A stretch of DNA of 64,000 bases from Cryobacterium levicorallinum (GTDB lineage Bacteria; Actinomycetota; Actinomycetes; Actinomycetales; Microbacteriaceae): positions 1-64,000 of the forward strand of contig NZ_SOFE01000027.1 of the NCBI RefSeq assembly GCF_004402405.1, written 5' to 3'. Of this stretch, positions 1-64,000 are shown piece after piece; the first letter of the stretch is position 1, and every line of letters starts with the position of its first letter. A program made the translations under genes and the position numbers. Under the pieces are notes generated by a model. It saw only the letters and a list, made by a program, of their open reading frames with translations. It did no database searches and was not told the DNA's origin.

Positions 1-209
1 CCAGCCACAAGTACACGGCCCAGGGCACCTACTCCATCGTCCTCACCATCAAATACCAAGCCGACTACAGCTTCGGCGACCAAGGCTGGCGCCCAGTCGA
101 CGGCACCATAACCATGCCCTCAGCCCCATTCACCGTCATGGCCGCAAACGAATCCACCGTACTCGTCGCCGAAGACTGCCTCACCAACCCCCACGGCCCC
201 GGCTGCTGA
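1..209 (+). CDS. C-terminal end of a secreted PKD-like protein (5' truncated by window)
   Basis: The frame starting at base 3 is open to a TGA at 207-209 and gives the last 68 residues of a protein that begins before the window. It contains HKYTAQGTYSIVLTIKYQ, the strand pattern with the GTYSI turn typical of PKD-like beta-sandwich domains, followed by a conserved-looking tail with VLVAEDC and a final NPHGPGC. Such tails with two cysteines are familiar from small exported PKD-like proteins of actinobacteria. An extracellular location is inferred from the family, since the signal peptide is outside the window. The function is unknown; the protein is probably a surface or secreted binding domain. 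Confidence 0.55.
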   Translation, partial: SHKYTAQGTYSIVLTIKYQADYSFGDQGWRPVDGTITMPSAPFTVMAANESTVLVAEDCLTNPHGPGC

Positions 210-270
210 CCACAGCGGCGCGACTCCCTCCGCCTGACCGTGCAGCGGATGCTCGCCGAAACTGTCCCGG

Positions 271-340
271 CCAACTCTGGCCGCACGAGACGCACGAGAC
301 GCACGAGACGCACGAGACGCACGAGACGCCAACTCTGGCC
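271..340. repeat. Five tandem 9-bp units bracketed by a 12-bp direct repeat
   Basis: Five exact copies of CGCACGAGA run from 282 to 326. They are bracketed by the direct repeat CCAACTCTGGCC at 271-282 and 329-340. The block lies in the 356-base gap between the preceding gene end (209) and the gltA stop (566). The open frames across it encode only monotonous Arg-Thr or Leu-Val-Arg runs, so I do not read it as coding. The rest of the gap holds no gene that I recognise and no clear terminator. The unit count is likely to vary between strains by slippage. Confidence 0.85.
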
Positions 341-565
341 CCATCGTTCTTGCGACATGCCATCTTTTGCCCCATGGCGAGGTCCCCAGGGGCTCGCGAA
401 GGGGCCAAAGGTGGCACGTCACCTTCGAACCCACCCGGTCAAGGGAAAAGTGGAACCTCACGCACGTCGGGCGGGTAGGCAGGCGCACAGCGACGGCGAG
501 ACGCCACCGCAACCCAATTGGTGACGACTTGAGATCGGACAGCGAGGCGGCGAACAGCCGACCCG

Positions 566-1891
566 CTAACGGCGCAGGTAGTCCCGGGCCGGGGAGCCCA
601 CGTAGAGCTGCTGCGGGCGACCGATCTTGGTGGCCGGATCCTCGTTCATTTCACGCCAGTGCGCGACCCAGCCAGGCAACCGACCGATCGCGAAGAGCAC
701 GGTGAACATGCGGGTCGGAAAGCCCATCGCCTTGTAGATGACGCCGGTGTAGAAGTCGACGTTGGGGTACAGACGGCGTTCCTTGAAGTAGTCGTCGCTC
801 AGCGCAATGTGCTCGAGTTCCTGCGCGATGTCGAGCAGGTCGTCCTTGACGCCGAGAGCCGCGAGTACCTCGTGGGCGCTCTCCTTGACCAGGGTGGCGC
901 GCGGGTCGTAGTTCTTGTAGACCCGGTGGCCGAAGCCCATCAGCTTCACGCCGTGCTCTTTGTTCTTGACGCGTTCGACGTACTTCTCGACGCCCTGACC
1001 GGATGCCTGGATCTCGCCGAGCATCGCGAGCACTGCTTCGTTGGCGCCACCGTGCAGCGGACCGAACAGGGCGTTAATGCCGGCCGAAACGGACGCGAAC
1101 AGGTTGGCCTCGGTCGAACCGACCAGGCGCACCGTCGAGGTGCTCGCGTTCTGCTCGTGGTCTTCGTGCAGCATGAGCAGGCGTTCAAGCGCCTTGCTGA
1201 CGACCGGGTTGACCTCGTACGGTTCGGCCATGTTGCCGAAGTTGAGCTTGAGAAAGTTGTCGACGAAGCTCAGCGAGTTATCGGGGTAGAGAAACGCCTG
1301 CCCAATGCTCTTCTTGTGCGCGTAGGCGGCCATGACCGGCAGCTTGGCCAGCAGACGGATGGTCGAGATCTCGACCTGCTCCGGATCCTTCGGGTCGAGC
1401 GAATCCTGATAGAACGTCGACAGTGCCGAGACGCCGGACGCGAGAACGCTCATCGGGTGGGCCTTGTGCGGCAGGGAGTCGAAGAAGCGGCGCATGTCTT
1501 CGTGCAGAAGAGTGTGGTGACGGATGCGATCGTCAAAGTTGGCGAGTTCACTCGCGCTAGGCAGCTCACCGTAGATGAGCAGCCAGGCCGTCTCGAGAAA
1601 GTTCGAGTTCTTGGCGATCTGTTCGATCGGATACCCGCGATAGCGCAGGATGCCGGCATCGCCGTCGATGTAGGTGATCGCGGAGCGGGTGGCCGCCGTG
1701 TTCACGAAGCCGTAGTCCAGCGTGGTGAGGCCGGTCTTCTTGGTCAGGGTTGAGATGTCGATGCTCGACACGCCGTCCACGCTGGTCAGGATCGGGAACT
1801 CTGCGCTGCCGCCGGGAAAGGTAAGCGTGACCTTGTTGGGGTCAGCGCTCATCGGTTCGCCGGTTGTAATGTGCTGCGCAACGTCGGTCAC
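566..1891 (-). CDS. gltA: Citrate synthase
   Basis: Condenses oxaloacetate and acetyl-CoA to citrate, the entry step of the TCA cycle, in the cytoplasm. The 441-residue protein has the hexameric type II citrate synthase features: an N-terminal small beta domain (VTLTFPGG), then the catalytic histidine regions FGPLHGGANEA and GFGHRVYKNYDPRA, and the aspartate region NVDFYTG near the end. I chose the GTG start at 1889-1891 because AGGAGG sits five bases upstream. A longer in-frame start at 1939 lacks a ribosome binding site. An internal ATG 28 residues further in (SADPNK) is an alternative. The gene appears to be monocistronic. Confidence 0.95.
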   Translation of the reverse strand: MTDVAQHITTGEPMSADPNKVTLTFPGGSAEFPILTSVDGVSSIDISTLTKKTGLTTLDYGFVNTAATRSAITYIDGDAGILRYRGYPIEQIAKNSNFLETAWLLIYGELPSASELANFDDRIRHHTLLHEDMRRFFDSLPHKAHPMSVLASGVSALSTFYQDSLDPKDPEQVEISTIRLLAKLPVMAAYAHKKSIGQAFLYPDNSLSFVDNFLKLNFGNMAEPYEVNPVVSKALERLLMLHEDHEQNASTSTVRLVGSTEANLFASVSAGINALFGPLHGGANEAVLAMLGEIQASGQGVEKYVERVKNKEHGVKLMGFGHRVYKNYDPRATLVKESAHEVLAALGVKDDLLDIAQELEHIALSDDYFKERRLYPNVDFYTGVIYKAMGFPTRMFTVLFAIGRLPGWVAHWREMNEDPATKIGRPQQLYVGSPARDYLRR

Positions 1892-2060
1892 GGAACCTCC
1901 TCGGGTCTCACTGACGGATGAAATGTGGCGACGCGTCACTGAGTCGGCACTTTAACTTACTGCCGTGGTCGACTCCGTCGCGACTACAGCCTAATCTGCC
2001 CGGCCGCCTACTGTTGCATCAGCTAAGAGTTCGGGCGGTTCGTTGGTGATCATCCACAGG

Positions 2061-3161
2061 TCAGGCGCGCAAGCGAGCAGCAGCTGCGGCGATACGTTCG
2101 TCGGTCGCGGTCAGCGAGAACCGTATGTGCTCGGGGTAGGCGTCACCATAGAACGGGCCGGGGCCGGCGAGGATCCCGAGGGAGGCCATCCGTTCGATGG
2201 ATTGCCAGGCTGGTCGACCCTCGGTCGCCCACAGATACAGGCCGGCCTCGCTGCGGTCGATTCGAAAACCGGCCTGTTCGAGCGCCGGCCGGAGCACAAC
2301 GCGGCGCGCTCGATAGCGTTCCTTTTGCGCGGCGACGTGCTCGTCGTCGCCGAGGGCAGCGATCATGGCAGCCTGCAGCGGTGCCGGCAGCATGAGTCCG
2401 GCGTGCTTGCGCACGGTGAGCACCCGGCCCAGCACGTCGCTGTCACCGGCCGCGAAGGCCGCACGGTACCCGGCCATGTTGGACTGTTTGCTCAGGGAAT
2501 AGATCGCGACGATCTTGCGCTGATCCCCCTCGATGACGCGGGGGTCAAGAATGCTCGGGATCGGTTCGGTGTCATACGGGGCGTCCCAGCCGAGTTCGGC
2601 GTAGCACTCGTCGTTCACGATCACGGCGTCGAGTTCGCGCGCGCGGTCGACGGCGGCGCGCAGCTCGTCGACCGAGAGTACCCGCCCGTCGGGGTTGCCC
2701 GGGCTGTTCAGCCAGATCAACTTGGTCGAGTCCGGCCATTCGGCAGGGTCGTCGGCGGCCAGGGGCGTGGCGCCCGCGATCGCGGCGCCGATCGCGTAGG
2801 TCGGGTAGGCGGCAAGCGGATGCACGATCGTGTCACCCTCGCCGACGCCGAGCATGAACGGCATGAGCGCGACGAGTTCCTTGGAACCGATCGTGGGCAG
2901 CACGTTGTTCGACTCCAGGCCGGTCACCCCGCGGCGCCGGGCATACCAAGCGATGATCGCCTGCTGCAGGGCGGGCGTGCCGACGGTCTGCGGGTAGGCG
3001 TGGGCATCCGTCGCCGCGCGCAGCGACTGCTGCACCACGTGGGGCGTTGCATCGACCGGCGAACCGATCGACAGGTCGACGATTCCATCGGGGTGCTGCC
3101 GGGCCTGAGCGGCAAACGGCACCATCTGGTCCCAGGGGTAATCCGGGAGCGGCTTCAGCAC
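2061..3161 (-). CDS. dapC: Succinyldiaminopimelate transaminase
   Basis: A PLP-dependent class I/II aminotransferase of 366 residues. In actinobacteria with this neighbourhood it makes N-succinyl-LL-2,6-diaminopimelate from the keto form, in lysine and peptidoglycan precursor synthesis. The fold-type I signatures are visible: PTIGSKELVAL near residue 90, NSPGNPDGR near 152 (substrate carboxylate and PLP contacts), NDECYAEL near 183, and the Schiff-base lysine in YSLSKQSNMAGYR (Lys225). The GTG start lies nine bases after the fdxA stop, so the two genes are co-transcribed. The dapC-fdxA pairing is widespread in actinobacteria and supports the call over a generic aminotransferase. Confidence 0.9.
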   Translation of the reverse strand: MLKPLPDYPWDQMVPFAAQARQHPDGIVDLSIGSPVDATPHVVQQSLRAATDAHAYPQTVGTPALQQAIIAWYARRRGVTGLESNNVLPTIGSKELVALMPFMLGVGEGDTIVHPLAAYPTYAIGAAIAGATPLAADDPAEWPDSTKLIWLNSPGNPDGRVLSVDELRAAVDRARELDAVIVNDECYAELGWDAPYDTEPIPSILDPRVIEGDQRKIVAIYSLSKQSNMAGYRAAFAAGDSDVLGRVLTVRKHAGLMLPAPLQAAMIAALGDDEHVAAQKERYRARRVVLRPALEQAGFRIDRSEAGLYLWATEGRPAWQSIERMASLGILAGPGPFYGDAYPEHIRFSLTATDERIAAAAARLRA

Positions 3162-3170
3162 GAAGACCGC

Positions 3171-3494
3171 TTAGTGCTGAACCTGCGGCGGCACCGCGGA
3201 GATGATGGGGTGGTCCTTGGCGAGCACGCCGACCTTGGCCGCGCCGCCCGGGGAGCCGAGGTCGTCGAAGAATTCGACGTTGGCCTTGTAATAATCGGCC
3301 CACTGTTCGGGCAGGTCGTCTTCGTAGTAGATGGCCTCGACCGGGCAGACCGGTTCGCAGGCGCCGCAGTCGACGCACTCATCGGGGTGAATATAGAGGG
3401 AGCGTTCGCCCTCATAAATGCAGTCCACCGGGCATTCGTCGATGCAGGCACGATCTTTCACATCGACGCACGGAAGAGCGATCACATACGTCAC
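3171..3494 (-). CDS. fdxA: 7Fe ferredoxin (one [3Fe-4S] and one [4Fe-4S] cluster)
   Basis: A 107-residue soluble electron carrier. The cysteine pattern matches bacterial 7Fe ferredoxins of the Azotobacter FdI type: Cys9, Cys17 and Cys50 would bind the [3Fe-4S] cluster and Cys21, Cys40, Cys43 and Cys46 the [4Fe-4S] cluster, with Cys25 a free cysteine as in FdI. The C-terminal extension ([10 protein letters not shown]) is usual for actinobacterial FdxA. It is the middle gene of a minus-strand run: the membrane protein gene lies upstream (3531-4520) and dapC immediately downstream. The redox partner is not evident from the sequence. Confidence 0.93.
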
Positions 3495-3530
3495 AGGCTT
3501 GGGATTCCCTTCGAGAGCGGACTCCTGATT

Positions 3531-4520
3531 CTACGCCCCACCGCCCTGGTGCGGCGCCCGGAGGCGCGGCGGCAGCTTCGGCCAGGCCAGCACAAAGGCC
3601 GCGATCAATGCCGGAACCACGGTCCACAAGGTTCCCGGCAAACCCGCAGGCACGAGCACCGACCCCCCGGAACCGCGCAGCGACAGCACGAAAATGGTCA
3701 CCAGCAGCCCGGTAGCGGCCAGCCCGACGACGAACCGGTCGCCGATCACGAGGCGCAGGCCGAGCAACAGCGCAGCGATCGCCACGAACGCGATCGTCAG
3801 TCCGATCGGCAGCGCGATGCCGAACAGCGTGAGCGTGGCCTGGTGCGCGATGGTTCCCAACACACCAAAGAGGATGCCCACGAGCAGGCCGCCGAGGCCG
3901 GCCAGCGATCGGTTCGCGAGAGTGAGGCGAGCGGGCCGGGAGGCGAGCTGCGGCGGGGCGGGGTAAGGGGCATTCGTTTGCAGAAACGTTTCGGTGTCGG
4001 TGATCACGTCGGTCGTGCCGTCGACCAGGTCGCGCCTGTGGTCGGTGACGTTCCAGCGCGCGGGAAAATGCGTCAGCGCCCGCAGCTTCTGCTCGAGCTG
4101 AGCGCCCACGTCGATCGCCACGAGGCGCTGTCCGGGCGACTGTCGCACCGTTCGGGCCAGAAACACGGGCAGGCCGGCCGCGTGTGCGGCCACGGTCGCG
4201 GCGTCGCGCAGAACATCGTCAACGGCGCCGACGACCAGGGCGGTCGCACCGAGTTCATCGATTTCGTTGTGCAGAGCGCTGCTGGGCTCCAGCCCGCGCG
4301 GCAGCTCATGCCAGCTGCGCGCGCTAAGCGCGGCCAGCGCGGCCTGCACCGCTGCGGCATCCGTTTCGGTCAGCGTTGTGGCGTAGAGCACGACGACCCT
4401 CGCCCCGTCGGCGCGCAATCGGGCAATCGTGCCGCCGGTCAGCGCGGATTCGTCGCCCGGTCGGTCATGCACGAACAGGATCCGCTCACCGCTGCCGGAC
4501 ATGACCATGGGCGCACGCAC
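3531..4520 (-). CDS. PIG-L-like domain with degenerate active site fused to a membrane domain
   Basis: A 329-residue protein. Residues 12-150 follow the PIG-L/LmbE deacetylase pattern (ILFVH at the start, then TGGTIARLRADG near 29), but the metal-binding HPDDE box is replaced by HDRPGDES, so zinc-dependent deacetylase activity is doubtful. Residues about 205-320 hold four or five hydrophobic segments (for example GGLLVGILFGVLGTIA and LVTIFVLSLRG) ending in a basic tail. Similar membrane domains occur as separate proteins of unknown function in Microbacteriaceae. The gene lies 36 bases upstream of fdxA on the same strand and is divergent from efeU. Two other ATGs near the start (residues 5 and 7) are possible. 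The role is unknown. Confidence 0.7.
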   Translation of the reverse strand: MRAPMVMSGSGERILFVHDRPGDESALTGGTIARLRADGARVVVLYATTLTETDAAAVQAALAALSARSWHELPRGLEPSSALHNEIDELGATALVVGAVDDVLRDAATVAAHAAGLPVFLARTVRQSPGQRLVAIDVGAQLEQKLRALTHFPARWNVTDHRRDLVDGTTDVITDTETFLQTNAPYPAPPQLASRPARLTLANRSLAGLGGLLVGILFGVLGTIAHQATLTLFGIALPIGLTIAFVAIAALLLGLRLVIGDRFVVGLAATGLLVTIFVLSLRGSGGSVLVPAGLPGTLWTVVPALIAAFVLAWPKLPPRLRAPHQGGGA

Positions 4521-4609
4521 CGTTTCTGCTCTGCTGGCTATTGATTACGGGCTCAGAATCCAATCGTAACTAGACACGGTCACGATCCACGGGCTAGAGT
4601 CAGATTCGG

Positions 4610-4628
4610 TAAGGTTAGCCTTACCAAA
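4610..4628 (+). promoter_or_regulatory. DtxR/IdeR-type iron box upstream of efeUOB
   Basis: TAAGGTTAGCCTTACCAAA matches the 19-bp DtxR/IdeR operator consensus across its core (AGGTTAGCCT-ACC) and is an interrupted palindrome. It lies 31 bases before the efeU GTG start. Iron-loaded DtxR would repress the operon and low iron would release it. This fits the known role of EfeUOB. The regulator itself is not in the window. Confidence 0.85.
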
Positions 4629-4658
4629 ATCGACGCCCGAACCCGACGAGGAACCCCT

Positions 4659-5528
4659 GTGCTCGCAAACTACCTGATCGGCCTGCGCGAAGGCCTTGAG
4701 GCCGCGCTGATCGTGACAATTCTCATCGCCTACGTCGTGAAAATCGGTCGCCGTGACGTGCTGCCGCGCATCTGGCTCGGTGTGGCCCTGGCCGTGCTGC
4801 TCGCCCTCGGCATCGGCGCGCTGCTGACCTTCGGCACCTACGGGCTGTCGTTCACCGCACAGGAGACCATCGGCGGCGTGCTCTCGATCGTCGCGACCGG
4901 GCTGGTGACCTGGATGGTGTTCTGGATGCTGCGCACCGCACGCGACCTCAAGGGCCACCTGCAGGGCAACATCGACAAACACCTCGTCGGTGCAGGCCTC
5001 GGACTCGTGCTCGTGGCATTCCTTGCCGTCGGCCGGGAGGGCATCGAAACGGCCCTGTTCATCTGGGCGGCCGTGCAGGCCACCGGCGCCACGACCCTGC
5101 CGCTGTTCGGTGCTGCGCTCGGTATCCTGACGGCAATCGGCCTCGGCGCTCTGATCTACGCCGGCATGCTCAAGATCAACCTGGCGAAGTTCTTCACCTA
5201 TACCGGCGCCATCCTCATCGTCGTGGCGGCTGGTGTGCTTTCCTACGGCGTGCACGACCTGCAGGAGGCCGGCCTACTGCCCGGGCTGCACGCCCTCGCC
5301 TTCAATGTGAGCGCCGCCGTGCCTCCGGACAGCTGGTACGGCACGCTGCTCAAGGGCACCCTGAACTTCTCCCCCGCCACCACCTGGCTGGAGATGTTCG
5401 CCTGGCTGGCCTATGCCGTGCCCACCCTGACGGTGTTCATCAGAAAGAGCCGTCACGGCCGCCCGAGCGCCCGCCCGGCCCTGGCTCTACCAACCGCACC
5501 GGCGCCCACGCCCGTCGCCGCGCACTAA
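4659..5528 (+). CDS. efeU: Ferrous/ferric iron permease EfeU (FTR1 family)
   Basis: A 289-residue polytopic membrane protein that moves iron across the cytoplasmic membrane. It has seven predicted membrane segments and the two REGxE iron-binding motifs of FTR1/EfeU: REGLEA at residue 9 and REGIETA near residue 127. The C-terminus is a short cytoplasmic Pro/Ala-rich tail. The GTG start is preceded by GAGGAA. It is the first gene of efeUOB, with 28 bases to efeO, and lies directly behind the DtxR-type box at 4610-4628. Confidence 0.95.
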   Translation: MLANYLIGLREGLEAALIVTILIAYVVKIGRRDVLPRIWLGVALAVLLALGIGALLTFGTYGLSFTAQETIGGVLSIVATGLVTWMVFWMLRTARDLKGHLQGNIDKHLVGAGLGLVLVAFLAVGREGIETALFIWAAVQATGATTLPLFGAALGILTAIGLGALIYAGMLKINLAKFFTYTGAILIVVAAGVLSYGVHDLQEAGLLPGLHALAFNVSAAVPPDSWYGTLLKGTLNFSPATTWLEMFAWLAYAVPTLTVFIRKSRHGRPSARPALALPTAPAPTPVAAH

Positions 5529-5556
5529 CTCTTCTCGCCCAGCTCAAAGGATCTCC

Positions 5557-6726
5557 ATGCCCCGTGTCTTACGTTCCGCCAGCCTGCTCGGCCTCGGCGT
5601 TCTCGGTATCGGCCTGCTGAGCGGCTGCGTCGCCAACAGCCCGGCGGCCACCCACACCGCGCTCACGGTGGACAGCAGCGCGACCGACTGCGCGGTGAGC
5701 GCGAACGAGGCGCCGACCGGCAGCATCCGTTTCTCGGTCACCAATTCCGGTGACCAGGTGACCGAGTTCTACCTGCTGGCCGCAGACGGCCTGCGCATCG
5801 TGGGTGAGGCGGAGAATATCGGTCCAGGACTCACCCGCGACCTGGTCGTGGAGCTCGCCGAGGGCAGCTACTTCACCGCCTGCAAACCGGGCATGACCGG
5901 CGACGGCGTCGGCAAGGCCGAGTTCACCGCCACCAAAACGGATGCCGCCGCCACCGTCGACGTCGACCTCGTCACCCAGATCGATACCTCGAACACAAAC
6001 TACGCCTCCTACGTAAGCGACCAGATCGACCAACTCGTCACCGGCACCGACGCGTTCGCCGCCGCCTATTCAGCCGGGGACGACGACACCGCCCGCAGCC
6101 TGTACGCCTCCACCCGGGTGCACTGGGAGCGCGTCGAAACCATCGCCGAATCGTTCGGCGACCTCGACCCCAAGCTCGACCTGCGCGAAGCCGACCTCGA
6201 AGAGGGCCAAAACTGGACCGGCTGGCACGCCATCGAGAAGGATCTCTGGCCGCAAGACGCTGAGGCGGGTTTCGTGGCCTACACCGCCGAGAAGCGTGCG
6301 GCGCTCACCGAGCAGCTCGTCGCCGACACCGCCACCCTGCACGAGAAGGTGCAGGGCCTCACGTTCACCCTGTCGCAGCAGACCAACGGGGCCATCGGCC
6401 TGCTCGACGAGGTCGCCACCGGCAAGGTCACCGGCGAGGAAGAAGCCTGGTCGCACACCGACCTCTGGGATTTCCAGGCCAACGTCGACGGCGCCAAAGT
6501 GCTTTACGACGGGGTGCGACCGATACTGCTCAAAACGGATGCCGACCTGGCCGCTGCGCTCGACACCGAGTTCGGTTCGCTGCAGACACTGCTCGACGCC
6601 CAACGCGTTGATGAGGGCTTCAGGCTCTACACCGACCTCACTCCGGCCGAGATTCGCGCCCTCGCCGACCAGGTCAACGCGCTCGGCGAGCCGCTCAACC
6701 AGCTCACGGTCGCGCTCGTGTTGTGA
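5557..6726 (+). CDS. efeO: Iron-uptake lipoprotein EfeO (cupredoxin plus M75 domain)
   Basis: A 389-residue exported lipoprotein that supplies iron to EfeU. A signal peptide ends in the lipobox LLSGC (Cys24). Residues about 35-135 form the cupredoxin-like domain. The remainder is the M75 (imelysin-like) helical domain with the diagnostic GWHAIEKDLWP (HxxE metal-binding motif) near residue 228. The ribosome binding site AAAGGA precedes the ATG. The stop overlaps the efeB start by four bases (GTGA), indicating translational coupling. Confidence 0.95.
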   Translation: MPRVLRSASLLGLGVLGIGLLSGCVANSPAATHTALTVDSSATDCAVSANEAPTGSIRFSVTNSGDQVTEFYLLAADGLRIVGEAENIGPGLTRDLVVELAEGSYFTACKPGMTGDGVGKAEFTATKTDAAATVDVDLVTQIDTSNTNYASYVSDQIDQLVTGTDAFAAAYSAGDDDTARSLYASTRVHWERVETIAESFGDLDPKLDLREADLEEGQNWTGWHAIEKDLWPQDAEAGFVAYTAEKRAALTEQLVADTATLHEKVQGLTFTLSQQTNGAIGLLDEVATGKVTGEEEAWSHTDLWDFQANVDGAKVLYDGVRPILLKTDADLAAALDTEFGSLQTLLDAQRVDEGFRLYTDLTPAEIRALADQVNALGEPLNQLTVALVL

Positions 6727-8054
6727 CGGGCTGGACCGGTTCTAAGCGGGCAGAATCCAGCGAGGCCGGGTCCACCAAACCGGCCGGCACAGCACGAGGC
6801 CTCTCCCGGCGCGGGCTACTCGGCCTCGCCGGGGCCAGCGTCGCCGGCATCGGGCTGGGCGCAGCCGGGGACCGGGTGGCGCTGGCGGCGTCGGCGTCGC
6901 CGGGTGAGGCATCCGCTTCGGCGGTCTACCCGTTCTATGGCAGCCACCAGGCCGGCATTGTCACGCCCGCCCAGGATCGCCTGCACTTTGCCGCGTTCGA
7001 CGTCTCGGCGGGCGTGACGCGAGCCGAGCTGATCGAGCTGCTCCAGGACTGGACGGTCGCGGCGGCCGCGATGTGCGCCGGAGCGGATATCGGCGAGTAC
7101 GGCGCCGTCAGCGGCCCCTACGATGCCCCACCCGAGGACACCGGTGAGGCGCAGGGGCTGCCCACGGCCGGCCTTACGATCACGTTCGGCTTCGGTCCGA
7201 CCCTGTTTGAAACAGCGGATGGCGTCGATCGCTTCGGCATCATCGCCCGCCGCCCGGCCAATCTGACGCCGCTTCCGCACTTTCCCGGGGACGACCTCGA
7301 TGCCGGCCGAAGCGACGGAGACCTGTGCATCCAGGCCTGTTCCAATGATCCGCAGGTGGCCGTGCACGCCATTCGCAATCTGTCCCGCATCGCCTTCGGC
7401 CGGGCGGCCCTGCGCTGGTCCCAGCTCGGATTCGGACGAACCTCATCGACATCAACGGCCCAGGCCACCCCGCGCAACCTGTTCGGATTCAAGGACGGCA
7501 CCGCCAACATAAAGGCCGAGGAGCCCGCGGTCGTCACCGACCAGGTCTGGGTGTCCGCGGACGTCGGGCCCGCCTGGCTGACCGGCGGCTCCTACCTGGT
7601 GGCGCGGCGAATCCGGATGACCATTGAAACCTGGGATCGCACGATTCTTCGCGAGCAGGAGGCGGTGTTCGGCCGCACCAAGGGTGCCGGTGCTCCGCTG
7701 TCAGGCGGAACCGAGTTCAGCGAGCCAGATTTCACTCTGGCCGGCCGCGAGAATGAGCCGCTCATCGGTGCTGCAGCACACGTGCGGCTCGCGCATCCGA
7801 CCCAGAACCACGGCATGAAGCTGCTGCGTCGTGGCTACAACTTCGTCGACGGCAACGATGACCTGGGGCGGCTCGAGGCCGGTCTTTTCTTCATCAGCTT
7901 TCAGCGGTCTCCGGCACAGTTCACCGCGGTGCAGCTCAACCTGGCCAAGCACGATGCGCTCAACGAGTACATTCGGCACGTCGGGAGCGCGCTGTTCGCG
8001 GTGCCAGCCGGGGCAAGCCCAGGGAGCTACGTAGGCGCGGCTCTGTTCGCCTAA
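6723..8054 (+). CDS. efeB: Tat-exported dye-decolorizing haem peroxidase EfeB
   Basis: A 443-residue DyP-type haem peroxidase, third gene of efeUOB. It is thought to oxidise ferrous iron or act on haem outside the membrane. Residues 25-55 form a twin-arginine signal (SRRGLLGLAGASV) that would export the folded haem protein. The DyP motif GFKDG is at residues 255-259 with the distal Asp. The proximal haem ligand is probably His353 in AAHVRLAHP. The length is usual for the family. The GTG start overlaps the efeO stop. Confidence 0.94.
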   Translation: MTGWTGSKRAESSEAGSTKPAGTARGLSRRGLLGLAGASVAGIGLGAAGDRVALAASASPGEASASAVYPFYGSHQAGIVTPAQDRLHFAAFDVSAGVTRAELIELLQDWTVAAAAMCAGADIGEYGAVSGPYDAPPEDTGEAQGLPTAGLTITFGFGPTLFETADGVDRFGIIARRPANLTPLPHFPGDDLDAGRSDGDLCIQACSNDPQVAVHAIRNLSRIAFGRAALRWSQLGFGRTSSTSTAQATPRNLFGFKDGTANIKAEEPAVVTDQVWVSADVGPAWLTGGSYLVARRIRMTIETWDRTILREQEAVFGRTKGAGAPLSGGTEFSEPDFTLAGRENEPLIGAAAHVRLAHPTQNHGMKLLRRGYNFVDGNDDLGRLEAGLFFISFQRSPAQFTAVQLNLAKHDALNEYIRHVGSALFAVPAGASPGSYVGAALFA

Positions 8055-8174
8055 AAGGACTCAAAGACAAGAGACTCAAAGACACAAAGAGTGGGTGCGC
8101 AACCAAGCCGAGTTTCGGGGCCATTTGAGCGATTTATGGGGCCAAGATTCACGGGTCGGCGAGGATTAATGCGG

Positions 8175-8206
8175 GAAGCCCCCGCAGCCGAGGCTGCGAG
8201 GGCTTC
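8175..8206 (-). terminator. Hairpin downstream of typA
   Basis: A 15-bp inverted repeat with one mismatch (arms GAAGCCC..GCAGCC and GGCTGC..GGGCTTC, two-base loop) lies 21 bases past the typA stop. It can also serve the converging efeB transcript. There is no long T-run. Confidence 0.7.
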
Positions 8207-8226
8207 TGCGAGAAAGCAGGTGCGAG

Positions 8227-10137
8227 TTAGTTCGCGTCCATCTTCTTCACGCGCGAAACCTGGCGCGAGCGAGCGGATGCGGTGAGCTCGACCTTGCGAA
8301 TACGCACGGCGGCGGGGGTGACCTCGACGCACTCGTCTTCACGGGCGAATTCGAGGCACTGCTCAAGCGAGAGCTGCTTGGGCGGTGTCATCGACTCGAA
8401 CGTGTCGGAGCTGGACTGACGCATGTTGGTCAGTTTCTTTTCCTTGGTGATGTTCACGTCCATGTCGTCGGCGCGCGAGTTCTCGCCGATGACCATGCCT
8501 TCGTAGACCTCGGAGGTCGGCTGCACGAAGAACGACATGCGCTCCTGCAGGTTGATGATCGCGAACGGGGTGACCGCTCCCGAACGGTCGGCCACGATGG
8601 AACCGTTCGTGCGGGTGTTGATGGTGCCAGCCCAGGGCTCGTAGCCGTGCAGGATCGCGTTGGCGATACCGGTACCGCGCGTGTCGGTGAGGAACTGCGT
8701 GCGGAAGCCGATCAGGCCGCGCGATGGAACGATGAATTCCATGCGAACCCAGCCGGTGCCGTGGTTCGCCATGTTCTCCATGCGACCCTTGCGGGCGGCG
8801 AGCAGCTGCGTGATGGCACCGAGGTACTCTTCCGGAGCGTCAATGGTGAGGTGCTCGAAGGGCTCGTGTACCTTGCCGTCGACGCGCTTCACAACTACCT
8901 GCGGCTTGCCGACGGTGAGCTCGAAGCCCTCACGACGCATCTGCTCGACCAGGATGGCGAGGGCCAGTTCTCCACGACCCTGAACCTCCCAGGCGTCCGG
9001 GCGTCCGATGTCGACGACCTTGAGCGAGACGTTACCGACGAGTTCGCGGTCGAGGCGGTCCTTGACCATGCGGGCGGTGAGCTTGTGGCCCTTGACCTTG
9101 CCCATGAGCGGCGAGGTGTTGGTTCCGATGGTCATCGAGATGGCCGGGTCGTCAACCGTGATGGTCGGCAACGGGCGCACGTCGTCGGGGTCGGCGAGGG
9201 TCTCACCAATGGTGATGTTCTCGATACCGGCCACGGCCACGATGTCGCCGGGGCCGGCGCTCTCGGTCGGGTAGCGGTCCAGCGCCTTGGTGATGAGCAG
9301 CTCGGTGATCTTCACGTTGCTGACGGTGCCGTCCTGCTGCACCCAGGCCACGGTCTGGCCCTTCTTAATGGTGCCCTGGAAGATGCGCAGCAGCGCGAGG
9401 CGGCCGAGGAACGGCGAGGCGTCGAGGTTGGTGACGTGGGCCTGAAGCGGGTGCGTGTCATCGTAGGTCGGTGCCGGAATGTGCTTGAGGATCGCATCGA
9501 ACAGCGGCTCGAGGTCATCGTTGTCGGGCAGCGTACCGTCTTCGGGCTTGTTCCAGCTGGCAGCACCGTTACGACCGGAGGCGTAGACGACGGGCACGTC
9601 GAGGACGGCATCGAGGTCGAGGTCGGGAAAGTCGTCGGCCATGTCGCTCGCGAGGCCGATGAGCAGGTCCTGGCTTTCGGCCACGACCTCATCGATGCGC
9701 GCGTCGGGACGGTCGGTCTTGTTGACCAGGAGGATGACGGGAAGCTTGGCCTCCAGCGCCTTGCGGAGCACGAAGCGGGTCTGCGGCAGCGGGCCCTCGG
9801 AAGCGTCAACCAGCAGAACAACACCGTCGACCATGGACAGGCCACGTTCGACCTCACCACCGAAGTCAGCGTGGCCCGGGGTGTCGATCACGTTGATGGT
9901 GATGGGCCCCTCGGTGGCGTGGATGCCCTTGTACGAGACCGCCGTGTTCTTGGCGAGAATCGTGATGCCCTTTTCGCGCTCGAGTTCATTCGAGTCCATC
10001 GCGCGCTCTTCAACGTGTGAGTGGTCTGCGAAGGAGTCGGTCTGCTTGAGCATCGCGTCAACCAGCGTCGTCTTACCGTGGTCAACGTGAGCAACGATTG
10101 CAACATTTCGGAGGTTATTGCGTGTAGCAATCGCCAT
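8227..10137 (-). CDS. typA: Ribosome-associated translational GTPase TypA/BipA
   Basis: A 636-residue GTPase related to EF-G that binds the ribosome and supports 50S assembly and stress or cold growth. G1 is AHVDHGKTT (residues 16-24), G2 lies around GITILAKNT, G3 is DTPGHADF and G4 is NKTDRPDA. EF-G domains II, III and V and the TypA-specific C-terminal domain follow (GLIGFRTQFLTDTRG near residue 450). The C-terminus is basic (SRQVSRVKKMDAN). The ATG start lies behind a purine-rich stretch (AAGGATC). The gene is monocistronic with a hairpin downstream. Confidence 0.96.
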   Translation of the reverse strand: MAIATRNNLRNVAIVAHVDHGKTTLVDAMLKQTDSFADHSHVEERAMDSNELEREKGITILAKNTAVSYKGIHATEGPITINVIDTPGHADFGGEVERGLSMVDGVVLLVDASEGPLPQTRFVLRKALEAKLPVILLVNKTDRPDARIDEVVAESQDLLIGLASDMADDFPDLDLDAVLDVPVVYASGRNGAASWNKPEDGTLPDNDDLEPLFDAILKHIPAPTYDDTHPLQAHVTNLDASPFLGRLALLRIFQGTIKKGQTVAWVQQDGTVSNVKITELLITKALDRYPTESAGPGDIVAVAGIENITIGETLADPDDVRPLPTITVDDPAISMTIGTNTSPLMGKVKGHKLTARMVKDRLDRELVGNVSLKVVDIGRPDAWEVQGRGELALAILVEQMRREGFELTVGKPQVVVKRVDGKVHEPFEHLTIDAPEEYLGAITQLLAARKGRMENMANHGTGWVRMEFIVPSRGLIGFRTQFLTDTRGTGIANAILHGYEPWAGTINTRTNGSIVADRSGAVTPFAIINLQERMSFFVQPTSEVYEGMVIGENSRADDMDVNITKEKKLTNMRQSSSDTFESMTPPKQLSLEQCLEFAREDECVEVTPAAVRIRKVELTASARSRQVSRVKKMDAN

Positions 10138-10336
10138 AAAAATAGATCCTTACGAAGAATGAGTGCCGCAGAGTCTCGCGCGCGACGAAGAATGGATACC
10201 AGGGGTCATAATGTGACCCAAAGTACAATCCTACCGTATGGTTTCGACGCTCCGGCGGGGTAACTAGTCACGCTCTTGGAGAAGGCCCTGCGTTTCCCTG
10301 ACTCGCCGGGTTCTGACTGGTGCCAGGCGGTCGTGG

Positions 10337-11618
10337 TCAGGGCTGACCGGGGAGCCAGCTGTTGCCTGTAGGGGCGTCGAGTAGGACTTCGAACTCGATC
10401 ACTGCCTGTTTCCTGACCGTGGACATCACGGAACGGATGACCACGATGTGTTCTGTGCCCGCGATTGAGCGTAGACATCCCGAGATTTTTTGGCGGAACT
10501 TGACCATTCTGATGTCGCGTTCGGCCTGATTGTTTCCGAACGAAACCGTGAAGTCGGTGGTGAAGCACAGCACGTCGGCTTGGTGCAGCCCCAACCTGAT
10601 GAGCAGTCGTCGCGGCTCCGCTTGCATGATATGCTCCCCGGTTTTTGGGTGAACGAGGGCCGGAACTGTTCATCACCGGTCGTGACGATTTCCGCATATC
10701 TCTGCCGGACTGCTTTGAGTGCTCCGTTCAAGAGGCCGGTGTCTCTGCGGGCTTTAACCTCTTCAACCTGCCGATGCGTGGCGAAGAGGAATTCGCTCAT
10801 CCGTTTCGCCCACCCCGCCTCTGGGTGTCTTCAGTGATTCTCTGTAACTCGCGGAGGTGGTGGGCGTTGCATAAACCATGGCTTGCGGCGGTGAAGGTCT
10901 TGTTGGGCTCCTACCCGTCGTGGACCATTACCCCGGTGAATGACTGCAGCACCCACCGTTCAACATGCCCGCCAGTCCCCGTTTCGGGGCGATATGGAAC
11001 ACGGGGTTCAGGAACAGATCGTTGAACACTGCCGCGGTGCGGGCAGCGTGCAGATAGTGCACGTTGATCAGGTAAGCGCAGACCGCGTGCAGCCTCGGCC
11101 CGTAGGACACCGCATATTTTACGTCAGCCGGGAACACGCCCGTGGTACCGATGTCACACCGGCACAGCTTCTCGATCCGTCGATGCTCGACAGTTTCCGC
11201 CCTGATCGGCGGGACGTCAACGACTTGCCGCTTCGCAGTGATGGTCCCGGTCACGCCACGCGATGAACTCCCACAGCCGCGGCAGCTGGTGGGTTTATAG
11301 CGGAGAACCGAGTCGGTATTGTCGTCATCGACCCGAAGCGCCACTGCAGCCGCCCTGTTTTCTCTGCGGTTTACCGGAAGATTCACGAAGCGATCGAGCC
11401 TTGCTGGCGGTCTTGCAGAAGCTGTCCGTCTTGGGCGGTTTCGAGCAGTTTATCGAGTTCTTATCCAGTCGGGAACCCAACGTTGCATTGTCTTGCTCGA
11501 GACGATCGACCCGTTTCTCCAATCGATCAACCGTCGCGTTGAACTCAGCCTGGTTACCAACGTTTTTTTCATTAGGTCGGCGACCGTGCGAAGTAACTCG
11601 CCATGCGAGGGAACCCTG
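10337..11618 (-). mobile_element. Decayed IS66-family transposase gene
   Basis: Pieces of an IS66 (TnpC) transposase appear in order but in different frames on the minus strand. They are an N-terminal leucine-rich coil (SHGELLRTVADLMKK, then DRLEQDNATLGSRLDKNS and SKPPKTDSF), the zinc-finger region CRGCGSSSRGVTG, the central THRQVEEVKARRDTGL, and the C-terminal NNQAERDIRMVKFRQKISG with the final catalytic Glu region. At least three frameshifts separate them, so no functional transposase can be made. No TnpA or TnpB gene and no convincing terminal inverted repeats were found. The spans 10138-10336 and 11619-11740 hold nothing that I recognise. Confidence 0.85.
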
Positions 11619-11740
11619 ACGATGACGTCATCGTTGCAGAGACAAAGTCCAAAATATTCTTGAATCGCCGATAACTGCAAAACCCACCACAGAGAACCTG
11701 ACTTGTAACCCGACGGGATCCGCCGGCCGAGGCTCTCCCG

Positions 11741-13519
11741 TCAGTCGACCGCAGTGCGCATCAGGGCAAGTCGCAACTGCCGTCGATCACGCTGCGCGTC
11801 GGGGTCCGGCACGGGAATTGCCGCAATGAGTCGCTGGGTATACGGGTTCGCCGGTGCTCGCAGAACGTCGTCACGTGAACCGGTCTCCACGATCCTCCCC
11901 TTGTGCATGACGGCAATGCGGTCGGCCATGATGTCGATCACGGCGAGGTCGTGGCTGATGAACAGGCAGGCGAATTTCATCCTCTCCTGCAGTTCTTTGA
12001 GCAGTGTCAGGACTGTCGCCTGCACTGAAACATCCAGAGCGGATGTCGGCTCGTCAGCGACCAGCAGGAGCGGGCTCAGGCTCAGAGCCCTGGCGATACC
12101 GACCCGCTGCTTCTGTCCGCCAGACAATTCGTGCGGGTACCGGTTGCGGTACGACCGCGGCAGTTGCACGCTGTCCAGGAGCTCCTCGACCCGCAGGCCG
12201 AGAGCCTTTCCGCGCGCTTCACCCGCGAGCTTGAGCGGCTCACCAATGCTGTCGCCGATGGAGAGGCGCGGATTGAGTGAGGAGGACGGATCCTGGAACA
12301 CGATTCCGACGCGGCGACGAAGCCCGCGCAAGTCCTTGCTCGAGGCATGGCTAATGTCGCGTCCGGTCACAATGAGCGAGCCCTCTGAAATGGGCTGCAG
12401 TCCGACGGCAGCTCGCCCGACGGTTGTTTTGCCCGATCCGGACTCGCCGACGAGGCCGAGAACCTCACCGGGGCTGATGCTCAGGGAGACGCGGTCAACG
12501 GCCTTGAACGCCTTGATCTTGCGGCGTTGACCGAACTCCACAGAAATATCGTCCATGCGCAGGGCTCCGTCGGGTGACACTGGCCGGTCGGTGCGTGTGG
12601 TCCGGTCGGTGGTCGTGACGGGGCCCTGTTCCAGGGCCTTCATGAGCGCGGCCGACACGTCGATGGCACCGGTCGCGTCGTCCGGGCCGAAACCGAACCC
12701 GAGACGGGGCACGGCCGCCAGCAACGCTCGCGTGTAAGGGTGCTTGGGGGCAGAGAAGATCTGATGCACCTCCCCCGCCTCTACGATCTCTCCGTCTTTC
12801 ATGACCACGATGTCGTCGGCGAGGTCGGCGACGACACCCATGTCGTGGGTGATCAGCAGGACGGCACTATTGAGATTGTCGCGCAGGTCGCGCAGCAGCT
12901 CAAGGATCTCGGCCTGCACTGTGACGTCGAGTGCCGTGGTCGGCTCGTCGGCGATGAGCAGCATCGGGTCGCAGGACAACGCCTGCGCGATCATGGCCCG
13001 CTGCCGCTGACCACCGGAGAGCTGGTGCGGATAGGAGTTGTAGGCCTTCTCAGGGTCGGGCAATTCGACCATGGTAAGCAGTTCGATAGCTCGAACACGC
13101 GCGTCAATGGGGCGCATTCCGGTGTGCACCCGAAGTGTCTCAACGATCTGGAACCCGATCGTGAACACCGGGTTGAGCGCCGTCATGGGCTCCTGGAAGA
13201 TTGCGGCGACCTTGGCTCCACGCACCTGCCGCATGTGGCCGGAGGTCAGGCCACGCAGTTCCTCGCCGTCGAGTTTGATACTGCCGGTCACCCGGGAGTT
13301 CCGGGGAAGCAGGTCGAGGATGGCCATTGAGCTCGCGCTCTTGCCCGACCCCGATTCGCCGACCACCGCGAGAATCTGACCGCGCCGGATCGAGTACGAG
13401 AGGTTCTTCGCCGCCGGCACCCAGTCGCGTCCCACACCGAACTCAACGCCGACTTTGATCATTTCGAGCACCGGAGCGGTACCGGGCTCAGGAGCGGTTA
13501 CTGAAATGTGAGCGTTCAT
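11741..13519 (-). CDS. Oligopeptide-type ABC transporter, fused double ATPase (DppD-DppF type)
   Basis: A 592-residue protein with two nucleotide-binding domains in tandem. The first has Walker A GESGSGKSAS near residue 52, signature LSGGQRQRA and Walker B LLIADEPTTALD. The second has GESGSGKTTV near 355, LSGGQKQRV and LLVADEPTSALD. Each ends in the oligopeptide family tail (HPYTRALLAA, NPYTQRLIAA). It energises the permeases encoded upstream. The ATG at 13519 overlaps the preceding permease stop (ATGA) and has an AAGG-type ribosome binding site; a longer frame to 13654 only overlaps the permease gene. The substrate is a peptide or similar solute by family, not proven. Confidence 0.9.
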   Translation of the reverse strand: MNAHISVTAPEPGTAPVLEMIKVGVEFGVGRDWVPAAKNLSYSIRRGQILAVVGESGSGKSASSMAILDLLPRNSRVTGSIKLDGEELRGLTSGHMRQVRGAKVAAIFQEPMTALNPVFTIGFQIVETLRVHTGMRPIDARVRAIELLTMVELPDPEKAYNSYPHQLSGGQRQRAMIAQALSCDPMLLIADEPTTALDVTVQAEILELLRDLRDNLNSAVLLITHDMGVVADLADDIVVMKDGEIVEAGEVHQIFSAPKHPYTRALLAAVPRLGFGFGPDDATGAIDVSAALMKALEQGPVTTTDRTTRTDRPVSPDGALRMDDISVEFGQRRKIKAFKAVDRVSLSISPGEVLGLVGESGSGKTTVGRAAVGLQPISEGSLIVTGRDISHASSKDLRGLRRRVGIVFQDPSSSLNPRLSIGDSIGEPLKLAGEARGKALGLRVEELLDSVQLPRSYRNRYPHELSGGQKQRVGIARALSLSPLLLVADEPTSALDVSVQATVLTLLKELQERMKFACLFISHDLAVIDIMADRIAVMHKGRIVETGSRDDVLRAPANPYTQRLIAAIPVPDPDAQRDRRQLRLALMRTAVD

Positions 13520-14514
13520 TTGAGGACCTTCTTCTGGCGACGTGGGCGGAACCGGCGCTGACGCGGGTCGAACGCGTCGCGCAGTCCGTCGCCAATGAAG
13601 TTGATGCAGAGGGCGAGCGTGATGATGAACAGGCCCGGCCACCAGAACAGCCAAGGCCGATGCGCGAACGACGATTGATTGTCGCTGATGAGTCGTCCGA
13701 GCGACACATCGGGCGGGCGCACGCCCAACCCGAGAAACCCGAGGGCAACCTCGAGCAGAATGGCGCCAGCCATCAATAGCGTCGCCGCAACGATGACCAC
13801 GCCGATGGCGTTGGGGAGGATGTGTTTAAAGATGATGCGTGCGTCGGATGCCCCCGCAACGCGAGCGGCCTCGACGAACTCGCGCTCCCGCAGGGTGAAG
13901 AATTCACCGCGAACCAGTCGAGCCAGAGTCGTCCAGGTGAACAGACCGAGGAGAATTCCGAGGATGACCGGACCATCGATGGCACCTCCGAGCGTGCTCG
14001 CGATCGAGCCGACGAGGGCGCCGATCACGATCACCGGGATGATGATGATGAGGTCGGTGAACCTCATCAAGATGGCGTCGATGACGCCGCGATAGTAGCC
14101 GGCAACGGCCCCAATGACGGTGCCAATCACAGTGGCCAGGATGCCCACAATGAACATGACCGTCAACGAATTTTGTATGCCGCGCATGGTCATGGCGAAA
14201 TAATCCTTGCCAATACGGTCCTGGCCGAACGGATGTTCGCCGAGAAAGACGCCCTCACCCCCGAGCCATTGTGGCACCACAGACATAGTCGGCCGGCCGC
14301 CATCGATGAGCGGATTAAGCTGGTTATAGGTGAGGTGCCACCAACCCGGTATCGACCCGACACCAACCACTGACCACGACAGCACGGTGATGAACGCGAC
14401 GATCAGGATCGAGACGAGCGCGATTTTGTGCTCAACGAACCGACCAAAGATCAGGCGGGCCTGACTGTGACCGACCTGTTCGGATTTCTTTTCCGTCTCG
14501 AGCACCTGCGTCAT
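13516..14514 (-). CDS. ABC transporter permease, DppC/OppC type
   Basis: A 332-residue inner-membrane permease with an N-terminal membrane anchor, a long external loop (QWLGGEGVFLGEHPFGQD, the usual HPFGTD-like loop of this family), five further membrane segments and the EAA coupling motif (EAARVAGASDARIIFKHILPN) that contacts the ATPase. It is the third gene of the operon substrate-binding protein, DppB, DppC, ATPase. The start and the previous stop share one base, and its stop overlaps the ATPase start. The C-terminus is strongly basic. Confidence 0.9.
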   Translation of the reverse strand: MTQVLETEKKSEQVGHSQARLIFGRFVEHKIALVSILIVAFITVLSWSVVGVGSIPGWWHLTYNQLNPLIDGGRPTMSVVPQWLGGEGVFLGEHPFGQDRIGKDYFAMTMRGIQNSLTVMFIVGILATVIGTVIGAVAGYYRGVIDAILMRFTDLIIIIPVIVIGALVGSIASTLGGAIDGPVILGILLGLFTWTTLARLVRGEFFTLREREFVEAARVAGASDARIIFKHILPNAIGVVIVAATLLMAGAILLEVALGFLGLGVRPPDVSLGRLISDNQSSFAHRPWLFWWPGLFIITLALCINFIGDGLRDAFDPRQRRFRPRRQKKVLK

Positions 14515-16052
14515 CAGTGGGTCCTCACTCTCGGGTCAAGCGCCGCATACGATAGATCCGCGATCAGGTTGGCGATCAATGCGACGATGGAGACCACCAC
14601 GAAGTAGGCCATAACGGGGTTGGGGTCGACGTTGCTCAGTGAGCGGATGAAAAGTTGCCCCATTCCGCTAATGGCAAACACTTGTTCTGTGATGATCGCG
14701 CCGCCGATGATGGCGCCGATGTCCGCCGCGACGAGCGTCGCGAGCGGGATGAGGGCGTTGCGGAAGGCGTGTCGAACGATGACGGTTCGTTCGTCGAGCC
14801 CCTTCGCTCGGGCCGTTCTGATGTAGTCCTGGTCGAGCACGTCGAGCATGCCGGAGCGAACGTATCGGGTGTAACCGGCCAGTGAGATCAGCGTGAGCGA
14901 AATCGTGGGCAGCAGAAAATGCGTGAAGGTGTCGATCCCCATGATCCAGATGTCACCGTCCAGCGTCGGTGTGCTCGATCCAACCGTGGCGATGGGACGA
15001 CCACCGATGGCGCGGTCAGCGCTGTACAGGGCCCAGGACTGCATGAAGCGATCAATGAGCAACAGCCCACCGGATAATACCGCGGTAATCGCGCCGATGC
15101 GCATGCTGACGGCGCGATCGTCGCCGCCGACGAGCCATCCGCTGGCCAGTCCCACCACGAGGGTGGCGACGGCGAGAATGCTGATCGTGGCCCAACTCGA
15201 CATGTCGAACAGGTTCTGCAGGGTGAAGTAGGCGATGACGGCCAGGCCGGCGTTAATGAGGGCGGTGGTCATGGCGCGGCGGTCCTTGAACCCGGCAATG
15301 AGCCCGGTAACCAAAACCGCGACGCCGAACGCTGATACGGCGATCATCACCGCTCCAAGCCCCGGGTTGCGGAACCAGTCACTCAAGTTGAAGAACACCA
15401 GCAGTGCCGTGGTAGCCAGCCCGGAAATGACAAAGACGATTACGCGACGCCGCCGCGGACCGGCGACCATGGCCTGCCAGATGATTCCGGCAACCACGGC
15501 GATTCCCAGAATGGCTGGGAGGGAGATCACCGGTTGGGCCAGAAAGTCGTTGAAGCCGATCGCGAGGAATTCCTTGAGCAGGACAGCGATCCAAAAGGCC
15601 GGCATCGAAAACAGCAGAAAGATGATGAACGTGACCGAGTAGTCGAATCCGGTGTTGTGTCGCAGGGCCGAGACGATGCCGATCGTGATCCCAACGACGA
15701 TCGCTAGGAGCGTGGCGCCCGTGATCAGCTGAATCGTGGAGTCCAGGGCCATCGGGATCAGGCCGGTGACCGGCTGATTGAGGATGTTCACGCCGAGATC
15801 GCAGGAATCAGCCATCGGGATGAGGCACTTTGCAGCTCCGGCAAGCCAGCCAAAATAGCGCAAGGGCGCCGGCACATCGAGGTTGAGTTGGTCGGAACGC
15901 AGCTGAATGAGCTGGGCCCGGTTGGGGTCGCGGCTGCCGCGAAGTTCCTCGAGCGGATCGCCCGAGAGCGCCGTCAGAATGTACATGATAAAAGATGCTC
16001 CGAGTAGGAGCAGGGCGGAGACGAAAACTCGCCTGACAATAAAGCTCAACAT
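14514..16052 (-). CDS. ABC transporter permease, DppB/OppB type, with large membrane insertion
   Basis: A 512-residue permease, about 200 residues longer than usual for DppB. The N-terminus is standard (MLSFIVRRVFVSALLLLG, then SGDPLEELRG). The C-terminus is also standard, with the EAA loop RTARAKGLDERTVIVRHAFR and the final YAALDPRVRTH. Between about residues 200 and 395 lie extra hydrophobic segments (for example LPAILGIAVVAGIIWQAM and ISILAVATLVVGLASGW) that are absent from the 309-residue paralogue at 23083-24012. I chose the ATG at 16052 because the conserved N-terminus begins there; the open frame to 16211 adds a low-complexity leader. The function of the insertion is unknown. Confidence 0.88.
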   Translation of the reverse strand: MLSFIVRRVFVSALLLLGASFIMYILTALSGDPLEELRGSRDPNRAQLIQLRSDQLNLDVPAPLRYFGWLAGAAKCLIPMADSCDLGVNILNQPVTGLIPMALDSTIQLITGATLLAIVVGITIGIVSALRHNTGFDYSVTFIIFLLFSMPAFWIAVLLKEFLAIGFNDFLAQPVISLPAILGIAVVAGIIWQAMVAGPRRRRVIVFVISGLATTALLVFFNLSDWFRNPGLGAVMIAVSAFGVAVLVTGLIAGFKDRRAMTTALINAGLAVIAYFTLQNLFDMSSWATISILAVATLVVGLASGWLVGGDDRAVSMRIGAITAVLSGGLLLIDRFMQSWALYSADRAIGGRPIATVGSSTPTLDGDIWIMGIDTFTHFLLPTISLTLISLAGYTRYVRSGMLDVLDQDYIRTARAKGLDERTVIVRHAFRNALIPLATLVAADIGAIIGGAIITEQVFAISGMGQLFIRSLSNVDPNPVMAYFVVVSIVALIANLIADLSYAALDPRVRTH

Positions 16053-16179
16053 TGCTCTAATGAACCTCGCTTGGCCGGGTAGACGGAGCGACATCTTTGT
16101 CGTCCGTCGGTCTACGCATGGAAACGTGCAACCCCGCATAGGGCGCGGGTCAGATCGGGGTCGAACACGAGCGGAAGGC

Positions 16180-16213
16180 AGGTGCGTCGGGGATCGTGAT
16201 CCCCGACGCACCT
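16180..16213 (-). terminator. Perfect 16-bp hairpin between binding protein and permease genes
   Basis: Arms AGGTGCGTCGGGGATC and its exact complement with a two-base loop lie 77 bases past the binding-protein stop. No T-run follows. It is likely a partial terminator or mRNA-stabilising structure that leaves more binding-protein message than permease message. Next to it, at 16230-16257, CTAGCTCAGTGGC occurs twice in tandem. Confidence 0.7.
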
Positions 16214-16290
16214 ATGTTATCTGCGCTGAGCTAGCTCAGTGGCGCTAGCTCAGTGGCATGAGTTGCCTACGAACGGATGCCGGAATCTGG

Positions 16291-18066
16291 TTACGCAGCC
16301 ATCGTCCAATCCCAGAAGTTCCAGATCGGGCCAGTCTGCCAAGGGCTGTACTCAATACCGTCGACGTTCGGGCCAAAGGCAATCACGCCGGGCAGGATGT
16401 ACATCGGAAGTCCGAAACCACCCGCCCAGAGCGCTTTCTCCACCCCAACCTGCAGTTCGACCTGAGTGTCGGCGTCGGTCGTCGCCAGGAGCTGGTCCAT
16501 CAGGGCATCCGCTGCCGGGTCACTGAAGCCACCGAAGTTGCTGTCTGATGCGGAGTCGAACAACTGAGGAACGCCGAGCACTCCAGCACCGACGGTGCTC
16601 CAGCCGAAGATAAAGGCATCCCAGGTCTCGGGAAGTGCAAGGGCGTCGCCCCACTGGTCGGCCGGAAGGCCACCATCAACGACGATGAAACCGGCTTCAG
16701 CAGCCGAAGCCTGAATGGCCAGGAACGCGTCGACCCTGTTGGTGTTGGCGTTGCTGTAGGCCAGCCGAACTGTCGGTGTGGCACCGGCGAGCAACGCGGT
16801 AGCACCGGAAATGTCAACCGTGTCGTAGGCGTCTGAGCCGTTGGTCGAGGTGGCCTCGTCGTAGCCATTCACGCCCGGGAAGAAGATCTGAGAGTTGAGC
16901 AGTTCGGCTTCTGGGTCGAGCGGGCGAATGATCGCGTCGAGAATCTGTTCGCGCGGGATGGTCTTCAGGAAAGCCTCACGCACGTTGGCGTCAGCGAAAA
17001 CTCCACCGGCCGCAAAGTTCAGGTCGACGTGGTCGTAGCTGCCGGTATCGCCGGTCAGCACCTTGACGCCGGTGAGAGCCTCAAGCGACGACAGCGTATC
17101 CGCCGATGCCTGTGGGTTGATGATGTCAACCTCACCGTTCTGCAGCGCCTGTACCTGAGCGTTCGCGTCGCCGATGAACCGCACGACGATCTGGTCGATG
17201 CCAACAGGCGACAGGTCGCCGGTGTAGGTGTCGTTGACGGAAAGAGTGACCGACTGTGCCGGGTCCCACGATGAGACCACGAACGGGCCGGACGACAGGT
17301 ACAACGAAGAATCACTTGGGAGCGACGAAGTCGCGTAACCATTGTTCCAGAAATCAGCGACGGCCCGCAGGTCTGCGTTGGTCTCGACCGGAGCGTCGAC
17401 GTTGCCCTCGGTTGCGGCTTCCAGAATAGCGATCATGCCATCCGGCTCGAAGCCGGCCTGCTCGGCCAGCACGTGCGCCGGAACGCTCATCGGTGAGAAC
17501 AACGTCCAATCGGCATAGGGACCGGAGTAGGTGACGGTGATCGACTTGCCGTCATCTCCAACCTCGGGGAAAGCCATCTGGTCGAGGCCGGTCGTGCTGC
17601 CGGCCGGGCTGAAGTAGGTCGTGCCGACGGTGGCTTCAGCATCGGCGTCATCGAAGTAGCCGGACTGCGCGGCCCAGCCAAGGAGCATGTCATCGGCGTC
17701 GATGGATTCCCCGTCGGACCAGACAACGTCGTCATTGACTGTGTACTTGACCGACAGCGGGTCTTCAGAAAGGAGCTCGACCGTGCCGAACCCCTCGTCA
17801 TACACCAACGAAGCGGTGTCGTCGAGGTGAAAGAAGTCCCCCTGGGTGAAGTAGTCAAGCTGGTTGTTGATGTCGACGTTTCCGTCTGCCGTCCCGGTGT
17901 TGAACGAGCTGAGCTCGTTGACCTCGGCAATGCGCACGGTTCCGCCGGACTCCGCGGGCGTTTCGAGGTCATCAGTAGTGGTGCAACCCGCCAAGAAAAG
18001 CGAAGCGACACCCGCTATTGCGCCGGCCATGGCCAGGCGCTTTACGTGTGGTGTTGAAATGAACAA
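16291..18066 (-). CDS. Oligopeptide-type ABC substrate-binding lipoprotein (family 5)
   Basis: A 591-residue solute-binding lipoprotein. The lipobox is LFLAGC (Cys28). The mature part has the SBP_bac_5 layout: VNELSSFNTGTADGN at the start, WSDGESIDADDMLLGW near residue 120, a central PFVVSSWDPAQSVTL, and the C-terminal lobe ending WNFWDWTMAA. It delivers the ligand to the permeases encoded downstream. The TTG start directly follows AGGAGGAAAA, a strong site. The TTG may limit translation. The ligand cannot be read from the sequence; peptides are the family norm. Confidence 0.9.
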   Translation of the reverse strand: MFISTPHVKRLAMAGAIAGVASLFLAGCTTTDDLETPAESGGTVRIAEVNELSSFNTGTADGNVDINNQLDYFTQGDFFHLDDTASLVYDEGFGTVELLSEDPLSVKYTVNDDVVWSDGESIDADDMLLGWAAQSGYFDDADAEATVGTTYFSPAGSTTGLDQMAFPEVGDDGKSITVTYSGPYADWTLFSPMSVPAHVLAEQAGFEPDGMIAILEAATEGNVDAPVETNADLRAVADFWNNGYATSSLPSDSSLYLSSGPFVVSSWDPAQSVTLSVNDTYTGDLSPVGIDQIVVRFIGDANAQVQALQNGEVDIINPQASADTLSSLEALTGVKVLTGDTGSYDHVDLNFAAGGVFADANVREAFLKTIPREQILDAIIRPLDPEAELLNSQIFFPGVNGYDEATSTNGSDAYDTVDISGATALLAGATPTVRLAYSNANTNRVDAFLAIQASAAEAGFIVVDGGLPADQWGDALALPETWDAFIFGWSTVGAGVLGVPQLFDSASDSNFGGFSDPAADALMDQLLATTDADTQVELQVGVEKALWAGGFGLPMYILPGVIAFGPNVDGIEYSPWQTGPIWNFWDWTMAA

Positions 18067-18418
18067 ATTTTCCTCCTGTGCAGTGTGTGTGCAAATGACG
18101 GCCGCGCATTTTTTTTGTCGCGCCGCCGCCCTGGTGGTGCTTCGACCCTAGGGCGGCTGTAGTACGCCAAACGAGCAAGGTACGAAACGTTACACACTGG
18201 TAACTCAAAAACACGCTTTCTATGAATTATTCTCATAAAGAAGACAAAATATCTGTATATTGCTCACAAGCGCTCCCGTTTTGCGGGCGCGCTGAGATAT
18301 AATACAGGCCGGTTTAGCGTTGCAGTCGGCGAGGCTTACGAACAGTTCGCACTTTCTGCACACTCTGCGACGAAAACCGATTTCGTCGCAGAAGCTAGAA
18401 CACGCTCCAGGCTTGACT
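18067..18418 (-). promoter_or_regulatory. Leader and promoter region of the first peptide ABC operon
   Basis: This 352-base gap separates the binding-protein start from a decayed ATPase gene. It contains a TATTATA-like -10 candidate on the minus strand near 18295-18302 and an inverted repeat (GCGCTCCCG at 18270-18278 and CGGGCGCGC at 18284-18292, one mismatch). The long leader (about 220 bases) is AT-rich compared with the surroundings. No gene is seen. The promoter assignment is tentative. Confidence 0.35.
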
Positions 18419-19287
18419 ACTCGTCGATCCCCGCAGCCAGCAACTCGCGACGCAGCTCCCGGCGGGCGCGCTGTTCGGTCGGATCGGGGAGCGGTCGCGA
18501 GCAGCCGCTGGGTGTACGGGTGTTTCGGGTAGCGCAGATTCTCGTCTCGAGTGCCGGTTTTCACGATGCGGCCGTGGTGCATTACGGCAATTCGATCGGC
18601 GAGCACGTCGATGACCGCGAGGTCGTGGGTAATGAACAGGCAGGCGAAGTCCACCGGCTTCTGCAGCGACTGTATGAGTTGGAACACGTGAGCATGCACT
18701 GACACGTCGAGGGCGGTCGTGGGTTCGTCGGCGATGAGCAACTGCGGGTCCATAGGAGACGGATTAAGCGATCATGGCACGCTGACGTTGTCCACCGCTC
18801 AATCGGTGGGGGTAGGAGTTGAACGCCATCAGCAGATTAAGCTGTTCGACCATGTCGAGCAGCTCATGCGCGCGTCTTGGACTGCGAGGGGGATATGCCG
18901 AAGTGGGCACGCAGGGTCTCGATGATCTGAAACCCGATCGTGTCGACCGAGTTGAGCGCCGTCATCGGTTCCTGAAAGATCATCGCTATCTGGCCGCCGT
19001 GCACCGTGTGTATCTGAACGGGCTTCAGTTCCATGAGCTCACGGCTGTTGAGCTTGACGCTGCCAAAGATGCGGTTGTTTTCGGGGAGCAGGTCGAGAAT
19101 ACTCGTCTAGCTGGCGCTCTTTCCCGAGTCTGACCTGCCAACGATGGCGAACACGTTGCCCCGCTCGATCGAATAGTTCAGGCTGAGCGCGGCCGGCACC
19201 CAAACGTTATCGACGCCGAAGTGCACGGTGAGGTCGGTGACCTGCAGCACACGGCGAGACAACGTGGTCGTCGCCTCGTCGGCCATG
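18419..19287 (-). pseudogene. Decayed oligopeptide ABC ATPase, hybrid of two ATPase halves
   Basis: Minus-strand remains of a peptide ABC ATPase. The beginning (MADEATTTLSRRVLQVTDLT, Walker A region GRSDSGKSAS) is followed at once by a TAG stop. Then come LLPENNRIFGSV, IFQEPMTALN, a frameshift, SGGQRQRAMIA and another stop. The last part, IADEPTTALDVSVHAHVFQ and FACLFITHDLAVIDVLADR, resembles the second half of the fused ATPase at 11741-13519, whereas the front resembles its first half. A final frameshift separates the tail, whose original end reads RRELLAAGIDE and stops at 18419. It is non-functional as an ATPase. Confidence 0.85.
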
Positions 19288-19351
19288 AAATCCTGCCTTC
19301 ATCGAAGCTGCTCGTGCGGTGGGTGCAATCAAAATCTGGCAGCATGGCTGC

Positions 19352-19960
19352 ATGCCTGTCGCTTCCGACCCGAATGTTTTCTACTCGCGGTTCAACCGCA
19401 TCATCGCCACCATCTTTGCCACGGTTGCCGCGCTCAGCGCGCTCAGTCTGTTCCTGCTGCCCACCACATCGAACCGCTGGCTCGCCGTTCCGGCCCTGTT
19501 CGTCATGCTGTTCGTCTGGGAGGTGCTTTGGCGCCCCGACTTGCAAGTGAGCGACGATGTCGTGATTATTCGCAATCCGCTGCGCACCATCGTGGTGCCG
19601 TGGGAGGCGCTCGTGCACGTCGACACCAAGTTCGCACTCACCCTTTACACGCCGGGGCACAAGTTCGCGGTCTACTGCGCCCCGGCGCCCGGCCGGAGCC
19701 AGACCAGCGCCGGACGTCATCAGACCATTGACCCGGTACCCTACGTCAGCGGCCCGCCGCGGCTCGGCGACCTGCTTGGAAGTGAGTCCGGCCAGGCGGC
19801 GCAACTGGTGCGCTCGCGCTGGGACGCGTTGCAGCGTAGCGGCCAGGTAGACAACGGCCTCGCAGCCCAGACCCCCGTTGCGGTCGTCTGGGCATGGGGG
19901 CGCTGCGGCGTGCTGGTGGCGGGCGCTGCGGCATCCGTTCTGGCGATATTTCTTGCCTAG
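19352..19960 (+). CDS. PH-domain-like membrane protein
   Basis: A 202-residue protein. Two hydrophobic segments near the N-terminus (IIATIFATVAALSALSLF and WLAVPALFVMLFVWEVL) are followed by a bacterial PH-like beta domain (DLQVSDDVVIIRNPLRT, IVVPWEALVHVDTKFALTL), and a hydrophobic segment closes the C-terminus (LVAGAAASVLAIFLA). Small actinobacterial proteins of this design are usually annotated as PH domain-containing membrane proteins of unknown role. I prefer the ATG at 19352 over an upstream GTG at 19319; neither has a strong ribosome binding site. It sits intact between two decayed transporter fragments. Confidence 0.7.
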   Translation: MPVASDPNVFYSRFNRIIATIFATVAALSALSLFLLPTTSNRWLAVPALFVMLFVWEVLWRPDLQVSDDVVIIRNPLRTIVVPWEALVHVDTKFALTLYTPGHKFAVYCAPAPGRSQTSAGRHQTIDPVPYVSGPPRLGDLLGSESGQAAQLVRSRWDALQRSGQVDNGLAAQTPVAVVWAWGRCGVLVAGAAASVLAIFLA

Positions 19961-19975
19961 CCTCTGGGAACAACG

Positions 19976-20157
19976 GGGTCGTGTCGAGGCCTGAGGTGCT
20001 GTCGCCGATCTCAAAGTATTGGGTGCCGGTGGTCACACGCACGGTGTCCGGGCCTGTCGTCGCGCTGTCATAGTATCCGGATCCGCTCGCCCAGGCAGAA
20101 ATCATGTCATCCACTGTGAAAGGTTCGCCGTGCTGCGGCCGCAGGTCAAGCGCGATT
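19976..20157 (-). pseudogene. Fragment of an oligopeptide-binding protein gene
   Basis: The minus strand reads HGEPFTVDDMISAWASGSGYY followed by TQYFEIGDSTSGLDT. This matches the WSDGESIDADDMLLGWAAQSGYFD and TYFSPAGSTTGLDQ stretch of the intact binding protein at 16291-18066. Nothing before or after it continues the homology. The fragment ends next to the PH-domain gene. Together with the decayed ATPase at 18419-19287 it is what is left of a third peptide ABC operon. Between 20158 and 20350 I see no gene, only a small palindrome (GAACGAAGCGTTTCGTTC near 20280-20297). Confidence 0.8.
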
Positions 20158-20350
20158 AGCTAGGGCCAGAAAGAAGATCTATCATTTTTGCCAAAGAAAT
20201 ACCCGAACCGTTATGAAATTGCACCATTTTTTATCGTTCCAGTCGCGCATTCTGCACAAATCCCGCGTCTGCTCCGTGAGAACGAAGCGTTTCGTTCGTT
20301 TGGGGACACCCAACCACAAGATGCCATACGCGGCAGTCGGTCGGCGAAAT

Positions 20351-20378
20351 GCCCGGCCGGAATAATTACCGGTCGGGC
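20351..20378 (-). terminator. Terminator of the second peptide ABC operon
   Basis: GCCCGGCCGG and CCGGTCGGGC form a 10-bp stem (one G-T pair) around an AT-rich eight-base loop, 23 bases past the ATPase stop. There is no strong T-run. Confidence 0.65.
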
Positions 20379-20400
20379 CTGGATTGCAGTAAGCGTTCGG

Positions 20401-22149
20401 CTATCGCCCGAACTCAAAGTTCGCTCCGGGGATTGCCGCCAGCAGTTCCTGCGTGTAGATCTCCCGCGGGTTGTCAAACACGTCGTCGGTCGACGAGGCT
20501 TCGACGATTCGTCCCTTCTGCATGACGCAGACATTGTCGGCGACCAGGCGCACGACAGCGAGGTCGTGCGTGATGAACAGATACGTCAGACCCAGGTCCG
20601 TCTGCAACTCGGTAAGCAGGTTCAGGATCTGACCCTGCACAAGCACATCGAGTGCGGAGACGGCTTCGTCGAGCACGAGCACGTCGGGCTTCAATGCCAA
20701 AGCTCGCGCGATCGCGATGCGCTGACGCTGGCCACCGGAGAGTTCGCTCGGGTATCTAAACTGGGTCGATGCGGGCAGGGACACCTGATCGAGCAGCTGC
20801 AGCACACGCTTCTGCCGCTCCCGCTTGGTGCCAACCTTGTGCGCGAGCAGCGGCTCGGCGATGGTGTTTCCCACGTTGTACTGCGGGTCGAGCGAACCGT
20901 ACGGGTCTTGGAACACGGGCTGCACGCGGCGGCGGAAGTTCAGCAGCTCGCGCCCCTTCAAGCCAGCGACGTCGCGCCCCTCGAATTCAATCCGCCCGCT
21001 GGTGAGGCCCTCTAGCTGCAGAATGAGCTTGGCCACGGTGGACTTGCCGGAACCGGACTCCCCCACGATCGCCGTGGTGGTGCCCTTCTTCACCCCGAAC
21101 GATACGTCGTTCACAGCGAGAAGCTCGTCGAAACGCAATCCGGACTTACGAATGCGATACATCTTGGTGATGCCCTCGACCGAGATGAGGTCCTTGCCCG
21201 AGGCTGCAAGTTCACGGTCTGTAGCACGCTGAATCAGCGCGGTGTCCGTGCCTCCAGCCGAGAAGATTTCGGTCGCCGGGCCATCCTCGTTCTTCTTGGC
21301 CTGAATGCGACGCGAGGCGAGGCTCGGCGCGGCCGCCACCAGACGCTGGGTGTACGGGTGCTGCGGGTTGGCGAGGATCTCCTGCGACGGGCCCGATTCG
21401 ACGATCTTGCCCTTGTACATCACGACGAGCTGCTCGGCCCGCTCCGCGGCGAGACCGAGGTCGTGAGTAATAAACAGGACGCTGGTGCCGTAATCCCGGG
21501 TGAGGGTGGCCAGGTGGTCGAGAATCTGGCGCTGCACGGTGACGTCGAGCGCACTGGTCGGCTCGTCGGCGATGAGCAGTTTCGGCCGGGCCGACAGTCC
21601 GATACCGATGAGCACACGCTGACGCATGCCGCCGGAGAATTGGTGCGGGTATTGCTTGAGCCGGTCAGCGGCATCCGCCAGACCCGCCTCTTGCAGCACT
21701 TCAATGGTGCGCGCCCTCAGGGGCTTGCCGCGAAGTCCGCTGTTGGCCTTGATGGCTTCGGACACCTGAAAACCGATGTTCCACACCGGGTTGAGGTTGC
21801 TCATCGGGTCCTGCGGAACGTAGCCGATCTCGCGGCCGCGCACGGCCTGCATGTCGGTGGCGTTCAGAATGGTCAGGTCGCGACCCTCGAACAGGATCTG
21901 CCCGCCGGTCACCTGGCCGGTGCCGGCCAACAGTTTAATGATCGCTTGGGCCGTCGTGGTCTTGCCCGAACCGGACTCCCCCACGATTGCGAGGGTCTGG
22001 CCGGGGTAGAGCGTGAAGCTGACGCCGCGCACGGCGGGCACGATGCCGCGCTGGGTGCGGAAGCCGACCTCGAGATCGCGGATCTCCAAGAGCGGTTCGG
22101 AGTCGGCGGAAGGAGTCTGGTTCACGGTTTCGGTCACTAACTGGGTCAT
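20401..22149 (-). CDS. Oligopeptide-type ABC transporter, fused double ATPase (second operon)
   Basis: A 582-residue protein with two ATPase domains. The first has Walker A GESGSGKTTT near residue 58, signature FSGGMRQRV and Walker B LLIADEPTSALD. The second has GESGSGKSTV near 368, LSGGQRQRI and VLVLDEAVSALD, in which the usual EPTS after Asp-Glu is EAVS. The ATG overlaps the permease stop (ATGA). It is the last gene of the operon encoded from 25838 down to 20401. A peptide-like substrate is inferred from the family. Confidence 0.9.
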   Translation of the reverse strand: MTQLVTETVNQTPSADSEPLLEIRDLEVGFRTQRGIVPAVRGVSFTLYPGQTLAIVGESGSGKTTTAQAIIKLLAGTGQVTGGQILFEGRDLTILNATDMQAVRGREIGYVPQDPMSNLNPVWNIGFQVSEAIKANSGLRGKPLRARTIEVLQEAGLADAADRLKQYPHQFSGGMRQRVLIGIGLSARPKLLIADEPTSALDVTVQRQILDHLATLTRDYGTSVLFITHDLGLAAERAEQLVVMYKGKIVESGPSQEILANPQHPYTQRLVAAAPSLASRRIQAKKNEDGPATEIFSAGGTDTALIQRATDRELAASGKDLISVEGITKMYRIRKSGLRFDELLAVNDVSFGVKKGTTTAIVGESGSGKSTVAKLILQLEGLTSGRIEFEGRDVAGLKGRELLNFRRRVQPVFQDPYGSLDPQYNVGNTIAEPLLAHKVGTKRERQKRVLQLLDQVSLPASTQFRYPSELSGGQRQRIAIARALALKPDVLVLDEAVSALDVLVQGQILNLLTELQTDLGLTYLFITHDLAVVRLVADNVCVMQKGRIVEASSTDDVFDNPREIYTQELLAAIPGANFEFGR

Positions 22150-23093
22150 CGGCGTGCCCTCGCCTGGGGGTCGAGCGCGTCGCGGAGCACGTCACCGAGC
22201 ATGAGGAACGCCAGCACGGTCAGGGAGAGCGCGATCGAGGGATACAGCAGCACCTGCGGGCTCGTACGAATGGATGTCTGCGCTTCGCCGATATCGCGTC
22301 CCCACGACATTGTGCCCGGCCCGAGGCCGATACCGAGGAACGAGAGCGTGGCTTCGGCAACGATGAACGTGCCGAGTGAGACCGTCGCGATGACGATCAC
22401 GGGGGCGATGGCGTTGGGAACCACGTGGCGCACCAGAATCTTGAACTTGGACACGCCGAGTGCGACCGACGCCACCACGTAGTCCGAGTTTCGCGCGGTC
22501 AGCACGGCGCCGCGCATGATGCGGGCGACCTGCGGCCAGGCGAAGATCGAGATGACGAGCGCGATGACCACCGGGGTACGGTCGGGCAGCACCGAGAGCA
22601 GCACGATGGCGCCGAGCACGGTCGGAACGGCGAAGAAGATGTCGCCGATGCGAGAGACGATGGCGTCGAGGAAACCGCCGTAGTAGCCGGCGAGGGCACC
22701 GACGATGAGGCCGAACAGAGTCACGATCGCCGCAGCCAACATGCCGACGGTTACCGAGGCGCTGGTGCCGAAGATGATTCGGGCATAGACGTCGCAGCCC
22801 TGGAAGGTGAAGCCGAGCGGATGCCCCGACTGCGGCCCCCCGTTGCTGTCCGACAGCTGGCACTGGGTCGGCGACACCGACGAGAACCATCCGGGAACCA
22901 GCGCCACCAAGACGATGAGCAGGATGAGTCCGGAGGAAATCCAGAAGGCGGGCCGACGACGCATCGCGTCCCAGGCATCCGCCCAGGTGCTGCGCGCTTT
23001 CGCGGTCTCGTCGAGGTGGTCGATGGCCACGAGCGGGGTGTCTTCGAGCGCTGCAACAAAGTGCGGCTGCGCGCCCTGGTTCTTACTTGGCAT
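22146..23093 (-). CDS. ABC transporter permease, DppC/OppC type (second operon)
   Basis: A 315-residue permease with a cytoplasmic N-terminus, a first membrane segment near residue 52, the external loop SGHPLGFTFQGCDVYARI and five more membrane segments. The EAA-type coupling loop is VASVALGVSKFKILVRHVVP. The C-terminus LGDVLRDALDPQARARR is typical. The start overlaps the DppB stop by 11 bases and the stop overlaps the ATPase start by four, so all three are translationally linked. Confidence 0.9.
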   Translation of the reverse strand: MPSKNQGAQPHFVAALEDTPLVAIDHLDETAKARSTWADAWDAMRRRPAFWISSGLILLIVLVALVPGWFSSVSPTQCQLSDSNGGPQSGHPLGFTFQGCDVYARIIFGTSASVTVGMLAAAIVTLFGLIVGALAGYYGGFLDAIVSRIGDIFFAVPTVLGAIVLLSVLPDRTPVVIALVISIFAWPQVARIMRGAVLTARNSDYVVASVALGVSKFKILVRHVVPNAIAPVIVIATVSLGTFIVAEATLSFLGIGLGPGTMSWGRDIGEAQTSIRTSPQVLLYPSIALSLTVLAFLMLGDVLRDALDPQARARR

Positions 23094-24012
23094 AACGGAT
23101 CCTTGGGTCCAGAGCTGCGTACAGCAGATCGACGAGCAGGTTGGCGAGCACGAAGATCACCACCATGACGGCGATGAACGACACCACGGTCGGTCCTTCG
23201 CCGAGGCGAATGGCCTTGAAGACGGTTCCACCGACCCCGTTGATATTGAAGATTCCCTCGGTGACGATGGCACCGACCATGAGCGAGCCGATGTCGACAC
23301 CGAGAAAGGTGATCACTGGTACGAGCGAGTTGCGCAGCACGTGCACGGTCACAACGCGGGGGCGGGACAGCCCCTTCGCTGTGGCGGTGCGCACAAAGTC
23401 GGCGTTGAGGTTGTCGGACACGCTGGCCCGGGTGAGGCGCACAATATAGGCAAACGAAACGGATGCCAGCACCAGCGCTGGCAAAATCAGTTCGTCAAGC
23501 GGTGCTGCTCCACTGACCGTGGTGCGGGCCCAGCCCAGTTGCACGCCGAAGACGAACTGCAGCACGAAGCCGATCACGAAGGTCGGCACGCTGATCAGCA
23601 GCAGGCTCACGACGAGGGCGCTGGCATCGAAAAGCTTGCCCTTGCGGAGCCCGGCAATGAGGCCGACGAGGATGCCGAAGAAGGCTTCGAAGGCGAGAGC
23701 GAGCATGGCCAGTCGGGCCGTGATCGGGAACGCGGAGGCCATTACATCGGAGACGGAGCGACCGGAATAGGTCGTTCCGAGGTCACCTTGGAAGAAGTTT
23801 CCAATGTAGAGCAGGTATTGCACAAAAAACGGCTTGTCGAGGTTGTACTCGGCGCGAATTTGGGCAATAACGGCGTCCGACGGGGGACGTTCGCCGTAGA
23901 GGGCAGCGATGGGATCTCCGGGCAAGGAGAACACCATGAAGTAGATGAGAAACGTGGCGCCGAAGAACACGGGGATCATCTGGAGCAGACGTTTGCCGGT
24001 ATACCAGAGCAT
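23083..24012 (-). CDS. ABC transporter permease, DppB/OppB type (second operon)
   Basis: A 309-residue permease of normal DppB length. It has the N-terminal MLWYTGKRLLQMIPVFFG, the family loop FSLPGDPIAALYGERP, six membrane segments, the coupling loop RTATAKGLSRPRVVTVHVLR and the terminal YAALDPRIRYAK. It follows the binding-protein gene after a 152-base gap that holds a strong hairpin. It serves as the size reference for the enlarged paralogue at 14514-16052. Confidence 0.9.
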   Translation of the reverse strand: MLWYTGKRLLQMIPVFFGATFLIYFMVFSLPGDPIAALYGERPPSDAVIAQIRAEYNLDKPFFVQYLLYIGNFFQGDLGTTYSGRSVSDVMASAFPITARLAMLALAFEAFFGILVGLIAGLRKGKLFDASALVVSLLLISVPTFVIGFVLQFVFGVQLGWARTTVSGAAPLDELILPALVLASVSFAYIVRLTRASVSDNLNADFVRTATAKGLSRPRVVTVHVLRNSLVPVITFLGVDIGSLMVGAIVTEGIFNINGVGGTVFKAIRLGEGPTVVSFIAVMVVIFVLANLLVDLLYAALDPRIRYAK

Positions 24013-24100
24013 CAGCTACCCGTCGGCGCAGTTGACACGGTGCTGATTGGCACGGGTGAAGTCGAGTGCATGAAAGATTCGCAATCATTAAGGGGAACTC

Positions 24101-24132
24101 GAGAGGCCCGGGGAATGACCCCCGGGCCTCTC
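24101..24132 (-). terminator. 13-bp hairpin between binding protein and permease genes
   Basis: GAGAGGCCCGGGG and its exact complement enclose a six-base loop, 33 bases after the binding-protein stop. The position matches the hairpin of the first operon (16180-16213), suggesting the same expression-ratio role. Confidence 0.7.
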
Positions 24133-24164
24133 GTAACGACGAACGAGGAACTAGGAACGAACTA

Positions 24165-25838
24165 TTAGTTCTTGGTGATTGCGTGGTAGAGCGGCACGGA
24201 ATCCCAGCCGAACTCAACGTTGCTCACCGTGTCGGACCAGACACCGGAGGTGTTCTGGTACCACAGAGGGATGGTCGGGAGGTCCTGCAGCAGGACTTCC
24301 TGAGCCTCGACGTACTTGGCGGTGGCTTCTTCAACGCTGGATGCCGCGGCGCCTTCCTTCAGGAGCGTGTCGAATGCCTCGCTGCTGTAGCCCTCGTAGT
24401 TCGAACCGGCACCGGTCTGGTACAGCGGCGCAAGGAAGTTGTACAGCGACGGGTAGTCGGCCTGCCATCCGGCGCGAGTAGCACCGGTCAGTGCCTGAGC
24501 GTCACGGTCTTCAAGTGCAGCGCCGAAGGTCGGGTACGGCTTGCCGACTGCGTCGATGCCGAGGGTGTTCTTGACGCTGTTGACGACGGCGTCGACCCAG
24601 ACCTGGTGGGGTCCGTCGGCGTTGTACGCGATGTCAAAGGTGCCGGTGTACGGCGAGATGGCATCGGCTTCGGCCCAGAGTGCGACGGCCTCTTCGGGGT
24701 TGAATTCGAGCACTTCGGAACCCGCGAGGGAATCGGAGTAGCCATCGATAACCGGGGAGGTGAAGTCGGTGGCGGGGGTGCGGGTGTTCTGGAAGACGAC
24801 GTCGGTGATCTCGGCGCGGTCAATGGCCATGGAGACGGCGGCGCGACGCAGCTTGCCCTCATCGCCGGACCAGTGCTCGAGGTAGTACGGCATGTTGAAG
24901 GCCTGGAATACCGCGGCGGGCTCGTTGATGAAGGTATCCGGGAAGTCCGACTCGTAGCTCGCGAGGGCGGATTCGGGGATGGCATCGAGCACGTCGAGGT
25001 CGCCGCCCTGCACGGCCGCGTAAGCGGCATCGAAGGAGGCATAGAAGATGATGGTTAATCCATCATTGGCGGGGGTGCGCACACCCGCGTAGTCGGGGTT
25101 GGTGACGAGTTCGATCTGCACCTCGTGCTCCCAGGCGTTCTCGCTCGCGAGCTCGTACGGGCCGTTGCCGATCGGGTTCTGACCAAAGGCATCCATGTCT
25201 TCGAAAGCAACCTCGGGCAGCGGCGAGTAGGCCGTGTAGCCGAGGCGGAGCGGCCAGTCGGCCTCGGTTCCGGCGAGCTCCACGGTGAACGTGGTGTCGT
25301 CGACGACCGTCAGGCCAGACATGGTCTCGGCGAGCGGCGAGGCAACGCGAAGAACGTTGCCGTCCTCGTCGGTCGCGCCGGTCGGGTCGTCGATCATGTT
25401 GGAGACGTCGGAGTAGCCGACGATGTTGTCGAAGAAGTAGGAGGAACCCTGGGCGTTGGTGGACAGCGCGCCATAGTTCCAGGCATCAACGAAGGACGAT
25501 GCCGTGACGGGCTCGTCGTTGGTGAAAGTCCAGCCGTCGTTCAGCGTGACGGTCCAGGTCGTGGCGTCGTCGGACTCGATCGACTCGGCGACCTCGTTCT
25601 GAATCTCGCCGTCCGCCGAGTACGAGACCAGACCGGCGAAGATGGACGTGATGATCTTTCCGCCGCCCACCTCGGTGGTGTTGGTCGGGATCAGCGACAT
25701 CTGCGGTTCGCTGCCGTTCGTCGTGATGATCGCGGTGCCGTCAGCCGATGTCGTTGATTCTCCAGCGCAACCCGAGAGCACGAGGGCTCCGGTCGAGGCG
25801 AGAGCGATGGCAACAATGCCCATTCTCCTGATTTTCAA
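24165..25838 (-). CDS. Oligopeptide-type ABC substrate-binding lipoprotein (second operon)
   Basis: A 557-residue SBP_bac_5 lipoprotein. The signal peptide ends in LVLSGC (Cys24). The mature protein has TNGSEPQMSLIPTNTTEVGG at the N-lobe, WTFTNDEPVTASSFVDAWNY near residue 100 and YPSLYNFLAPLYQTG in the C-lobe, and ends IPLWYQNTSGVWSDTV...ITKN. The layout is closest to OppA/DppA-like proteins of actinobacteria. The TTG start has AGGAG six bases upstream. It is the first gene of a four-gene transporter operon. Confidence 0.9.
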   Translation of the reverse strand: MKIRRMGIVAIALASTGALVLSGCAGESTTSADGTAIITTNGSEPQMSLIPTNTTEVGGGKIITSIFAGLVSYSADGEIQNEVAESIESDDATTWTVTLNDGWTFTNDEPVTASSFVDAWNYGALSTNAQGSSYFFDNIVGYSDVSNMIDDPTGATDEDGNVLRVASPLAETMSGLTVVDDTTFTVELAGTEADWPLRLGYTAYSPLPEVAFEDMDAFGQNPIGNGPYELASENAWEHEVQIELVTNPDYAGVRTPANDGLTIIFYASFDAAYAAVQGGDLDVLDAIPESALASYESDFPDTFINEPAAVFQAFNMPYYLEHWSGDEGKLRRAAVSMAIDRAEITDVVFQNTRTPATDFTSPVIDGYSDSLAGSEVLEFNPEEAVALWAEADAISPYTGTFDIAYNADGPHQVWVDAVVNSVKNTLGIDAVGKPYPTFGAALEDRDAQALTGATRAGWQADYPSLYNFLAPLYQTGAGSNYEGYSSEAFDTLLKEGAAASSVEEATAKYVEAQEVLLQDLPTIPLWYQNTSGVWSDTVSNVEFGWDSVPLYHAITKN

Positions 25839-26145
25839 TTTTTGCTCCTATGCACAAAAGGGCGCCTGACACAGCTCTTGACCGTGGCACGCGCCAATAG
25901 AGTCAACCCAATTTTGACCGCGAAAGAACCGGCTCAATATTGGGGGGTTGTTACGACCCTAGTTTGTTACTAATCCAGATTGGGCAATACGATGAAAAAT
26001 TTTACAGACGCGCAATCTATCTGACAACTATTGAGCGTCACACACTGTCATTTTGCACATATGTTGCGGGGCGGGTTTCGAACGGATGCTTCCCCCGCGA
26101 TCGCGACGCGAGCGTCTGCGGATGCCGGGGTGGCAGGATAGGGCC
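25839..26145. other. Intergenic region between divergent genes
   Basis: These 307 bases separate the second binding-protein gene (minus) from the CPBP gene (plus). A TTGACT candidate -35 lies on the minus strand near 25900. The stretch 25930-26075 is clearly richer in A and T than its surroundings, as expected of a promoter region. I see no gene, repeat or hairpin in it. Confidence 0.3.
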
Positions 26146-26937
26146 ATGCCGCCAGCATCCGCCCCGCACCGTTCCCGGCTCGGAAATTCACCGTTGTATT
26201 GGGAGATCGGCATAGTGCTCGCGCTGTCGCTCGGGGCGTCGGCCGTTTACTCGATCGTGTCGATCGTGGCCCGGCTCACCGATGTAACACCGCTCGCCGA
26301 CCAGTCAGCGACGATCAACGGCTCGCAGTCGCCGCGGGAGTGGCTCGACTTCACCTACCAGTTTCTCGGCATCGCGTTCGGTCTCGCAGCGGTAGCGCTG
26401 GTGCTGTTTCTGCTCTGGAAGCCCGGGCAGAACCCGTTCACCCGGCTCGGCTTCGACCTGACCCGGCCAGGTAAGGACGTACTCGGCGGGTTCGGGCTGC
26501 TGCTCGTGATCGGTATTCCGGGGCTCGCGCTCTACCTGGCCGGGCGCGCCTTCGGCTTTACCGTGGCCGTCGTGCCCTCACCGCTCGACACGTTCTGGTG
26601 GACCATCCCCATTCTCGTGTTCGCCGCACTGAAGGCGGCGCTGGTCGAGGAGATCATCGTGGTCGGCTACCTGTTCACCCGGCTGCGTGAGCTCGGCTGG
26701 TCGACCTGGACGATCATTCTGAGCTCAGCCGTGCTGCGTGGCAGCTACCACCTGTACCAGGGCGTCGGACCGTTCTTCGGCAACGTGGCCATGGGAGTCG
26801 TGTTCGGCTGGTGCTACACCCGCTGGGGGCGCACCATGCCGCTCGTGGTGACGCACTGGCTGCTCGACATTCTCTCGTTCGTCGGGTACCCGCTCGCGCT
26901 GGCCTGGTGGCCGGGACTGCTCGCCCCGGCCAGCTAG
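26146..26937 (+). CDS. CPBP-family intramembrane metalloprotease
   Basis: A 263-residue polytopic membrane protein of the CAAX protease/bacteriocin-processing (Abi) family. The paired glutamates are in LVEEIIVVGYLFTRL near residue 170. A second motif, LRGSYHLYQG, supplies a histidine near 200, and a third, VVTHWLLDILS near 243, supplies another. Eight hydrophobic segments are apparent. The ATG at 26146 directly precedes a sensible N-terminus and has AGGATAGG upstream; the open frame to 26053 has a Cys/Arg-rich leader and is unlikely. The target is unknown. The stop is nine bases from the end of the converging gcvP. Confidence 0.82.
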   Translation: MPPASAPHRSRLGNSPLYWEIGIVLALSLGASAVYSIVSIVARLTDVTPLADQSATINGSQSPREWLDFTYQFLGIAFGLAAVALVLFLLWKPGQNPFTRLGFDLTRPGKDVLGGFGLLLVIGIPGLALYLAGRAFGFTVAVVPSPLDTFWWTIPILVFAALKAALVEEIIVVGYLFTRLRELGWSTWTIILSSAVLRGSYHLYQGVGPFFGNVAMGVVFGWCYTRWGRTMPLVVTHWLLDILSFVGYPLALAWWPGLLAPAS

Positions 26938-26946
26938 CCCCGTCCC

Positions 26947-29847
<2,901 letters not shown>

Positions 29848-29854
29848 AGTGCGT

Positions 29855-30241
29855 CTACTCCCCGATCAGGGCGGAATACTCGGCAAAGCTGAGCAGCGTG
29901 GGGAGAGTCTCGAATTCGACCTTGATCAGCCAGCCCGCGCCGAAGGGGTCGCTGTTGACCAGTTCGGGGCTGTCCACGACGGCGTCGTTGGTTTCTGTGA
30001 CGGTGCCGTTGACCGGAGCGAACAGTTCACCGACCGACTTGGTCGATTCAATTTCGCCGACGACCGTGCCGCTGGCGACGGTGCTGCCGACGCCCGGCAG
30101 TTCGACGAAAACGACGTCACCGAGCTTTTCGGCGGCATACGCGGTGATGCCGACGGTCGCGACGCTGCCGTCGACTAAAACCCATTCGTGCTCGGCGGTG
30201 TATTGAAGTTCGGACGGCTGAAGCGAAGATGTGTTTGTCAT
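29855..30241 (-). CDS. gcvH: Glycine cleavage system H-protein
   Basis: A 128-residue lipoyl carrier that shuttles the aminomethyl group between the P- and T-proteins. The lipoylated lysine is Lys68 in [16 protein letters not shown], and the protein has the usual YTAEHEWV start region. It lies 26 bases after gcvT and 7 bases before gcvP, in the order T-H-P. Confidence 0.96.
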
Positions 30242-30267
30242 GGGATTGCCTTTCGCAGGGTGAGGGT

Positions 30268-31431
30268 CTACTTGACGCGCTTATAGAAGGGGAGCGAGGT
30301 GACGGTCGCCGGAATGCGGGTACCCCGTACGTCGACGTAGACCTCGGTGCCGAGACGGGCGAGGTCGGGGCTGACGTAGGCCATGGCGATCGGGTAACCG
30401 AGGGTCGGCGACAGGGCGCCGCTGGTGATGACGCCGTCGGCGTTTTCCGCATCGACGCTGCGGAAGATCTCGTAGTCCGCGCGTCCGGCACGCTTGCCAG
30501 CGGCAATCAGACCGACCAAAACGGATGCGCCAGCCTCCGGCCCCGCAACGCTGGCCGCTCGGCCGACGAAGTCGTTCTCCTTCTTCAGGTTGACGACGCG
30601 GCCGAGTCCGGCCTGGACCGGGAAGGTGTTGAGGGTCAATTCGTGACCGTAGAGTGGCATGCCAGCCTCGAGGCGGAGGGTATCGCGGCTGGCCAGCCCA
30701 GCCGGCACCAGGCCGCGGTCGGCGCCGGCGACCACGAGTGCGTCCCAGAGCTCACGGGCCTGGTCGGCCGCGAGGTAGAGCTCGAAACCGTCTTCACCGG
30801 TGTACCCGGTGCGGGCGACCAGCAGCGGCTGGCCACGGAAGAAGGCATCCGTGATTCGGTAATACTTCATGAACAGCAGGTCGGTGCCGACGTCGGTGAC
30901 GCCGCCGGTGGCGCGCAGAATGGCGAGGGCGTTCGGACCCTGCACGGCGATCAGCGCGTAGTCGTCGCTCTGGTCAACGACGCTCACGTCGAAGCCTTCG
31001 GCACGGGCGAGCAACGCGTCGAACGCGGCGAATCTGTTGCCGGCGTTGGCCACAACCAGAAACTTGGTTTCATCGAGGCGGTAGACGACGAGATCGTCGA
31101 TGATGCCGCCGTTCTCGGCCAGCAGCAGGCTGTACTTGGCCTGCCAGAGTTCGATACCCGAGAGCTCGCCGGCCAGCGCGTAGTCGAGGTAGGCGGCGGC
31201 ATCCGTGCCTTCGACCAGAATTTCGGCCATGTGGGACAGGTCAAACAGGCCGGCCGCGTTGCGCACGGCGTGGTGCTCGGCGAGATCGCTGGAGTAGCGC
31301 ACCGGCATCTGCCAGCCAGCGAAGTCGGTGAAGCTGGCATCGGCATCGACGTGCGCCTGGTGCAGAGGGGAGAAGCGTTCGGTATTTCGTGAATCGGTGG
31401 AGTCGGGGGTGCTGGAATCGGCCGTGGTCAT
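30268..31431 (-). CDS. gcvT: Aminomethyltransferase, glycine cleavage T-protein
   Basis: A 387-residue enzyme that moves the methylene unit from GcvH to tetrahydrofolate and releases ammonia. Motifs visible are FDLSHMAEI near residue 62, the folate-binding region [29 protein letters not shown] near 207 with the catalytic region, and the C-terminal barrel ending [12 protein letters not shown]. The ATG is preceded by GGAGAAC. It is the first gene of the operon and starts about 50 bases after the glycine riboswitch. Confidence 0.95.
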
Positions 31432-31483
31432 GAGTTCTCCGGGTCACAGGATGGTGTGCACGGCTCGTTTGAGCCGCGTGGGA

Positions 31484-31678
31484 ACTCCCCCTCTGTCGCT
31501 CGTGCCTGAGAGCTTCACCAGCGCGCGGGCGCTGACTTTCACCGTGGGCGAGATTGTCAGGCACGCACAATCTACTTTTCAGAGTGGCCAGTTCGATGCG
31601 GTACGAGTACCTGAGAGATTGTCGGGGAGGATTGCTCCTTCGGTGTTCGCACGCTGTCGCGCCGAACTCTCCCGCACC
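31484..31678 (-). promoter_or_regulatory. Tandem glycine riboswitch upstream of gcvTHP
   Basis: The minus strand carries two consecutive glycine aptamers. The first starts with GGTGCGGGAGAGTTC, has CGAAGGAGCAATCCTCCC and ends in the AATCTCTCAGGTA and CGAACTGGCC signatures. The second spans about 31570-31484 and repeats the pattern with GTGAAAGTC, GGTGAAGCTCTCAGGCA and GAGGGGGAGTTCCC. Tandem aptamers bind glycine cooperatively and turn on glycine cleavage genes. The fit with gcvT directly downstream makes the call strong. The expression platform could not be resolved by eye. Confidence 0.93.
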
Positions 31679-31717
31679 GTCCATATAGCCCGATATTCAG
31701 TTGTGGTAGCGCTCAGC

Positions 31718-32335
31718 CTAGCCCCACACTCCGCTGCTTCCGCGTCGATGGCTGTCCAGCAGGTGGGTATCGATCATGCCGATCGCCTCCATCAGGGCGA
31801 ACATCGTGGTCGGTCCGACGAAGACGAAGCCGACCTTCTTGAGGGCTTTCGCGAGCGAAACGGATGCCTCGGAGCTGGTCGGCACGTCGGCCTGCGTTCG
31901 CGGCTGCGGGGTTTCGTTCGGCTGGAACCCCCAGACGAAGTCGACCAGTCCGCCCTGCTCGCGCAGCGCGACGGTGGCCTGGGCGTTGGTGATCGTCGCG
32001 CGAATCTTGAGGCGGTTGCGTACGATCGCCGCGTCGCTCAGCAGGCGTTCGACGTCGTCCTCGTCGAAGGCAGCGACCCGGTCGGGGTCGAAGTCGGCGA
32101 ATGCCGCACGAAAACCGGGGCGCTTGCGCAGAATGATCGCCCAGGACAGCCCGGATTGGAACGCCTCGAGGCTGATGCGCTCGAACAGGGCGTGTTCAAA
32201 GCGCACCGGAATACCCCACTCGGTGTCGTAGTAGTCGCGGAGCATCGGGTCGACCGCAGCCCACCGGGGTCGGGCGAGGCCGTCGGGACCGACGATGGCG
32301 CCGGAGGCTGGTGGGATTTCTGTCATCCAGTCCAT
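31718..32335 (-). CDS. tag: DNA-3-methyladenine glycosylase I family protein, zinc site lost
   Basis: A 205-residue base-excision repair glycosylase of the Tag family that removes 3-methyladenine. Family features are DTEWGIPVRFEHALFERISL, the helix-hairpin region with LSWAIILRKRPGFR, and the C-terminal KKVGFVFVGPTTMFALMEA. Compared with E. coli Tag, the zinc-snap residues are mostly missing: the HD before EWG is YD, the early Cys is absent, and the final Cys in the HxxxC position is Ser (THLLDS). Only the late His remains. The ATG at 32335 and the one at 32326 are both possible starts. Confidence 0.82.
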   Translation of the reverse strand: MDWMTEIPPASGAIVGPDGLARPRWAAVDPMLRDYYDTEWGIPVRFEHALFERISLEAFQSGLSWAIILRKRPGFRAAFADFDPDRVAAFDEDDVERLLSDAAIVRNRLKIRATITNAQATVALREQGGLVDFVWGFQPNETPQPRTQADVPTSSEASVSLAKALKKVGFVFVGPTTMFALMEAIGMIDTHLLDSHRRGSSGVWG

Positions 32336-32399
32336 TAGAACACCGCTCGCCACAGGCGGCGGCCGAGGTGAGCAAGAGGACTAAAGTCGCAGCCAGAGC

Positions 32400-32603
32400 C
32401 CAGGAGACGTCTTCAATGCGCTCGGTAATCAGAGTGCGAGCCTGGAGTGGCTGCACACCCTGAGTCCGTACTTCTGGGCGTTCGGTGACAGCCCGCTGAG
32501 CACCGGGGCGAACGTGACGACGATCGTCGTGTTCTACGCCGTCTCGCTCCTACTGGCGGCGACGGCAGCCATCGCCCTGCGCCAACGCGACATCGGCGTG
32601 TGA
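32400..32603 (+). pseudogene. C-terminal remnant of an ABC-2-type permease
   Basis: The frame ending at the TGA 32601-32603 reads GNQSASLEWLHTLSPYFWA, then a membrane segment TIVVFYAVSLLLAATAAIAL and the tail RQRDIGV. This is the typical last segment of an ABC-2 (NatB/DrrB-like) export permease, where LSPxxW and a final helix ending in RRDI-like residues are common. The frame is closed by a stop at 32382-32384 and no earlier part of the gene exists, so it is a fragment left by a deletion. Confidence 0.7.
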
Positions 32604-32607
32604 GTCA

Positions 32608-33207
32608 CTAAGCCCAGGTCGCGGCCGCGGCCTGGGTCAGCTCGATGATGTTGTCGAGCAGTGCTTCCATGGTGGGCGAGCGCAGCAGCACGATCTGATC
32701 GAGCGGTCCGACCGGGGCGATCGCGGCGAGCTGCCAGGCGGCGGCGGTCGGGTCGTGCGAGAGCGCGACATCGGGCGACCACTCCTGGTCGCTGAACTCG
32801 CTCGCGAGTGACAGGGTGCGGCGCACAAGTTGCTCGGCCTGTTCGCGGCGCGGCAGCAGCGCATCGTCCCATTCCAGGTCGGGTAGTGCACGAACCGTCG
32901 CGAGCGGATGCGGGTCCTCCGGCATCCACTCGGTCACCTCGATTCTGCGCTCACCCTGCACCACCAGCCCGAGATAACCCTCCGGGGCTTCGAGCTGAGT
33001 AACCCGGGCGACGGTGCCGACGCTGAACCGACGTTCGCCGCCGCCCACTTCCTGGCCGCGTTCGATCAGCACGATGCCGAATTCGGCCGGCTCGGCATCG
33101 AGCACCCGGGCCAGCATCACGAGGTAGCGTTCCTCGAACACGCGCAGTTGCAGCGGCATGTAGGGGAACAGCACGGATCCCAGAGGGAACATCGGCAAGG
33201 TCGTCAT
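32608..33207 (-). CDS. LON substrate-binding-domain protein
   Basis: A 199-residue protein consisting only of the LON N-terminal (substrate-binding) domain, with MTTLPMFPLGSVLFPYMPL at the start, the family signature LRVFEERYLVMLARVL, then GTVARVTQLEAPEGYLGL, and a helical C-terminal part. It has no ATPase or protease domain. Such stand-alone proteins are widespread in actinobacteria and of unknown role. I chose the ATG at 33207 since homology starts there; the frame to 33294 is not supported. The stop is five bases from the end of the converging permease fragment. Confidence 0.85.
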   Translation of the reverse strand: MTTLPMFPLGSVLFPYMPLQLRVFEERYLVMLARVLDAEPAEFGIVLIERGQEVGGGERRFSVGTVARVTQLEAPEGYLGLVVQGERRIEVTEWMPEDPHPLATVRALPDLEWDDALLPRREQAEQLVRRTLSLASEFSDQEWSPDVALSHDPTAAAWQLAAIAPVGPLDQIVLLRSPTMEALLDNIIELTQAAAATWA

Positions 33208-33381
33208 ACACCCAGCGAACCACGTTGACGCCGCCGCGCCTAGCCCCAGGCACGTGTTCGCGGTGAACACTCGTTGGGTGCAGCGGTGGAACATCCGTGC
33301 GTGCAGCGGTGGGTTCGGTCGGTTTCGGCGCGTAGCCTAGAAGGGCTGCTCGCCTCCCGCGCAGCGAACGAGAGGCTTTAC

Positions 33382-33762
33382 GTGGACATCACCCTGCTGG
33401 CACATTTCGTGGCCGCCGCTGAGGCACCCGATTTCGCCCGCGCCGCGCAGACACTCGGCGTCTCCCGCGACACCCTCAGCGCCTCGGTAAAGCGAGTCGA
33501 AGCCGAACTCGGCTATGCATTGTTCGATCGTGCCGCCGAGAGCACTACGCTCACTGAGATCGGGGCTGCCTTCCTGGACGACGCCCGCCTCGAGTTGACT
33601 GAGGCCGCCGCGCGCGGCGCGCAGGCCGGCGGCGGTTCCGGCGGTTCGCGCCGGTCAGGCGGTTCAGGCGGCGGCGGTAAGGCCAAAGCCAACAAGGGCA
33701 AGGGCCGTGCCCCCGCGGTGAAGGGCCAGCCGAAGCTAGGGAAGAAGCGCCAGTCGCGCTGA
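33382..33762 (+). CDS. Stand-alone LysR-type helix-turn-helix protein with Gly/Lys tail
   Basis: A 126-residue protein. Residues 1-65 form a LysR-type winged helix (DITLLAHFVAAAEAPDFARA, then SRDTLSASVKRVEAELG and ALFDRAAESTTLTEIGAAFL). The LysR effector-binding domain is absent. Instead a low-complexity tail follows, first rich in Gly and Ser, then rich in Lys, Ala and Pro (KAKANKGKGRAPAVKGQPK). I chose the GTG at 33382, which has GAGAGG seven bases upstream. The basic tail suggests extra DNA contact. The hairpin at 33800-33842 ends the transcript. Confidence 0.75.
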   Translation: MDITLLAHFVAAAEAPDFARAAQTLGVSRDTLSASVKRVEAELGYALFDRAAESTTLTEIGAAFLDDARLELTEAAARGAQAGGGSGGSRRSGGSGGGGKAKANKGKGRAPAVKGQPKLGKKRQSR

Positions 33763-33799
33763 TTCGCGACGCTTTTTTGGCAATGCACGTGGCGGCCAA

Positions 33800-33842
33800 A
33801 ACGGGACCCGCAGGACCGATTACCGGTCTGGCAGGTCCCGTT
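33800..33842. terminator. Two-stage hairpin between converging genes
   Basis: AACGGGACC and GGTCCCGTT form an outer 9-bp stem. GACCG and CGGTC form an inner stem around ATTAC. It lies 38 bases after the LysR-type gene and 20 bases past the rhodopsin stop, so it can serve both strands. Confidence 0.75.
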
Positions 33843-33862
33843 CATATCGACGGCTTCGTCGA

Positions 33863-34705
33863 CTACTTCCGCCGATTCTGAACGAGAGGCTGCTTGAGGC
33901 TCGTCGCCTCCTCCAGAGTCAGTTCGACCTCGGCAAAGGCCTGGTCATCTGAGAAGGACTTCATCCGCGCGATCCGGAAGATGATCAGGCCGTACAGACA
34001 TTTGGCCAGGATATCTGCTACGGAGTAGCCGATCTGGAGTCCGACCCATGCGTCGGACCCGTCGATACCCAGTCCGGGCAGCAGGTAGGCAATCGGGTAG
34101 ACGCCCCACGTTGCCAGCAGGAGCAGTCGCAGCAGGCTGATGGTCTTACGCACCGTCGCGGGTTGGCGGTCGAGCGACTTGGTCAGTTCAACGAAGAGCA
34201 CGTAGAGGATATAAGCGAAGGGAAGAGAAGAGAGCAGACCGAAGATGCCACGGGTGAGATTGTCCGACGCCATTTCGCCGGGGTAGCCCAAGGCAATCAT
34301 CAGGGCAGCAGCAGGAATGAGCCGGGTGAGCAGGCTGCTCTGCACCTTCCGGGCCAGCGCCAGAACTGCCACGAGTTCAAGGAGAAGCAGCGGAACCGTC
34401 AGCAGCCAGTCAACGTAGCGGTATCCCTCATTGAACGACGCTCCCGCGACCTGAACATAATCACCGCGGCCGCCGACCGCCTCGGTCACGAAAGCTTCCG
34501 TGAACGAGTTAAAGATGCGGAAATAATGGTACGCCGCGATGCCACAAACGATCGCCGCGACAGTCAATGCCTGACGATATCGCGGCAATACGCGCGGAAG
34601 GCTGATGACCAGAAAGATAGAGGTGAAAAGCTGCGAGGCAATGACGAGGGAGAAAATATTGTAGATGGTGTCGTACTGCACTTGGGTTAGTGAATCAGGT
34701 ATCAA
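33863..34705 (-). CDS. Light-driven proton-pumping rhodopsin (DTE type)
   Basis: A 280-residue seven-helix retinal protein in the cytoplasmic membrane. Helix C reads RYVDWLLTVPLLLLE, giving the pump motif Asp99 (acceptor), Thr103 and Glu110 (donor) as in proteorhodopsin. Leu107 sits at the proteorhodopsin 105 tuning position, which suggests green absorption. His60 in helix B matches the counterion-linked histidine. Helix G has DILAKCLYG with Asp231 and the retinal lysine Lys235. Whether a carotenoid antenna could bind cannot be decided by eye. The start is a TTG with AGAGG upstream. The gene is divergent from crtY-blh, which supply retinal. Confidence 0.93.
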   Translation of the reverse strand: MIPDSLTQVQYDTIYNIFSLVIASQLFTSIFLVISLPRVLPRYRQALTVAAIVCGIAAYHYFRIFNSFTEAFVTEAVGGRGDYVQVAGASFNEGYRYVDWLLTVPLLLLELVAVLALARKVQSSLLTRLIPAAALMIALGYPGEMASDNLTRGIFGLLSSLPFAYILYVLFVELTKSLDRQPATVRKTISLLRLLLLATWGVYPIAYLLPGLGIDGSDAWVGLQIGYSVADILAKCLYGLIIFRIARMKSFSDDQAFAEVELTLEEATSLKQPLVQNRRK

Positions 34706-34755
34706 AATAGCCTCTGATGCTCGAGAATCGCTGACGGTACGGGAGATAAAGCACG

Positions 34756-34782
34756 TACCTAGGTAACCTGGCTAGGTATATT
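34756..34782. promoter_or_regulatory. CTAGGTA repeats in the rhodopsin/crtY divergent promoter
   Basis: The perfect palindrome TACCTAGGTA (34756-34765) is followed by a second CTAGGTA (34772-34778) that runs into TATATT, a possible -10 on the plus strand. The whole divergent region is 34706-34915. A light- or B12-responsive MerR-type regulator is a guess only; no regulator gene is adjacent. Confidence 0.4.
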
Positions 34783-34915
34783 AGGAAACCTACTCCAAAT
34801 CGACGTTCAGAGGTAGTAGTGATTCATCCGTAGATTTCTTCAGCTGTTGTAGCCGACTCGATCGGTCCACAGAATCACCACACCTCAGCATGTGGTTAAG
34901 AGAAATAGAGCACAA

Positions 34916-36124
34916 ATGAACTCTGTCGAAGACGCTGACGTTGTGGTGCTTGGTGCGGGACTGGCCGGGCTTAGCCTGGCGGCCCGGCTGGCGCGCGCGC
35001 CAGCCGGGCCGCGCGTTGTCGTCGTCGAACCGCGCACCGCGTACCAGGACGACCGCAGCTGGTGCTTTTGGCAGCAAGAACATCACGAACTCTCGCACTT
35101 GGTTTCCCAACGCTGGCCGACGTGGACCTTTACTGATGCCGCAGGTAGCGCGGTTCGGCACGAGGTTCCGGCTTTGTCATACCAGTACATTCGTGGCATC
35201 GACTTCTATTCCAGCGCGCAGACCGACATCGCTCAGTCGCCGCGTGTAGACCTGCGTCTCGGCGTACGCGCCGAAATGGTGAGCGCGGTGCCGCACGGTG
35301 TGCGGGTCGAAACCAGCGGCGGCACACTGCTGGCCCGTCAGGTGATCGATACGCGACCACGGCCCGCTGCCGCGATGCTCTATCAAAGTTTTGTGGGCGT
35401 TGAATTCGAGTGTGACGGGCCGCATCCGTTCGACCCGACCGAGGTGACATTGATGGGGTCGCTTGCCGCCAATGAGGAAGGCCTGAGCTTCGTTTACGCG
35501 CTGCCATTGGGTCCGAACCGGGCCATCGTGGAGTGGACCCGCTTCGGCACAACGCCGATCAAACGGGAACTTCTGGCCGGTGAGTTGGACCACGTTTTAA
35601 CGGGCCTGGGTCTGGATGACGTTCGTCGGGTGCGCACCGAGGGTGGGGTGCTGGCCATGGGACGGGGCCGTCAGACCGCGCCGGAGATACCCGGGGTGGT
35701 GCTTGCCGGAAATGCGGGCGGCGCTTTGCGAGCCGCCTCAGGCTATGGATTCTTGCGCATTCAACGGTGGGCGCAAGTGTGCACGGATCGCCTCCTGGCG
35801 GGGCGGGAAGCGGTGGGGCATCCCGAAGAACCGTGGCTGCGTCGCACCTTCGACCGCATATTTCTCCAGGCCGTTCGCGCGCATCCGGAACGTACTGCAG
35901 AGTATTTTCTCGCTCTGGCCCGCGGTGTGCCGCCGGCCACCCTGGTGCGTTTCCTCAGTGACGGCGCCCGGGCCGCAGACTATGCCAAAATCATATTCAG
36001 CCTGCCATGGAGCCCGTTTATCGCCCAGGTAGCCGCACCCACAGCCTTCACCTCTGCATCGGCTGCACAGGCCTTACTCGTCGTCACGCCCACTGGGACC
36101 GTGTGCTCGGGCGAGACACAATGA
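34916..36124 (+). CDS. crtY: Lycopene beta-cyclase (CrtY type)
   Basis: A 402-residue flavoprotein that converts lycopene to beta-carotene, the precursor of retinal. A dinucleotide-binding motif lies at the N-terminus (VVVLGAGLAGLSLAARL, glycines near 13-18), then DDRSWCFW, typical of CrtY, the central YALPLGPNRAIVEWTRF and the C-terminal GNAGGALRAASGYGFLRIQ. The ATG at 34916 gives the normal N-terminus; an upstream start at 34892 is less likely. Its stop overlaps the blh start (ATGA). The other carotenoid genes are not in this window. Confidence 0.92.
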   Translation: MNSVEDADVVVLGAGLAGLSLAARLARAPAGPRVVVVEPRTAYQDDRSWCFWQQEHHELSHLVSQRWPTWTFTDAAGSAVRHEVPALSYQYIRGIDFYSSAQTDIAQSPRVDLRLGVRAEMVSAVPHGVRVETSGGTLLARQVIDTRPRPAAAMLYQSFVGVEFECDGPHPFDPTEVTLMGSLAANEEGLSFVYALPLGPNRAIVEWTRFGTTPIKRELLAGELDHVLTGLGLDDVRRVRTEGGVLAMGRGRQTAPEIPGVVLAGNAGGALRAASGYGFLRIQRWAQVCTDRLLAGREAVGHPEEPWLRRTFDRIFLQAVRAHPERTAEYFLALARGVPPATLVRFLSDGARAADYAKIIFSLPWSPFIAQVAAPTAFTSASAAQALLVVTPTGTVCSGETQ

Positions 36125-37062
36125 TGGAGCAGGTCGCCGCGCCCCGAATCGGTACCGCCCGCGCAACCGCCCGAATCCGCCACGTCCCCATCGAAACGGT
36201 GGTGTTCTCCGGTCTGGCACTGACCACGCTGGCCATGCTCGAGTTCGGCCTGCCGATGCTCTCACCTACGTTTCAGGTCGTACTTCTCGGCGTGCTCGTC
36301 GCCGTGCTGGGTCTGCCTCACGGTGCCCTCGATCCATTGATCGCGCGTCGCGCCGGCGTCTGGCGAACCCCGCTGGGTTTTGCTGCGTTCAACACGGTAT
36401 ACCTCGTGATTGTGGTCGGTGTCGTGCTGCTCTGGCTAGTCGCCCCGGTGCTGAGCTTGGTTGCGTTCCTGATCGTGTCGGCGCTGCATTTCGGGTCTGA
36501 TTGGAACGCTGATCGTGGGTTGTGGCTGCGCTTTCTCGCCGGATTCGGGCTGCTGAGCGTACCGGCCTTCTCACATCCGGATCAGGTGGGCGCTGCCTAC
36601 GTGGTGCTTGCCGGTGCCGACGGCGCGATGGTGTCGGACGTGCAGGCAGGACTGGCACCGCTCGCTCTGGCCGGGCTGCTGGTGGCGGCCGTCGCCGCCA
36701 TGCGGCATCGGCCGCATGAGAGCGTGGAAATCGTGCTCACGTCGGTGCTCGCATTGGCCTGCGAGCCGCTGGTCTTCTTTTTGGTGTATTTCTGTGCGCT
36801 GCACAGCTTTCGGCATTTGAGGGCGGGGTTTGCCGAAGAACGTGGCGGAGGGCGACTACCGCCCCTGATCGTGGTCGTGTATACCGTGGTGCCGATCCTC
36901 GCGGCCGGTGCTTTGCTGTTCGTCATCGGCCCCAGCGGCGATATGCCGGAGCAGATACTGCAAGTGCTGTTCATCGGCCTGGCCGGCCTCACCGTGCCGC
37001 ACATGATCGTGGTCACCCACGAAAAGCGGCACCAAAAGAAGTTGATGGCCCTGCCCGGGTGA
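36121..37062 (+). CDS. blh: Beta-carotene 15,15'-dioxygenase (Brp/Blh family)
   Basis: A 313-residue membrane enzyme that cleaves beta-carotene into two retinal molecules for the rhodopsin. It has about eight membrane segments and conserved histidine motifs for the iron centre: GLPHGALDP (His67), HFGSD (His123), CALHSFRHL (His228 and His232) and TVPHMIVVTH (His294). Two ATGs are adjacent (36121 and 36124); the first overlaps the crtY stop. The longer frame from 36007 lies inside crtY. The pairing crtY-blh opposite the rhodopsin gene is a complete retinal-supply module. Confidence 0.93.
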   Translation: MMEQVAAPRIGTARATARIRHVPIETVVFSGLALTTLAMLEFGLPMLSPTFQVVLLGVLVAVLGLPHGALDPLIARRAGVWRTPLGFAAFNTVYLVIVVGVVLLWLVAPVLSLVAFLIVSALHFGSDWNADRGLWLRFLAGFGLLSVPAFSHPDQVGAAYVVLAGADGAMVSDVQAGLAPLALAGLLVAAVAAMRHRPHESVEIVLTSVLALACEPLVFFLVYFCALHSFRHLRAGFAEERGGGRLPPLIVVVYTVVPILAAGALLFVIGPSGDMPEQILQVLFIGLAGLTVPHMIVVTHEKRHQKKLMALPG

Positions 37063-37080
37063 GCTGTTCGGACGTGACCG

Positions 37081-38745
37081 TCAGCCCTCGAGAACCTGGC
37101 CCGCTTCGACTTTCCAGTGCCGGTCGGTGCGCACGTTGGCCAGCATGCGCCGGTCGTGGGTGACCAGAAGCAGCGTGCCTTCATAACTGTCGAGCGCCTG
37201 TTCCAGTTGCTCAATCGCCGCGAGGTCAAGGTGGTTGGTCGGCTCGTCGAGCACGAGCAGGTTCACACCGCGCGCCTGCAGCAGCGCTAGCCCGGCCCGG
37301 GTGCGCTCCCCTGGCGACAGATCGTCGACCGGGCGGTTCACATGGTCGGCTTTCAGGCCGAACTTAGCCAGCAGGGTGCGCACTTCGGCCGGGGATAGAT
37401 CGGGTACGAGTAGCTCGAAACTCGCGGCCAGGGGCCGGGCGCCGGCCAGGAGCGCCCGGGCCTGGTCGATTTCGCCGATCGCAACGCTGGCGCCGAGGTG
37501 AGCGCTGCCGGCATCCGCTTTCTGACGTCCCAGCAGAGCGCGCAGCAGGGTGGACTTGCCGGCGCCGTTCGGGCCGGTGATGCCGATGCGTTCTCCGCCG
37601 TTGATCTGCAGGGAGACCGGGCCGAGCACGAAGTCGCCCTGCCGGAATTCGGCGTTATTGAGGGTGGCCACGACGGCGCTCGAGCGCGGGGCGGCGCCGA
37701 TGGTGAACTCGAGCTGCCATTCCTTGCGGGGTTCCTCGACTTCTTCCAGGCGCGCAATACGGCTCTCCATCTGCCGCACCTTCTGGCCCTGCTTCTCGCT
37801 CGATTCGACCGAAGCCTTGCGGCGGATCTTGTCGTTGTCCGGTGCCTTCTTCATGGCATTGCGCACGCCCTGGCTCGACCATTCGCGCTGAGTTCTGGCC
37901 CGCCCGACAAGGTCGGCTTTCTTGGCGGCGAACTCGTCGTAGTTCTCACGGTTGTGCCGGCGCGCGGTTTCGCGTTCCTCGAGGTAGGCGTCGTAGCCGC
38001 CGCCGAACACCCGGTTTGCGCCCTGCGCGAGGTCGAGTTCGAGCACCCGGGTGACGCAGCGGGCGAGGAATTCGCGGTCGTGGCTGACCAGCACGACGCC
38101 GCCGCGCAGCCCGGTGACGAAGGTTTCGAGGCGTTCGAGCCCGTCGAGGTCGAGATCATTCGTCGGCTCATCGAGCAGCACGATGTCAAAGCGAGAGAGC
38201 AGCAGGGCGGCCAGGCCAACCCGGGCAGCCTGGCCGCCGGAAAGCGCGGTCATCAGGCTATCGGCGGTGAGTGTGCTGCCGAGGGTGAGGCCGAGGTCGG
38301 CGAGCACGATCGGCAGCCGCTCGTCGAGGTCGGCCGCACCGCTGGCCAGCCAACGCTCGAGCGCGCTCGAATAGGCGTCGGCCGGGTCGATCCCTCCGGC
38401 GCGCGACTGAGCGGCTCCGAGAGCGGATGCCGCGGCATCCATTTCGCGGGTCGCCTCGGCGCAGCCTGTGCGCCGGCCGATGTAGCCGGCGATGGTTTCC
38501 CCGGGCACCCGTTCGTGTTCCTGCGGGAGCGCGCCGACGAAGGCATCCGCTGGGCTGAGCGCGATGGTGCCGGCTTGCGGCTCGGTAAGCCCCGCCAGCA
38601 GGTTCAACAGGGTGGATTTGCCCGCGCCGTTGGCGCCGACCACGCCGATCACATCACCGGGGGCGACGGTCAGGTCGAGCGATTCAAAGAGGGTGCGGTG
38701 CGCGTAGCCGCCGGCCAGGCCCTTGGCCACGAGTGTTCCGGTCAT
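37081..38745 (-). CDS. ABC-F family ATPase
   Basis: A 554-residue soluble protein with two ABC ATPase domains and no membrane part. Domain 1 has GANGAGKSTL near residue 37, the signature LSGGQAARV and Walker B VLLDEPTNDLD. Domain 2 has GPNGAGKSTL near 393, LSPGERTRA and LLVLDEPTNHLD. The linker between them is a charged, probably coiled-coil segment (RENYDEFAAKKADLVGRART...). ABC-F proteins act on the ribosome, either as translation factors or in antibiotic resistance; the subgroup cannot be fixed by eye. The stop is 18 bases from the end of converging blh. Confidence 0.9.
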   Translation of the reverse strand: MTGTLVAKGLAGGYAHRTLFESLDLTVAPGDVIGVVGANGAGKSTLLNLLAGLTEPQAGTIALSPADAFVGALPQEHERVPGETIAGYIGRRTGCAEATREMDAAASALGAAQSRAGGIDPADAYSSALERWLASGAADLDERLPIVLADLGLTLGSTLTADSLMTALSGGQAARVGLAALLLSRFDIVLLDEPTNDLDLDGLERLETFVTGLRGGVVLVSHDREFLARCVTRVLELDLAQGANRVFGGGYDAYLEERETARRHNRENYDEFAAKKADLVGRARTQREWSSQGVRNAMKKAPDNDKIRRKASVESSEKQGQKVRQMESRIARLEEVEEPRKEWQLEFTIGAAPRSSAVVATLNNAEFRQGDFVLGPVSLQINGGERIGITGPNGAGKSTLLRALLGRQKADAGSAHLGASVAIGEIDQARALLAGARPLAASFELLVPDLSPAEVRTLLAKFGLKADHVNRPVDDLSPGERTRAGLALLQARGVNLLVLDEPTNHLDLAAIEQLEQALDSYEGTLLLVTHDRRMLANVRTDRHWKVEAGQVLEG

Positions 38746-38785
38746 TACCCAATGTTCTCATTGCCGCAGGCGTAGGGCGACCGGC

Positions 38786-39457
38786 TCAGATCGAGTGGGT
38801 GCGACGGAGGGTCAGCACGCTGTCCACGAGGGTGGCGACGTGGCCGTCCGGGCCGATGGCTTCCCGCTCAACAGCAGCTTTGGTGACGATCTCCCAGTGC
38901 TCGGCGAGCAGCTCGAGCGAGGCGAGCACGTCGTCGGCGGTCGGCAACGGAACGCCGTCTGGCTTGTGCTTCGACCACGGCGGAAACTGGGCGTGGCCCA
39001 CGACGAGCAGCACGCCGCCGGGGGCGACCGTTGCGGCGGCGCGGCGCAGGATGACCTCGCGGGGCAGCTCGACCGGTGATTGCAAAAAGTGTGCCGTGAC
39101 GAGGTCGAACGGGCCGTCCGGCTGCCAGGTGGCCAGGTCGGCGGCGATCCAGCGGATGCGTTCAGCGAGGCCAGCCCCTTCGGCGGCGGCCTGGCCGCGG
39201 GCGAGCGCGGTCGGGGAGATGTCGACGGCGGTGACGGACCATCCGTTTTGGGCAAGCCAGAGGGCGTCGCCACCCTCCCCGCTGCCGAGGTCGAGCGCCG
39301 TGCCCGGCGCGAGGCCGGCGGCCTCGCGTTCGAGCGCCGCGTTCGCGCGCCCGCTCCAGGCACGATCGCTCTCGCGATAGCGGTTTTCCCAGAAGGTTGC
39401 GGGATCCTGTGAAGGCTCGTCGTGCAGTGCGGCGGTGTGCTCGCCGGGATTCGTCAT
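38786..39457 (-). CDS. Class I SAM-dependent methyltransferase
   Basis: A 223-residue methyltransferase. Motif I for SAM binding is ALDLGSGEGGDALWLA near residue 53, followed by VTAVDISPTALARGQAAA, then ADLATWQPDGPFDLVTAHF and PGGVLLVVGHA. The N-terminal FWENRYRESDRAWSGRANA is typical of the TehB/thiopurine-like methyltransferases common in actinobacteria. The substrate is unknown. It lies upstream of the ABC-F gene on the same strand, 40 bases apart, and may be co-transcribed with it. Confidence 0.85.
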   Translation of the reverse strand: MTNPGEHTAALHDEPSQDPATFWENRYRESDRAWSGRANAALEREAAGLAPGTALDLGSGEGGDALWLAQNGWSVTAVDISPTALARGQAAAEGAGLAERIRWIAADLATWQPDGPFDLVTAHFLQSPVELPREVILRRAAATVAPGGVLLVVGHAQFPPWSKHKPDGVPLPTADDVLASLELLAEHWEIVTKAAVEREAIGPDGHVATLVDSVLTLRRTHSI

Positions 39458-39597
39458 GATCCCACGATGCCCGGTGGGGCGGCACGGCGCAACTTTCGCG
39501 GCCGGCGTCGATCAGACCGGTCGGCCGCTCGGTAGAGTGAGCCTCGCGAGCACTCGAGTCGCACGCCCGACGGTGCGACCAACTGGGGGAACAGACT

Positions 39598-40851
39598 GTG
39601 AAGCACGCCAGCACACGCGCGACGACCTCGTCACCCGCACCGAACCTACAGCAGCGCGTCGTGCGAGTGCTCATCGCCGGGCAGATTCTGGGCGGTATCG
39701 GCATGGGAGCAACCCTGTCGCTGGGCGCGCTACTCGCCGCCGAGCTGTCGGGGTCCAGCGCCTGGTCGGGCATGGCCGCCACCATGAGCACCCTCGGGGC
39801 CGCGATCGTGGCCGTTCCGCTCGCCCGCCTGGCGCAGGCGCGCGGGCGTCGCGTGTCGCTCGCGACCGGTTCGCTTATGGCCGGCGCGGGTGCGGTGCTC
39901 GCGATCATGTCGGTGTCCGTCGACAACTTCCCCCTGCTACTGCTGGCCCTGATGCTGCTCGGCGCCGGCTCAGCAACGAACCTCCAGGCCCGCTTTGCAG
40001 CGACCGACCTGGCCAGCCAGCGCTTTCGAGCACGGGACCTGTCCATCGTGGTCTGGTCCACCACCATTGGCGCCGTGCTCGGCCCGAACCTGTTCGGACC
40101 GGGCGAGGCGCTCGGTGCCACCCTCGGGCTTCCGGCGATGACCGGGGCGTTCGCCTTTTCGCTCGGCGCCACGGTCGCCGCCGCCTTCGTCTACGCGCTC
40201 GGGCTGCGACCCGACCCCCTGCTGACCGCGCTGGCGGCGCGCACGACGAGCGTGGGCATCCGTCGGGCCAGTGGTGGTCTGGCTATTCTGCGCGGCAACA
40301 CGGCGGCCCGGTACGCCGTTGTCGTGATCGCGCTCAGCCACGCGACCATGGTGGCCCTGATGTCGATGGCGCCGGTGCACCTGCGGGACCACGGCGCGAC
40401 CCTGACCATCGTCGGGCTGACGATAAGCCTGCACGTGGCCGGCATGTACGCCCTCTCCCCGGCGTTCGGGGCGCTCGCCGACCGGTTCGGCCGGCTTCGG
40501 GTGATCCTCGGCGGGCAGGCCCTGCTGCTCGGGGCGCTGGGAGCGGCCTGGCTCAGTGACGGGTCGCAGGGCACGATGACGGTAAGTCTGGTGCTGTTGG
40601 GCCTGGGCTGGTCGGCATCCGTTGTCGCCGGCTCTGCGCTCGTCGCCGAGGCCGTCGAGATCGAGGATCGATCCTCGCTGCAGGGGTTCTCCGACCTCTC
40701 GATGAACGCGGCTGGCGCTCTCGGCGGCGCGATCGCCGGGCCGATTCTGGCGCTGGCCGGCTACTCCGGACTCGGACTGTCCGCCATGGCACTCGTCGCC
40801 GTCGTGGTCGTCTGGTCTGTGATTCGCCTGCGTGCCACACACCGCCAGTAA
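39598..40851 (+). CDS. MFS transporter
   Basis: A 417-residue protein with about twelve hydrophobic segments. The loop between helices 2 and 3 reads LARLAQARGRRVSLATG, a variant of the MFS motif A, and the equivalent loop in the second half is FGALADRFGRLRVILGG. The GTG start has GGGGGA eight bases upstream. The substrate is unknown; single-component drug or metabolite export is the usual guess for this group. It is convergent with the regulator gene at 40870. Confidence 0.88.
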   Translation: MKHASTRATTSSPAPNLQQRVVRVLIAGQILGGIGMGATLSLGALLAAELSGSSAWSGMAATMSTLGAAIVAVPLARLAQARGRRVSLATGSLMAGAGAVLAIMSVSVDNFPLLLLALMLLGAGSATNLQARFAATDLASQRFRARDLSIVVWSTTIGAVLGPNLFGPGEALGATLGLPAMTGAFAFSLGATVAAAFVYALGLRPDPLLTALAARTTSVGIRRASGGLAILRGNTAARYAVVVIALSHATMVALMSMAPVHLRDHGATLTIVGLTISLHVAGMYALSPAFGALADRFGRLRVILGGQALLLGALGAAWLSDGSQGTMTVSLVLLGLGWSASVVAGSALVAEAVEIEDRSSLQGFSDLSMNAAGALGGAIAGPILALAGYSGLGLSAMALVAVVVVWSVIRLRATHRQ

Positions 40852-40869
40852 GCGGATGCCGCAGCCCGG

Positions 40870-42717
40870 CTACGAGTCGGTGACGGTGATACCGAAGGTT
40901 TTTAGCTTGCGGTAGAGGGAGGACCGAGCTATTCCCAGGGACTCGGCCGCGCGCATCCGATTGCCGTCGGCTTTGTGCAGGGCACCGACGATGAGGTCAC
41001 GCTCCCCCGCTTCGATCGCCGACAACAGGCGCGGTGCACCGCCGTGGCAGTAGGCGGGCAGGTCTTCGGCCTGGATGGCGCCGACCGGTCGCGTGAGCAG
41101 GGCGGTGTCGAGCGCTTCTTCGAGCTGACGAATATTGCCCGGCCACGGATAGCGGGAGATCACCCGCATCGCTCCGGCGCTCACAGTGGCCGGACGTAAA
41201 CCGGCCCGTCGCGCGAGCACCCGGGTGACGATGTCGGGCAGGTCTCCCTGGCGGTGCCGCAGCGGCGCAACCGTGACCGAGGTTGTGAAGTGCTGCAGTA
41301 GGGCCGTGTACGGGCGGGCAGCGGCCAGGTCAGCCTGAAGATCGGGTTGCGACACGGTGACGGCCAGGCCGCCAGCACCGGCTTCGCGGGTCACCAGAAA
41401 CGCCTCGAGTTCGGCGGTCGCTGCCTCGGTGAACCGATCGATATTGCGAAAGATGTACAGCGTTGGCCGGGCCAGGGCGCTGATCAGGTCGTTATTAATG
41501 GCCGAGTGCACGCCGTGCTGATTGAGCTGCTCGGCACCGAACACGACGCTTCGACCCAGCGGAACAATCTGGCGATATAGTTCGGCGAGCAGCGACACCT
41601 TGCCGCCGCCGGCCTCCCCCAGCACGAGCAGGGGCGCGCCGGCGGTGAGCGCGGTGACCACTCCGCTCGAGGCGCGTTTGCCGAGCAAGGATTCCGCATC
41701 GTGCAGAATCGCCGAAGAGTCAGCAGGAATGGGTTTCTTCAACCGGTGCCTCCGCAGCGGCGGCAGGGTCAGTCTCGATGCGGGCACCGGTACCGGTGCG
41801 GGCTCGGAGACGATTTCGACCACCACAACGATGCCGGCGACGTCCGGGCCCACCACGACACGTTTGCCCCGAACATGCACGACCTTGCCCGAGGACAGCT
41901 CGATCTGGTCGACCGGCTGACCAGGAGAAATCATCAGATAGCGAGCGTGCTCTTGAATGGTCCACTGTTCATCGGGAGAAAACGAACTTTGCGCGACCGC
42001 GTTGCCCATCACCACGGTGCCGCCGATGGCCATGACGGCGCCCCGGTTGCGGGAATCCACCCGCACATACTCCTCAAACAGTGCCTGCTGTCGCTGACTG
42101 CGATCGACGAGCAGGTTGCGCTCAATCTCATGGGCGGCCGACCGCACCAGGGAATGCATGAGCGGGCTGGCATCTTCGATGAGGCAGCTGATATCCAGCA
42201 CCCCCTCCACCCGCCCGGTGATCGGGTCCCGAATGGGACTCCCGGCGCAGGCGAACGGCTGCAGGTGCTCGAGAAAATGCTCGGGCCCCACGATGTACAA
42301 CGGTTGACCCGACTCGAGCACGGTGCCGATTCCGTTGGTTCCGACGCTCGCCTCGGCGTAGTTGAAGCCGGGCGCCAGTGACACGTCATCGAGCAGGGTT
42401 CCGATGGTCTTGTCGGTTTCGGAACGACTCAGAATTCGTGCCTTGTAGTCGGTGAGTACGATCGACAGCGGCATTTCAGCCATCTCACCGCTCAGCCGGG
42501 CGATGACCGGTTCCGAGCAGCGCATCAGGCGGCCGGTCAGATCGAGGTCGTTGTGAAACACTGCCTGAGAAGTGGATGCATCCACTCCCGCTGAGAAGGA
42601 ACGCTGCCAGGAGGCGGCCACCACGCCAGGAACCGATTGGGTTTCAGCGTGTCCGAATCGCAGAAAATCGGCGCGCGCCGCCGCTATCTTGATTCGCCGA
42701 TCGGCGACTCTATGCAT
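40870..42717 (-). CDS. AcoR-like transcriptional regulator with degenerate AAA+ domain
   Basis: A 615-residue regulator. Residues about 30-210 form a GAF-type sensor region (GFNYAEASVGTNGIGTVLE, FACAGSPIRDP). A middle region resembles AAA+ enhancer-binding domains, but Walker A is GEAGGGKV (Val instead of Thr/Ser), the Walker B position reads LYIFRNID, and no GAFTGA loop is found, so it should not activate sigma-54. The C-terminus is a Fis-type helix-turn-helix (GNRMRAAESLGIARSSLYRKL). The ATG has AAGGGAG upstream. It is divergent from the carboxylase-like operon and is likely its activator, sensing the ketone or a product. Confidence 0.85.
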   Translation of the reverse strand: MHRVADRRIKIAAARADFLRFGHAETQSVPGVVAASWQRSFSAGVDASTSQAVFHNDLDLTGRLMRCSEPVIARLSGEMAEMPLSIVLTDYKARILSRSETDKTIGTLLDDVSLAPGFNYAEASVGTNGIGTVLESGQPLYIVGPEHFLEHLQPFACAGSPIRDPITGRVEGVLDISCLIEDASPLMHSLVRSAAHEIERNLLVDRSQRQQALFEEYVRVDSRNRGAVMAIGGTVVMGNAVAQSSFSPDEQWTIQEHARYLMISPGQPVDQIELSSGKVVHVRGKRVVVGPDVAGIVVVVEIVSEPAPVPVPASRLTLPPLRRHRLKKPIPADSSAILHDAESLLGKRASSGVVTALTAGAPLLVLGEAGGGKVSLLAELYRQIVPLGRSVVFGAEQLNQHGVHSAINNDLISALARPTLYIFRNIDRFTEAATAELEAFLVTREAGAGGLAVTVSQPDLQADLAAARPYTALLQHFTTSVTVAPLRHRQGDLPDIVTRVLARRAGLRPATVSAGAMRVISRYPWPGNIRQLEEALDTALLTRPVGAIQAEDLPAYCHGGAPRLLSAIEAGERDLIVGALHKADGNRMRAAESLGIARSSLYRKLKTFGITVTDS

Positions 42718-42779
42718 ATCGACTCCCTTGTGGACTCTGCAAGCATGCCCGCTGCGACCCCGCGAGCGCTAGTCGTGCG

Positions 42780-42798
42780 GTGTCCCAATCTGGGACAC
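42780..42798. promoter_or_regulatory. 19-bp palindrome, probable operator of the carboxylase operon
   Basis: GTGTCCCA-ATC-TGGGACAC is a perfect inverted repeat with a three-base centre. It lies between the AcoR-like regulator (ATG at 42717) and the first operon gene (ATG at 42884). The geometry fits a Fis-type HTH dimer of the regulator family. Confidence 0.75.
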
Positions 42799-42883
42799 GC
42801 TGTACCTCGGACGCGGGGTCATTCTTGGTGACGTGGCTCCCCGAGAGCCTCGATCACTCACCACAAACCGCAAAGGAGCGCTC

Positions 42884-44740
42884 ATGGAACGATTGATCAA
42901 CATCGACAATGGTGGAACCCTCACCGACATTGTTGTCGCCAGTGGCACGGATTTCACGTTTACCAAGACCCTCACCACTCCGGTCGACCTGTCCCAGTGT
43001 CTCTTCGACGCGATGACAAAGGCATCCGCTCTACTGTTCGGCGAAGCGAATCTAGCCGACCTGCTGCATTCAACCCAGCACATCCGCTATTCATCGACCC
43101 AGGGCACCAACGCGCTGGTGCAGCGCAAGGGGCCCAAGATCGGGCTCATCACCGACGATCCCACCCTGCCGGACTCGCTCGGCCACTCGGACGACACCGC
43201 CGCGTTGTTCACCGACCTGATCGGTGCCCGGATCGGCATCATCACGGCCGACGGCAGTCCCGAGGAACTCTCCCGCCAGCTCGTCGCCGAGATCAACCGA
43301 CTGACCACCGCCGGAGCGGAGCGTCTCGTCGTCGCCGGCCTGAGCGCCGAACGCGAACACCTGTTCAAGCGCACCATGCTCAAGAACTTTCCCCGACACC
43401 TGCTCGGTTCGGTGCCGATTCTGTTCTCCCGCGAGTTCGCCTCTGATACTTCCCGCCAGCGTCAGGTTTGGTCCGGCATCCTCAACTCCTTTCTGCACCC
43501 CACGGTCGAGCGTTTTCTGTACAGCGCCGAACACCGGCTGCGCGCCTACAAGGTGAAGAACCCGCTGCTGATCTACCGCAACGACGGCGCTTCCTCCCGC
43601 GTGGCCAAGTCGGTCGCGCTCAAGACCTACTCCTCCGGACCGCGCGGCGGCCTCGAGGGCACCCGTGCTCTCGCCGAGGCGTACGGGCTCGACAACGTGC
43701 TCATGATCGATGTCGGCGGCACCACAACGGATGTCGGCGCCGTCGCCAATTCCACGATCGCCGTCGACCGGCGCGGATCGATCCAGGGCGTCGACATCTC
43801 CTACGAGATGAGCGATGTGCGCTCGACCGGAGTCGGCGGCAGCTCGATCATTGCCGTGCACGACGGCGAGATCACCGTCGGGCCGGAAAGCGTCGGGGCA
43901 GCCCCCGGACCGGCCTGCTTCGGTTTCGGTGGCACGCAGGCCACGATCACCGACGTCAACCTGCTGCTCGGCGTGCTCGACCCCGCCACCTATCTGAACG
44001 GCGAGATGGCCCTCGACGCCGAACGGTCGCGCGCTGTCATCACCAAGACCGTCGCCGACCCACTCGGAATCAGCCTCGACGAGGCCCTGATTCGCATGGA
44101 AGCCAGCTATTCCAGCCACCTGGCGCGGGCCTTCGCCGACCTCGTGAGCGCGACGGGCGACACGACGGTCGCCGCGTTCGGTGGCGGCGGACCGATGAAC
44201 GCCTGCGCCGCCGCACGCATTGCCGGCGTGCACAACGTACTCGTGCCGCGGCTCGCCGCGGTGTTCTCGGCCTACGGAATCAGCTTCTCCGACATCGCCC
44301 AGTCCTACGAAACGAGTGTCACCGGGTTCTCGGAGGCCGAGATCACCGCGGTGCGCACGTCGATGCAAGCGGATGCCGGCAAGGACATGTTCCAGGAAGG
44401 GCACGACCTGAGCGAGTGCGAACTCGACTGGTCGACCATTGTCGAAGACGGCGAAGAGATTCTCTCGCTCAAGGCCACCTTCCGGCTGCCGCACCCGACC
44501 ATCGCCAGCGGGGTACCCGCTGCGGCGAGCGCCGCCGTGGCCGCCGGAACCCGGCAGGTGCGCTCCACTCCCACCCAGATCGACAGCGTCTCGGTCTACC
44601 AACTCGACGACCAGAAGCCCGGCGCCGCGGCGGCCGGACCGGCCATCGTCGAGGGACCGTTCTTCACCGCGCGCGTGCCGCTCGGCTGGACCCTGACGGT
44701 CTCCACGGCCGGCGACCTGCAGCTCGCCGACACGCTTTAG
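42884..44740 (+). CDS. HyuA-like subunit, probable alpha subunit of a ketone carboxylase
   Basis: A 618-residue protein of the hydantoinase/oxoprolinase A family. The N-terminal ATP-binding loop reads INIDNGGTLTDIVV, where the usual DIGGTFTD has Asn-Gly in place of Ile-Gly. The second phosphate loop is MIDVGGTTTDVG near residue 280. Also visible are STQGTNALVQRKGPKIGLI and AFGGGGPMNACAAARIAGV. It is shorter than the second HyuA paralogue downstream (708 residues). AAGGAG precedes the ATG. It is the first gene of a five-gene operon. By size and order it parallels the 70-kDa subunit of acetophenone carboxylase. That parallel is an inference. Confidence 0.82.
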   Translation: MERLINIDNGGTLTDIVVASGTDFTFTKTLTTPVDLSQCLFDAMTKASALLFGEANLADLLHSTQHIRYSSTQGTNALVQRKGPKIGLITDDPTLPDSLGHSDDTAALFTDLIGARIGIITADGSPEELSRQLVAEINRLTTAGAERLVVAGLSAEREHLFKRTMLKNFPRHLLGSVPILFSREFASDTSRQRQVWSGILNSFLHPTVERFLYSAEHRLRAYKVKNPLLIYRNDGASSRVAKSVALKTYSSGPRGGLEGTRALAEAYGLDNVLMIDVGGTTTDVGAVANSTIAVDRRGSIQGVDISYEMSDVRSTGVGGSSIIAVHDGEITVGPESVGAAPGPACFGFGGTQATITDVNLLLGVLDPATYLNGEMALDAERSRAVITKTVADPLGISLDEALIRMEASYSSHLARAFADLVSATGDTTVAAFGGGGPMNACAAARIAGVHNVLVPRLAAVFSAYGISFSDIAQSYETSVTGFSEAEITAVRTSMQADAGKDMFQEGHDLSECELDWSTIVEDGEEILSLKATFRLPHPTIASGVPAAASAAVAAGTRQVRSTPTQIDSVSVYQLDDQKPGAAAAGPAIVEGPFFTARVPLGWTLTVSTAGDLQLADTL

Positions 44741-44776
44741 CCCACTTTTTTGTTTCCCCAGGAAGGTACAAACACA

Positions 44777-45244
44777 ATGCGCGTTCCCATGACCGAATAC
44801 CTGCTCATCGACCTCGATACGGAGCGGTGGATCTGCCGCGTCTGCGCCCATGACTTCGGCGACGCCCGCGGCAACTACAAGGAAGGAACTCTGGTCTACG
44901 ACCGGGACCCGCAGGAGATTCACCCCCCGGTGATCGACCCGGAAAAGTACGAGTTCACGTTCTCCCCGGACCCGACCTTCTGCCGCATCCTGGAGTTCTA
45001 CTGCCCCACCTGCGGCACCCAGATCGAGGCCGAATACCTGCCGCCGGGGCATCCGCCGACCGTCGACATGCTCTGGGACATCGATTCCCTGCGCGAAAAG
45101 TGGGAAGCCCACGGCGGCAACCCCGAGGAGGTCGTCAACTACGGCCCCGGCGAGAACGCCGAGACCGACCTCAGCGCCCGGTTTGATTCCGTGTCCGCAC
45201 ATTCCCACTCCCACTCGCACGCCGACAACTCCGAAGGGCACTGA
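44777..45244 (+). CDS. Small zinc-finger-like subunit of a ketone carboxylase
   Basis: A 155-residue protein like the gamma subunit of acetone carboxylase and the 15-kDa subunit of acetophenone carboxylase. Two CxxC pairs, WICRVCAHDFG near residue 25 and FYCPTCGTQIEAEYLPPG near 75, would bind one zinc ion. The motif HDFGDARGNYKEG is characteristic of the family. The C-terminus is histidine-rich (SAHSHSHSHADNSEGH), unlike typical members, and may bind or store metal. The stop is two bases from the start of the next gene. Confidence 0.85.
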   Translation: MRVPMTEYLLIDLDTERWICRVCAHDFGDARGNYKEGTLVYDRDPQEIHPPVIDPEKYEFTFSPDPTFCRILEFYCPTCGTQIEAEYLPPGHPPTVDMLWDIDSLREKWEAHGGNPEEVVNYGPGENAETDLSARFDSVSAHSHSHSHADNSEGH

Positions 45245-45246
45245 CC

Positions 45247-47373
45247 GTGAAACGCATATCCGTAGACATCGGCGGCACATTCAGCGACTGCTTCTTCGTC
45301 TGGGACGACGTGTACATCGAATCCAAGGCGCTCACCACCCACCACAACCTCGCCCTCGGTTTCAACGAAGCCCTCGACCGGGCCTGCGAGCGCGCCGGCA
45401 TCAGCCGCGAAACCGCGCTCAAGGAGGTCGACTCGGTGCGCTACGCCACCACCCTCGGCACCAACGCCCTGATCGAGGGTAAGGGGCCGCGGGTCGCGGC
45501 GATCGTCACCCACGGCTTCGAGGACACCATCCCGCTCTCTCGTGGCCGCGGCTACGGCGAAGGACTCGACGGGGTCAAGCAGGGCGATATGCCCGATGCC
45601 CAGCGACCAGACCCGCTTGTGCCGCGCCGCCTCATCCGCTCGGTTAAAGAACGGATCGACTCGGTCGGCGAGGTACTGGTGCCCCTGATGTACGACGACG
45701 TGCGCACCCAGGTGCGCGAACTCGTCGACAACGGCGCAGAGGCCATCGTTATCGCGTTGACCAACGCGACCGAGAACTCGGTGCACGAGGATCGCATTCT
45801 CGAGATCATTCTCGACGAGTACCCCACGCACGAGCTCGGGTCGATTCCGGTGCTGCTGAGCAGCCAGGTCTCCGGCCGCAAGGGCGAATACGTGCGAGCA
45901 ATGGCCACCGTCGTCGACGCTTTTCTGCACCAGACAATGTTTCATGCCCTCAATCAGCTCTCCAACAACCTGCGTGACTCCGGTTATGAGAAGCCGATGC
46001 TCGTCATTCACAATTCGGGCGGCATGGCGCAGCCCAATTCAACGGATGCCCTGCAAACGATTCACTCCGGACCGATCGCCGGCGTCGGCGCGGCCCAGCA
46101 CCTGTCGGAGTCGACCGGCCTCGGCGACGTCGTGTCAATGGACATGGGTGGCACCTCGTTCGATATCGGTCTGGTGCCAGAGGGCGGTGTGCGGCACTAC
46201 GATTTCCAGCCCACCATTGGTCGTTGGATGGTCTCCGCGCCGATGATCCACCTCAACACGCTCGGCGCCGGCGGCGGATCTATCGCCGCCTACAACCGCA
46301 TTCACCACGCCATCCAAATCGGACCGGAATCAGCCGGAAGCGACCCGGGCCCGGCCTGCTACGACCGTGGCGGCCTGCGCCCCACGGTCACCGACGCCGA
46401 CTTGGTACTCGGCTACCTCGACCCGGACAATTACGCCAACGGGCACATCAATCTCAACAAGAAGCGTTCGATCTATGTCATCGATGAGACGCTCAGCGAC
46501 GAGCTCGACCTCGACGCGGTCGAGGTTGCCAAGGTTATCAAGAAGACAGTCGACGAACAGATGGCGATTGGCATCGAAAAGGAGCTGCGCTCGCGCGGCG
46601 GGCTGATCGAGGACTACACGATGCTCGCCTACGGCGGTAACGGTCCGCTGCATGCCTGCGGCATCGCGGCGAGCGCCGGCATCAGCCGCATCCTGTTTCC
46701 ACCCTTCGCGTCGGTGTTCTCGGCGCTCGGCGCCGGCAATATGCGACCGCTGCACATTCACGAACGCAGCGCCTACGTCGTGCTCTACGAACCGATCAAG
46801 CGCAGCCTCTACGCTCAGTACGAAGCGCTCAACGGGTACATCGAGGAGCTGGAAGCGAAGGGCGCCGAAGACCTCGTGCGCCAGGGCTACGACCGCGCCG
46901 ACGTGCGCTACCGACTCGAAATGGACATGCGCTACGGCAACCAGCTCGTCACCACTGCCGTCGCCTTCAACATCAACCGGGTCAACGGGGTCGCCGACGT
47001 GCTGCACCTGATCAAGACGTTCTCCGAGATCTTTGGCGAACGATACGGCGAGGGAACCCAGGCGCCAGAGGCGGGCGTCCGGGCGCAGACCATTCGCGTA
47101 GCGTCCTATATCGAGGGCGAAGTCATTCAATTCGAGTCGATCAAAACCGGCGGCGAGAAGATTAAGCCGGCACCGGTCTCGCGGCGTTCGGTGCACTTCA
47201 CGAGCATCGCCGGCGCGGTCGACACCCCTGTCTACGACGCCGACGCGCTCAAACACGAATACGTGATCCACGGACCGGCGATCGTCACGACCGAAAACAC
47301 CACCTATCTGGTGGAACCAGGCTGGCGCCTGGAACCGACAGTGCAGGGGGCGGTATGGCTACTGAGCGACTGA
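45247..47373 (+). CDS. HyuA-like subunit of acetone/acetophenone-type carboxylase
   Basis: A 708-residue hydantoinase/oxoprolinase A protein of the length of the acetone carboxylase beta subunit. The ATPase loops are ISVDIGGTFSDCFF at the N-terminus and VSMDMGGTSFDIGLV near residue 298. Other family stretches are TTLGTNALIEGKGPRVAAI, IHSGPIAGVGAAQHL, LGAGGGSIAAYN and YGGNGPLHACGIAASAG. The subunit is expected to phosphorylate bicarbonate or the enolate with ATP. The GTG start is coupled to the preceding gene, and 52 bases separate it from the HyuB gene. Confidence 0.88.
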   Translation: MKRISVDIGGTFSDCFFVWDDVYIESKALTTHHNLALGFNEALDRACERAGISRETALKEVDSVRYATTLGTNALIEGKGPRVAAIVTHGFEDTIPLSRGRGYGEGLDGVKQGDMPDAQRPDPLVPRRLIRSVKERIDSVGEVLVPLMYDDVRTQVRELVDNGAEAIVIALTNATENSVHEDRILEIILDEYPTHELGSIPVLLSSQVSGRKGEYVRAMATVVDAFLHQTMFHALNQLSNNLRDSGYEKPMLVIHNSGGMAQPNSTDALQTIHSGPIAGVGAAQHLSESTGLGDVVSMDMGGTSFDIGLVPEGGVRHYDFQPTIGRWMVSAPMIHLNTLGAGGGSIAAYNRIHHAIQIGPESAGSDPGPACYDRGGLRPTVTDADLVLGYLDPDNYANGHINLNKKRSIYVIDETLSDELDLDAVEVAKVIKKTVDEQMAIGIEKELRSRGGLIEDYTMLAYGGNGPLHACGIAASAGISRILFPPFASVFSALGAGNMRPLHIHERSAYVVLYEPIKRSLYAQYEALNGYIEELEAKGAEDLVRQGYDRADVRYRLEMDMRYGNQLVTTAVAFNINRVNGVADVLHLIKTFSEIFGERYGEGTQAPEAGVRAQTIRVASYIEGEVIQFESIKTGGEKIKPAPVSRRSVHFTSIAGAVDTPVYDADALKHEYVIHGPAIVTTENTTYLVEPGWRLEPTVQGAVWLLSD

Positions 47374-47425
47374 CCGACCTTCCCACTTTTTCTTCAGCGA
47401 ACGCAAGCAAAGGAGCTTGAACACC

Positions 47426-49759
47426 ATGACACTGACAACTGACCAGTTCGTGCCCACCAGCGGAGACGACGACGCATCCCAGCTACTGACCGACCAAGAA
47501 CAGCAGTGGGTCGACAAATTCATGGACGAGACTACCCTCTTCCTCGGGCCAGACCCGGCCATCATGCGTACTCACGAGATCATGCCGCGCACCGCCTATG
47601 AGGAGGAGTGCATCGCGAAGGGCATTGACCCGCTCGAGGTCGACCGGATTCGCAAACGCCTGGCCGGTGCACTTGACGAGGCCTTCGAGATGTGCGAGAG
47701 CATGGGCGCGGCGCCCGGAGCGAAGTGGGCCGACCTCTCCTGCGCGGTCTACACCGCCGAGGGCGATGTCACGTATCTCTCCAACCGCGGCGTGATCGCC
47801 TTCTCCGCGGTGCTGCACCATCCCATCCGCTACATCATGAAGAACTGGAAGGATGAGCCCACCGTCGGCATCAACCCGGGTGACGGCTTCTTCCACAACG
47901 ACTCCCGCTTCGGCATGGTGCACAACACCGATCAGTCGATGCTCGTACCGGTCATGCGCGACGGAATCATCATCGCCTGGGTGGGTGCGACCATCCACGA
48001 AGGCGAGAACGGAGCGTGCGAACCAGGTGGTATGCCGTCGGGTTCGGAGTCACCATTCGATGACGGTCTGCGTGCCTCGCCGATCAAGATTGTGGAGAAG
48101 GGGCACCTGCGGCGCGACCTGCTGACGTTCTTGCAACACTCCACGCGCGACCCGAAGCTCATGCTCGCCGACATCAAGGTGAAGATGGGCGCCACCCGGC
48201 GCATCATGGACACCGTCGACCGGCTCATCGACGAGGTTGGGCAGGAGACCTTCGTCGCGTCACTTCGCGTCACCGTCGAGGACGTCGAGACTGAGGTACG
48301 CCGCCGTATTGGCGAGCTGCCAGACGGCACCGTCACCTTCAATCAGTTCGTGGACTCCACGCTTAAGGAGAACATTCTGATCAAGTTCGCCTGCAAGATC
48401 ACTGTGAAGGGCGAACGAATGATTATCGATCTCACCGGTACCGGCCCCGAGATTCTCAATCGGGCCCTCAACTCGCCGCTCGCGTCAACGAAATCTTTCA
48501 TGTCCCAGGCAGTTCTCTCGTACTGGTGGCCTGACCTGCCTCGCAGCACCGGAGCGTTGTCGCCCATCGAAATTATCACGGAGGAACATACCTGGGCGGA
48601 TGCCGGCTACGACGCGCCCGTCGGCCAGTCGCTGCAGGCATCCTTCCGCGGCTTCTCCGCCCTACAGTCGGCCTTCGCCAAGATGCAGTTCTCATCGCCA
48701 CAGAAATACTCGAACGTCGTGGCGCCCTGGTTCAACCAGATCAACGATTTTCTCTGGGGCGGCACCACACAGAACGGTGAGCAGGTCGGTAATCTGTGTG
48801 CCGACCTCAACGGCATGGGCGGCGGGGCGAAGGCGTTCCGCGACGGTGAAGACGCCGTGGCGCCGTTGTTCTGCGCCATGGCCGACCTCGGCGAGCAGGA
48901 AGTCATGGAAGAAGAGGTACCGTTCTTGCAACTGGTCAGCAAGCGGCTGGTGCGCGACAATCAGGGCTTCGGCAAGTATCGCGGCGGCATGGGTTACGAG
49001 ATGATGGTGGCCTCTCGCGGTACACCCAGCTGGGGTTTCATGACCGTCACCTCCGGATCGAAGTTCTCCTCGGTTCCCGGAATGTTCGGAGGGTACGGCT
49101 GCCCGGTCTATCCCCTGGCCATGGTCAAGGACATCAACATCTACGACATCATCAAGAAGGACCCGTCGCAGTTCAACCTTTCGATGGAACGCGTCATGAA
49201 CGAGCAGCCCTTCGAGGGCGGCGATTACCAGACCGGACACATGGGGCTGCAGTTCGACGTGGCCAAGGAGGGCGAACTCTACATGATCGCCCAGGGCGCC
49301 GGCGGTGGCTACGGCGACGTGCTAGAGCGCGACCCCGAACTCGTCGTGACCGACCTTGAGCTGGACAGAATCTCGGCCCAGGTCGCCACGAACGTTTACG
49401 GCGTCGTCTGGGAAGCTGACACTTTCGTGGTGTATGAGCAGGCAACGATTGAATTGCGGGCCCAGATGCGCCAAGATCGCATCAGTCGCGGCAAGCCGTA
49501 CAAGGAGTTTGTTGCGGAGTTCGTTCAAGAAGAGCCGCCTAAGGACCTGCTTTACTACGGCTCGTGGGGCCAGGACAACAACGAGGAATTGCTGGCGACG
49601 CACTGGGGCAAAATTGAGCCCGAGCGGGTCAAGGGCAAGATCGGAGATTTACCCCTCATCATGGTGCCCGACCGCCGAGTTCTGAAAATCAGCAAGCTCG
49701 AGGCGCGCGTGCGCGAACTTGAGCAGAAGTACGGCGAAGTGGCCGTGCACAAGTCCTAA
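47426..49759 (+). CDS. HyuB-like catalytic subunit of acetone/acetophenone-type carboxylase
   Basis: A 777-residue hydantoinase B family protein, the size of the acetone carboxylase alpha subunit. Visible stretches are GDGFFHNDSRFGMVHNTDQS near residue 155 (metal-site His/Asp cluster), PGGMPSGSESPFDDGLRASP, DLTGTGPEILNRALNSP, KYRGGMGYEMMVAS and GGYGCPVYPLAMV. The C-terminus is a coiled coil (KISKLEARVRELEQKYGEV). I chose the ATG at 47426, with AAGGAG upstream; a TTG three codons earlier abuts that site and is excluded. A strong terminator follows. Confidence 0.88.
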   Translation: MTLTTDQFVPTSGDDDASQLLTDQEQQWVDKFMDETTLFLGPDPAIMRTHEIMPRTAYEEECIAKGIDPLEVDRIRKRLAGALDEAFEMCESMGAAPGAKWADLSCAVYTAEGDVTYLSNRGVIAFSAVLHHPIRYIMKNWKDEPTVGINPGDGFFHNDSRFGMVHNTDQSMLVPVMRDGIIIAWVGATIHEGENGACEPGGMPSGSESPFDDGLRASPIKIVEKGHLRRDLLTFLQHSTRDPKLMLADIKVKMGATRRIMDTVDRLIDEVGQETFVASLRVTVEDVETEVRRRIGELPDGTVTFNQFVDSTLKENILIKFACKITVKGERMIIDLTGTGPEILNRALNSPLASTKSFMSQAVLSYWWPDLPRSTGALSPIEIITEEHTWADAGYDAPVGQSLQASFRGFSALQSAFAKMQFSSPQKYSNVVAPWFNQINDFLWGGTTQNGEQVGNLCADLNGMGGGAKAFRDGEDAVAPLFCAMADLGEQEVMEEEVPFLQLVSKRLVRDNQGFGKYRGGMGYEMMVASRGTPSWGFMTVTSGSKFSSVPGMFGGYGCPVYPLAMVKDINIYDIIKKDPSQFNLSMERVMNEQPFEGGDYQTGHMGLQFDVAKEGELYMIAQGAGGGYGDVLERDPELVVTDLELDRISAQVATNVYGVVWEADTFVVYEQATIELRAQMRQDRISRGKPYKEFVAEFVQEEPPKDLLYYGSWGQDNNEELLATHWGKIEPERVKGKIGDLPLIMVPDRRVLKISKLEARVRELEQKYGEVAVHKS

Positions 49760-49771
49760 TTTTCACCAGCT

Positions 49772-49817
49772 GACCCGGGCTGCGGGACCGTCTCCTTACG
49801 GTCCCGCAGCCCGGGTC
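49772..49817 (+). terminator. Perfect 20-bp terminator hairpin after the HyuB gene
   Basis: Arms GACCCGGGCTGCGGGACCGT and its exact complement enclose CTCCTT; GATTTTCTT follows. It ends only 30 bases before the next gene start, so that gene depends on read-through or on a separate promoter in the hairpin region. Confidence 0.85.
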
Positions 49818-49847
49818 GATTTTCTTGATTGATCGATGGGAGACACC

Positions 49848-50648
49848 GTGACCGTTTCATTGAATGAACTGCTGGCCGAGCCAACGTCGGGCCGCCGTCG
49901 CGCGGTCGTGCTGGACAGCCACGACTATGCCCAATCCGTTTTTCTGCAGGGCAAGCCGGTGCCGTGGCAGGAGCCGATGGCCTTCGCGAACTTCTTCGGC
50001 CAGGTGCAGGGCGTGCTGAAGTCCGACCTGGCCCTGCTCAGCCTCGACCGGTTCTACGCCCAGCGGGTCGCCGCCGACCCTGCGCTTCAGGCAGCGATGG
50101 GCGCCAAAACCCGCACCGGCTATGCCCTGCGTACCCTGCTCGGTAATGCCGAGACGACGGCGTACGTGATTGAACTGGCCACCCTCTTTAGCCAGACCCA
50201 GCGGGTACCGGTCGTGCTGCAGATTCCGTCGCCGATGCAGTGGCTGGCACTCACGCATCCGTTTTCGGGGTCGAACGATGTGTCCGGGCTCGACCCCGAC
50301 AACGCCGAAAACGCGTCAATGTATGTTGCCGACTGGCTGCGCGGGTTCGCCGCGCTGCCGCTGATCGCCGTGCTGCTCGACGACCGCGGCCCGGCTGTTG
50401 GCGGGGTACCTTTGTCGACCTATTCTCCAGTCGCCAACGTGACCGACCACTACCGGTGGGCGCTCGGCCAGCGACACGACGACCACGTCGAGCTGCACGG
50501 CAGCCAGCTGAGCGGAGCGGTGATCAGCGCGGAGTTCTGGTCGTCCGACTCCGGCACGCTGCTGCCCGACGGCGATTTTCTGGTGGGCGAGGTGCCGCGC
50601 CAGGCGGTTCCCGAGCAGGTGCTGAGCCGTATTACGGCGCTGGACTAG
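49848..50648 (+). CDS. Uncharacterised protein, possible accessory subunit of the carboxylase
   Basis: A 266-residue soluble protein that I do not recognise. It has no signal peptide and no membrane segment. LQIPSPMQWLALTHPF near residue 125 and the following Asp-rich stretch (DVSGLDPDNAENASMYVAD), then LPLIAVLLDDRGP, vaguely resemble the barrel strands of the UROD/MetE-like superfamily. This is weak. The GTG at 49848 has GGGAG upstream; an ATG four codons earlier overlaps that site. It is the fifth gene after the HyuB gene. By position it could be the counterpart of the separate 34-kDa subunit that acetophenone carboxylase needs for activity. That is inference. Confidence 0.6.
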   Translation: MTVSLNELLAEPTSGRRRAVVLDSHDYAQSVFLQGKPVPWQEPMAFANFFGQVQGVLKSDLALLSLDRFYAQRVAADPALQAAMGAKTRTGYALRTLLGNAETTAYVIELATLFSQTQRVPVVLQIPSPMQWLALTHPFSGSNDVSGLDPDNAENASMYVADWLRGFAALPLIAVLLDDRGPAVGGVPLSTYSPVANVTDHYRWALGQRHDDHVELHGSQLSGAVISAEFWSSDSGTLLPDGDFLVGEVPRQAVPEQVLSRITALD

Positions 50649-50718
50649 GCGGCGCCTTTGTCGGGTGAGGCATCAGACATCCGTTGTCACCTCGATGTCA
50701 TAGGCCCAGGGTGTACAG

Positions 50719-50756
50719 GGGGCCCGGCCGAGCAGACGTTCGCTCGGCCGGGCCCC
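50719..50756 (+). terminator. 15-bp terminator hairpin closing the carboxylase operon
   Basis: GGGGCCCGGCCGAGC and its exact complement enclose an eight-base loop, 70 bases past the stop of the 266-residue gene. It also lies 13 bases past the end of the rhodopsin fragment on the other strand. Confidence 0.8.
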
Positions 50757-50769
50757 GATGACGTTCGCC

Positions 50770-51066
50770 CTATTTCACGACGTCCGCGGGCTTGATCGAC
50801 CGAGACAATTCCCCGGCGTCCTCGACGGACAGTTCCTCCAGCGCGAATGCCGGGTCGTCGGCAAAGGATTTCATCCGCGCAATCTGGAAGATAATGAGCC
50901 CATAGAGCGCCTTCGCCAGAATGTCGGCTATCGAGTATCCGAGTTGCTTACCGACCCAGGCGTCTCCACCGCTCACACCGATGGCCGGAAGCAGGTACGC
51001 GATCGGATAGACACCCCAGGTCAGAATTTTGCTGTGAGAAACGGCGCCCAGATTGTGCACCACCAC
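50770..51066 (-). pseudogene. 3' fragment of a second rhodopsin gene (helices F and G)
   Basis: The frame gives 98 residues. From about residue 14 it reads ILTWGVYPIAYLLPAIG, then DAWVGKQLGYSIADILAKAL with the retinal lysine, YGLIIFQIARMKSFADDPAF and a charged tail. This aligns closely with residues 197-280 of the intact rhodopsin at 33863-34705 but differs at many positions, so it is a paralogue and not a recent copy. Helices A to E are missing, and residues 1-13 (HNLGAVSHSK) are unrelated. The retained part is free of stops. It cannot form a pump by itself. Confidence 0.88.
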
Positions 51067-51135
51067 AGGGACAAAGTGTGACCGGCACTTAGCGGGGCCC
51101 TGGCCTGATGCGGCGCGGGTCCCGGCTGGCTGTGG

Positions 51136-51858
51136 TCAGGCAGAGCGACGGCGGCCTACGGCTGCTTCCTGCTCGAGCGGGGTGGCCGCGGCCAGTGGAA
51201 CGTTGAGAAAGTCGACTACCGGTTGAAACGCCCGAAACCGTTCAATGACGAGGTCGGTGAAATTCTCGTCGAGCGCGACGTCGCCGGGCAGGTGGCCGAC
51301 CAGCGCCCAGCTGCGATTGAGCAAAAGGTCAGCCGCCGGATGGCCGACCGGGAAGCCGCGCGGCGGGCGGATGAGCTTGTTGCCGCCGAACGGTTGCGCC
51401 AGTTGTGTGAGCGCGGGCGTGGCGAGCAGAGAGCGCAGCTCTCCGTGGTGGTCGAGCACGTAGTCGCGGATGGCCCGTAGCTGCGGTGGCGGCGGGCTGT
51501 AGGCACCGCCGGCCACCATGACGCTGCGCACACCCACCTGCAGAAAGTATCCCGCTCCCCCAGCCTTCTCCAGTCCACGGGGTGGCCAGTGGGCAGCGAG
51601 ATGAGTCTTATACGGCGACTTGTCGTTCGAGAATCGAACGTCACGATAGATGCGCATCATGGCCTTGTTCGGCGGGCGCACACACTCGGCCGCGAAGTCG
51701 CCCAACGCAAGGTTGATTCGCTCGATGACCGCAAGCATCCGGTCTTTCAACTCGTGCTCGTAAATCGCTTTGTGCTCCTGGAACCAATCGCGTTCGTTGC
51801 GATGCTCGAGTTCGTCGAGAAAGTCGAATGTCCGTTCGTTGAAGTGAGGGCCCACCAC
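51136..51858 (-). CDS. DUF2461-family protein
   Basis: A 240-residue cytoplasmic protein of the DUF2461 (TIGR02453-like) family of unknown function. Family features are FLDELEHRNERDWFQEHK near residue 13, MMRIYRDVRFSNDKSPYKTH near 67, then FLQVGVRSVMVAGGAYSPPP and the late RGFPVGHPAADLL. The GTG start is followed by a second GTG. The gene lies close downstream of the glycosylase gene (six bases), so the two are probably co-transcribed. Confidence 0.85.
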   Translation of the reverse strand: MVGPHFNERTFDFLDELEHRNERDWFQEHKAIYEHELKDRMLAVIERINLALGDFAAECVRPPNKAMMRIYRDVRFSNDKSPYKTHLAAHWPPRGLEKAGGAGYFLQVGVRSVMVAGGAYSPPPPQLRAIRDYVLDHHGELRSLLATPALTQLAQPFGGNKLIRPPRGFPVGHPAADLLLNRSWALVGHLPGDVALDENFTDLVIERFRAFQPVVDFLNVPLAAATPLEQEAAVGRRRSA

Positions 51859-51864
51859 GCGAGA

Positions 51865-52434
51865 CTACGCCTTCGCGGCTGCCTTAGCGGCGCGCTTGGT
51901 CTCGCGCACGCGAGTGAGCGATTCGGGGTCGACAATGTCGGCCACCGATCGGTATGACCCTTCCTCCCCATAGGGAGCGGATGCTTCGCGCCAGCCGGCC
52001 GCGTCGACTCCGAGTCGTTTACCGAGGAGTGCGAGAAAAATCCTCGCTTTCTGTTCGCCAAACCCGGGCAGTGACTTCAGCCGACGGAATATTTCCTTGC
52101 CGTCGGGATCGCCCTCCGTCCAGATCGAGGCGGTGCAGCCGTTCCAGTTGCTCATGATGGCCCCGGCCACCGATTGGGTACGCGCCGCCATCGAACCCGG
52201 GTAGCGGTGCACGGCCGGTGACGCGCGGAACATCTCGGCGAAGGCATCCGTGTCGAAGTCGGCGATCACTTTCGGATCAAGGGTGCCGATCCGTTCGCGA
52301 ATCTTGGCCGGACCGGCAAAAGCCGTTTCCATCGCAACCTGCTGGTCGAGCAGCATTCCGATGAGCAGCGCGAACGGATTCTCACTGAGGAGGGCGTCGG
52401 CGGTGTCATCGCCGGTGATGTGCAGCGTCGTCAT
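51865..52434 (-). CDS. HhH-GPD family base-excision protein
   Basis: A 189-residue protein of the uncharacterised actinobacterial HhH-GPD group. It has the N-terminal DALLSENPFALLIGMLLDQQ, where the glycosylase fold begins, VAMETAFAGPAKIRERIG, the helix-hairpin-helix LKSLPGFGEQKARIFLALLG near residue 125, and a basic Ala/Lys tail. The usual catalytic Lys/Asp pair of HhH-GPD enzymes is not obvious to me, so DNA glycosylase activity is uncertain. I chose the ATG at 52434 because the homologous region begins there. Confidence 0.82.
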   Translation of the reverse strand: MTTLHITGDDTADALLSENPFALLIGMLLDQQVAMETAFAGPAKIRERIGTLDPKVIADFDTDAFAEMFRASPAVHRYPGSMAARTQSVAGAIMSNWNGCTASIWTEGDPDGKEIFRRLKSLPGFGEQKARIFLALLGKRLGVDAAGWREASAPYGEEGSYRSVADIVDPESLTRVRETKRAAKAAAKA

Positions 52435-52501
52435 GGGAATCAGTCTGCCACCGCCACCCTGTGCAGCCGACCCGGTACGGCCCGGTTCACGACGGACGGG
52501 G

Positions 52502-52957
52502 CTATCGGCGCCCACGCAGCGCCCGACGGAGTACTGTGCTCGCCCCGGTCGCCCACAGTGCCCACAGCACGAGAAGCGGCTGGAACAACAGTCGGATGAA
52601 GCGGCTTTGGTCGGTGTCGAGGCCGAACGCGTCGGTCTTCGTCAGGTACTGCGAGATGTTTCCGGGGAAGATGGCGATGAAGAAGGCCGCTACCACGAAT
52701 CCGACCAGCACACGCTGCTTCGCGGCGACGAGGAGGGCCACGCCGAGGGTGATCTCCACCACCCCGGAGCCGAGCACGACGAGGTCGTCGTTCAGCGGTA
52801 CCCACTCCGGCACCTGTGCCTGGAAATCGTCACGCGCGACCGTGAGGTGGGTGGCTCCGGCACCGGCCAGGACCAGTCCGAGCGCGATCCGTGCCGCCGT
52901 GCGTGGGATCGACCCGGTGCGGGAGGTACGGGATCTCTGCTTGGCCGTCTCAGTCAT
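52502..52957 (-). CDS. DoxX-like four-helix membrane protein
   Basis: A 151-residue membrane protein with four hydrophobic segments (ARIALGLVLAGAGATHL, VVLGSGVVEITLGVALLVAA, LVGFVVAAFFIAIFPGN, LLFQPLLVLWALWATGAS) and a basic N-terminus, like the DoxX/DUF4267-type membrane proteins. The function is unknown. The following 170 bases (52958-53127) hold no gene that I recognise. Confidence 0.75.
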   Translation of the reverse strand: MTETAKQRSRTSRTGSIPRTAARIALGLVLAGAGATHLTVARDDFQAQVPEWVPLNDDLVVLGSGVVEITLGVALLVAAKQRVLVGFVVAAFFIAIFPGNISQYLTKTDAFGLDTDQSRFIRLLFQPLLVLWALWATGASTVLRRALRGRR

Positions 52958-53127
52958 GCCAGAACGCTAACACTCGACGCAGTCAACCGACGCAATTCCA
53001 TCGGACGAGCGGCCGCTCGGGTGGCGGTGGACTTCTTTTGGGGGCACTGCGTCCACGCGCAGACCGCGCCGAGCCTCACTTCGTCGTGCAGTCGGGCGGA
53101 CTATCGTGCGACGGGGCAACGAGTTCG

Positions 53128-53802
53128 CTACTCCCGGCCGTCCTCGAGCGGGATGAGCATGGTGCGGAACGGACCGGCAACGGCGTGGAGGTCCCAGATG
53201 CGATCAGCGACGCCATCGATGCCGTTGGCAAGCTGAAGCTGGGGGATGCCGCCGGGGATCACCAGTTGGTTAACCCGGATACCGTCACCCTCTAGGGCAT
53301 CGTGCAGCATCTCGCCGTAGGCGCTCTCGGCGGGGAAGGCGATCGACGTGCCGGCGAAGCCGGCGCGCGCCTGCACCGAGGTCCCGCCGTTAATCAGGAT
53401 GATGCTGCCGCTTCCTGCCAGACGCATTCCCGGCAGCACCGTGCGCACGGCGTGGATGAGTCCGAGGGCCGAGAACTGCAATGCCTCCAGCGCCAGCTCA
53501 GGAGTCATCTCCAGCACCGACTTCAGGTAGTCGCGCGACGGGAGAGGACTGTACTGCAGCGCAGTAATGGGACCGAGCTCTGCCGCGGCACGTGCAAGGG
53601 CAGCTTCGAGCGACGCGGGCGTGCGGACATCCGCAGCGTAACCACTCGCGGTGAAGCCGGCATCGGTCAGCTCGGCTGCCATAGCGTCCAGCTTCGACTG
53701 GTTCCTGGATATCAGGGCAAGCGAGAAGCCCTCGCGCCCGAACCGGCGCGCAACCGCTGCGCCGAGTCCCGGTCCGGCTCCGATGATGGCGATGACAGGC
53801 AC
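53128..53802 (-). CDS. Short-chain dehydrogenase-like protein without the Tyr-Lys pair
   Basis: A 224-residue Rossmann-fold protein. The nucleotide motif is VIAIIGAGPGLGAAVARRFG at the N-terminus, followed by LALISRNQSKLDAMAAEL and GYAADVRTPASLEAALARA. The serine region is GSGSIILINGGTSVQ near residue 134, but the usual YxxxK pair is replaced by AYGEM, so normal SDR chemistry is doubtful. The GTG start has GAAGGAG seven bases upstream; the longer frame to 53889 runs into the repeat at 53856 and is rejected. It lies directly left of the oldest-looking ychF-end repeat. Confidence 0.8.
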   Translation of the reverse strand: MPVIAIIGAGPGLGAAVARRFGREGFSLALISRNQSKLDAMAAELTDAGFTASGYAADVRTPASLEAALARAAAELGPITALQYSPLPSRDYLKSVLEMTPELALEALQFSALGLIHAVRTVLPGMRLAGSGSIILINGGTSVQARAGFAGTSIAFPAESAYGEMLHDALEGDGIRVNQLVIPGGIPQLQLANGIDGVADRIWDLHAVAGPFRTMLIPLEDGRE

Positions 53803-53855
53803 GATGGTCTCCTTCGATTGATGCTCTCGTGACGAATATCGCAAGAAACTTGAGC

Positions 53856-53896
53856 CTAAGCGTTGAACCTGAAATCCAGCACGTTCCAACGGCTGC
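53856..53896 (-). repeat. ychF 3'-end repeat, copy 1 (most diverged)
   Basis: On the minus strand the codons read N-V-L-D-F-R-F-N-A-stop, against D-V-V-E-F-R-F-N-V-stop at the true ychF end (58585). The stop codon is at 53856-53858. The arm upstream of the codons shares only TTGGAACGTG with the other copies. Confidence 0.7.
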
Positions 53897-53929
53897 CTGC
53901 ATGAAGTCCGGAGACTGCGGCACGCGCAT

Positions 53930-54067
53930 TCAGGGATGCATTGACGCGATGACTAGTCCGACGTCGCACGGGTACGGGGCCCGTCTTTCGAACAGCCGCC
54001 CCAGTTGGGCGAAGTCTCGCGCCCCCAACGCATTGTGCGCAACTACCTTGATCGAAGAATCTGTCAC
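53930..54067 (-). CDS. Small ORF coupled to higA, possibly a truncated acetyltransferase
   Basis: A 45-residue frame starting with GTG at 54067, overlapping the higA stop by four bases (GTGA), so translation should be coupled. The sequence (VVAHNALGARDFAQLGRLFE, then a short PYPCDVGLVIASMHP) vaguely resembles the beginning of GNAT acetyltransferases and then stops. It ends 34 bases from ychF-end repeat copy 1. I read it as a cassette gene cut off near the repeat. It is too short for a certain family call. Confidence 0.4.
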   Translation of the reverse strand: MTDSSIKVVAHNALGARDFAQLGRLFERRAPYPCDVGLVIASMHP

Positions 54068-54384
54068 GCGACCTTCAGCGGTGTGATCGATGCAACCTTG
54101 TCCCGCAGCGCCCGGCGCTCGCGACGCAGCTCATAGTTGGACTGCAGGTTCATCCAGAACTCTTCCGATGTTCCGAAGTACCGCGCCAGGCGGATCGCCG
54201 TGTCGGCCGTAATGCCCCGCTTGCCGTGCACGATCTCATTGATCCGGCGCGGCGGCACCCCAATGCTGACCGCGAGCTTGTTCTGCGTGATCCCGAATCC
54301 ATCGATGAAGTCCTCCATCAGGATCTCTCCCGGATGGATCGGCTCGATCGAGTCGTTCTCAGTGGTAGTCGACGAGTTCGACAT
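54064..54384 (-). CDS. higA: HigA-type antitoxin
   Basis: A 106-residue XRE-family antitoxin that neutralises HigB and represses its own promoter. The HTH reads ITQNKLAVSIGVPPRRINEIVHGKRGITADTAIRLARYFGTS, preceded by the family start HPGEILMEDF. The C-terminal part binds toxin. The start lies inside higB (26-base overlap), so the order is toxin then antitoxin, as is usual for higBA. It lies in the cassette between ychF-end repeats 1 and 2. Confidence 0.93.
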   Translation of the reverse strand: MSNSSTTTENDSIEPIHPGEILMEDFIDGFGITQNKLAVSIGVPPRRINEIVHGKRGITADTAIRLARYFGTSEEFWMNLQSNYELRRERRALRDKVASITPLKVA

Positions 54385-54640
54385 GGTCTGCTCCTCCTTC
54401 TCTCCAGACGAAGCAGATGCGCCACTGGACGTTCACCCGGATGTTGTACTGACCTCGACGGTCCCCGACCAGCTGTTCCAAACGATTGCCCGGAGGGATC
54501 CGAAGGTCCTCAAGATCCTTGGCCGCATTGACCAACTCGAGTTTCCGCAGGGTCGCTCGCTGCACCGCGCGGTCGACACCCTTGACGTACTGCTCATGCC
54601 AGATCTTTCCAGTGTCCTTGATACCGAAAGACCTGATCAC
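54359..54640 (-). CDS. higB: HigB-type mRNA interferase toxin
   Basis: A 93-residue RelE/ParE-superfamily toxin that cleaves mRNA on the ribosome. Family features are MIRSFGIKDTGKIWHE at the start, ATLRKLELVNAAKDLEDLR, IPPGNRLEQLVGDRRGQYNI (the basic active-site loop), and NVQWRICFVWREGGADHVEL. The GTG start falls inside an inverted repeat. A TATAGA element ends eight bases upstream, so the message may be leaderless. The promoter region runs into ychF-end repeat copy 2. Confidence 0.92.
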   Translation of the reverse strand: MIRSFGIKDTGKIWHEQYVKGVDRAVQRATLRKLELVNAAKDLEDLRIPPGNRLEQLVGDRRGQYNIRVNVQWRICFVWREGGADHVELVDYH

Positions 54641-54648
54641 ACGATCAG
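54633..54648. promoter_or_regulatory. Probable HigA operator over the higB start
   Basis: CTGATC-ACAC-GATCAG is a perfect inverted repeat. It covers the higB GTG (54638-54640) and lies just after the TATAGA -10 candidate, where HigA binding would block transcription. Confidence 0.65.
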
Positions 54649-54673
54649 TCTATAACGCATCGCGTCAATAACG

Positions 54674-54718
54674 CTATACGTTAAACCTGAACTCCACCGG
54701 ATTCCGTGACAAAGCAAC
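54674..54718 (-). repeat. ychF 3'-end repeat, copy 2
   Basis: The minus-strand codons read P-V-E-F-R-F-N-V-stop, with the stop at 54674-54676. The non-ychF arm GCTTTGTCACGGAA matches those of copies 3 and 4 at most positions. The hypothetical gene to its right stops two bases beyond the arm. Confidence 0.85.
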
Positions 54719-54719
54719 T

Positions 54720-55145
54720 TCACGCCTGGCGATCGAGGCGCTCGTCATCGTCCGGTGTGATGACCATTCCTTCATGCGTCACTGTCGCTCCGAGCACCTC
54801 GCCGTGCTTGTCGAGGAACACCACATCAACATCACCCAGCTCGGTCCAGGGCTCCGTGCTCGCAACATCAGGGAAGATGCCTCCCAGACCGTCGAGCGCC
54901 TGAATGATTTCGCGGTCGTAGGCGAACCTACGCTTCACCGCGGTGAGGCGCTGTCGCGCGTAGCCGTTCCCAGGCTTAACACCGACAGTTCTCGTCGATT
55001 CCAGGTGCGCCAGTTGCGCGACCAGCGGGTGACCGTCGTCACCGTTGTTAAAGACCAGTTCTATATGGGCAATTCTGGCTCGCAGCGACTGCATCCATTC
55101 CCTCTGCGCATCACGCATGATGGACTGTCCCGATCCAGAAACCAT
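54720..55145 (-). CDS. Hypothetical protein in cassette 2
   Basis: A 141-residue soluble, acidic protein that I do not recognise. The N-terminal half is helical (REWMQSLRARIAHIELVFNN, LVAQLAHLES, YARQRLTAVKRRFAYDREII) and the C-terminal half looks like beta strands (DVDVVFLDKHGEVLGATVTH, then GMVITPDDDERLDRQA). ATGs at residues 1 and 10 are both possible starts. The stop codon lies two bases from the arm of ychF-end repeat copy 2, and the gene body fills the space to copy 3. Confidence 0.6.
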   Translation of the reverse strand: MVSGSGQSIMRDAQREWMQSLRARIAHIELVFNNGDDGHPLVAQLAHLESTRTVGVKPGNGYARQRLTAVKRRFAYDREIIQALDGLGGIFPDVASTEPWTELGDVDVVFLDKHGEVLGATVTHEGMVITPDDDERLDRQA

Positions 55146-55270
55146 GGCCTTGTTCTCCTCTCGCGACCGGCGTTCGCGTCGCGGTCACGCAGGCACGGGA
55201 CGACGATCAGCTATCTGCGCATGTCACTCCTCGCAGGGAGTCAAATTGTATACGCCGGCCCAGTACGAGC

Positions 55271-55314
55271 TCAAACGTTGAAGCGGAACTCCACCACGTT
55301 CCGTCACTAAGCAA
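55271..55314 (-). repeat. ychF 3'-end repeat, copy 3
   Basis: The minus-strand codons read N-V-V-E-F-R-F-N-V-stop, the same residues as the real YchF end apart from the first, but with different synonymous codons (CGC, TTC, GTT, and TGA as stop). The arm is GCTTAGTGACGGAACG. Confidence 0.9.
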
Positions 55315-55405
55315 CGTTACGACAGGAGTCGGTTCACCAGCGCGCAGTACGACCTCAGCGGCACGGTATTCGTCAGCCACGGCCCGTGAATTGCGTCGAT
55401 TCATC
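55315..55405 (-). pseudogene. Gene start cut off at repeat copy 3
   Basis: An ATG at 55403-55405 with GAGG upstream begins MNRRNSRAVADEYRAAEVVL and continues for about 30 residues (RAGEPTPVVT) up to the arm of repeat copy 3, where the frame runs on through the repeat out of the YchF frame. It seems to be the 5' end of a gene whose rest is missing. No family is recognised. Confidence 0.35.
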
Positions 55406-55433
55406 TTGGGGCCCTCGGGAGGCGGAACGAGAA

Positions 55434-55662
55434 TGAGCGACATCACGCCAGCGCGCGATCTCGTCCCGGATCGATATGCCAGTTTTCCCATGCTGCGATT
55501 GTTCCTCCCGCTGATCGACGCCAACGATCAGACGCGCCGATGGTCGTCCTATCTCGACGACGGAATCGAGCTGACCGGCTCCACGGATTGGTTCGAACTC
55601 TGGAATCGGCATAAGAAGTCCCATGGGGCATTCGAGCCCGATAGGGGCGTGCACACTCAGAA
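55434..55662 (+). pseudogene. Gene start cut off at the weak repeat candidate
   Basis: The plus-strand ATG at 55434 gives MSDITPARDLVPDRYASFPM, then LRLFLPLIDANDQTRRWSSY and TDWFELWNRHKKSHGAF. The third-position G+C is high, as expected of coding DNA here. The frame stays open past 55663-55692, where a diverged ychF-end-like sequence lies, but the later part overlaps a better gene on the other strand. I take the real part to end near 55662. No family is recognised. Confidence 0.4.
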
Positions 55663-55692
55663 CGAGACACTGAATTTAAATTCCACGCAGTC
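55663..55692 (-). repeat. Possible ychF 3'-end repeat, weak copy
   Basis: The minus-strand codons read D-C-V-E-F-K-F-S-V and then TCG instead of a stop. About 20 of 30 bases agree with the native ychF end. It may be an old, mutated copy or chance. Confidence 0.35.
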
Positions 55693-55765
55693 ACGTCGAG
55701 AGGTTAGATCTGGGATGGGCGGCCCTCTCGCGCATGTGGGTGAGGGCGCTATCCGGTGGTCGAGA

Positions 55766-56194
55766 TTACTCAGCCACCTCGCCGCTTGCCCAGAACACCT
55801 CTTCGGTCAGGCACGCCCCCAGCGTCGCCGAGAGCTCACTCGCTGTGGAAACCGGGTGGAAGCCGCCCCCGAGTCCTACCTCGTCGCCAGCGCTGATGAC
55901 ATAGCCGTCGGGAAGAATCACCTCATCGCTGCCGCCAATAGTCGTGCCCCGTGGGAACACGATGAGGTAGGTCTCCTCTGCTTCGACCACCATGCAATCG
56001 CCACGCCCCCACGCGACTGTTCCCTCCGCGAGCGCCTGCTCTTGAACGTCACTCGTCTGCCCGGAGACGGCAATCAACCGGCCGTTCGGGGATTCCTGAA
56101 CCGAGGTCGCCGACGTCGCCGAGCACGCGACGAGACCGACACTCACTGAAAGAACGACCCCAATGCCGAGAGTCCTGCGCCGCCAATTGCTCAT
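55766..56194 (-). CDS. Small lipoprotein of unknown function
   Basis: A 142-residue exported lipoprotein. The signal peptide MSNWRRRTLGIGVVLSVSVG ends in LVAC, with the lipid-bearing Cys at residue 23. The mature part is mostly beta (GRLIAVSGQTSDVQEQALAE, CMVVEAEETYLIVFPRGTTI, LPDGYVISAGDEVGLGGGF) and ends in GACLTEEVFWASGEVAE. The start at 56194 was chosen because the signal peptide begins there. It lies in the block between repeat copies 3 and 4. No family is recognised. The 275 bases to the next gene hold no other gene. Confidence 0.7.
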   Translation of the reverse strand: MSNWRRRTLGIGVVLSVSVGLVACSATSATSVQESPNGRLIAVSGQTSDVQEQALAEGTVAWGRGDCMVVEAEETYLIVFPRGTTIGGSDEVILPDGYVISAGDEVGLGGGFHPVSTASELSATLGACLTEEVFWASGEVAE

Positions 56195-56469
56195 GTTTGG
56201 AGCATGGCATCCATCACGGCAGTGATGCCAGACCGCCGAAGCTATCGATGCCGAGTCGCAACTCGGACAGCCGCGTTCGCGGCGGCCTGCGGCCCGCTGC
56301 AAACCGTCACCACCTGACCATCCGCCACACGGCACCGAAGCTCACGGAACACCATCGGCAGCAAGGCCGACAACTTCGCCGCGCCCACCACCAAAACACC
56401 GCCCAGCAGTCAGCGACCCCGTTCACTCAAGGCGGACCGGTGGATCGAGGCTTAGTAAGATTCGGGTTC

Positions 56470-57180
56470 ATGGGGCGAAACTTGGCTATCGATACGACGT
56501 TTGACGTGCGGACCGACGCTCGCGGAAAAGATCCTGACACGCACAGTCGAACACTTCGCAAATATCACATGCAGCTCTGGAGCAAACCCTTGCCCAACGG
56601 CGTTCTGTTCGACTTGGACGACCACACGCCGGACGCGTATCTGCACCACAAGTCTGCCTTGGGCGAGTTCTACCTTGCGAGTGATTCCGTCATACCCACG
56701 TTCGACAGCTGGTTCAGGATGGCGCACATTATCGACGAGATACCGGAAGTGGAACGGAAGTCGTTCCACGATATCGGGTACACGATCGGCGGGATGATGC
56801 TTTTCCCCGGCAATAAGGTGGACGGTAAACAGACCATCAACGGTGCCCGCGGGTTCAATCAGAAGATCGCCGATCGGCTCGATCTCACCCTCGAATGTGT
56901 ACGACGGCACTACCTCGGCATGGGCAGCCCCCTCGGTGAGACGCTTGCCCGGTATCCCGATTTCTTCGCTCTGTTCGAAAGCTTCGAAGGCTACGTGAAA
57001 TTTTTCCTCCTGCAAGATCTTGTAAATGAAGACTCCACTGCAGTCAGGTTCTTGATGCCGTTCGATGACTTCCGCCCGCCCGCATTTCCGAGGACGATGG
57101 CTGCCTATCAGGATTATCGGAGACTAACGATCGAGTTCGTCACATCGCGAAATCGCCGAATCGCGGACTTTTGGAATTAG
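56470..57180 (+). CDS. DUF6994-like hypothetical protein
   Basis: A 236-residue soluble protein. The N-terminal pattern TTFDVRTDARGKDPDTHSRT, then LRKYHMQLWSKPLPNGVLFD and IGGMMLFPGNKVDGKQTING, matches what I remember as the DUF6994 family of unknown function, found in varied bacteria as a single-domain protein. Its third-position G+C is lower than that of the core genes here, suggesting a different origin. There is no clear ribosome binding site before the ATG; a GTG ten codons upstream is an alternative. It lies in the block between repeat copies 3 and 4, intact and full length. Confidence 0.65.
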   Translation: MGRNLAIDTTFDVRTDARGKDPDTHSRTLRKYHMQLWSKPLPNGVLFDLDDHTPDAYLHHKSALGEFYLASDSVIPTFDSWFRMAHIIDEIPEVERKSFHDIGYTIGGMMLFPGNKVDGKQTINGARGFNQKIADRLDLTLECVRRHYLGMGSPLGETLARYPDFFALFESFEGYVKFFLLQDLVNEDSTAVRFLMPFDDFRPPAFPRTMAAYQDYRRLTIEFVTSRNRRIADFWN

Positions 57181-57307
57181 CGCTCGCATCATGACGTACG
57201 TCGAGGCTTCCGCGCCACTTTGGCCAAATGAAGCAACGATTCGCTAGAGAAAGCGCGGTGACCGGCACGGGCGCCCATCACCGCTTCAAGCCCTGGATCC
57301 ACTTGAA

Positions 57308-57352
57308 CTAAACGTTGAATCTGAACTCCACCACGTTACGTTACAGAACAAC
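57308..57352 (-). repeat. ychF 3'-end repeat, copy 4
   Basis: The minus-strand codons read N-V-V-E-F-R-F-N-V-stop (TAG at 57308-57310). The arm is GTTCTGTAACGTAACG. The stop codon of the truncated gene to its right (57341-57343) is formed inside this arm. Confidence 0.9.
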
Positions 57353-58222
57353 CCCTGAACCGGGTGAGCGAGCGAGTGCGGTCGTCCCCGCCGCCGGCAG
57401 ACCCAGGTCTGCACCGAGCTGAACGAACCAGCGGCGCTGGTAGGCGGGCAGATCACTTCTCAAGGCTGACTCGACGCCTTGAACGACGAAGCTCCGACTC
57501 CACACTCCAGCCTCCACGAGCCCGGGCACGACCACTGTTCGAAGTGGATCGTTGACATCACTCCGGTCGCTCTGCCTCAAAGAAGCACCTTTGATGCCAC
57601 GCGTCGTGAAGAGACGAGCGAAGAGCACCCTGGTGACTTTCGGTCTCGCAAGCAGCCAGTACAAAAGCGGCTTCCCCGGCCTGTCAGCCCAACCGCTGAT
57701 CAGCATCAAGACAGCTCCATCATGATGTGGTGCCTCGACGAGACCTTCTTCAATCCACTCATACATCACGGCCCGACCCCGGTTACGGTCCCAGTTCTTG
57801 GGATTCGCTGCGAAATCCGAAGACCATTGATCGACGAACGCGATGAGGTCGTTGGGGAACAAGGCCGGGTACACCCACTGCGCAAACGAACGGTCCTCTG
57901 GTATCGGCCAGACTTTCGCGGCCTGAGCGGGCACTTTGGAGGCCAGCAGGACGGTGGTCGCCGCATCCCAGTGCCCTAGTTCCAATGGCCCTGTCCAGGC
58001 GTCAACGAATTGCGCATACCCCCCGGGATAGTCTGCTCGCAGATCGCGAAGCCACGAAGTCACCGTCGATGCTGAACTCGCGCACAGGATGGCCTTGGCC
58101 TGACCAACCAGGGGCTTGCACGCCGCGCGGCGCTCGTACGGCTCAACGGAAGCGAGTCGGGCCGCAAGGTCACCCGAACGGCCCGTTGCGAGGAGGTTCC
58201 TGAGCGAGTCGACCGTGAGCAT
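57341..58222 (-). CDS. Truncated hypothetical protein ending inside repeat copy 4
   Basis: A 293-residue helical protein: MLTVDSLRNLLATGRSGDLA, YERRAACKPLVGQAKAI, WDAATTVLLASK, then SFAQWVYPALFPNDLIAFVD and KPLLYWLLARPKVTRVLFAR. The style fits HEAT-like repeat proteins of the DUF6493 group, which are much longer as I remember them. The frame runs into the arm of ychF-end repeat copy 4, which supplies its last residues (GVVL) and the stop. I therefore read it as an N-terminal piece cut by recombination at the repeat. Confidence 0.6.
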   Translation of the reverse strand: MLTVDSLRNLLATGRSGDLAARLASVEPYERRAACKPLVGQAKAILCASSASTVTSWLRDLRADYPGGYAQFVDAWTGPLELGHWDAATTVLLASKVPAQAAKVWPIPEDRSFAQWVYPALFPNDLIAFVDQWSSDFAANPKNWDRNRGRAVMYEWIEEGLVEAPHHDGAVLMLISGWADRPGKPLLYWLLARPKVTRVLFARLFTTRGIKGASLRQSDRSDVNDPLRTVVVPGLVEAGVWSRSFVVQGVESALRSDLPAYQRRWFVQLGADLGLPAAGTTALARSPGSGVVL

Positions 58223-58490
58223 AACCGAATGCTAGTCCGCTCTCCGCCCACCAGGTTCGCCGTGCCTCGAAAGAAGGGTCTTTGTCCCGCGGGCGGCGCG
58301 GAGTGATTGCCGCAATCTGCTCAGCCATGCGATCCTCGGCAACATCGCGGTCATGCCGGTCCTGCAACGTCAACCAGAATTGCGCCGAGGTGCCGAAGTA
58401 CCTGGCCAGGCGGAGAGCCGTGTTCGCGGTGATTCGACGCTGGCCGTGCACGACCTCGTTGATGCGGCGAGGCGGCACACCGACGGACAC
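58223..58490 (-). pseudogene. HigA-like antitoxin remnant
   Basis: The frame reads SVGVPPRRINEVVHGQRRIT, then ANTALRLARYFGTSAQFWLT and AEQIAAITPRRPRDK, closely similar to residues 40-105 of the intact HigA at 54064-54384. The HigA start region (HPGEILMEDF to TQNKLAV) is missing, and the frame continues past the normal HigA end into the next gene. No HigB is beside it. The 94 bases between it and ychF encode a Leu/Ala-rich fragment on the plus strand of unknown origin. Confidence 0.75.
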
Positions 58491-58584
58491 CGCGCTCGAG
58501 ACGGCCCTCGCGGGCCTCCTCGACCATCAGAAAAGGCTCTGGCGGACCTCCTCGACCTGCAAGAAGCGGCCTTGGCCGGCCTGA

Positions 58585-58614
58585 TTAGACGTTAAACCTA
58601 AATTCGACTACGTC
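58585..58614 (-). repeat. ychF: Native ychF 3' end, reference copy of the repeat
   Basis: Codons D-V-V-E-F-R-F-N-V-stop (TAA at 58585-58587). Upstream in the gene, GACGGCGACGTAG resembles the GACGGAACGTGG of the ectopic copies with a one-base length difference, so homology ends about 30 bases into the gene. Confidence 0.85.
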
Positions 58615-59658
58615 GCCGTCTTGCATGACGTATTCCTTGCCCTCGATCCGCGCCTTGCCCTTCGAGCGGGCCTCGGCGATCGAGCCGGCGGCCATGAGGT
58701 CTTCGAAGGAGAAGATCTCCGCCTTGATAAAACCCTTCTGGAAGTCGGTGTGGATGACTCCGGCGGCCTGCGGTGCGGTCCAGCCCTTGTGAATGGTCCA
58801 GGCGCGGCACTCTTTCGGACCGGCCGTGAGGTAGGTCTGCAGACCGAGGGTGTCGAAACCGATGCGGGCAAGCTGGTCGAGACCGCTCTCGGCCTGACCG
58901 GTCGACGCGAGCATCTCGGCGGCGTCTTCGGCGTCGAGCTCGCTCAGTTCGCTCTCGAGCTTCGCGTCGAGGAACACGGCGTTCGCCGGAGCGACAAGCG
59001 CGGCGAGGGTGTCGAGCTTGGCCTGGTCCTGCAGCACGGCCTCGTCGACGTTGAAGACGTAGATGAACGGCTTCGCGGTGAGCAGGCCCAGTTCGCGGAT
59101 CGGCTCGATGTCGAGCGTGGCGGAGGACAGCGGCTGGCCACCGTCGAGGATGGCCTGCGCCTTGAGCGCGGTCTCCAGAACGAGCGGCGCCATCTTGCGG
59201 CCCTTGACCTCTTTCTCGAAGCGCAGCACGGCCTTCTCGAGGGTCTGCAGGTCGGCGAGGATCAGTTCGGTGTTGATCGTTTCCATGTCACCGGCCGGGT
59301 TGACCTTCCCATCGACGTGCACGACGTCGGGGTCGGCGAATCCGCGAATGACCTGGGCGATGGCATCCGCTTCGCGAATGTTGGCGAGGAACTTGTTGCC
59401 GAGCCCCTCTCCCTCGCTCGCACCACGCACAATGCCGGCGATGTCGACGAAGGACACGGGCGCCGGAAGCAGGGTCTTGCTGCCGTAGATGGTTGCCAGG
59501 TCGGCCAGGCGCGAATCGGGAAGGTTCACGATTCCAACGTTGGGCTCGATCGTGGCGAACGGGTAGTTCGCGGCGAGCACGTTGTTCTTGGTCAGGGCGT
59601 TGAACAGGGTTGACTTGCCCACATTGGGGAGTCCGACGATTGCAATAGTAAGAGCCAC
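58585..59658 (-). CDS. ychF: Redox-regulated ATPase YchF (Obg-family GTPase fold)
   Basis: A 357-residue P-loop NTPase of the TRAFAC/Obg class that prefers ATP and associates with the ribosome. It has G1 [14 protein letters not shown] at residue 8, G3 region [20 protein letters not shown], the NVDE-type G4 variant that explains ATP preference (FNVDEAV), and the C-terminal TGS domain with [20 protein letters not shown] and the final DVVEFRFNV. The GTG at 59658 gives the conserved [12 protein letters not shown] start; the frame to 59805 is not supported. Its last codons are repeated at several places to the left, marking an insertion site. Confidence 0.96.
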
Positions 59659-59734
59659 GAGAGACCATTCTACCGGCCAGGTCACCGCGGCCCTTGTCGG
59701 AGGCTCATGTCGGTGGCCCGTGAGACCATAAGGC

Positions 59735-60349
59735 GTGCTGAATTTCACCGCGATCGATTTCGAAACCGCCAACTCCTCGGGCGCCTCGGCGTGCTCGGTG
59801 GGCATGGTGAAAGTGCGTAACAGCCTGGTCGTCGATTCGGCCTACTGGCTCATCCAGCCGCCGCCCGACCACGACGCTTTCTCCGAGTGGAACACCCGCA
59901 TTCACGGCATTGTTGCAGCGGATGTCGTGGGCGCGGCTACCTGGGCCGAGCAGCTTCCGCAGCTGGTCGCCTTCGTCGGTGACGACTATCTCGTTGCCCA
60001 CAACGCCGGTTTCGACCTCGGAGTGATCAAGACGGCGTCGATCGTGACCGGCCAGCCGGTGCCGGACTTTCGCTACGTCTGCAGCCTGCAGGTAGCCCGG
60101 CGCACCTACCATCTCGAGTCTTATCGGCTGCCGGTCGCGGCGATGGCGGCTGGCTTCGAAAACTTCTCGCACCACAATGCGCTCGCAGACGCTGAAGCCT
60201 GCGCTGCCATCATGATCCACGCCGCAAAGCGTCACGAGGTCGATACGCTTGAGCAGCTTGCCCATATCACCCGGGTCAAGGTCGGCGTGATCGGGCCGGT
60301 GGCTACCCAGGAACACGCGTCGATGCACGGGCCAATGGCGCTCAACTAG
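59735..60349 (+). CDS. DnaQ-like 3'-5' exonuclease
   Basis: A 204-residue DEDD-family exonuclease. Exo I is FTAIDFETANSS (Asp8 and Glu10), Exo II is LVAHNAGFDLGVI near residue 88, and Exo III is HHNALADAEACAAI near 150, giving the DEDDh set. No BRCT or polymerase domain is attached. It probably trims DNA in repair or works on RNA; the substrate is unknown. The GTG start lies close to the divergent ychF start region. Confidence 0.87.
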   Translation: MLNFTAIDFETANSSGASACSVGMVKVRNSLVVDSAYWLIQPPPDHDAFSEWNTRIHGIVAADVVGAATWAEQLPQLVAFVGDDYLVAHNAGFDLGVIKTASIVTGQPVPDFRYVCSLQVARRTYHLESYRLPVAAMAAGFENFSHHNALADAEACAAIMIHAAKRHEVDTLEQLAHITRVKVGVIGPVATQEHASMHGPMALN

Positions 60350-60413
60350 CGTGCATTTAGCCTGATCCCAGTGTCATTCCGGCAATGTCGGTGGTCGCTG
60401 GCAAACTTCAAGC

Positions 60414-61805
60414 ATGGAACCACTGCTGAGTTTGATCGTCGGTCTCGTCATCGGCGCCGCGTTGGGCGCCCTGCTGACCCTGGTGTTGGTGCAACGTCGC
60501 CGCAGCAACAGCGAGACTGAGGGCTCGGTCGACCCCGACGTTCTCCAGGCCCGCCACCAGGTCGCCCTCGCCGAGGCGCGCGCCAGCGAGGCGACCGTGC
60601 GCGCGGCGCTGCAAAGCGAGCTGTCTGCCGCCCTCGCGACCGTTGACGGGCTCAGTTCGCAGATCGACCACGACCGGGCGTCGACGCGTGAGGCTGCGGA
60701 ACGGGCGCAGTCTGACCAGCAGTTGCAGTCCGAGCGGGAGAAACGCGAGCACCTCGTTCTCGAAGCCCTCAGCCCGGTGCGCGAGACCCTGCGCACCATG
60801 CAGGAGAAGGTCACCGAGCTCGAAACGCAACGCAGCGAACAATATGGATCACTGTCGGAGCAGCTCAAGCAGGCGCAGATGTCCGACCAGCAGCTGCGGG
60901 TGACCACCGAATCGCTCGCGAGCGCCCTGCGCTCCAACAGCACCCGCGGTGTCTGGGGCGAGACGCAGCTGCGACGCGTGGTCGAAGCGGCCGGACTAGC
61001 CCAGTATGTCGATTTCAACACGCAGACCAATATCACGACGGATGCCGGGCTCGGCCGACCGGACATGGTCGTTCGCCTGCCCGGGAACAAGTCGATCGCC
61101 ATCGATGCCAAGGTTCCGCTTGAGCACTACATCGAGGCGAGCACCATTCCGTTCACGGCCACCGGTGAGGAGGGCGCCCGCCGTAAGCTGCTGATCGACA
61201 AGCACGTAAAGGCCGTACGGGCCCACATCGACGCTCTGGCCAAGAAGACCTACTGGGAAGGTTTCGATGCCAGCCCGGAGTTCGTGATTGCCTTCATCCC
61301 GAGCGAATCCCTGCTGTCGGCAGCACTCGAAGCCGATCCGTCGATCCTCGACTACTCGTTCAGCAAACGAGTCGCCCTGGCGTCACCGGTGAACCTGTGG
61401 GCCGTGCTCAAGACCGTGGCGTTCACCTGGCAGCAGCAAGCGGTCACCGACGAGGCCCAGAAACTGTTCGACCTCGGCAACGCCCTCTATCAGCGGCTCG
61501 GTGCGCTGTCCGGCCACGCGGAGTCACTGCGCAAGGCGCTCGAACGCACGGTGGACAGCTACAACAAGTTCGCCAACTCGCTCGAATCCCGGGTGCTCGT
61601 GACCGCGCGGCAGTTTCCGGGGATCGACCAGACCAAGATCGGGCTGCTCACCGAACCAGCCATCATTCATGATTCACCGCGCAAACTAACCGCGCCCGAG
61701 TTGGAGACGCCGGCCGAAGAACTCGACACGCTGGATCTTCCCGTTGACCTGGACGGTGCCGAACTGAACGAGGCTCAGCACAGCGCCATCAAAGTTCGCC
61801 TCTAA
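60414..61805 (+). CDS. rmuC: DNA recombination protein RmuC
   Basis: A 463-residue membrane-anchored protein of the RmuC family, which has a restriction-like nuclease fold and limits rearrangement at inverted repeats. It has an N-terminal membrane segment (LLSLIVGLVIGAALGALLTL), then a long coiled coil (residues about 45-175, Gln/Glu/Ala-rich), and the RmuC domain with STRGVWGETQLRRVVEAAGL, IAIDAKVPLEHYIEA and SPEFVIAFIPSESLLSAAL. It follows the exonuclease gene on the same strand after 64 bases. Confidence 0.93.
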   Translation: MEPLLSLIVGLVIGAALGALLTLVLVQRRRSNSETEGSVDPDVLQARHQVALAEARASEATVRAALQSELSAALATVDGLSSQIDHDRASTREAAERAQSDQQLQSEREKREHLVLEALSPVRETLRTMQEKVTELETQRSEQYGSLSEQLKQAQMSDQQLRVTTESLASALRSNSTRGVWGETQLRRVVEAAGLAQYVDFNTQTNITTDAGLGRPDMVVRLPGNKSIAIDAKVPLEHYIEASTIPFTATGEEGARRKLLIDKHVKAVRAHIDALAKKTYWEGFDASPEFVIAFIPSESLLSAALEADPSILDYSFSKRVALASPVNLWAVLKTVAFTWQQQAVTDEAQKLFDLGNALYQRLGALSGHAESLRKALERTVDSYNKFANSLESRVLVTARQFPGIDQTKIGLLTEPAIIHDSPRKLTAPELETPAEELDTLDLPVDLDGAELNEAQHSAIKVRL

Positions 61806-61873
61806 GAATTAGACGATCAAGAATTAGACGCTTTGCGAATCCGACCTGTGCGGGTAATTACCTGCAGACGGCA

Positions 61874-61920
61874 CAAAAAGAAGCACGCCCCGAGCCTGAA
61901 TGGACAGACCCGAGACGTGC
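61874..61920 (-). terminator. Terminator of glpX
   Basis: GCACGTC and GGCGTGC form a seven-base stem around a long loop and are followed on the minus strand by TTCTTTTTG. It lies 28 bases past the glpX stop. Confidence 0.6.
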
Positions 61921-61948
61921 AATTGTGTGAAGACCTAGTGCGAAGCGA

Positions 61949-62935
61949 CTACAGCCACTTCGCCGCCAGGTGCTCCGCGATGACGCGACGAGCCGTGCCC
62001 GAACGGGACCGCAGCACGATGCTCTCGGTGCGGATCATCGGCCCCTTACGGCGCACGCCGTCGACGAGTCCGCCATCGGTCACACCGGTCGCCACGAAGA
62101 ACGTGTTATCGCCACTGACCATGTCGTCGATCTCAAGCAGCTTGTCGATGTCGAGCCCGGCCGCGACGCCACGGGCGCGTTCGGCGTCGTCCTTCGGGGC
62201 GAGGCGCCCCTGCATGTAGCCGTCGAGGGCCTTGAGTGCGCAGGCCGTCGTGATACCTTCCGGGCTTCCGCCGATACCGACGCACATGTCAATGCGAGTC
62301 TCGTAGCGAGCGGCATTGATGCCGCCGGCCACATCGCCGTCGAGCATGAGGCGCGTGCCGGCACCGGCCGTGCGGATGGCATCAATCAGGCCAGCATGGC
62401 GCGGACGGTCAAGCACGGCCACCGTCAGTTCACCGACCGGCTTCTTCAGTGCCTGGGCAAGGTCGCGAAGGTTGTCGCCGATGGACTGGTCGAGGCTGAC
62501 CACGCCACGACCGGCGCCACCGGTAACGATTTTGTCCATGTAGAAGATCGACGAAGCGTCGAGCATGGTGCCGCGGTCAGACACGGCGATGACGGAGACG
62601 GCGTTCTGACGGCCGGCGGCGGTGAGGCTGGTTCCGTCGATCGGGTCCACGGCGATGTCGCAGGCGGGGCCACGGCCGTTGCCGACGTGCTCACCGTTGA
62701 AGAGCATGGGGGCTTCGTCTTTTTCGCCCTCGCCGATGACGATGAGGCCATCGAAATTGACGGTGCCAAGGAAGGCGCGCATGGCGTCGACGGCGGCCTT
62801 GTCGGCGGCGTTCTTGTCGCCGCGGCCGATGAACGGCACGGCGCGGATGGCGGCGGCCTCGGTGGCGCGCACAAGCTCCATGGCGAGGTTACGGTCGGGG
62901 TGTTGAAACAGGGTGGCGGTCTCAGTGCTGTTCAA
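61949..62935 (-). CDS. glpX: Class II fructose-1,6-bisphosphatase
   Basis: A 328-residue GlpX-type phosphatase of gluconeogenesis, the main FBPase of actinobacteria. Metal and substrate motifs are VIGEGEKDEAPM near residue 65, CDIAVDPIDGTSLTAAG near 90, LDGDVAGGINAAR and GIGGSPEGITTACALKAL. The TTG start at 62935 is preceded by GGGAGGACC at good spacing and gives NSTETATLFQHPDRN; a later ATG (MELVRATEAAAI) would cut conserved residues, and the frame to 63031 has no support. It is divergent from fba, its neighbour in carbon flux. Confidence 0.94.
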   Translation of the reverse strand: MNSTETATLFQHPDRNLAMELVRATEAAAIRAVPFIGRGDKNAADKAAVDAMRAFLGTVNFDGLIVIGEGEKDEAPMLFNGEHVGNGRGPACDIAVDPIDGTSLTAAGRQNAVSVIAVSDRGTMLDASSIFYMDKIVTGGAGRGVVSLDQSIGDNLRDLAQALKKPVGELTVAVLDRPRHAGLIDAIRTAGAGTRLMLDGDVAGGINAARYETRIDMCVGIGGSPEGITTACALKALDGYMQGRLAPKDDAERARGVAAGLDIDKLLEIDDMVSGDNTFFVATGVTDGGLVDGVRRKGPMIRTESIVLRSRSGTARRVIAEHLAAKWL

Positions 62936-63088
62936 AAGGTCCTCCCGGACGTAAGTTCGACTTCGATTACGACGGATGCGCGGCGGGTCGCGCGGAGTGT
63001 CCGCCCGAGTCACCTTATCGCGACCGAACACCGGGGTCGGGCGTGGCTAGACTCGGTTCACACCCCCGCACACTTTCGAGGAGACGCA

Positions 63089-64000
<912 letters not shown>

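Follow-up and report, generated by a model that had tools for sequence, protein, structure and literature searches.

The window analysed here, a stretch of 64,000 nucleotides from Cryobacterium levicorallinum, contains a row of small genes whose ends fall on or near copies of a short repeat, and this raises the question of what the repeats are and whether recombination at them assembled the row. A preliminary description of the locus had proposed such recombination and likened the repeats to the attC sites of integrons. The repeats are real: the copies it listed, including one regarded as weak, belong to one single site, six copies of which lie in the row, and all are copies of the last ~20 bp of ychF, the gene that opens it. 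Read on the minus strand they give AACGTGGTGGAGTTC..TTCAACGT.TAG, which is also how ychF ends at 58585. The six cores, all oriented like ychF, occupy the stretch between 58608 and 53860, and the six units, from 58.6 to about 53.05 kb, hold a HigBA toxin-antitoxin pair, a dehydrogenase, a lipoprotein and unknowns. Judged from the sequence, each repeat is best read as an attachment (att) site, and the six units are best read as small integrated cassettes (Table 1).

The site is built of an outer arm of ~20-25 bp, then the core GTGGAGTTC, then a right half CGCTTCAACGT.TAG. The right half is common to cassettes and ychF; the outer arm is common to the cassette sites and missing from ychF. When two sites share their left neighbour but not the right one, they begin to diverge at +9 (32 pairs, from an imperfect filter and with some ychF ends among them), and when they share the right neighbour but not the left one, they diverge strongly up to -2 (158 pairs), so that the exchange is probably located within these nine bases. 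Alternative YchF ends are found in other genomes of the genus, namely FQATSGQK in G034, G013 and G014, HGNLSTGK in G009, HGNTSGGAK in G051, and FNN in place of FNV in G004 and G042.

Matches to the 20-bp core number 13 in the whole genome at up to three mismatches (reversed control, 3); the row accounts for six of them. All four matches with 0 or 1 mismatch are in the row, and the seven outside it have three mismatches each. Across 64 stretches of the genus, 131 core matches lie on the ychF strand, ychF ends included, and 4 on the opposite strand. Chance repeats were rejected as an explanation on two counts. A degenerate core pattern matched 55 of 57 genus genomes, its reversed control giving one match in all, and a weight matrix trained on 65 copies of the site found, in 582,313 bases and at 12 bits or more, 73 sites on the ychF strand and none on the opposite one. 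The matrix also found no site on either strand in 55,900 bases of the window outside the row.

Table 1. Coordinates in the window of ychF and of the putative att sites and cassettes behind it.
Feature	Position	Strand	Remarks
ychF, anchor gene	58585..59658	-	From translation; open frame runs from 59805; GTG start presumed from the usual YchF start
Core at ychF's own end, attL-like	58589..58608	-	1 mismatch to pattern
Cassette 1	57312..58608	-	99.4-99.8% identity in four other species
Gene in cassette 1	57341-58222		No Pfam family matched
HigA-like gene remnant, cassette 1	about 58362-58494		76% repeat of HigA region
att site 2	57312..57355	-	Core 57312-57331, outer arm 57332-57355; 65.8 bits
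Cassette 2	55667..57331	-	98% identity in G037
Genes in cassette 2	56569-57180; 55766-56146	+; -	Second gene lipoprotein-like, lipobox read by eye
att site 3, weak copy	55667..55710	-	Core 55667-55686; 24.1 bits
Cassette 3, deletion remnant of a larger cassette	55275..55686	-	Intact version in G022 and G045
att site 4	55275..55318	-	Core 55275-55294; 62.7 bits
Cassette 4	54678..55294	-	Gene 54720-55145 (alternative start 55094), without Pfam family
att site 5	54678..54721	-	Core 54678-54697; 56.7 bits
Cassette 5	53860..54697	-	HigB toxin 54359-54640; HTH antitoxin 54064-54384
att site 6, weak	53860..53903	-	Core 53860-53879; 30.3 bits
Cassette 6	53045..53879	-	Short-chain dehydrogenase 53128-53805 (PF00106); no site found at far end, 53045 estimated from usual cassette length

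The genes themselves bear out the preliminary description in part. As it had noted, the gene at 54720-55145 has a stop codon (54720-54722) that meets the outer limit of the conserved arm at 54721 (core plus 24 bp), and the gene at 57341-58222 has its last residues and its stop codon within that arm; gene ends at or in the arm are expected of compact units whose genes run to the end. A further gene, thought to start at 55405 on the minus strand, is treated as spurious, a simple gene caller having found none either in the window or in the two relatives whose cassette is intact. The plus-strand frame at 55434 does begin at a real gene start and is intact, at 185 aa, in G022 and G045, but in the window it is broken by an internal deletion beside the repeat and not at the repeat. 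In these two genomes the full-size cassette 3 carries the 185-aa gene and a gene that reads as MazF-like from its sequence; the PHROG "MazF-like growth inhibitor" matches one of 109 scanned cassette proteins. The cassette in the window has lost ~980 bp internally (breakpoint ~55636-55640, ~27 bp inside the cassette) and kept both repeats. Cassette boundaries therefore coincide with the repeats as proposed, but a gene cut at a repeat was seen for none of the four genes. A full-length homologue with the same end and no repeat beside it was not found for the gene at 57341-58222, which matched only itself among 398 family genomes (~10 of the genus), and four copies of it compared within the genus lie in the same cassette with the same edges. 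The protein of cassette 4 occurs once in the genus arrays, and the HigB toxin and HTH antitoxin of cassette 5 score above the cut-offs of PF05015 and PF01381.

Similar rows stand behind ychF in most of the loci read in the genus, which is taken to be Cryobacterium since loci from named Cryobacterium genomes match loci of the set at 100% identity over as much as 8 kb. Among 57 loci (56 fetched stretches and the window) the ychF end was located in 49, the remaining eight being in some cases contig pieces and in others loci where it lies behind large inserts. One to five extra copies of the site follow ychF in 33 of the 49 and none in 16, which gives 73 extra copies at a median spacing of 1,213 bp. 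The dehydrogenase gene of the window recurs in 32 of the 49 loci, at varying places and with different neighbours, and begins 73-77 bp behind the core start in 15 of those 32; unit order is shuffled between loci of the genus. The 109 closed units of the named arrays have a median length of 1,214 bp (mostly 0.6-2.8 kb) and hold 193 called genes in 138 clusters. The two biggest clusters have 14 members each; one is HigB and the other is probably its antitoxin. Family scans covered 109 representatives of the 138 clusters, with the 25 commonest families per library listed. Among the matches listed, the commonest Pfam families are GNAT acetyltransferases, TetR regulators, PIN, HTH, HepT and dehydrogenases, those of PADLOC are AbiD, a bSEFIR protein and candidate families with one or two each, and those of PHROGs are chiefly cargo-type families together with two transposases.

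Comparison of individual cassettes bears on how such rows may arise. Cassette 1 (1.3 kb) is 99.4-99.8% identical between the window and G026, G033, G036 and G037, and ychF is 90.4-95.8% identical among these five species. Each of the four genomes, when compared with the window, shows its last difference before the cassette one base ahead of the core and the next at least 58 bases on. At the other core of cassette 1, identity drops to 21-26% in three comparisons; in the fourth, with G037, cassette 2 is also shared (98%). The unit that directly adjoins cassette 1 in G033 is present in G037 too (95% identity), but there cassettes 2 and 3 lie between the two. Other DNA, 14.4 kb of it, separates ychF from cassette 1 in G034, as expected if new units enter beside ychF. 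The window and G037 have different cores at the junction of cassettes 1 and 2 despite the same neighbours, and we see no simple fit for this difference.

The same edges recur between genera. Shared blocks of at least 200 bp and at least 80% identity were counted, with seven named Cryobacterium duplicate loci and alignments overlapping ychF left out, and with cores shifted by six distances as the control. Between genera, 94 of 206 block starts lie at a core in both sequences, against 0-2 with shifted cores (the alignments are not independent), and 11 of 212 block ends do so, against 0-2. Within Cryobacterium the counts are 132 of 969 starts, against 0-3, and 31 of 848 ends, where one of the six shifts gave 37. 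The left edges thus give strong evidence, the right edges weak evidence. Cellulomonas gelida and Microbacterium mitrae are 99.45% identical over 4,215 bp ending at the same site, and Kocuria salsicia shares the last 1.3 kb of this block at 99%. A 1.2-kb unit is common, edge to edge, to an Arachnia and a Brevibacterium genome (88%), a 1.4-kb unit is shared by two Cryobacterium genomes (99.6%), and strict edges leave only one inter-genus whole-cassette match. At the level of sequence, these comparisons show that unit boundaries are base-exact and that units have spread between species. The earlier proposal that recombination at a fixed sequence set the boundaries is thus supported for the units by the inter-genus block starts and the base-exact edges of cassette 1.

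An exact search for the cassette-type arm plus core, in one genome per species for 84,980 species, returned 71 stretches, all actinobacterial by title, seven of them Cryobacterium and none of them ychF's own end. The genera include Arthrobacter, Brevibacterium, Demequina, Brachybacterium, Microbacterium, Cellulomonas, Nesterenkonia, Kocuria, Nocardia, Gordonia, Mycolicibacterium and Tessaracoccus. In 31 of the stretches ychF is present, always upstream and in the same orientation, and in three a whole or partial serine integrase starts at a distance of 45 bp. For the other 40 stretches, 37 genomes were searched and all 37 have ychF; in good part the coordinates fit a distance of a few to ~20 kb from it, if contig identity is as we infer, and in the rest ychF is on a different contig or its position does not fit. 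A relaxed pattern matched 34 of 394 genomes, but this figure was not used as a class-wide prevalence, because many of the matches beyond the order read like ychF's own end.

The nature of the recombinase is suggested by what lies next to the site. Viral contigs scanned with the core pattern yielded three stretches. One (L072) has ychF and then other genes, one of them capsid-like by our own reading. In the other two, L071 and L073, a large serine integrase gene follows the site after 35 and 44 bp, and the sites, which were outside the training set, score 56.1 and 59.2 bits with the cassette-site matrix. On the opposite side of the L073 site a tyrosine integrase ends ~21 bp away; no relative of it was seen in the other integrase loci. 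In G014, an integrase has a site 52 bp from its match start, followed by two more sites, with ychF on another contig. The L071, L073 and G014 proteins, all three of which were scanned, carry both the Resolvase and the Recombinase domain and, at ~450-500 aa, are of the large serine integrase kind. Some relative of the L073 serine integrase occurs in 33 of 57 genus genomes, the two best being those of G014 and G009. When five integrase queries were run against the genus array loci, only G014 and G009 were matched, and the G009 integrase lies 31.6 kb behind ychF without such a site beside it. In viral contigs the L073 query matched only L073 itself and the G014 query nothing.

Fourteen of the 398 family genomes have an integrase match at 1e-60. 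Among 13 new loci from this sample, six have a site (35-53 bits, 25-62 bp from the match start) and seven do not. In all six site-bearing genomes 3.6-40.5 kb separate the site from ychF, and the integrase stands at the far end, reading towards ychF. In none of the six genomes with a site-less integrase is ychF close by on the same contig: it is 166 and about 300 kb away in two and on another contig in four, one of which (G439) is too fragmented to judge. Overall, the site stands 25-62 bp upstream of an integrase in two viral contigs, one Cryobacterium array and six family genomes, and, as far as sequence can tell, this shows the site's link to serine integrases near ychF. Serine integrases in general were rejected as markers of the site, which is absent beside eight phage integrases, six genus integrases (L076-L081), the second integrase of G014 and that of G009. 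Nor did the tree support a single clade of site-bearing integrases (4 changes, against a mean of 9.4 after shuffling); L148 and L179 have shortened integrase frames, the first being left out of the tree as too short and the second standing on a very long branch, and the G009 integrase groups with a site-bearing one. In the window's own genome no PF07508 protein was found at E 0.01, and its row seems now to be without a cognate integrase.

Our preferred reading, to which we give a probability of roughly 0.8, is that the 3' end of ychF is the attB of serine integrases and that integrase-free units accrete behind it, mobilised in trans; the value is set there because the cases of G014 and G009 are incomplete. 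In this model the ychF end would be attB for several lineages of single large serine integrases, in viral contigs and chromosomal elements. The attP would bring the last codons of ychF, and every insertion would restore the end of the gene with its stop codon. Since the right half of a cassette site is nearly ychF's own, an attB-like site would stay at ychF and an attP-like site would come to lie on the far side. The ychF end could then be used for further insertion. Units that lack an integrase and have kept their att sites would pile up behind ychF, with integrase supplied in trans by a phage or prophage, and may leave as circles and enter another ychF locus, even in another genus. The sequence gives good support to a putative docking site for serine integrases behind which cassettes have accreted, movement of the small cassettes in trans is likely, and the chemistry (recombination), the trans supply of integrase, the circles and the order of insertion are what we infer. 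Several observations count against this reading: in the genus array loci an integrase of the right kind was seen only in G014 and G009, L073 has a tyrosine integrase near its site and the site-bearing integrases are not one clade, the right edges of shared blocks fit weakly, and the window and G037 differ in a core that lies between the same two cassettes.

It is conceivable that the units decayed in place, as leftovers of larger prophages or islands with their own integrase, and that small cassettes never moved. Larger integrase-bearing elements do occupy ychF, a window cassette has undergone an internal loss, and the shortened frames of L148 and L179 would also be in keeping with decay. We nevertheless consider this unlikely, given a 1.3-kb cassette 1 that is nearly identical across five species up to base-exact edges, and the small units shared by Arachnia and Brevibacterium and by two Cryobacterium genomes. 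Exchange of whole loci by homologous recombination, with the repeats as mere short homology, could be imagined from the likeness of the repeats and the conservation of the anchor gene, but we regard it as very improbable: upstream ychF is only 90-96% identical until one base before the core, so that no conversion tract extends into ychF, and the common outer arm of the cassettes is missing from ychF and present in phage sites.

The identity of the enzyme can be questioned in turn. Tyrosine integrases typically use a long shared core located at the 3' end of a gene, and the ychF site has such a core; a figure legend in PMC5704250 may be compared. Tyrosine recombinases are also present in 57 of 57 genus genomes (10 matches in the window's own), and one adjoins the site in L073. 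Use of the ychF end by a tyrosine integrase, or by host XerCD, is still quite improbable in our judgement, as a serine integrase is the common partner of the site (L071, L073, G014 and six family genomes) and the L073 tyrosine integrase stands without a seen relative in other loci. An integron-type array, to which small unrelated units between short repeats, often with toxin-antitoxin genes, would correspond, deserves hardly any credence. None of the 57 genus genomes has a match over the cut-off of TIGR02249, the integron-integrase model, and sub-threshold matches occur in 14 of 14 controls as well; the repeats have no stable single-strand fold (z from -1.4 to +1.1 over eight strands). The attC reading was rejected on this search and this fold test; the preliminary description was right that attC-like folding is lacking, and its likeness to integrons does not extend to the machinery.

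If the accretion of integrase-free units by serine integrases is correct, a universally conserved ATPase would have its C-terminus rewritten by insertions at ychF. The similar rows of related bacteria suggest that a way of exchanging genes has been overlooked, and ychF would be one easily read locus at which exchange between actinobacterial genera can be followed. The origin and travel of integrase-free cassettes would become testable there, and ychF loci would supply new pairs of integrase and att site with a long shared core. A study cataloguing integrases dropped, as its last selection step, those with site centres of more than 20 bp, according to PMC10083194. No account of ychF as an integration site in actinobacteria was found in the literature searched. 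PMC6375853 and PMC8637289 describe a pneumococcal prophage that also adjoins ychF, but upstream of it and at a different 14-bp site.

The nearest known kind is accretion of the SCC or CIME type. SCC and ECC elements, as set out in PMC6222049, use large serine recombinases, insert at the 3' end of a conserved gene and have several attR-type sites per island. The ychF rows resemble them in the large serine recombinases, in the use of a conserved gene's 3' end and in having several attR-type sites together, but SCC and ECC target the 3' end of rlmH, whereas the row, when tested, was anchored on ychF; single integrase genes and no ccrAB pair were seen at the site, the units mostly measure 0.6-2.8 kb against 21-78 kb for ECC, and the rows are in actinobacteria. 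In the accretion of CIMEs with ICEs and IMEs, elements without integrase that keep their att sites are stacked at one site, as described in PMC5704250. Five of the six window units likewise have att sites at both ends and no integrase of their own; unlike CIMEs, the ychF units are cassette-sized and recur in shuffled order and across genera. Like integrons, the ychF row gathers at one site small units whose cargo includes toxin-antitoxin and defence-like genes, and it probably grows next to its anchor; unlike them, it has no integron integrase over the cut-off and no attC fold, and genes lie on both strands (60 along ychF, 33 against it). Whether the ychF end is the port of an integron-like capture platform of actinobacteria, with integrase-free circles crossing genera and orders by means of phage integrases in trans, seems to us evenly balanced. 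If true, the ychF row would be a serine-integrase counterpart, in the actinobacterial phylum, to integrons and SCC islands.

The terminal residues of YchF vary with the element that lies behind the gene, the protein ending in FNV, FNN, FQATSGQK, HGNLSTGK or HGNTSGGAK. Variant 3′ ends of ychF were read in the fetched stretches L096, L101 and L097 (FQATSGQK; genomes G034, G013 and G014), L094 (HGNLSTGK; G009), L098 (HGNTSGGAK; G051), and L102 and L103 (FNN; G004 and G042). As the end of the protein differs according to the element behind it, the C-terminus of a conserved ATPase is therefore rewritten by insertions.

The material adjoining ychF takes several forms. In G009 the interval from ychF to the next att-like site (C62:97023-133118) spans about 36 kb and is likely a prophage. 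In L098 a tandem duplication adjoins ychF: an unusual site and almost the same set of genes are present in two copies, spaced about 11.5 kb from each other. L096 holds two additional sites, at 3246 and 8020, with a ychF-like left arm, one of them located where a 615-aa gene stops, the encoded protein having the C-terminus GDVVEFRHQATSG; the two sites look like a second unit type at the same place.

Coordinates of features in the G009 and G051 elements
Feature	Position	Remark
Serine integrase	G009:C62:128651-130030	within the ychF-to-next-site interval
Repeated stretches, L098 (G051)	about 6476-7141 and 17551-18636	site at 12685, reverse-strand coordinates

Within cassette 1 of the window, 58362-58494 is what is left of another HigBA unit, a 76% copy of the cassette 5 antitoxin region without the toxin. 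The window and L050 (G037) have different cores at the junction of cassettes 1 and 2 (57312-57331 in the window) although the same units flank it in both, which suggests either a separate exchange of cores or a join formed twice.

Across orders, Brachybacterium equifaecis (L148) and Acidipropionibacterium jensenii (L179) share 2,972 bp at 96.5% identity, ending at the site, and the serine-integrase frames are shortened in both.
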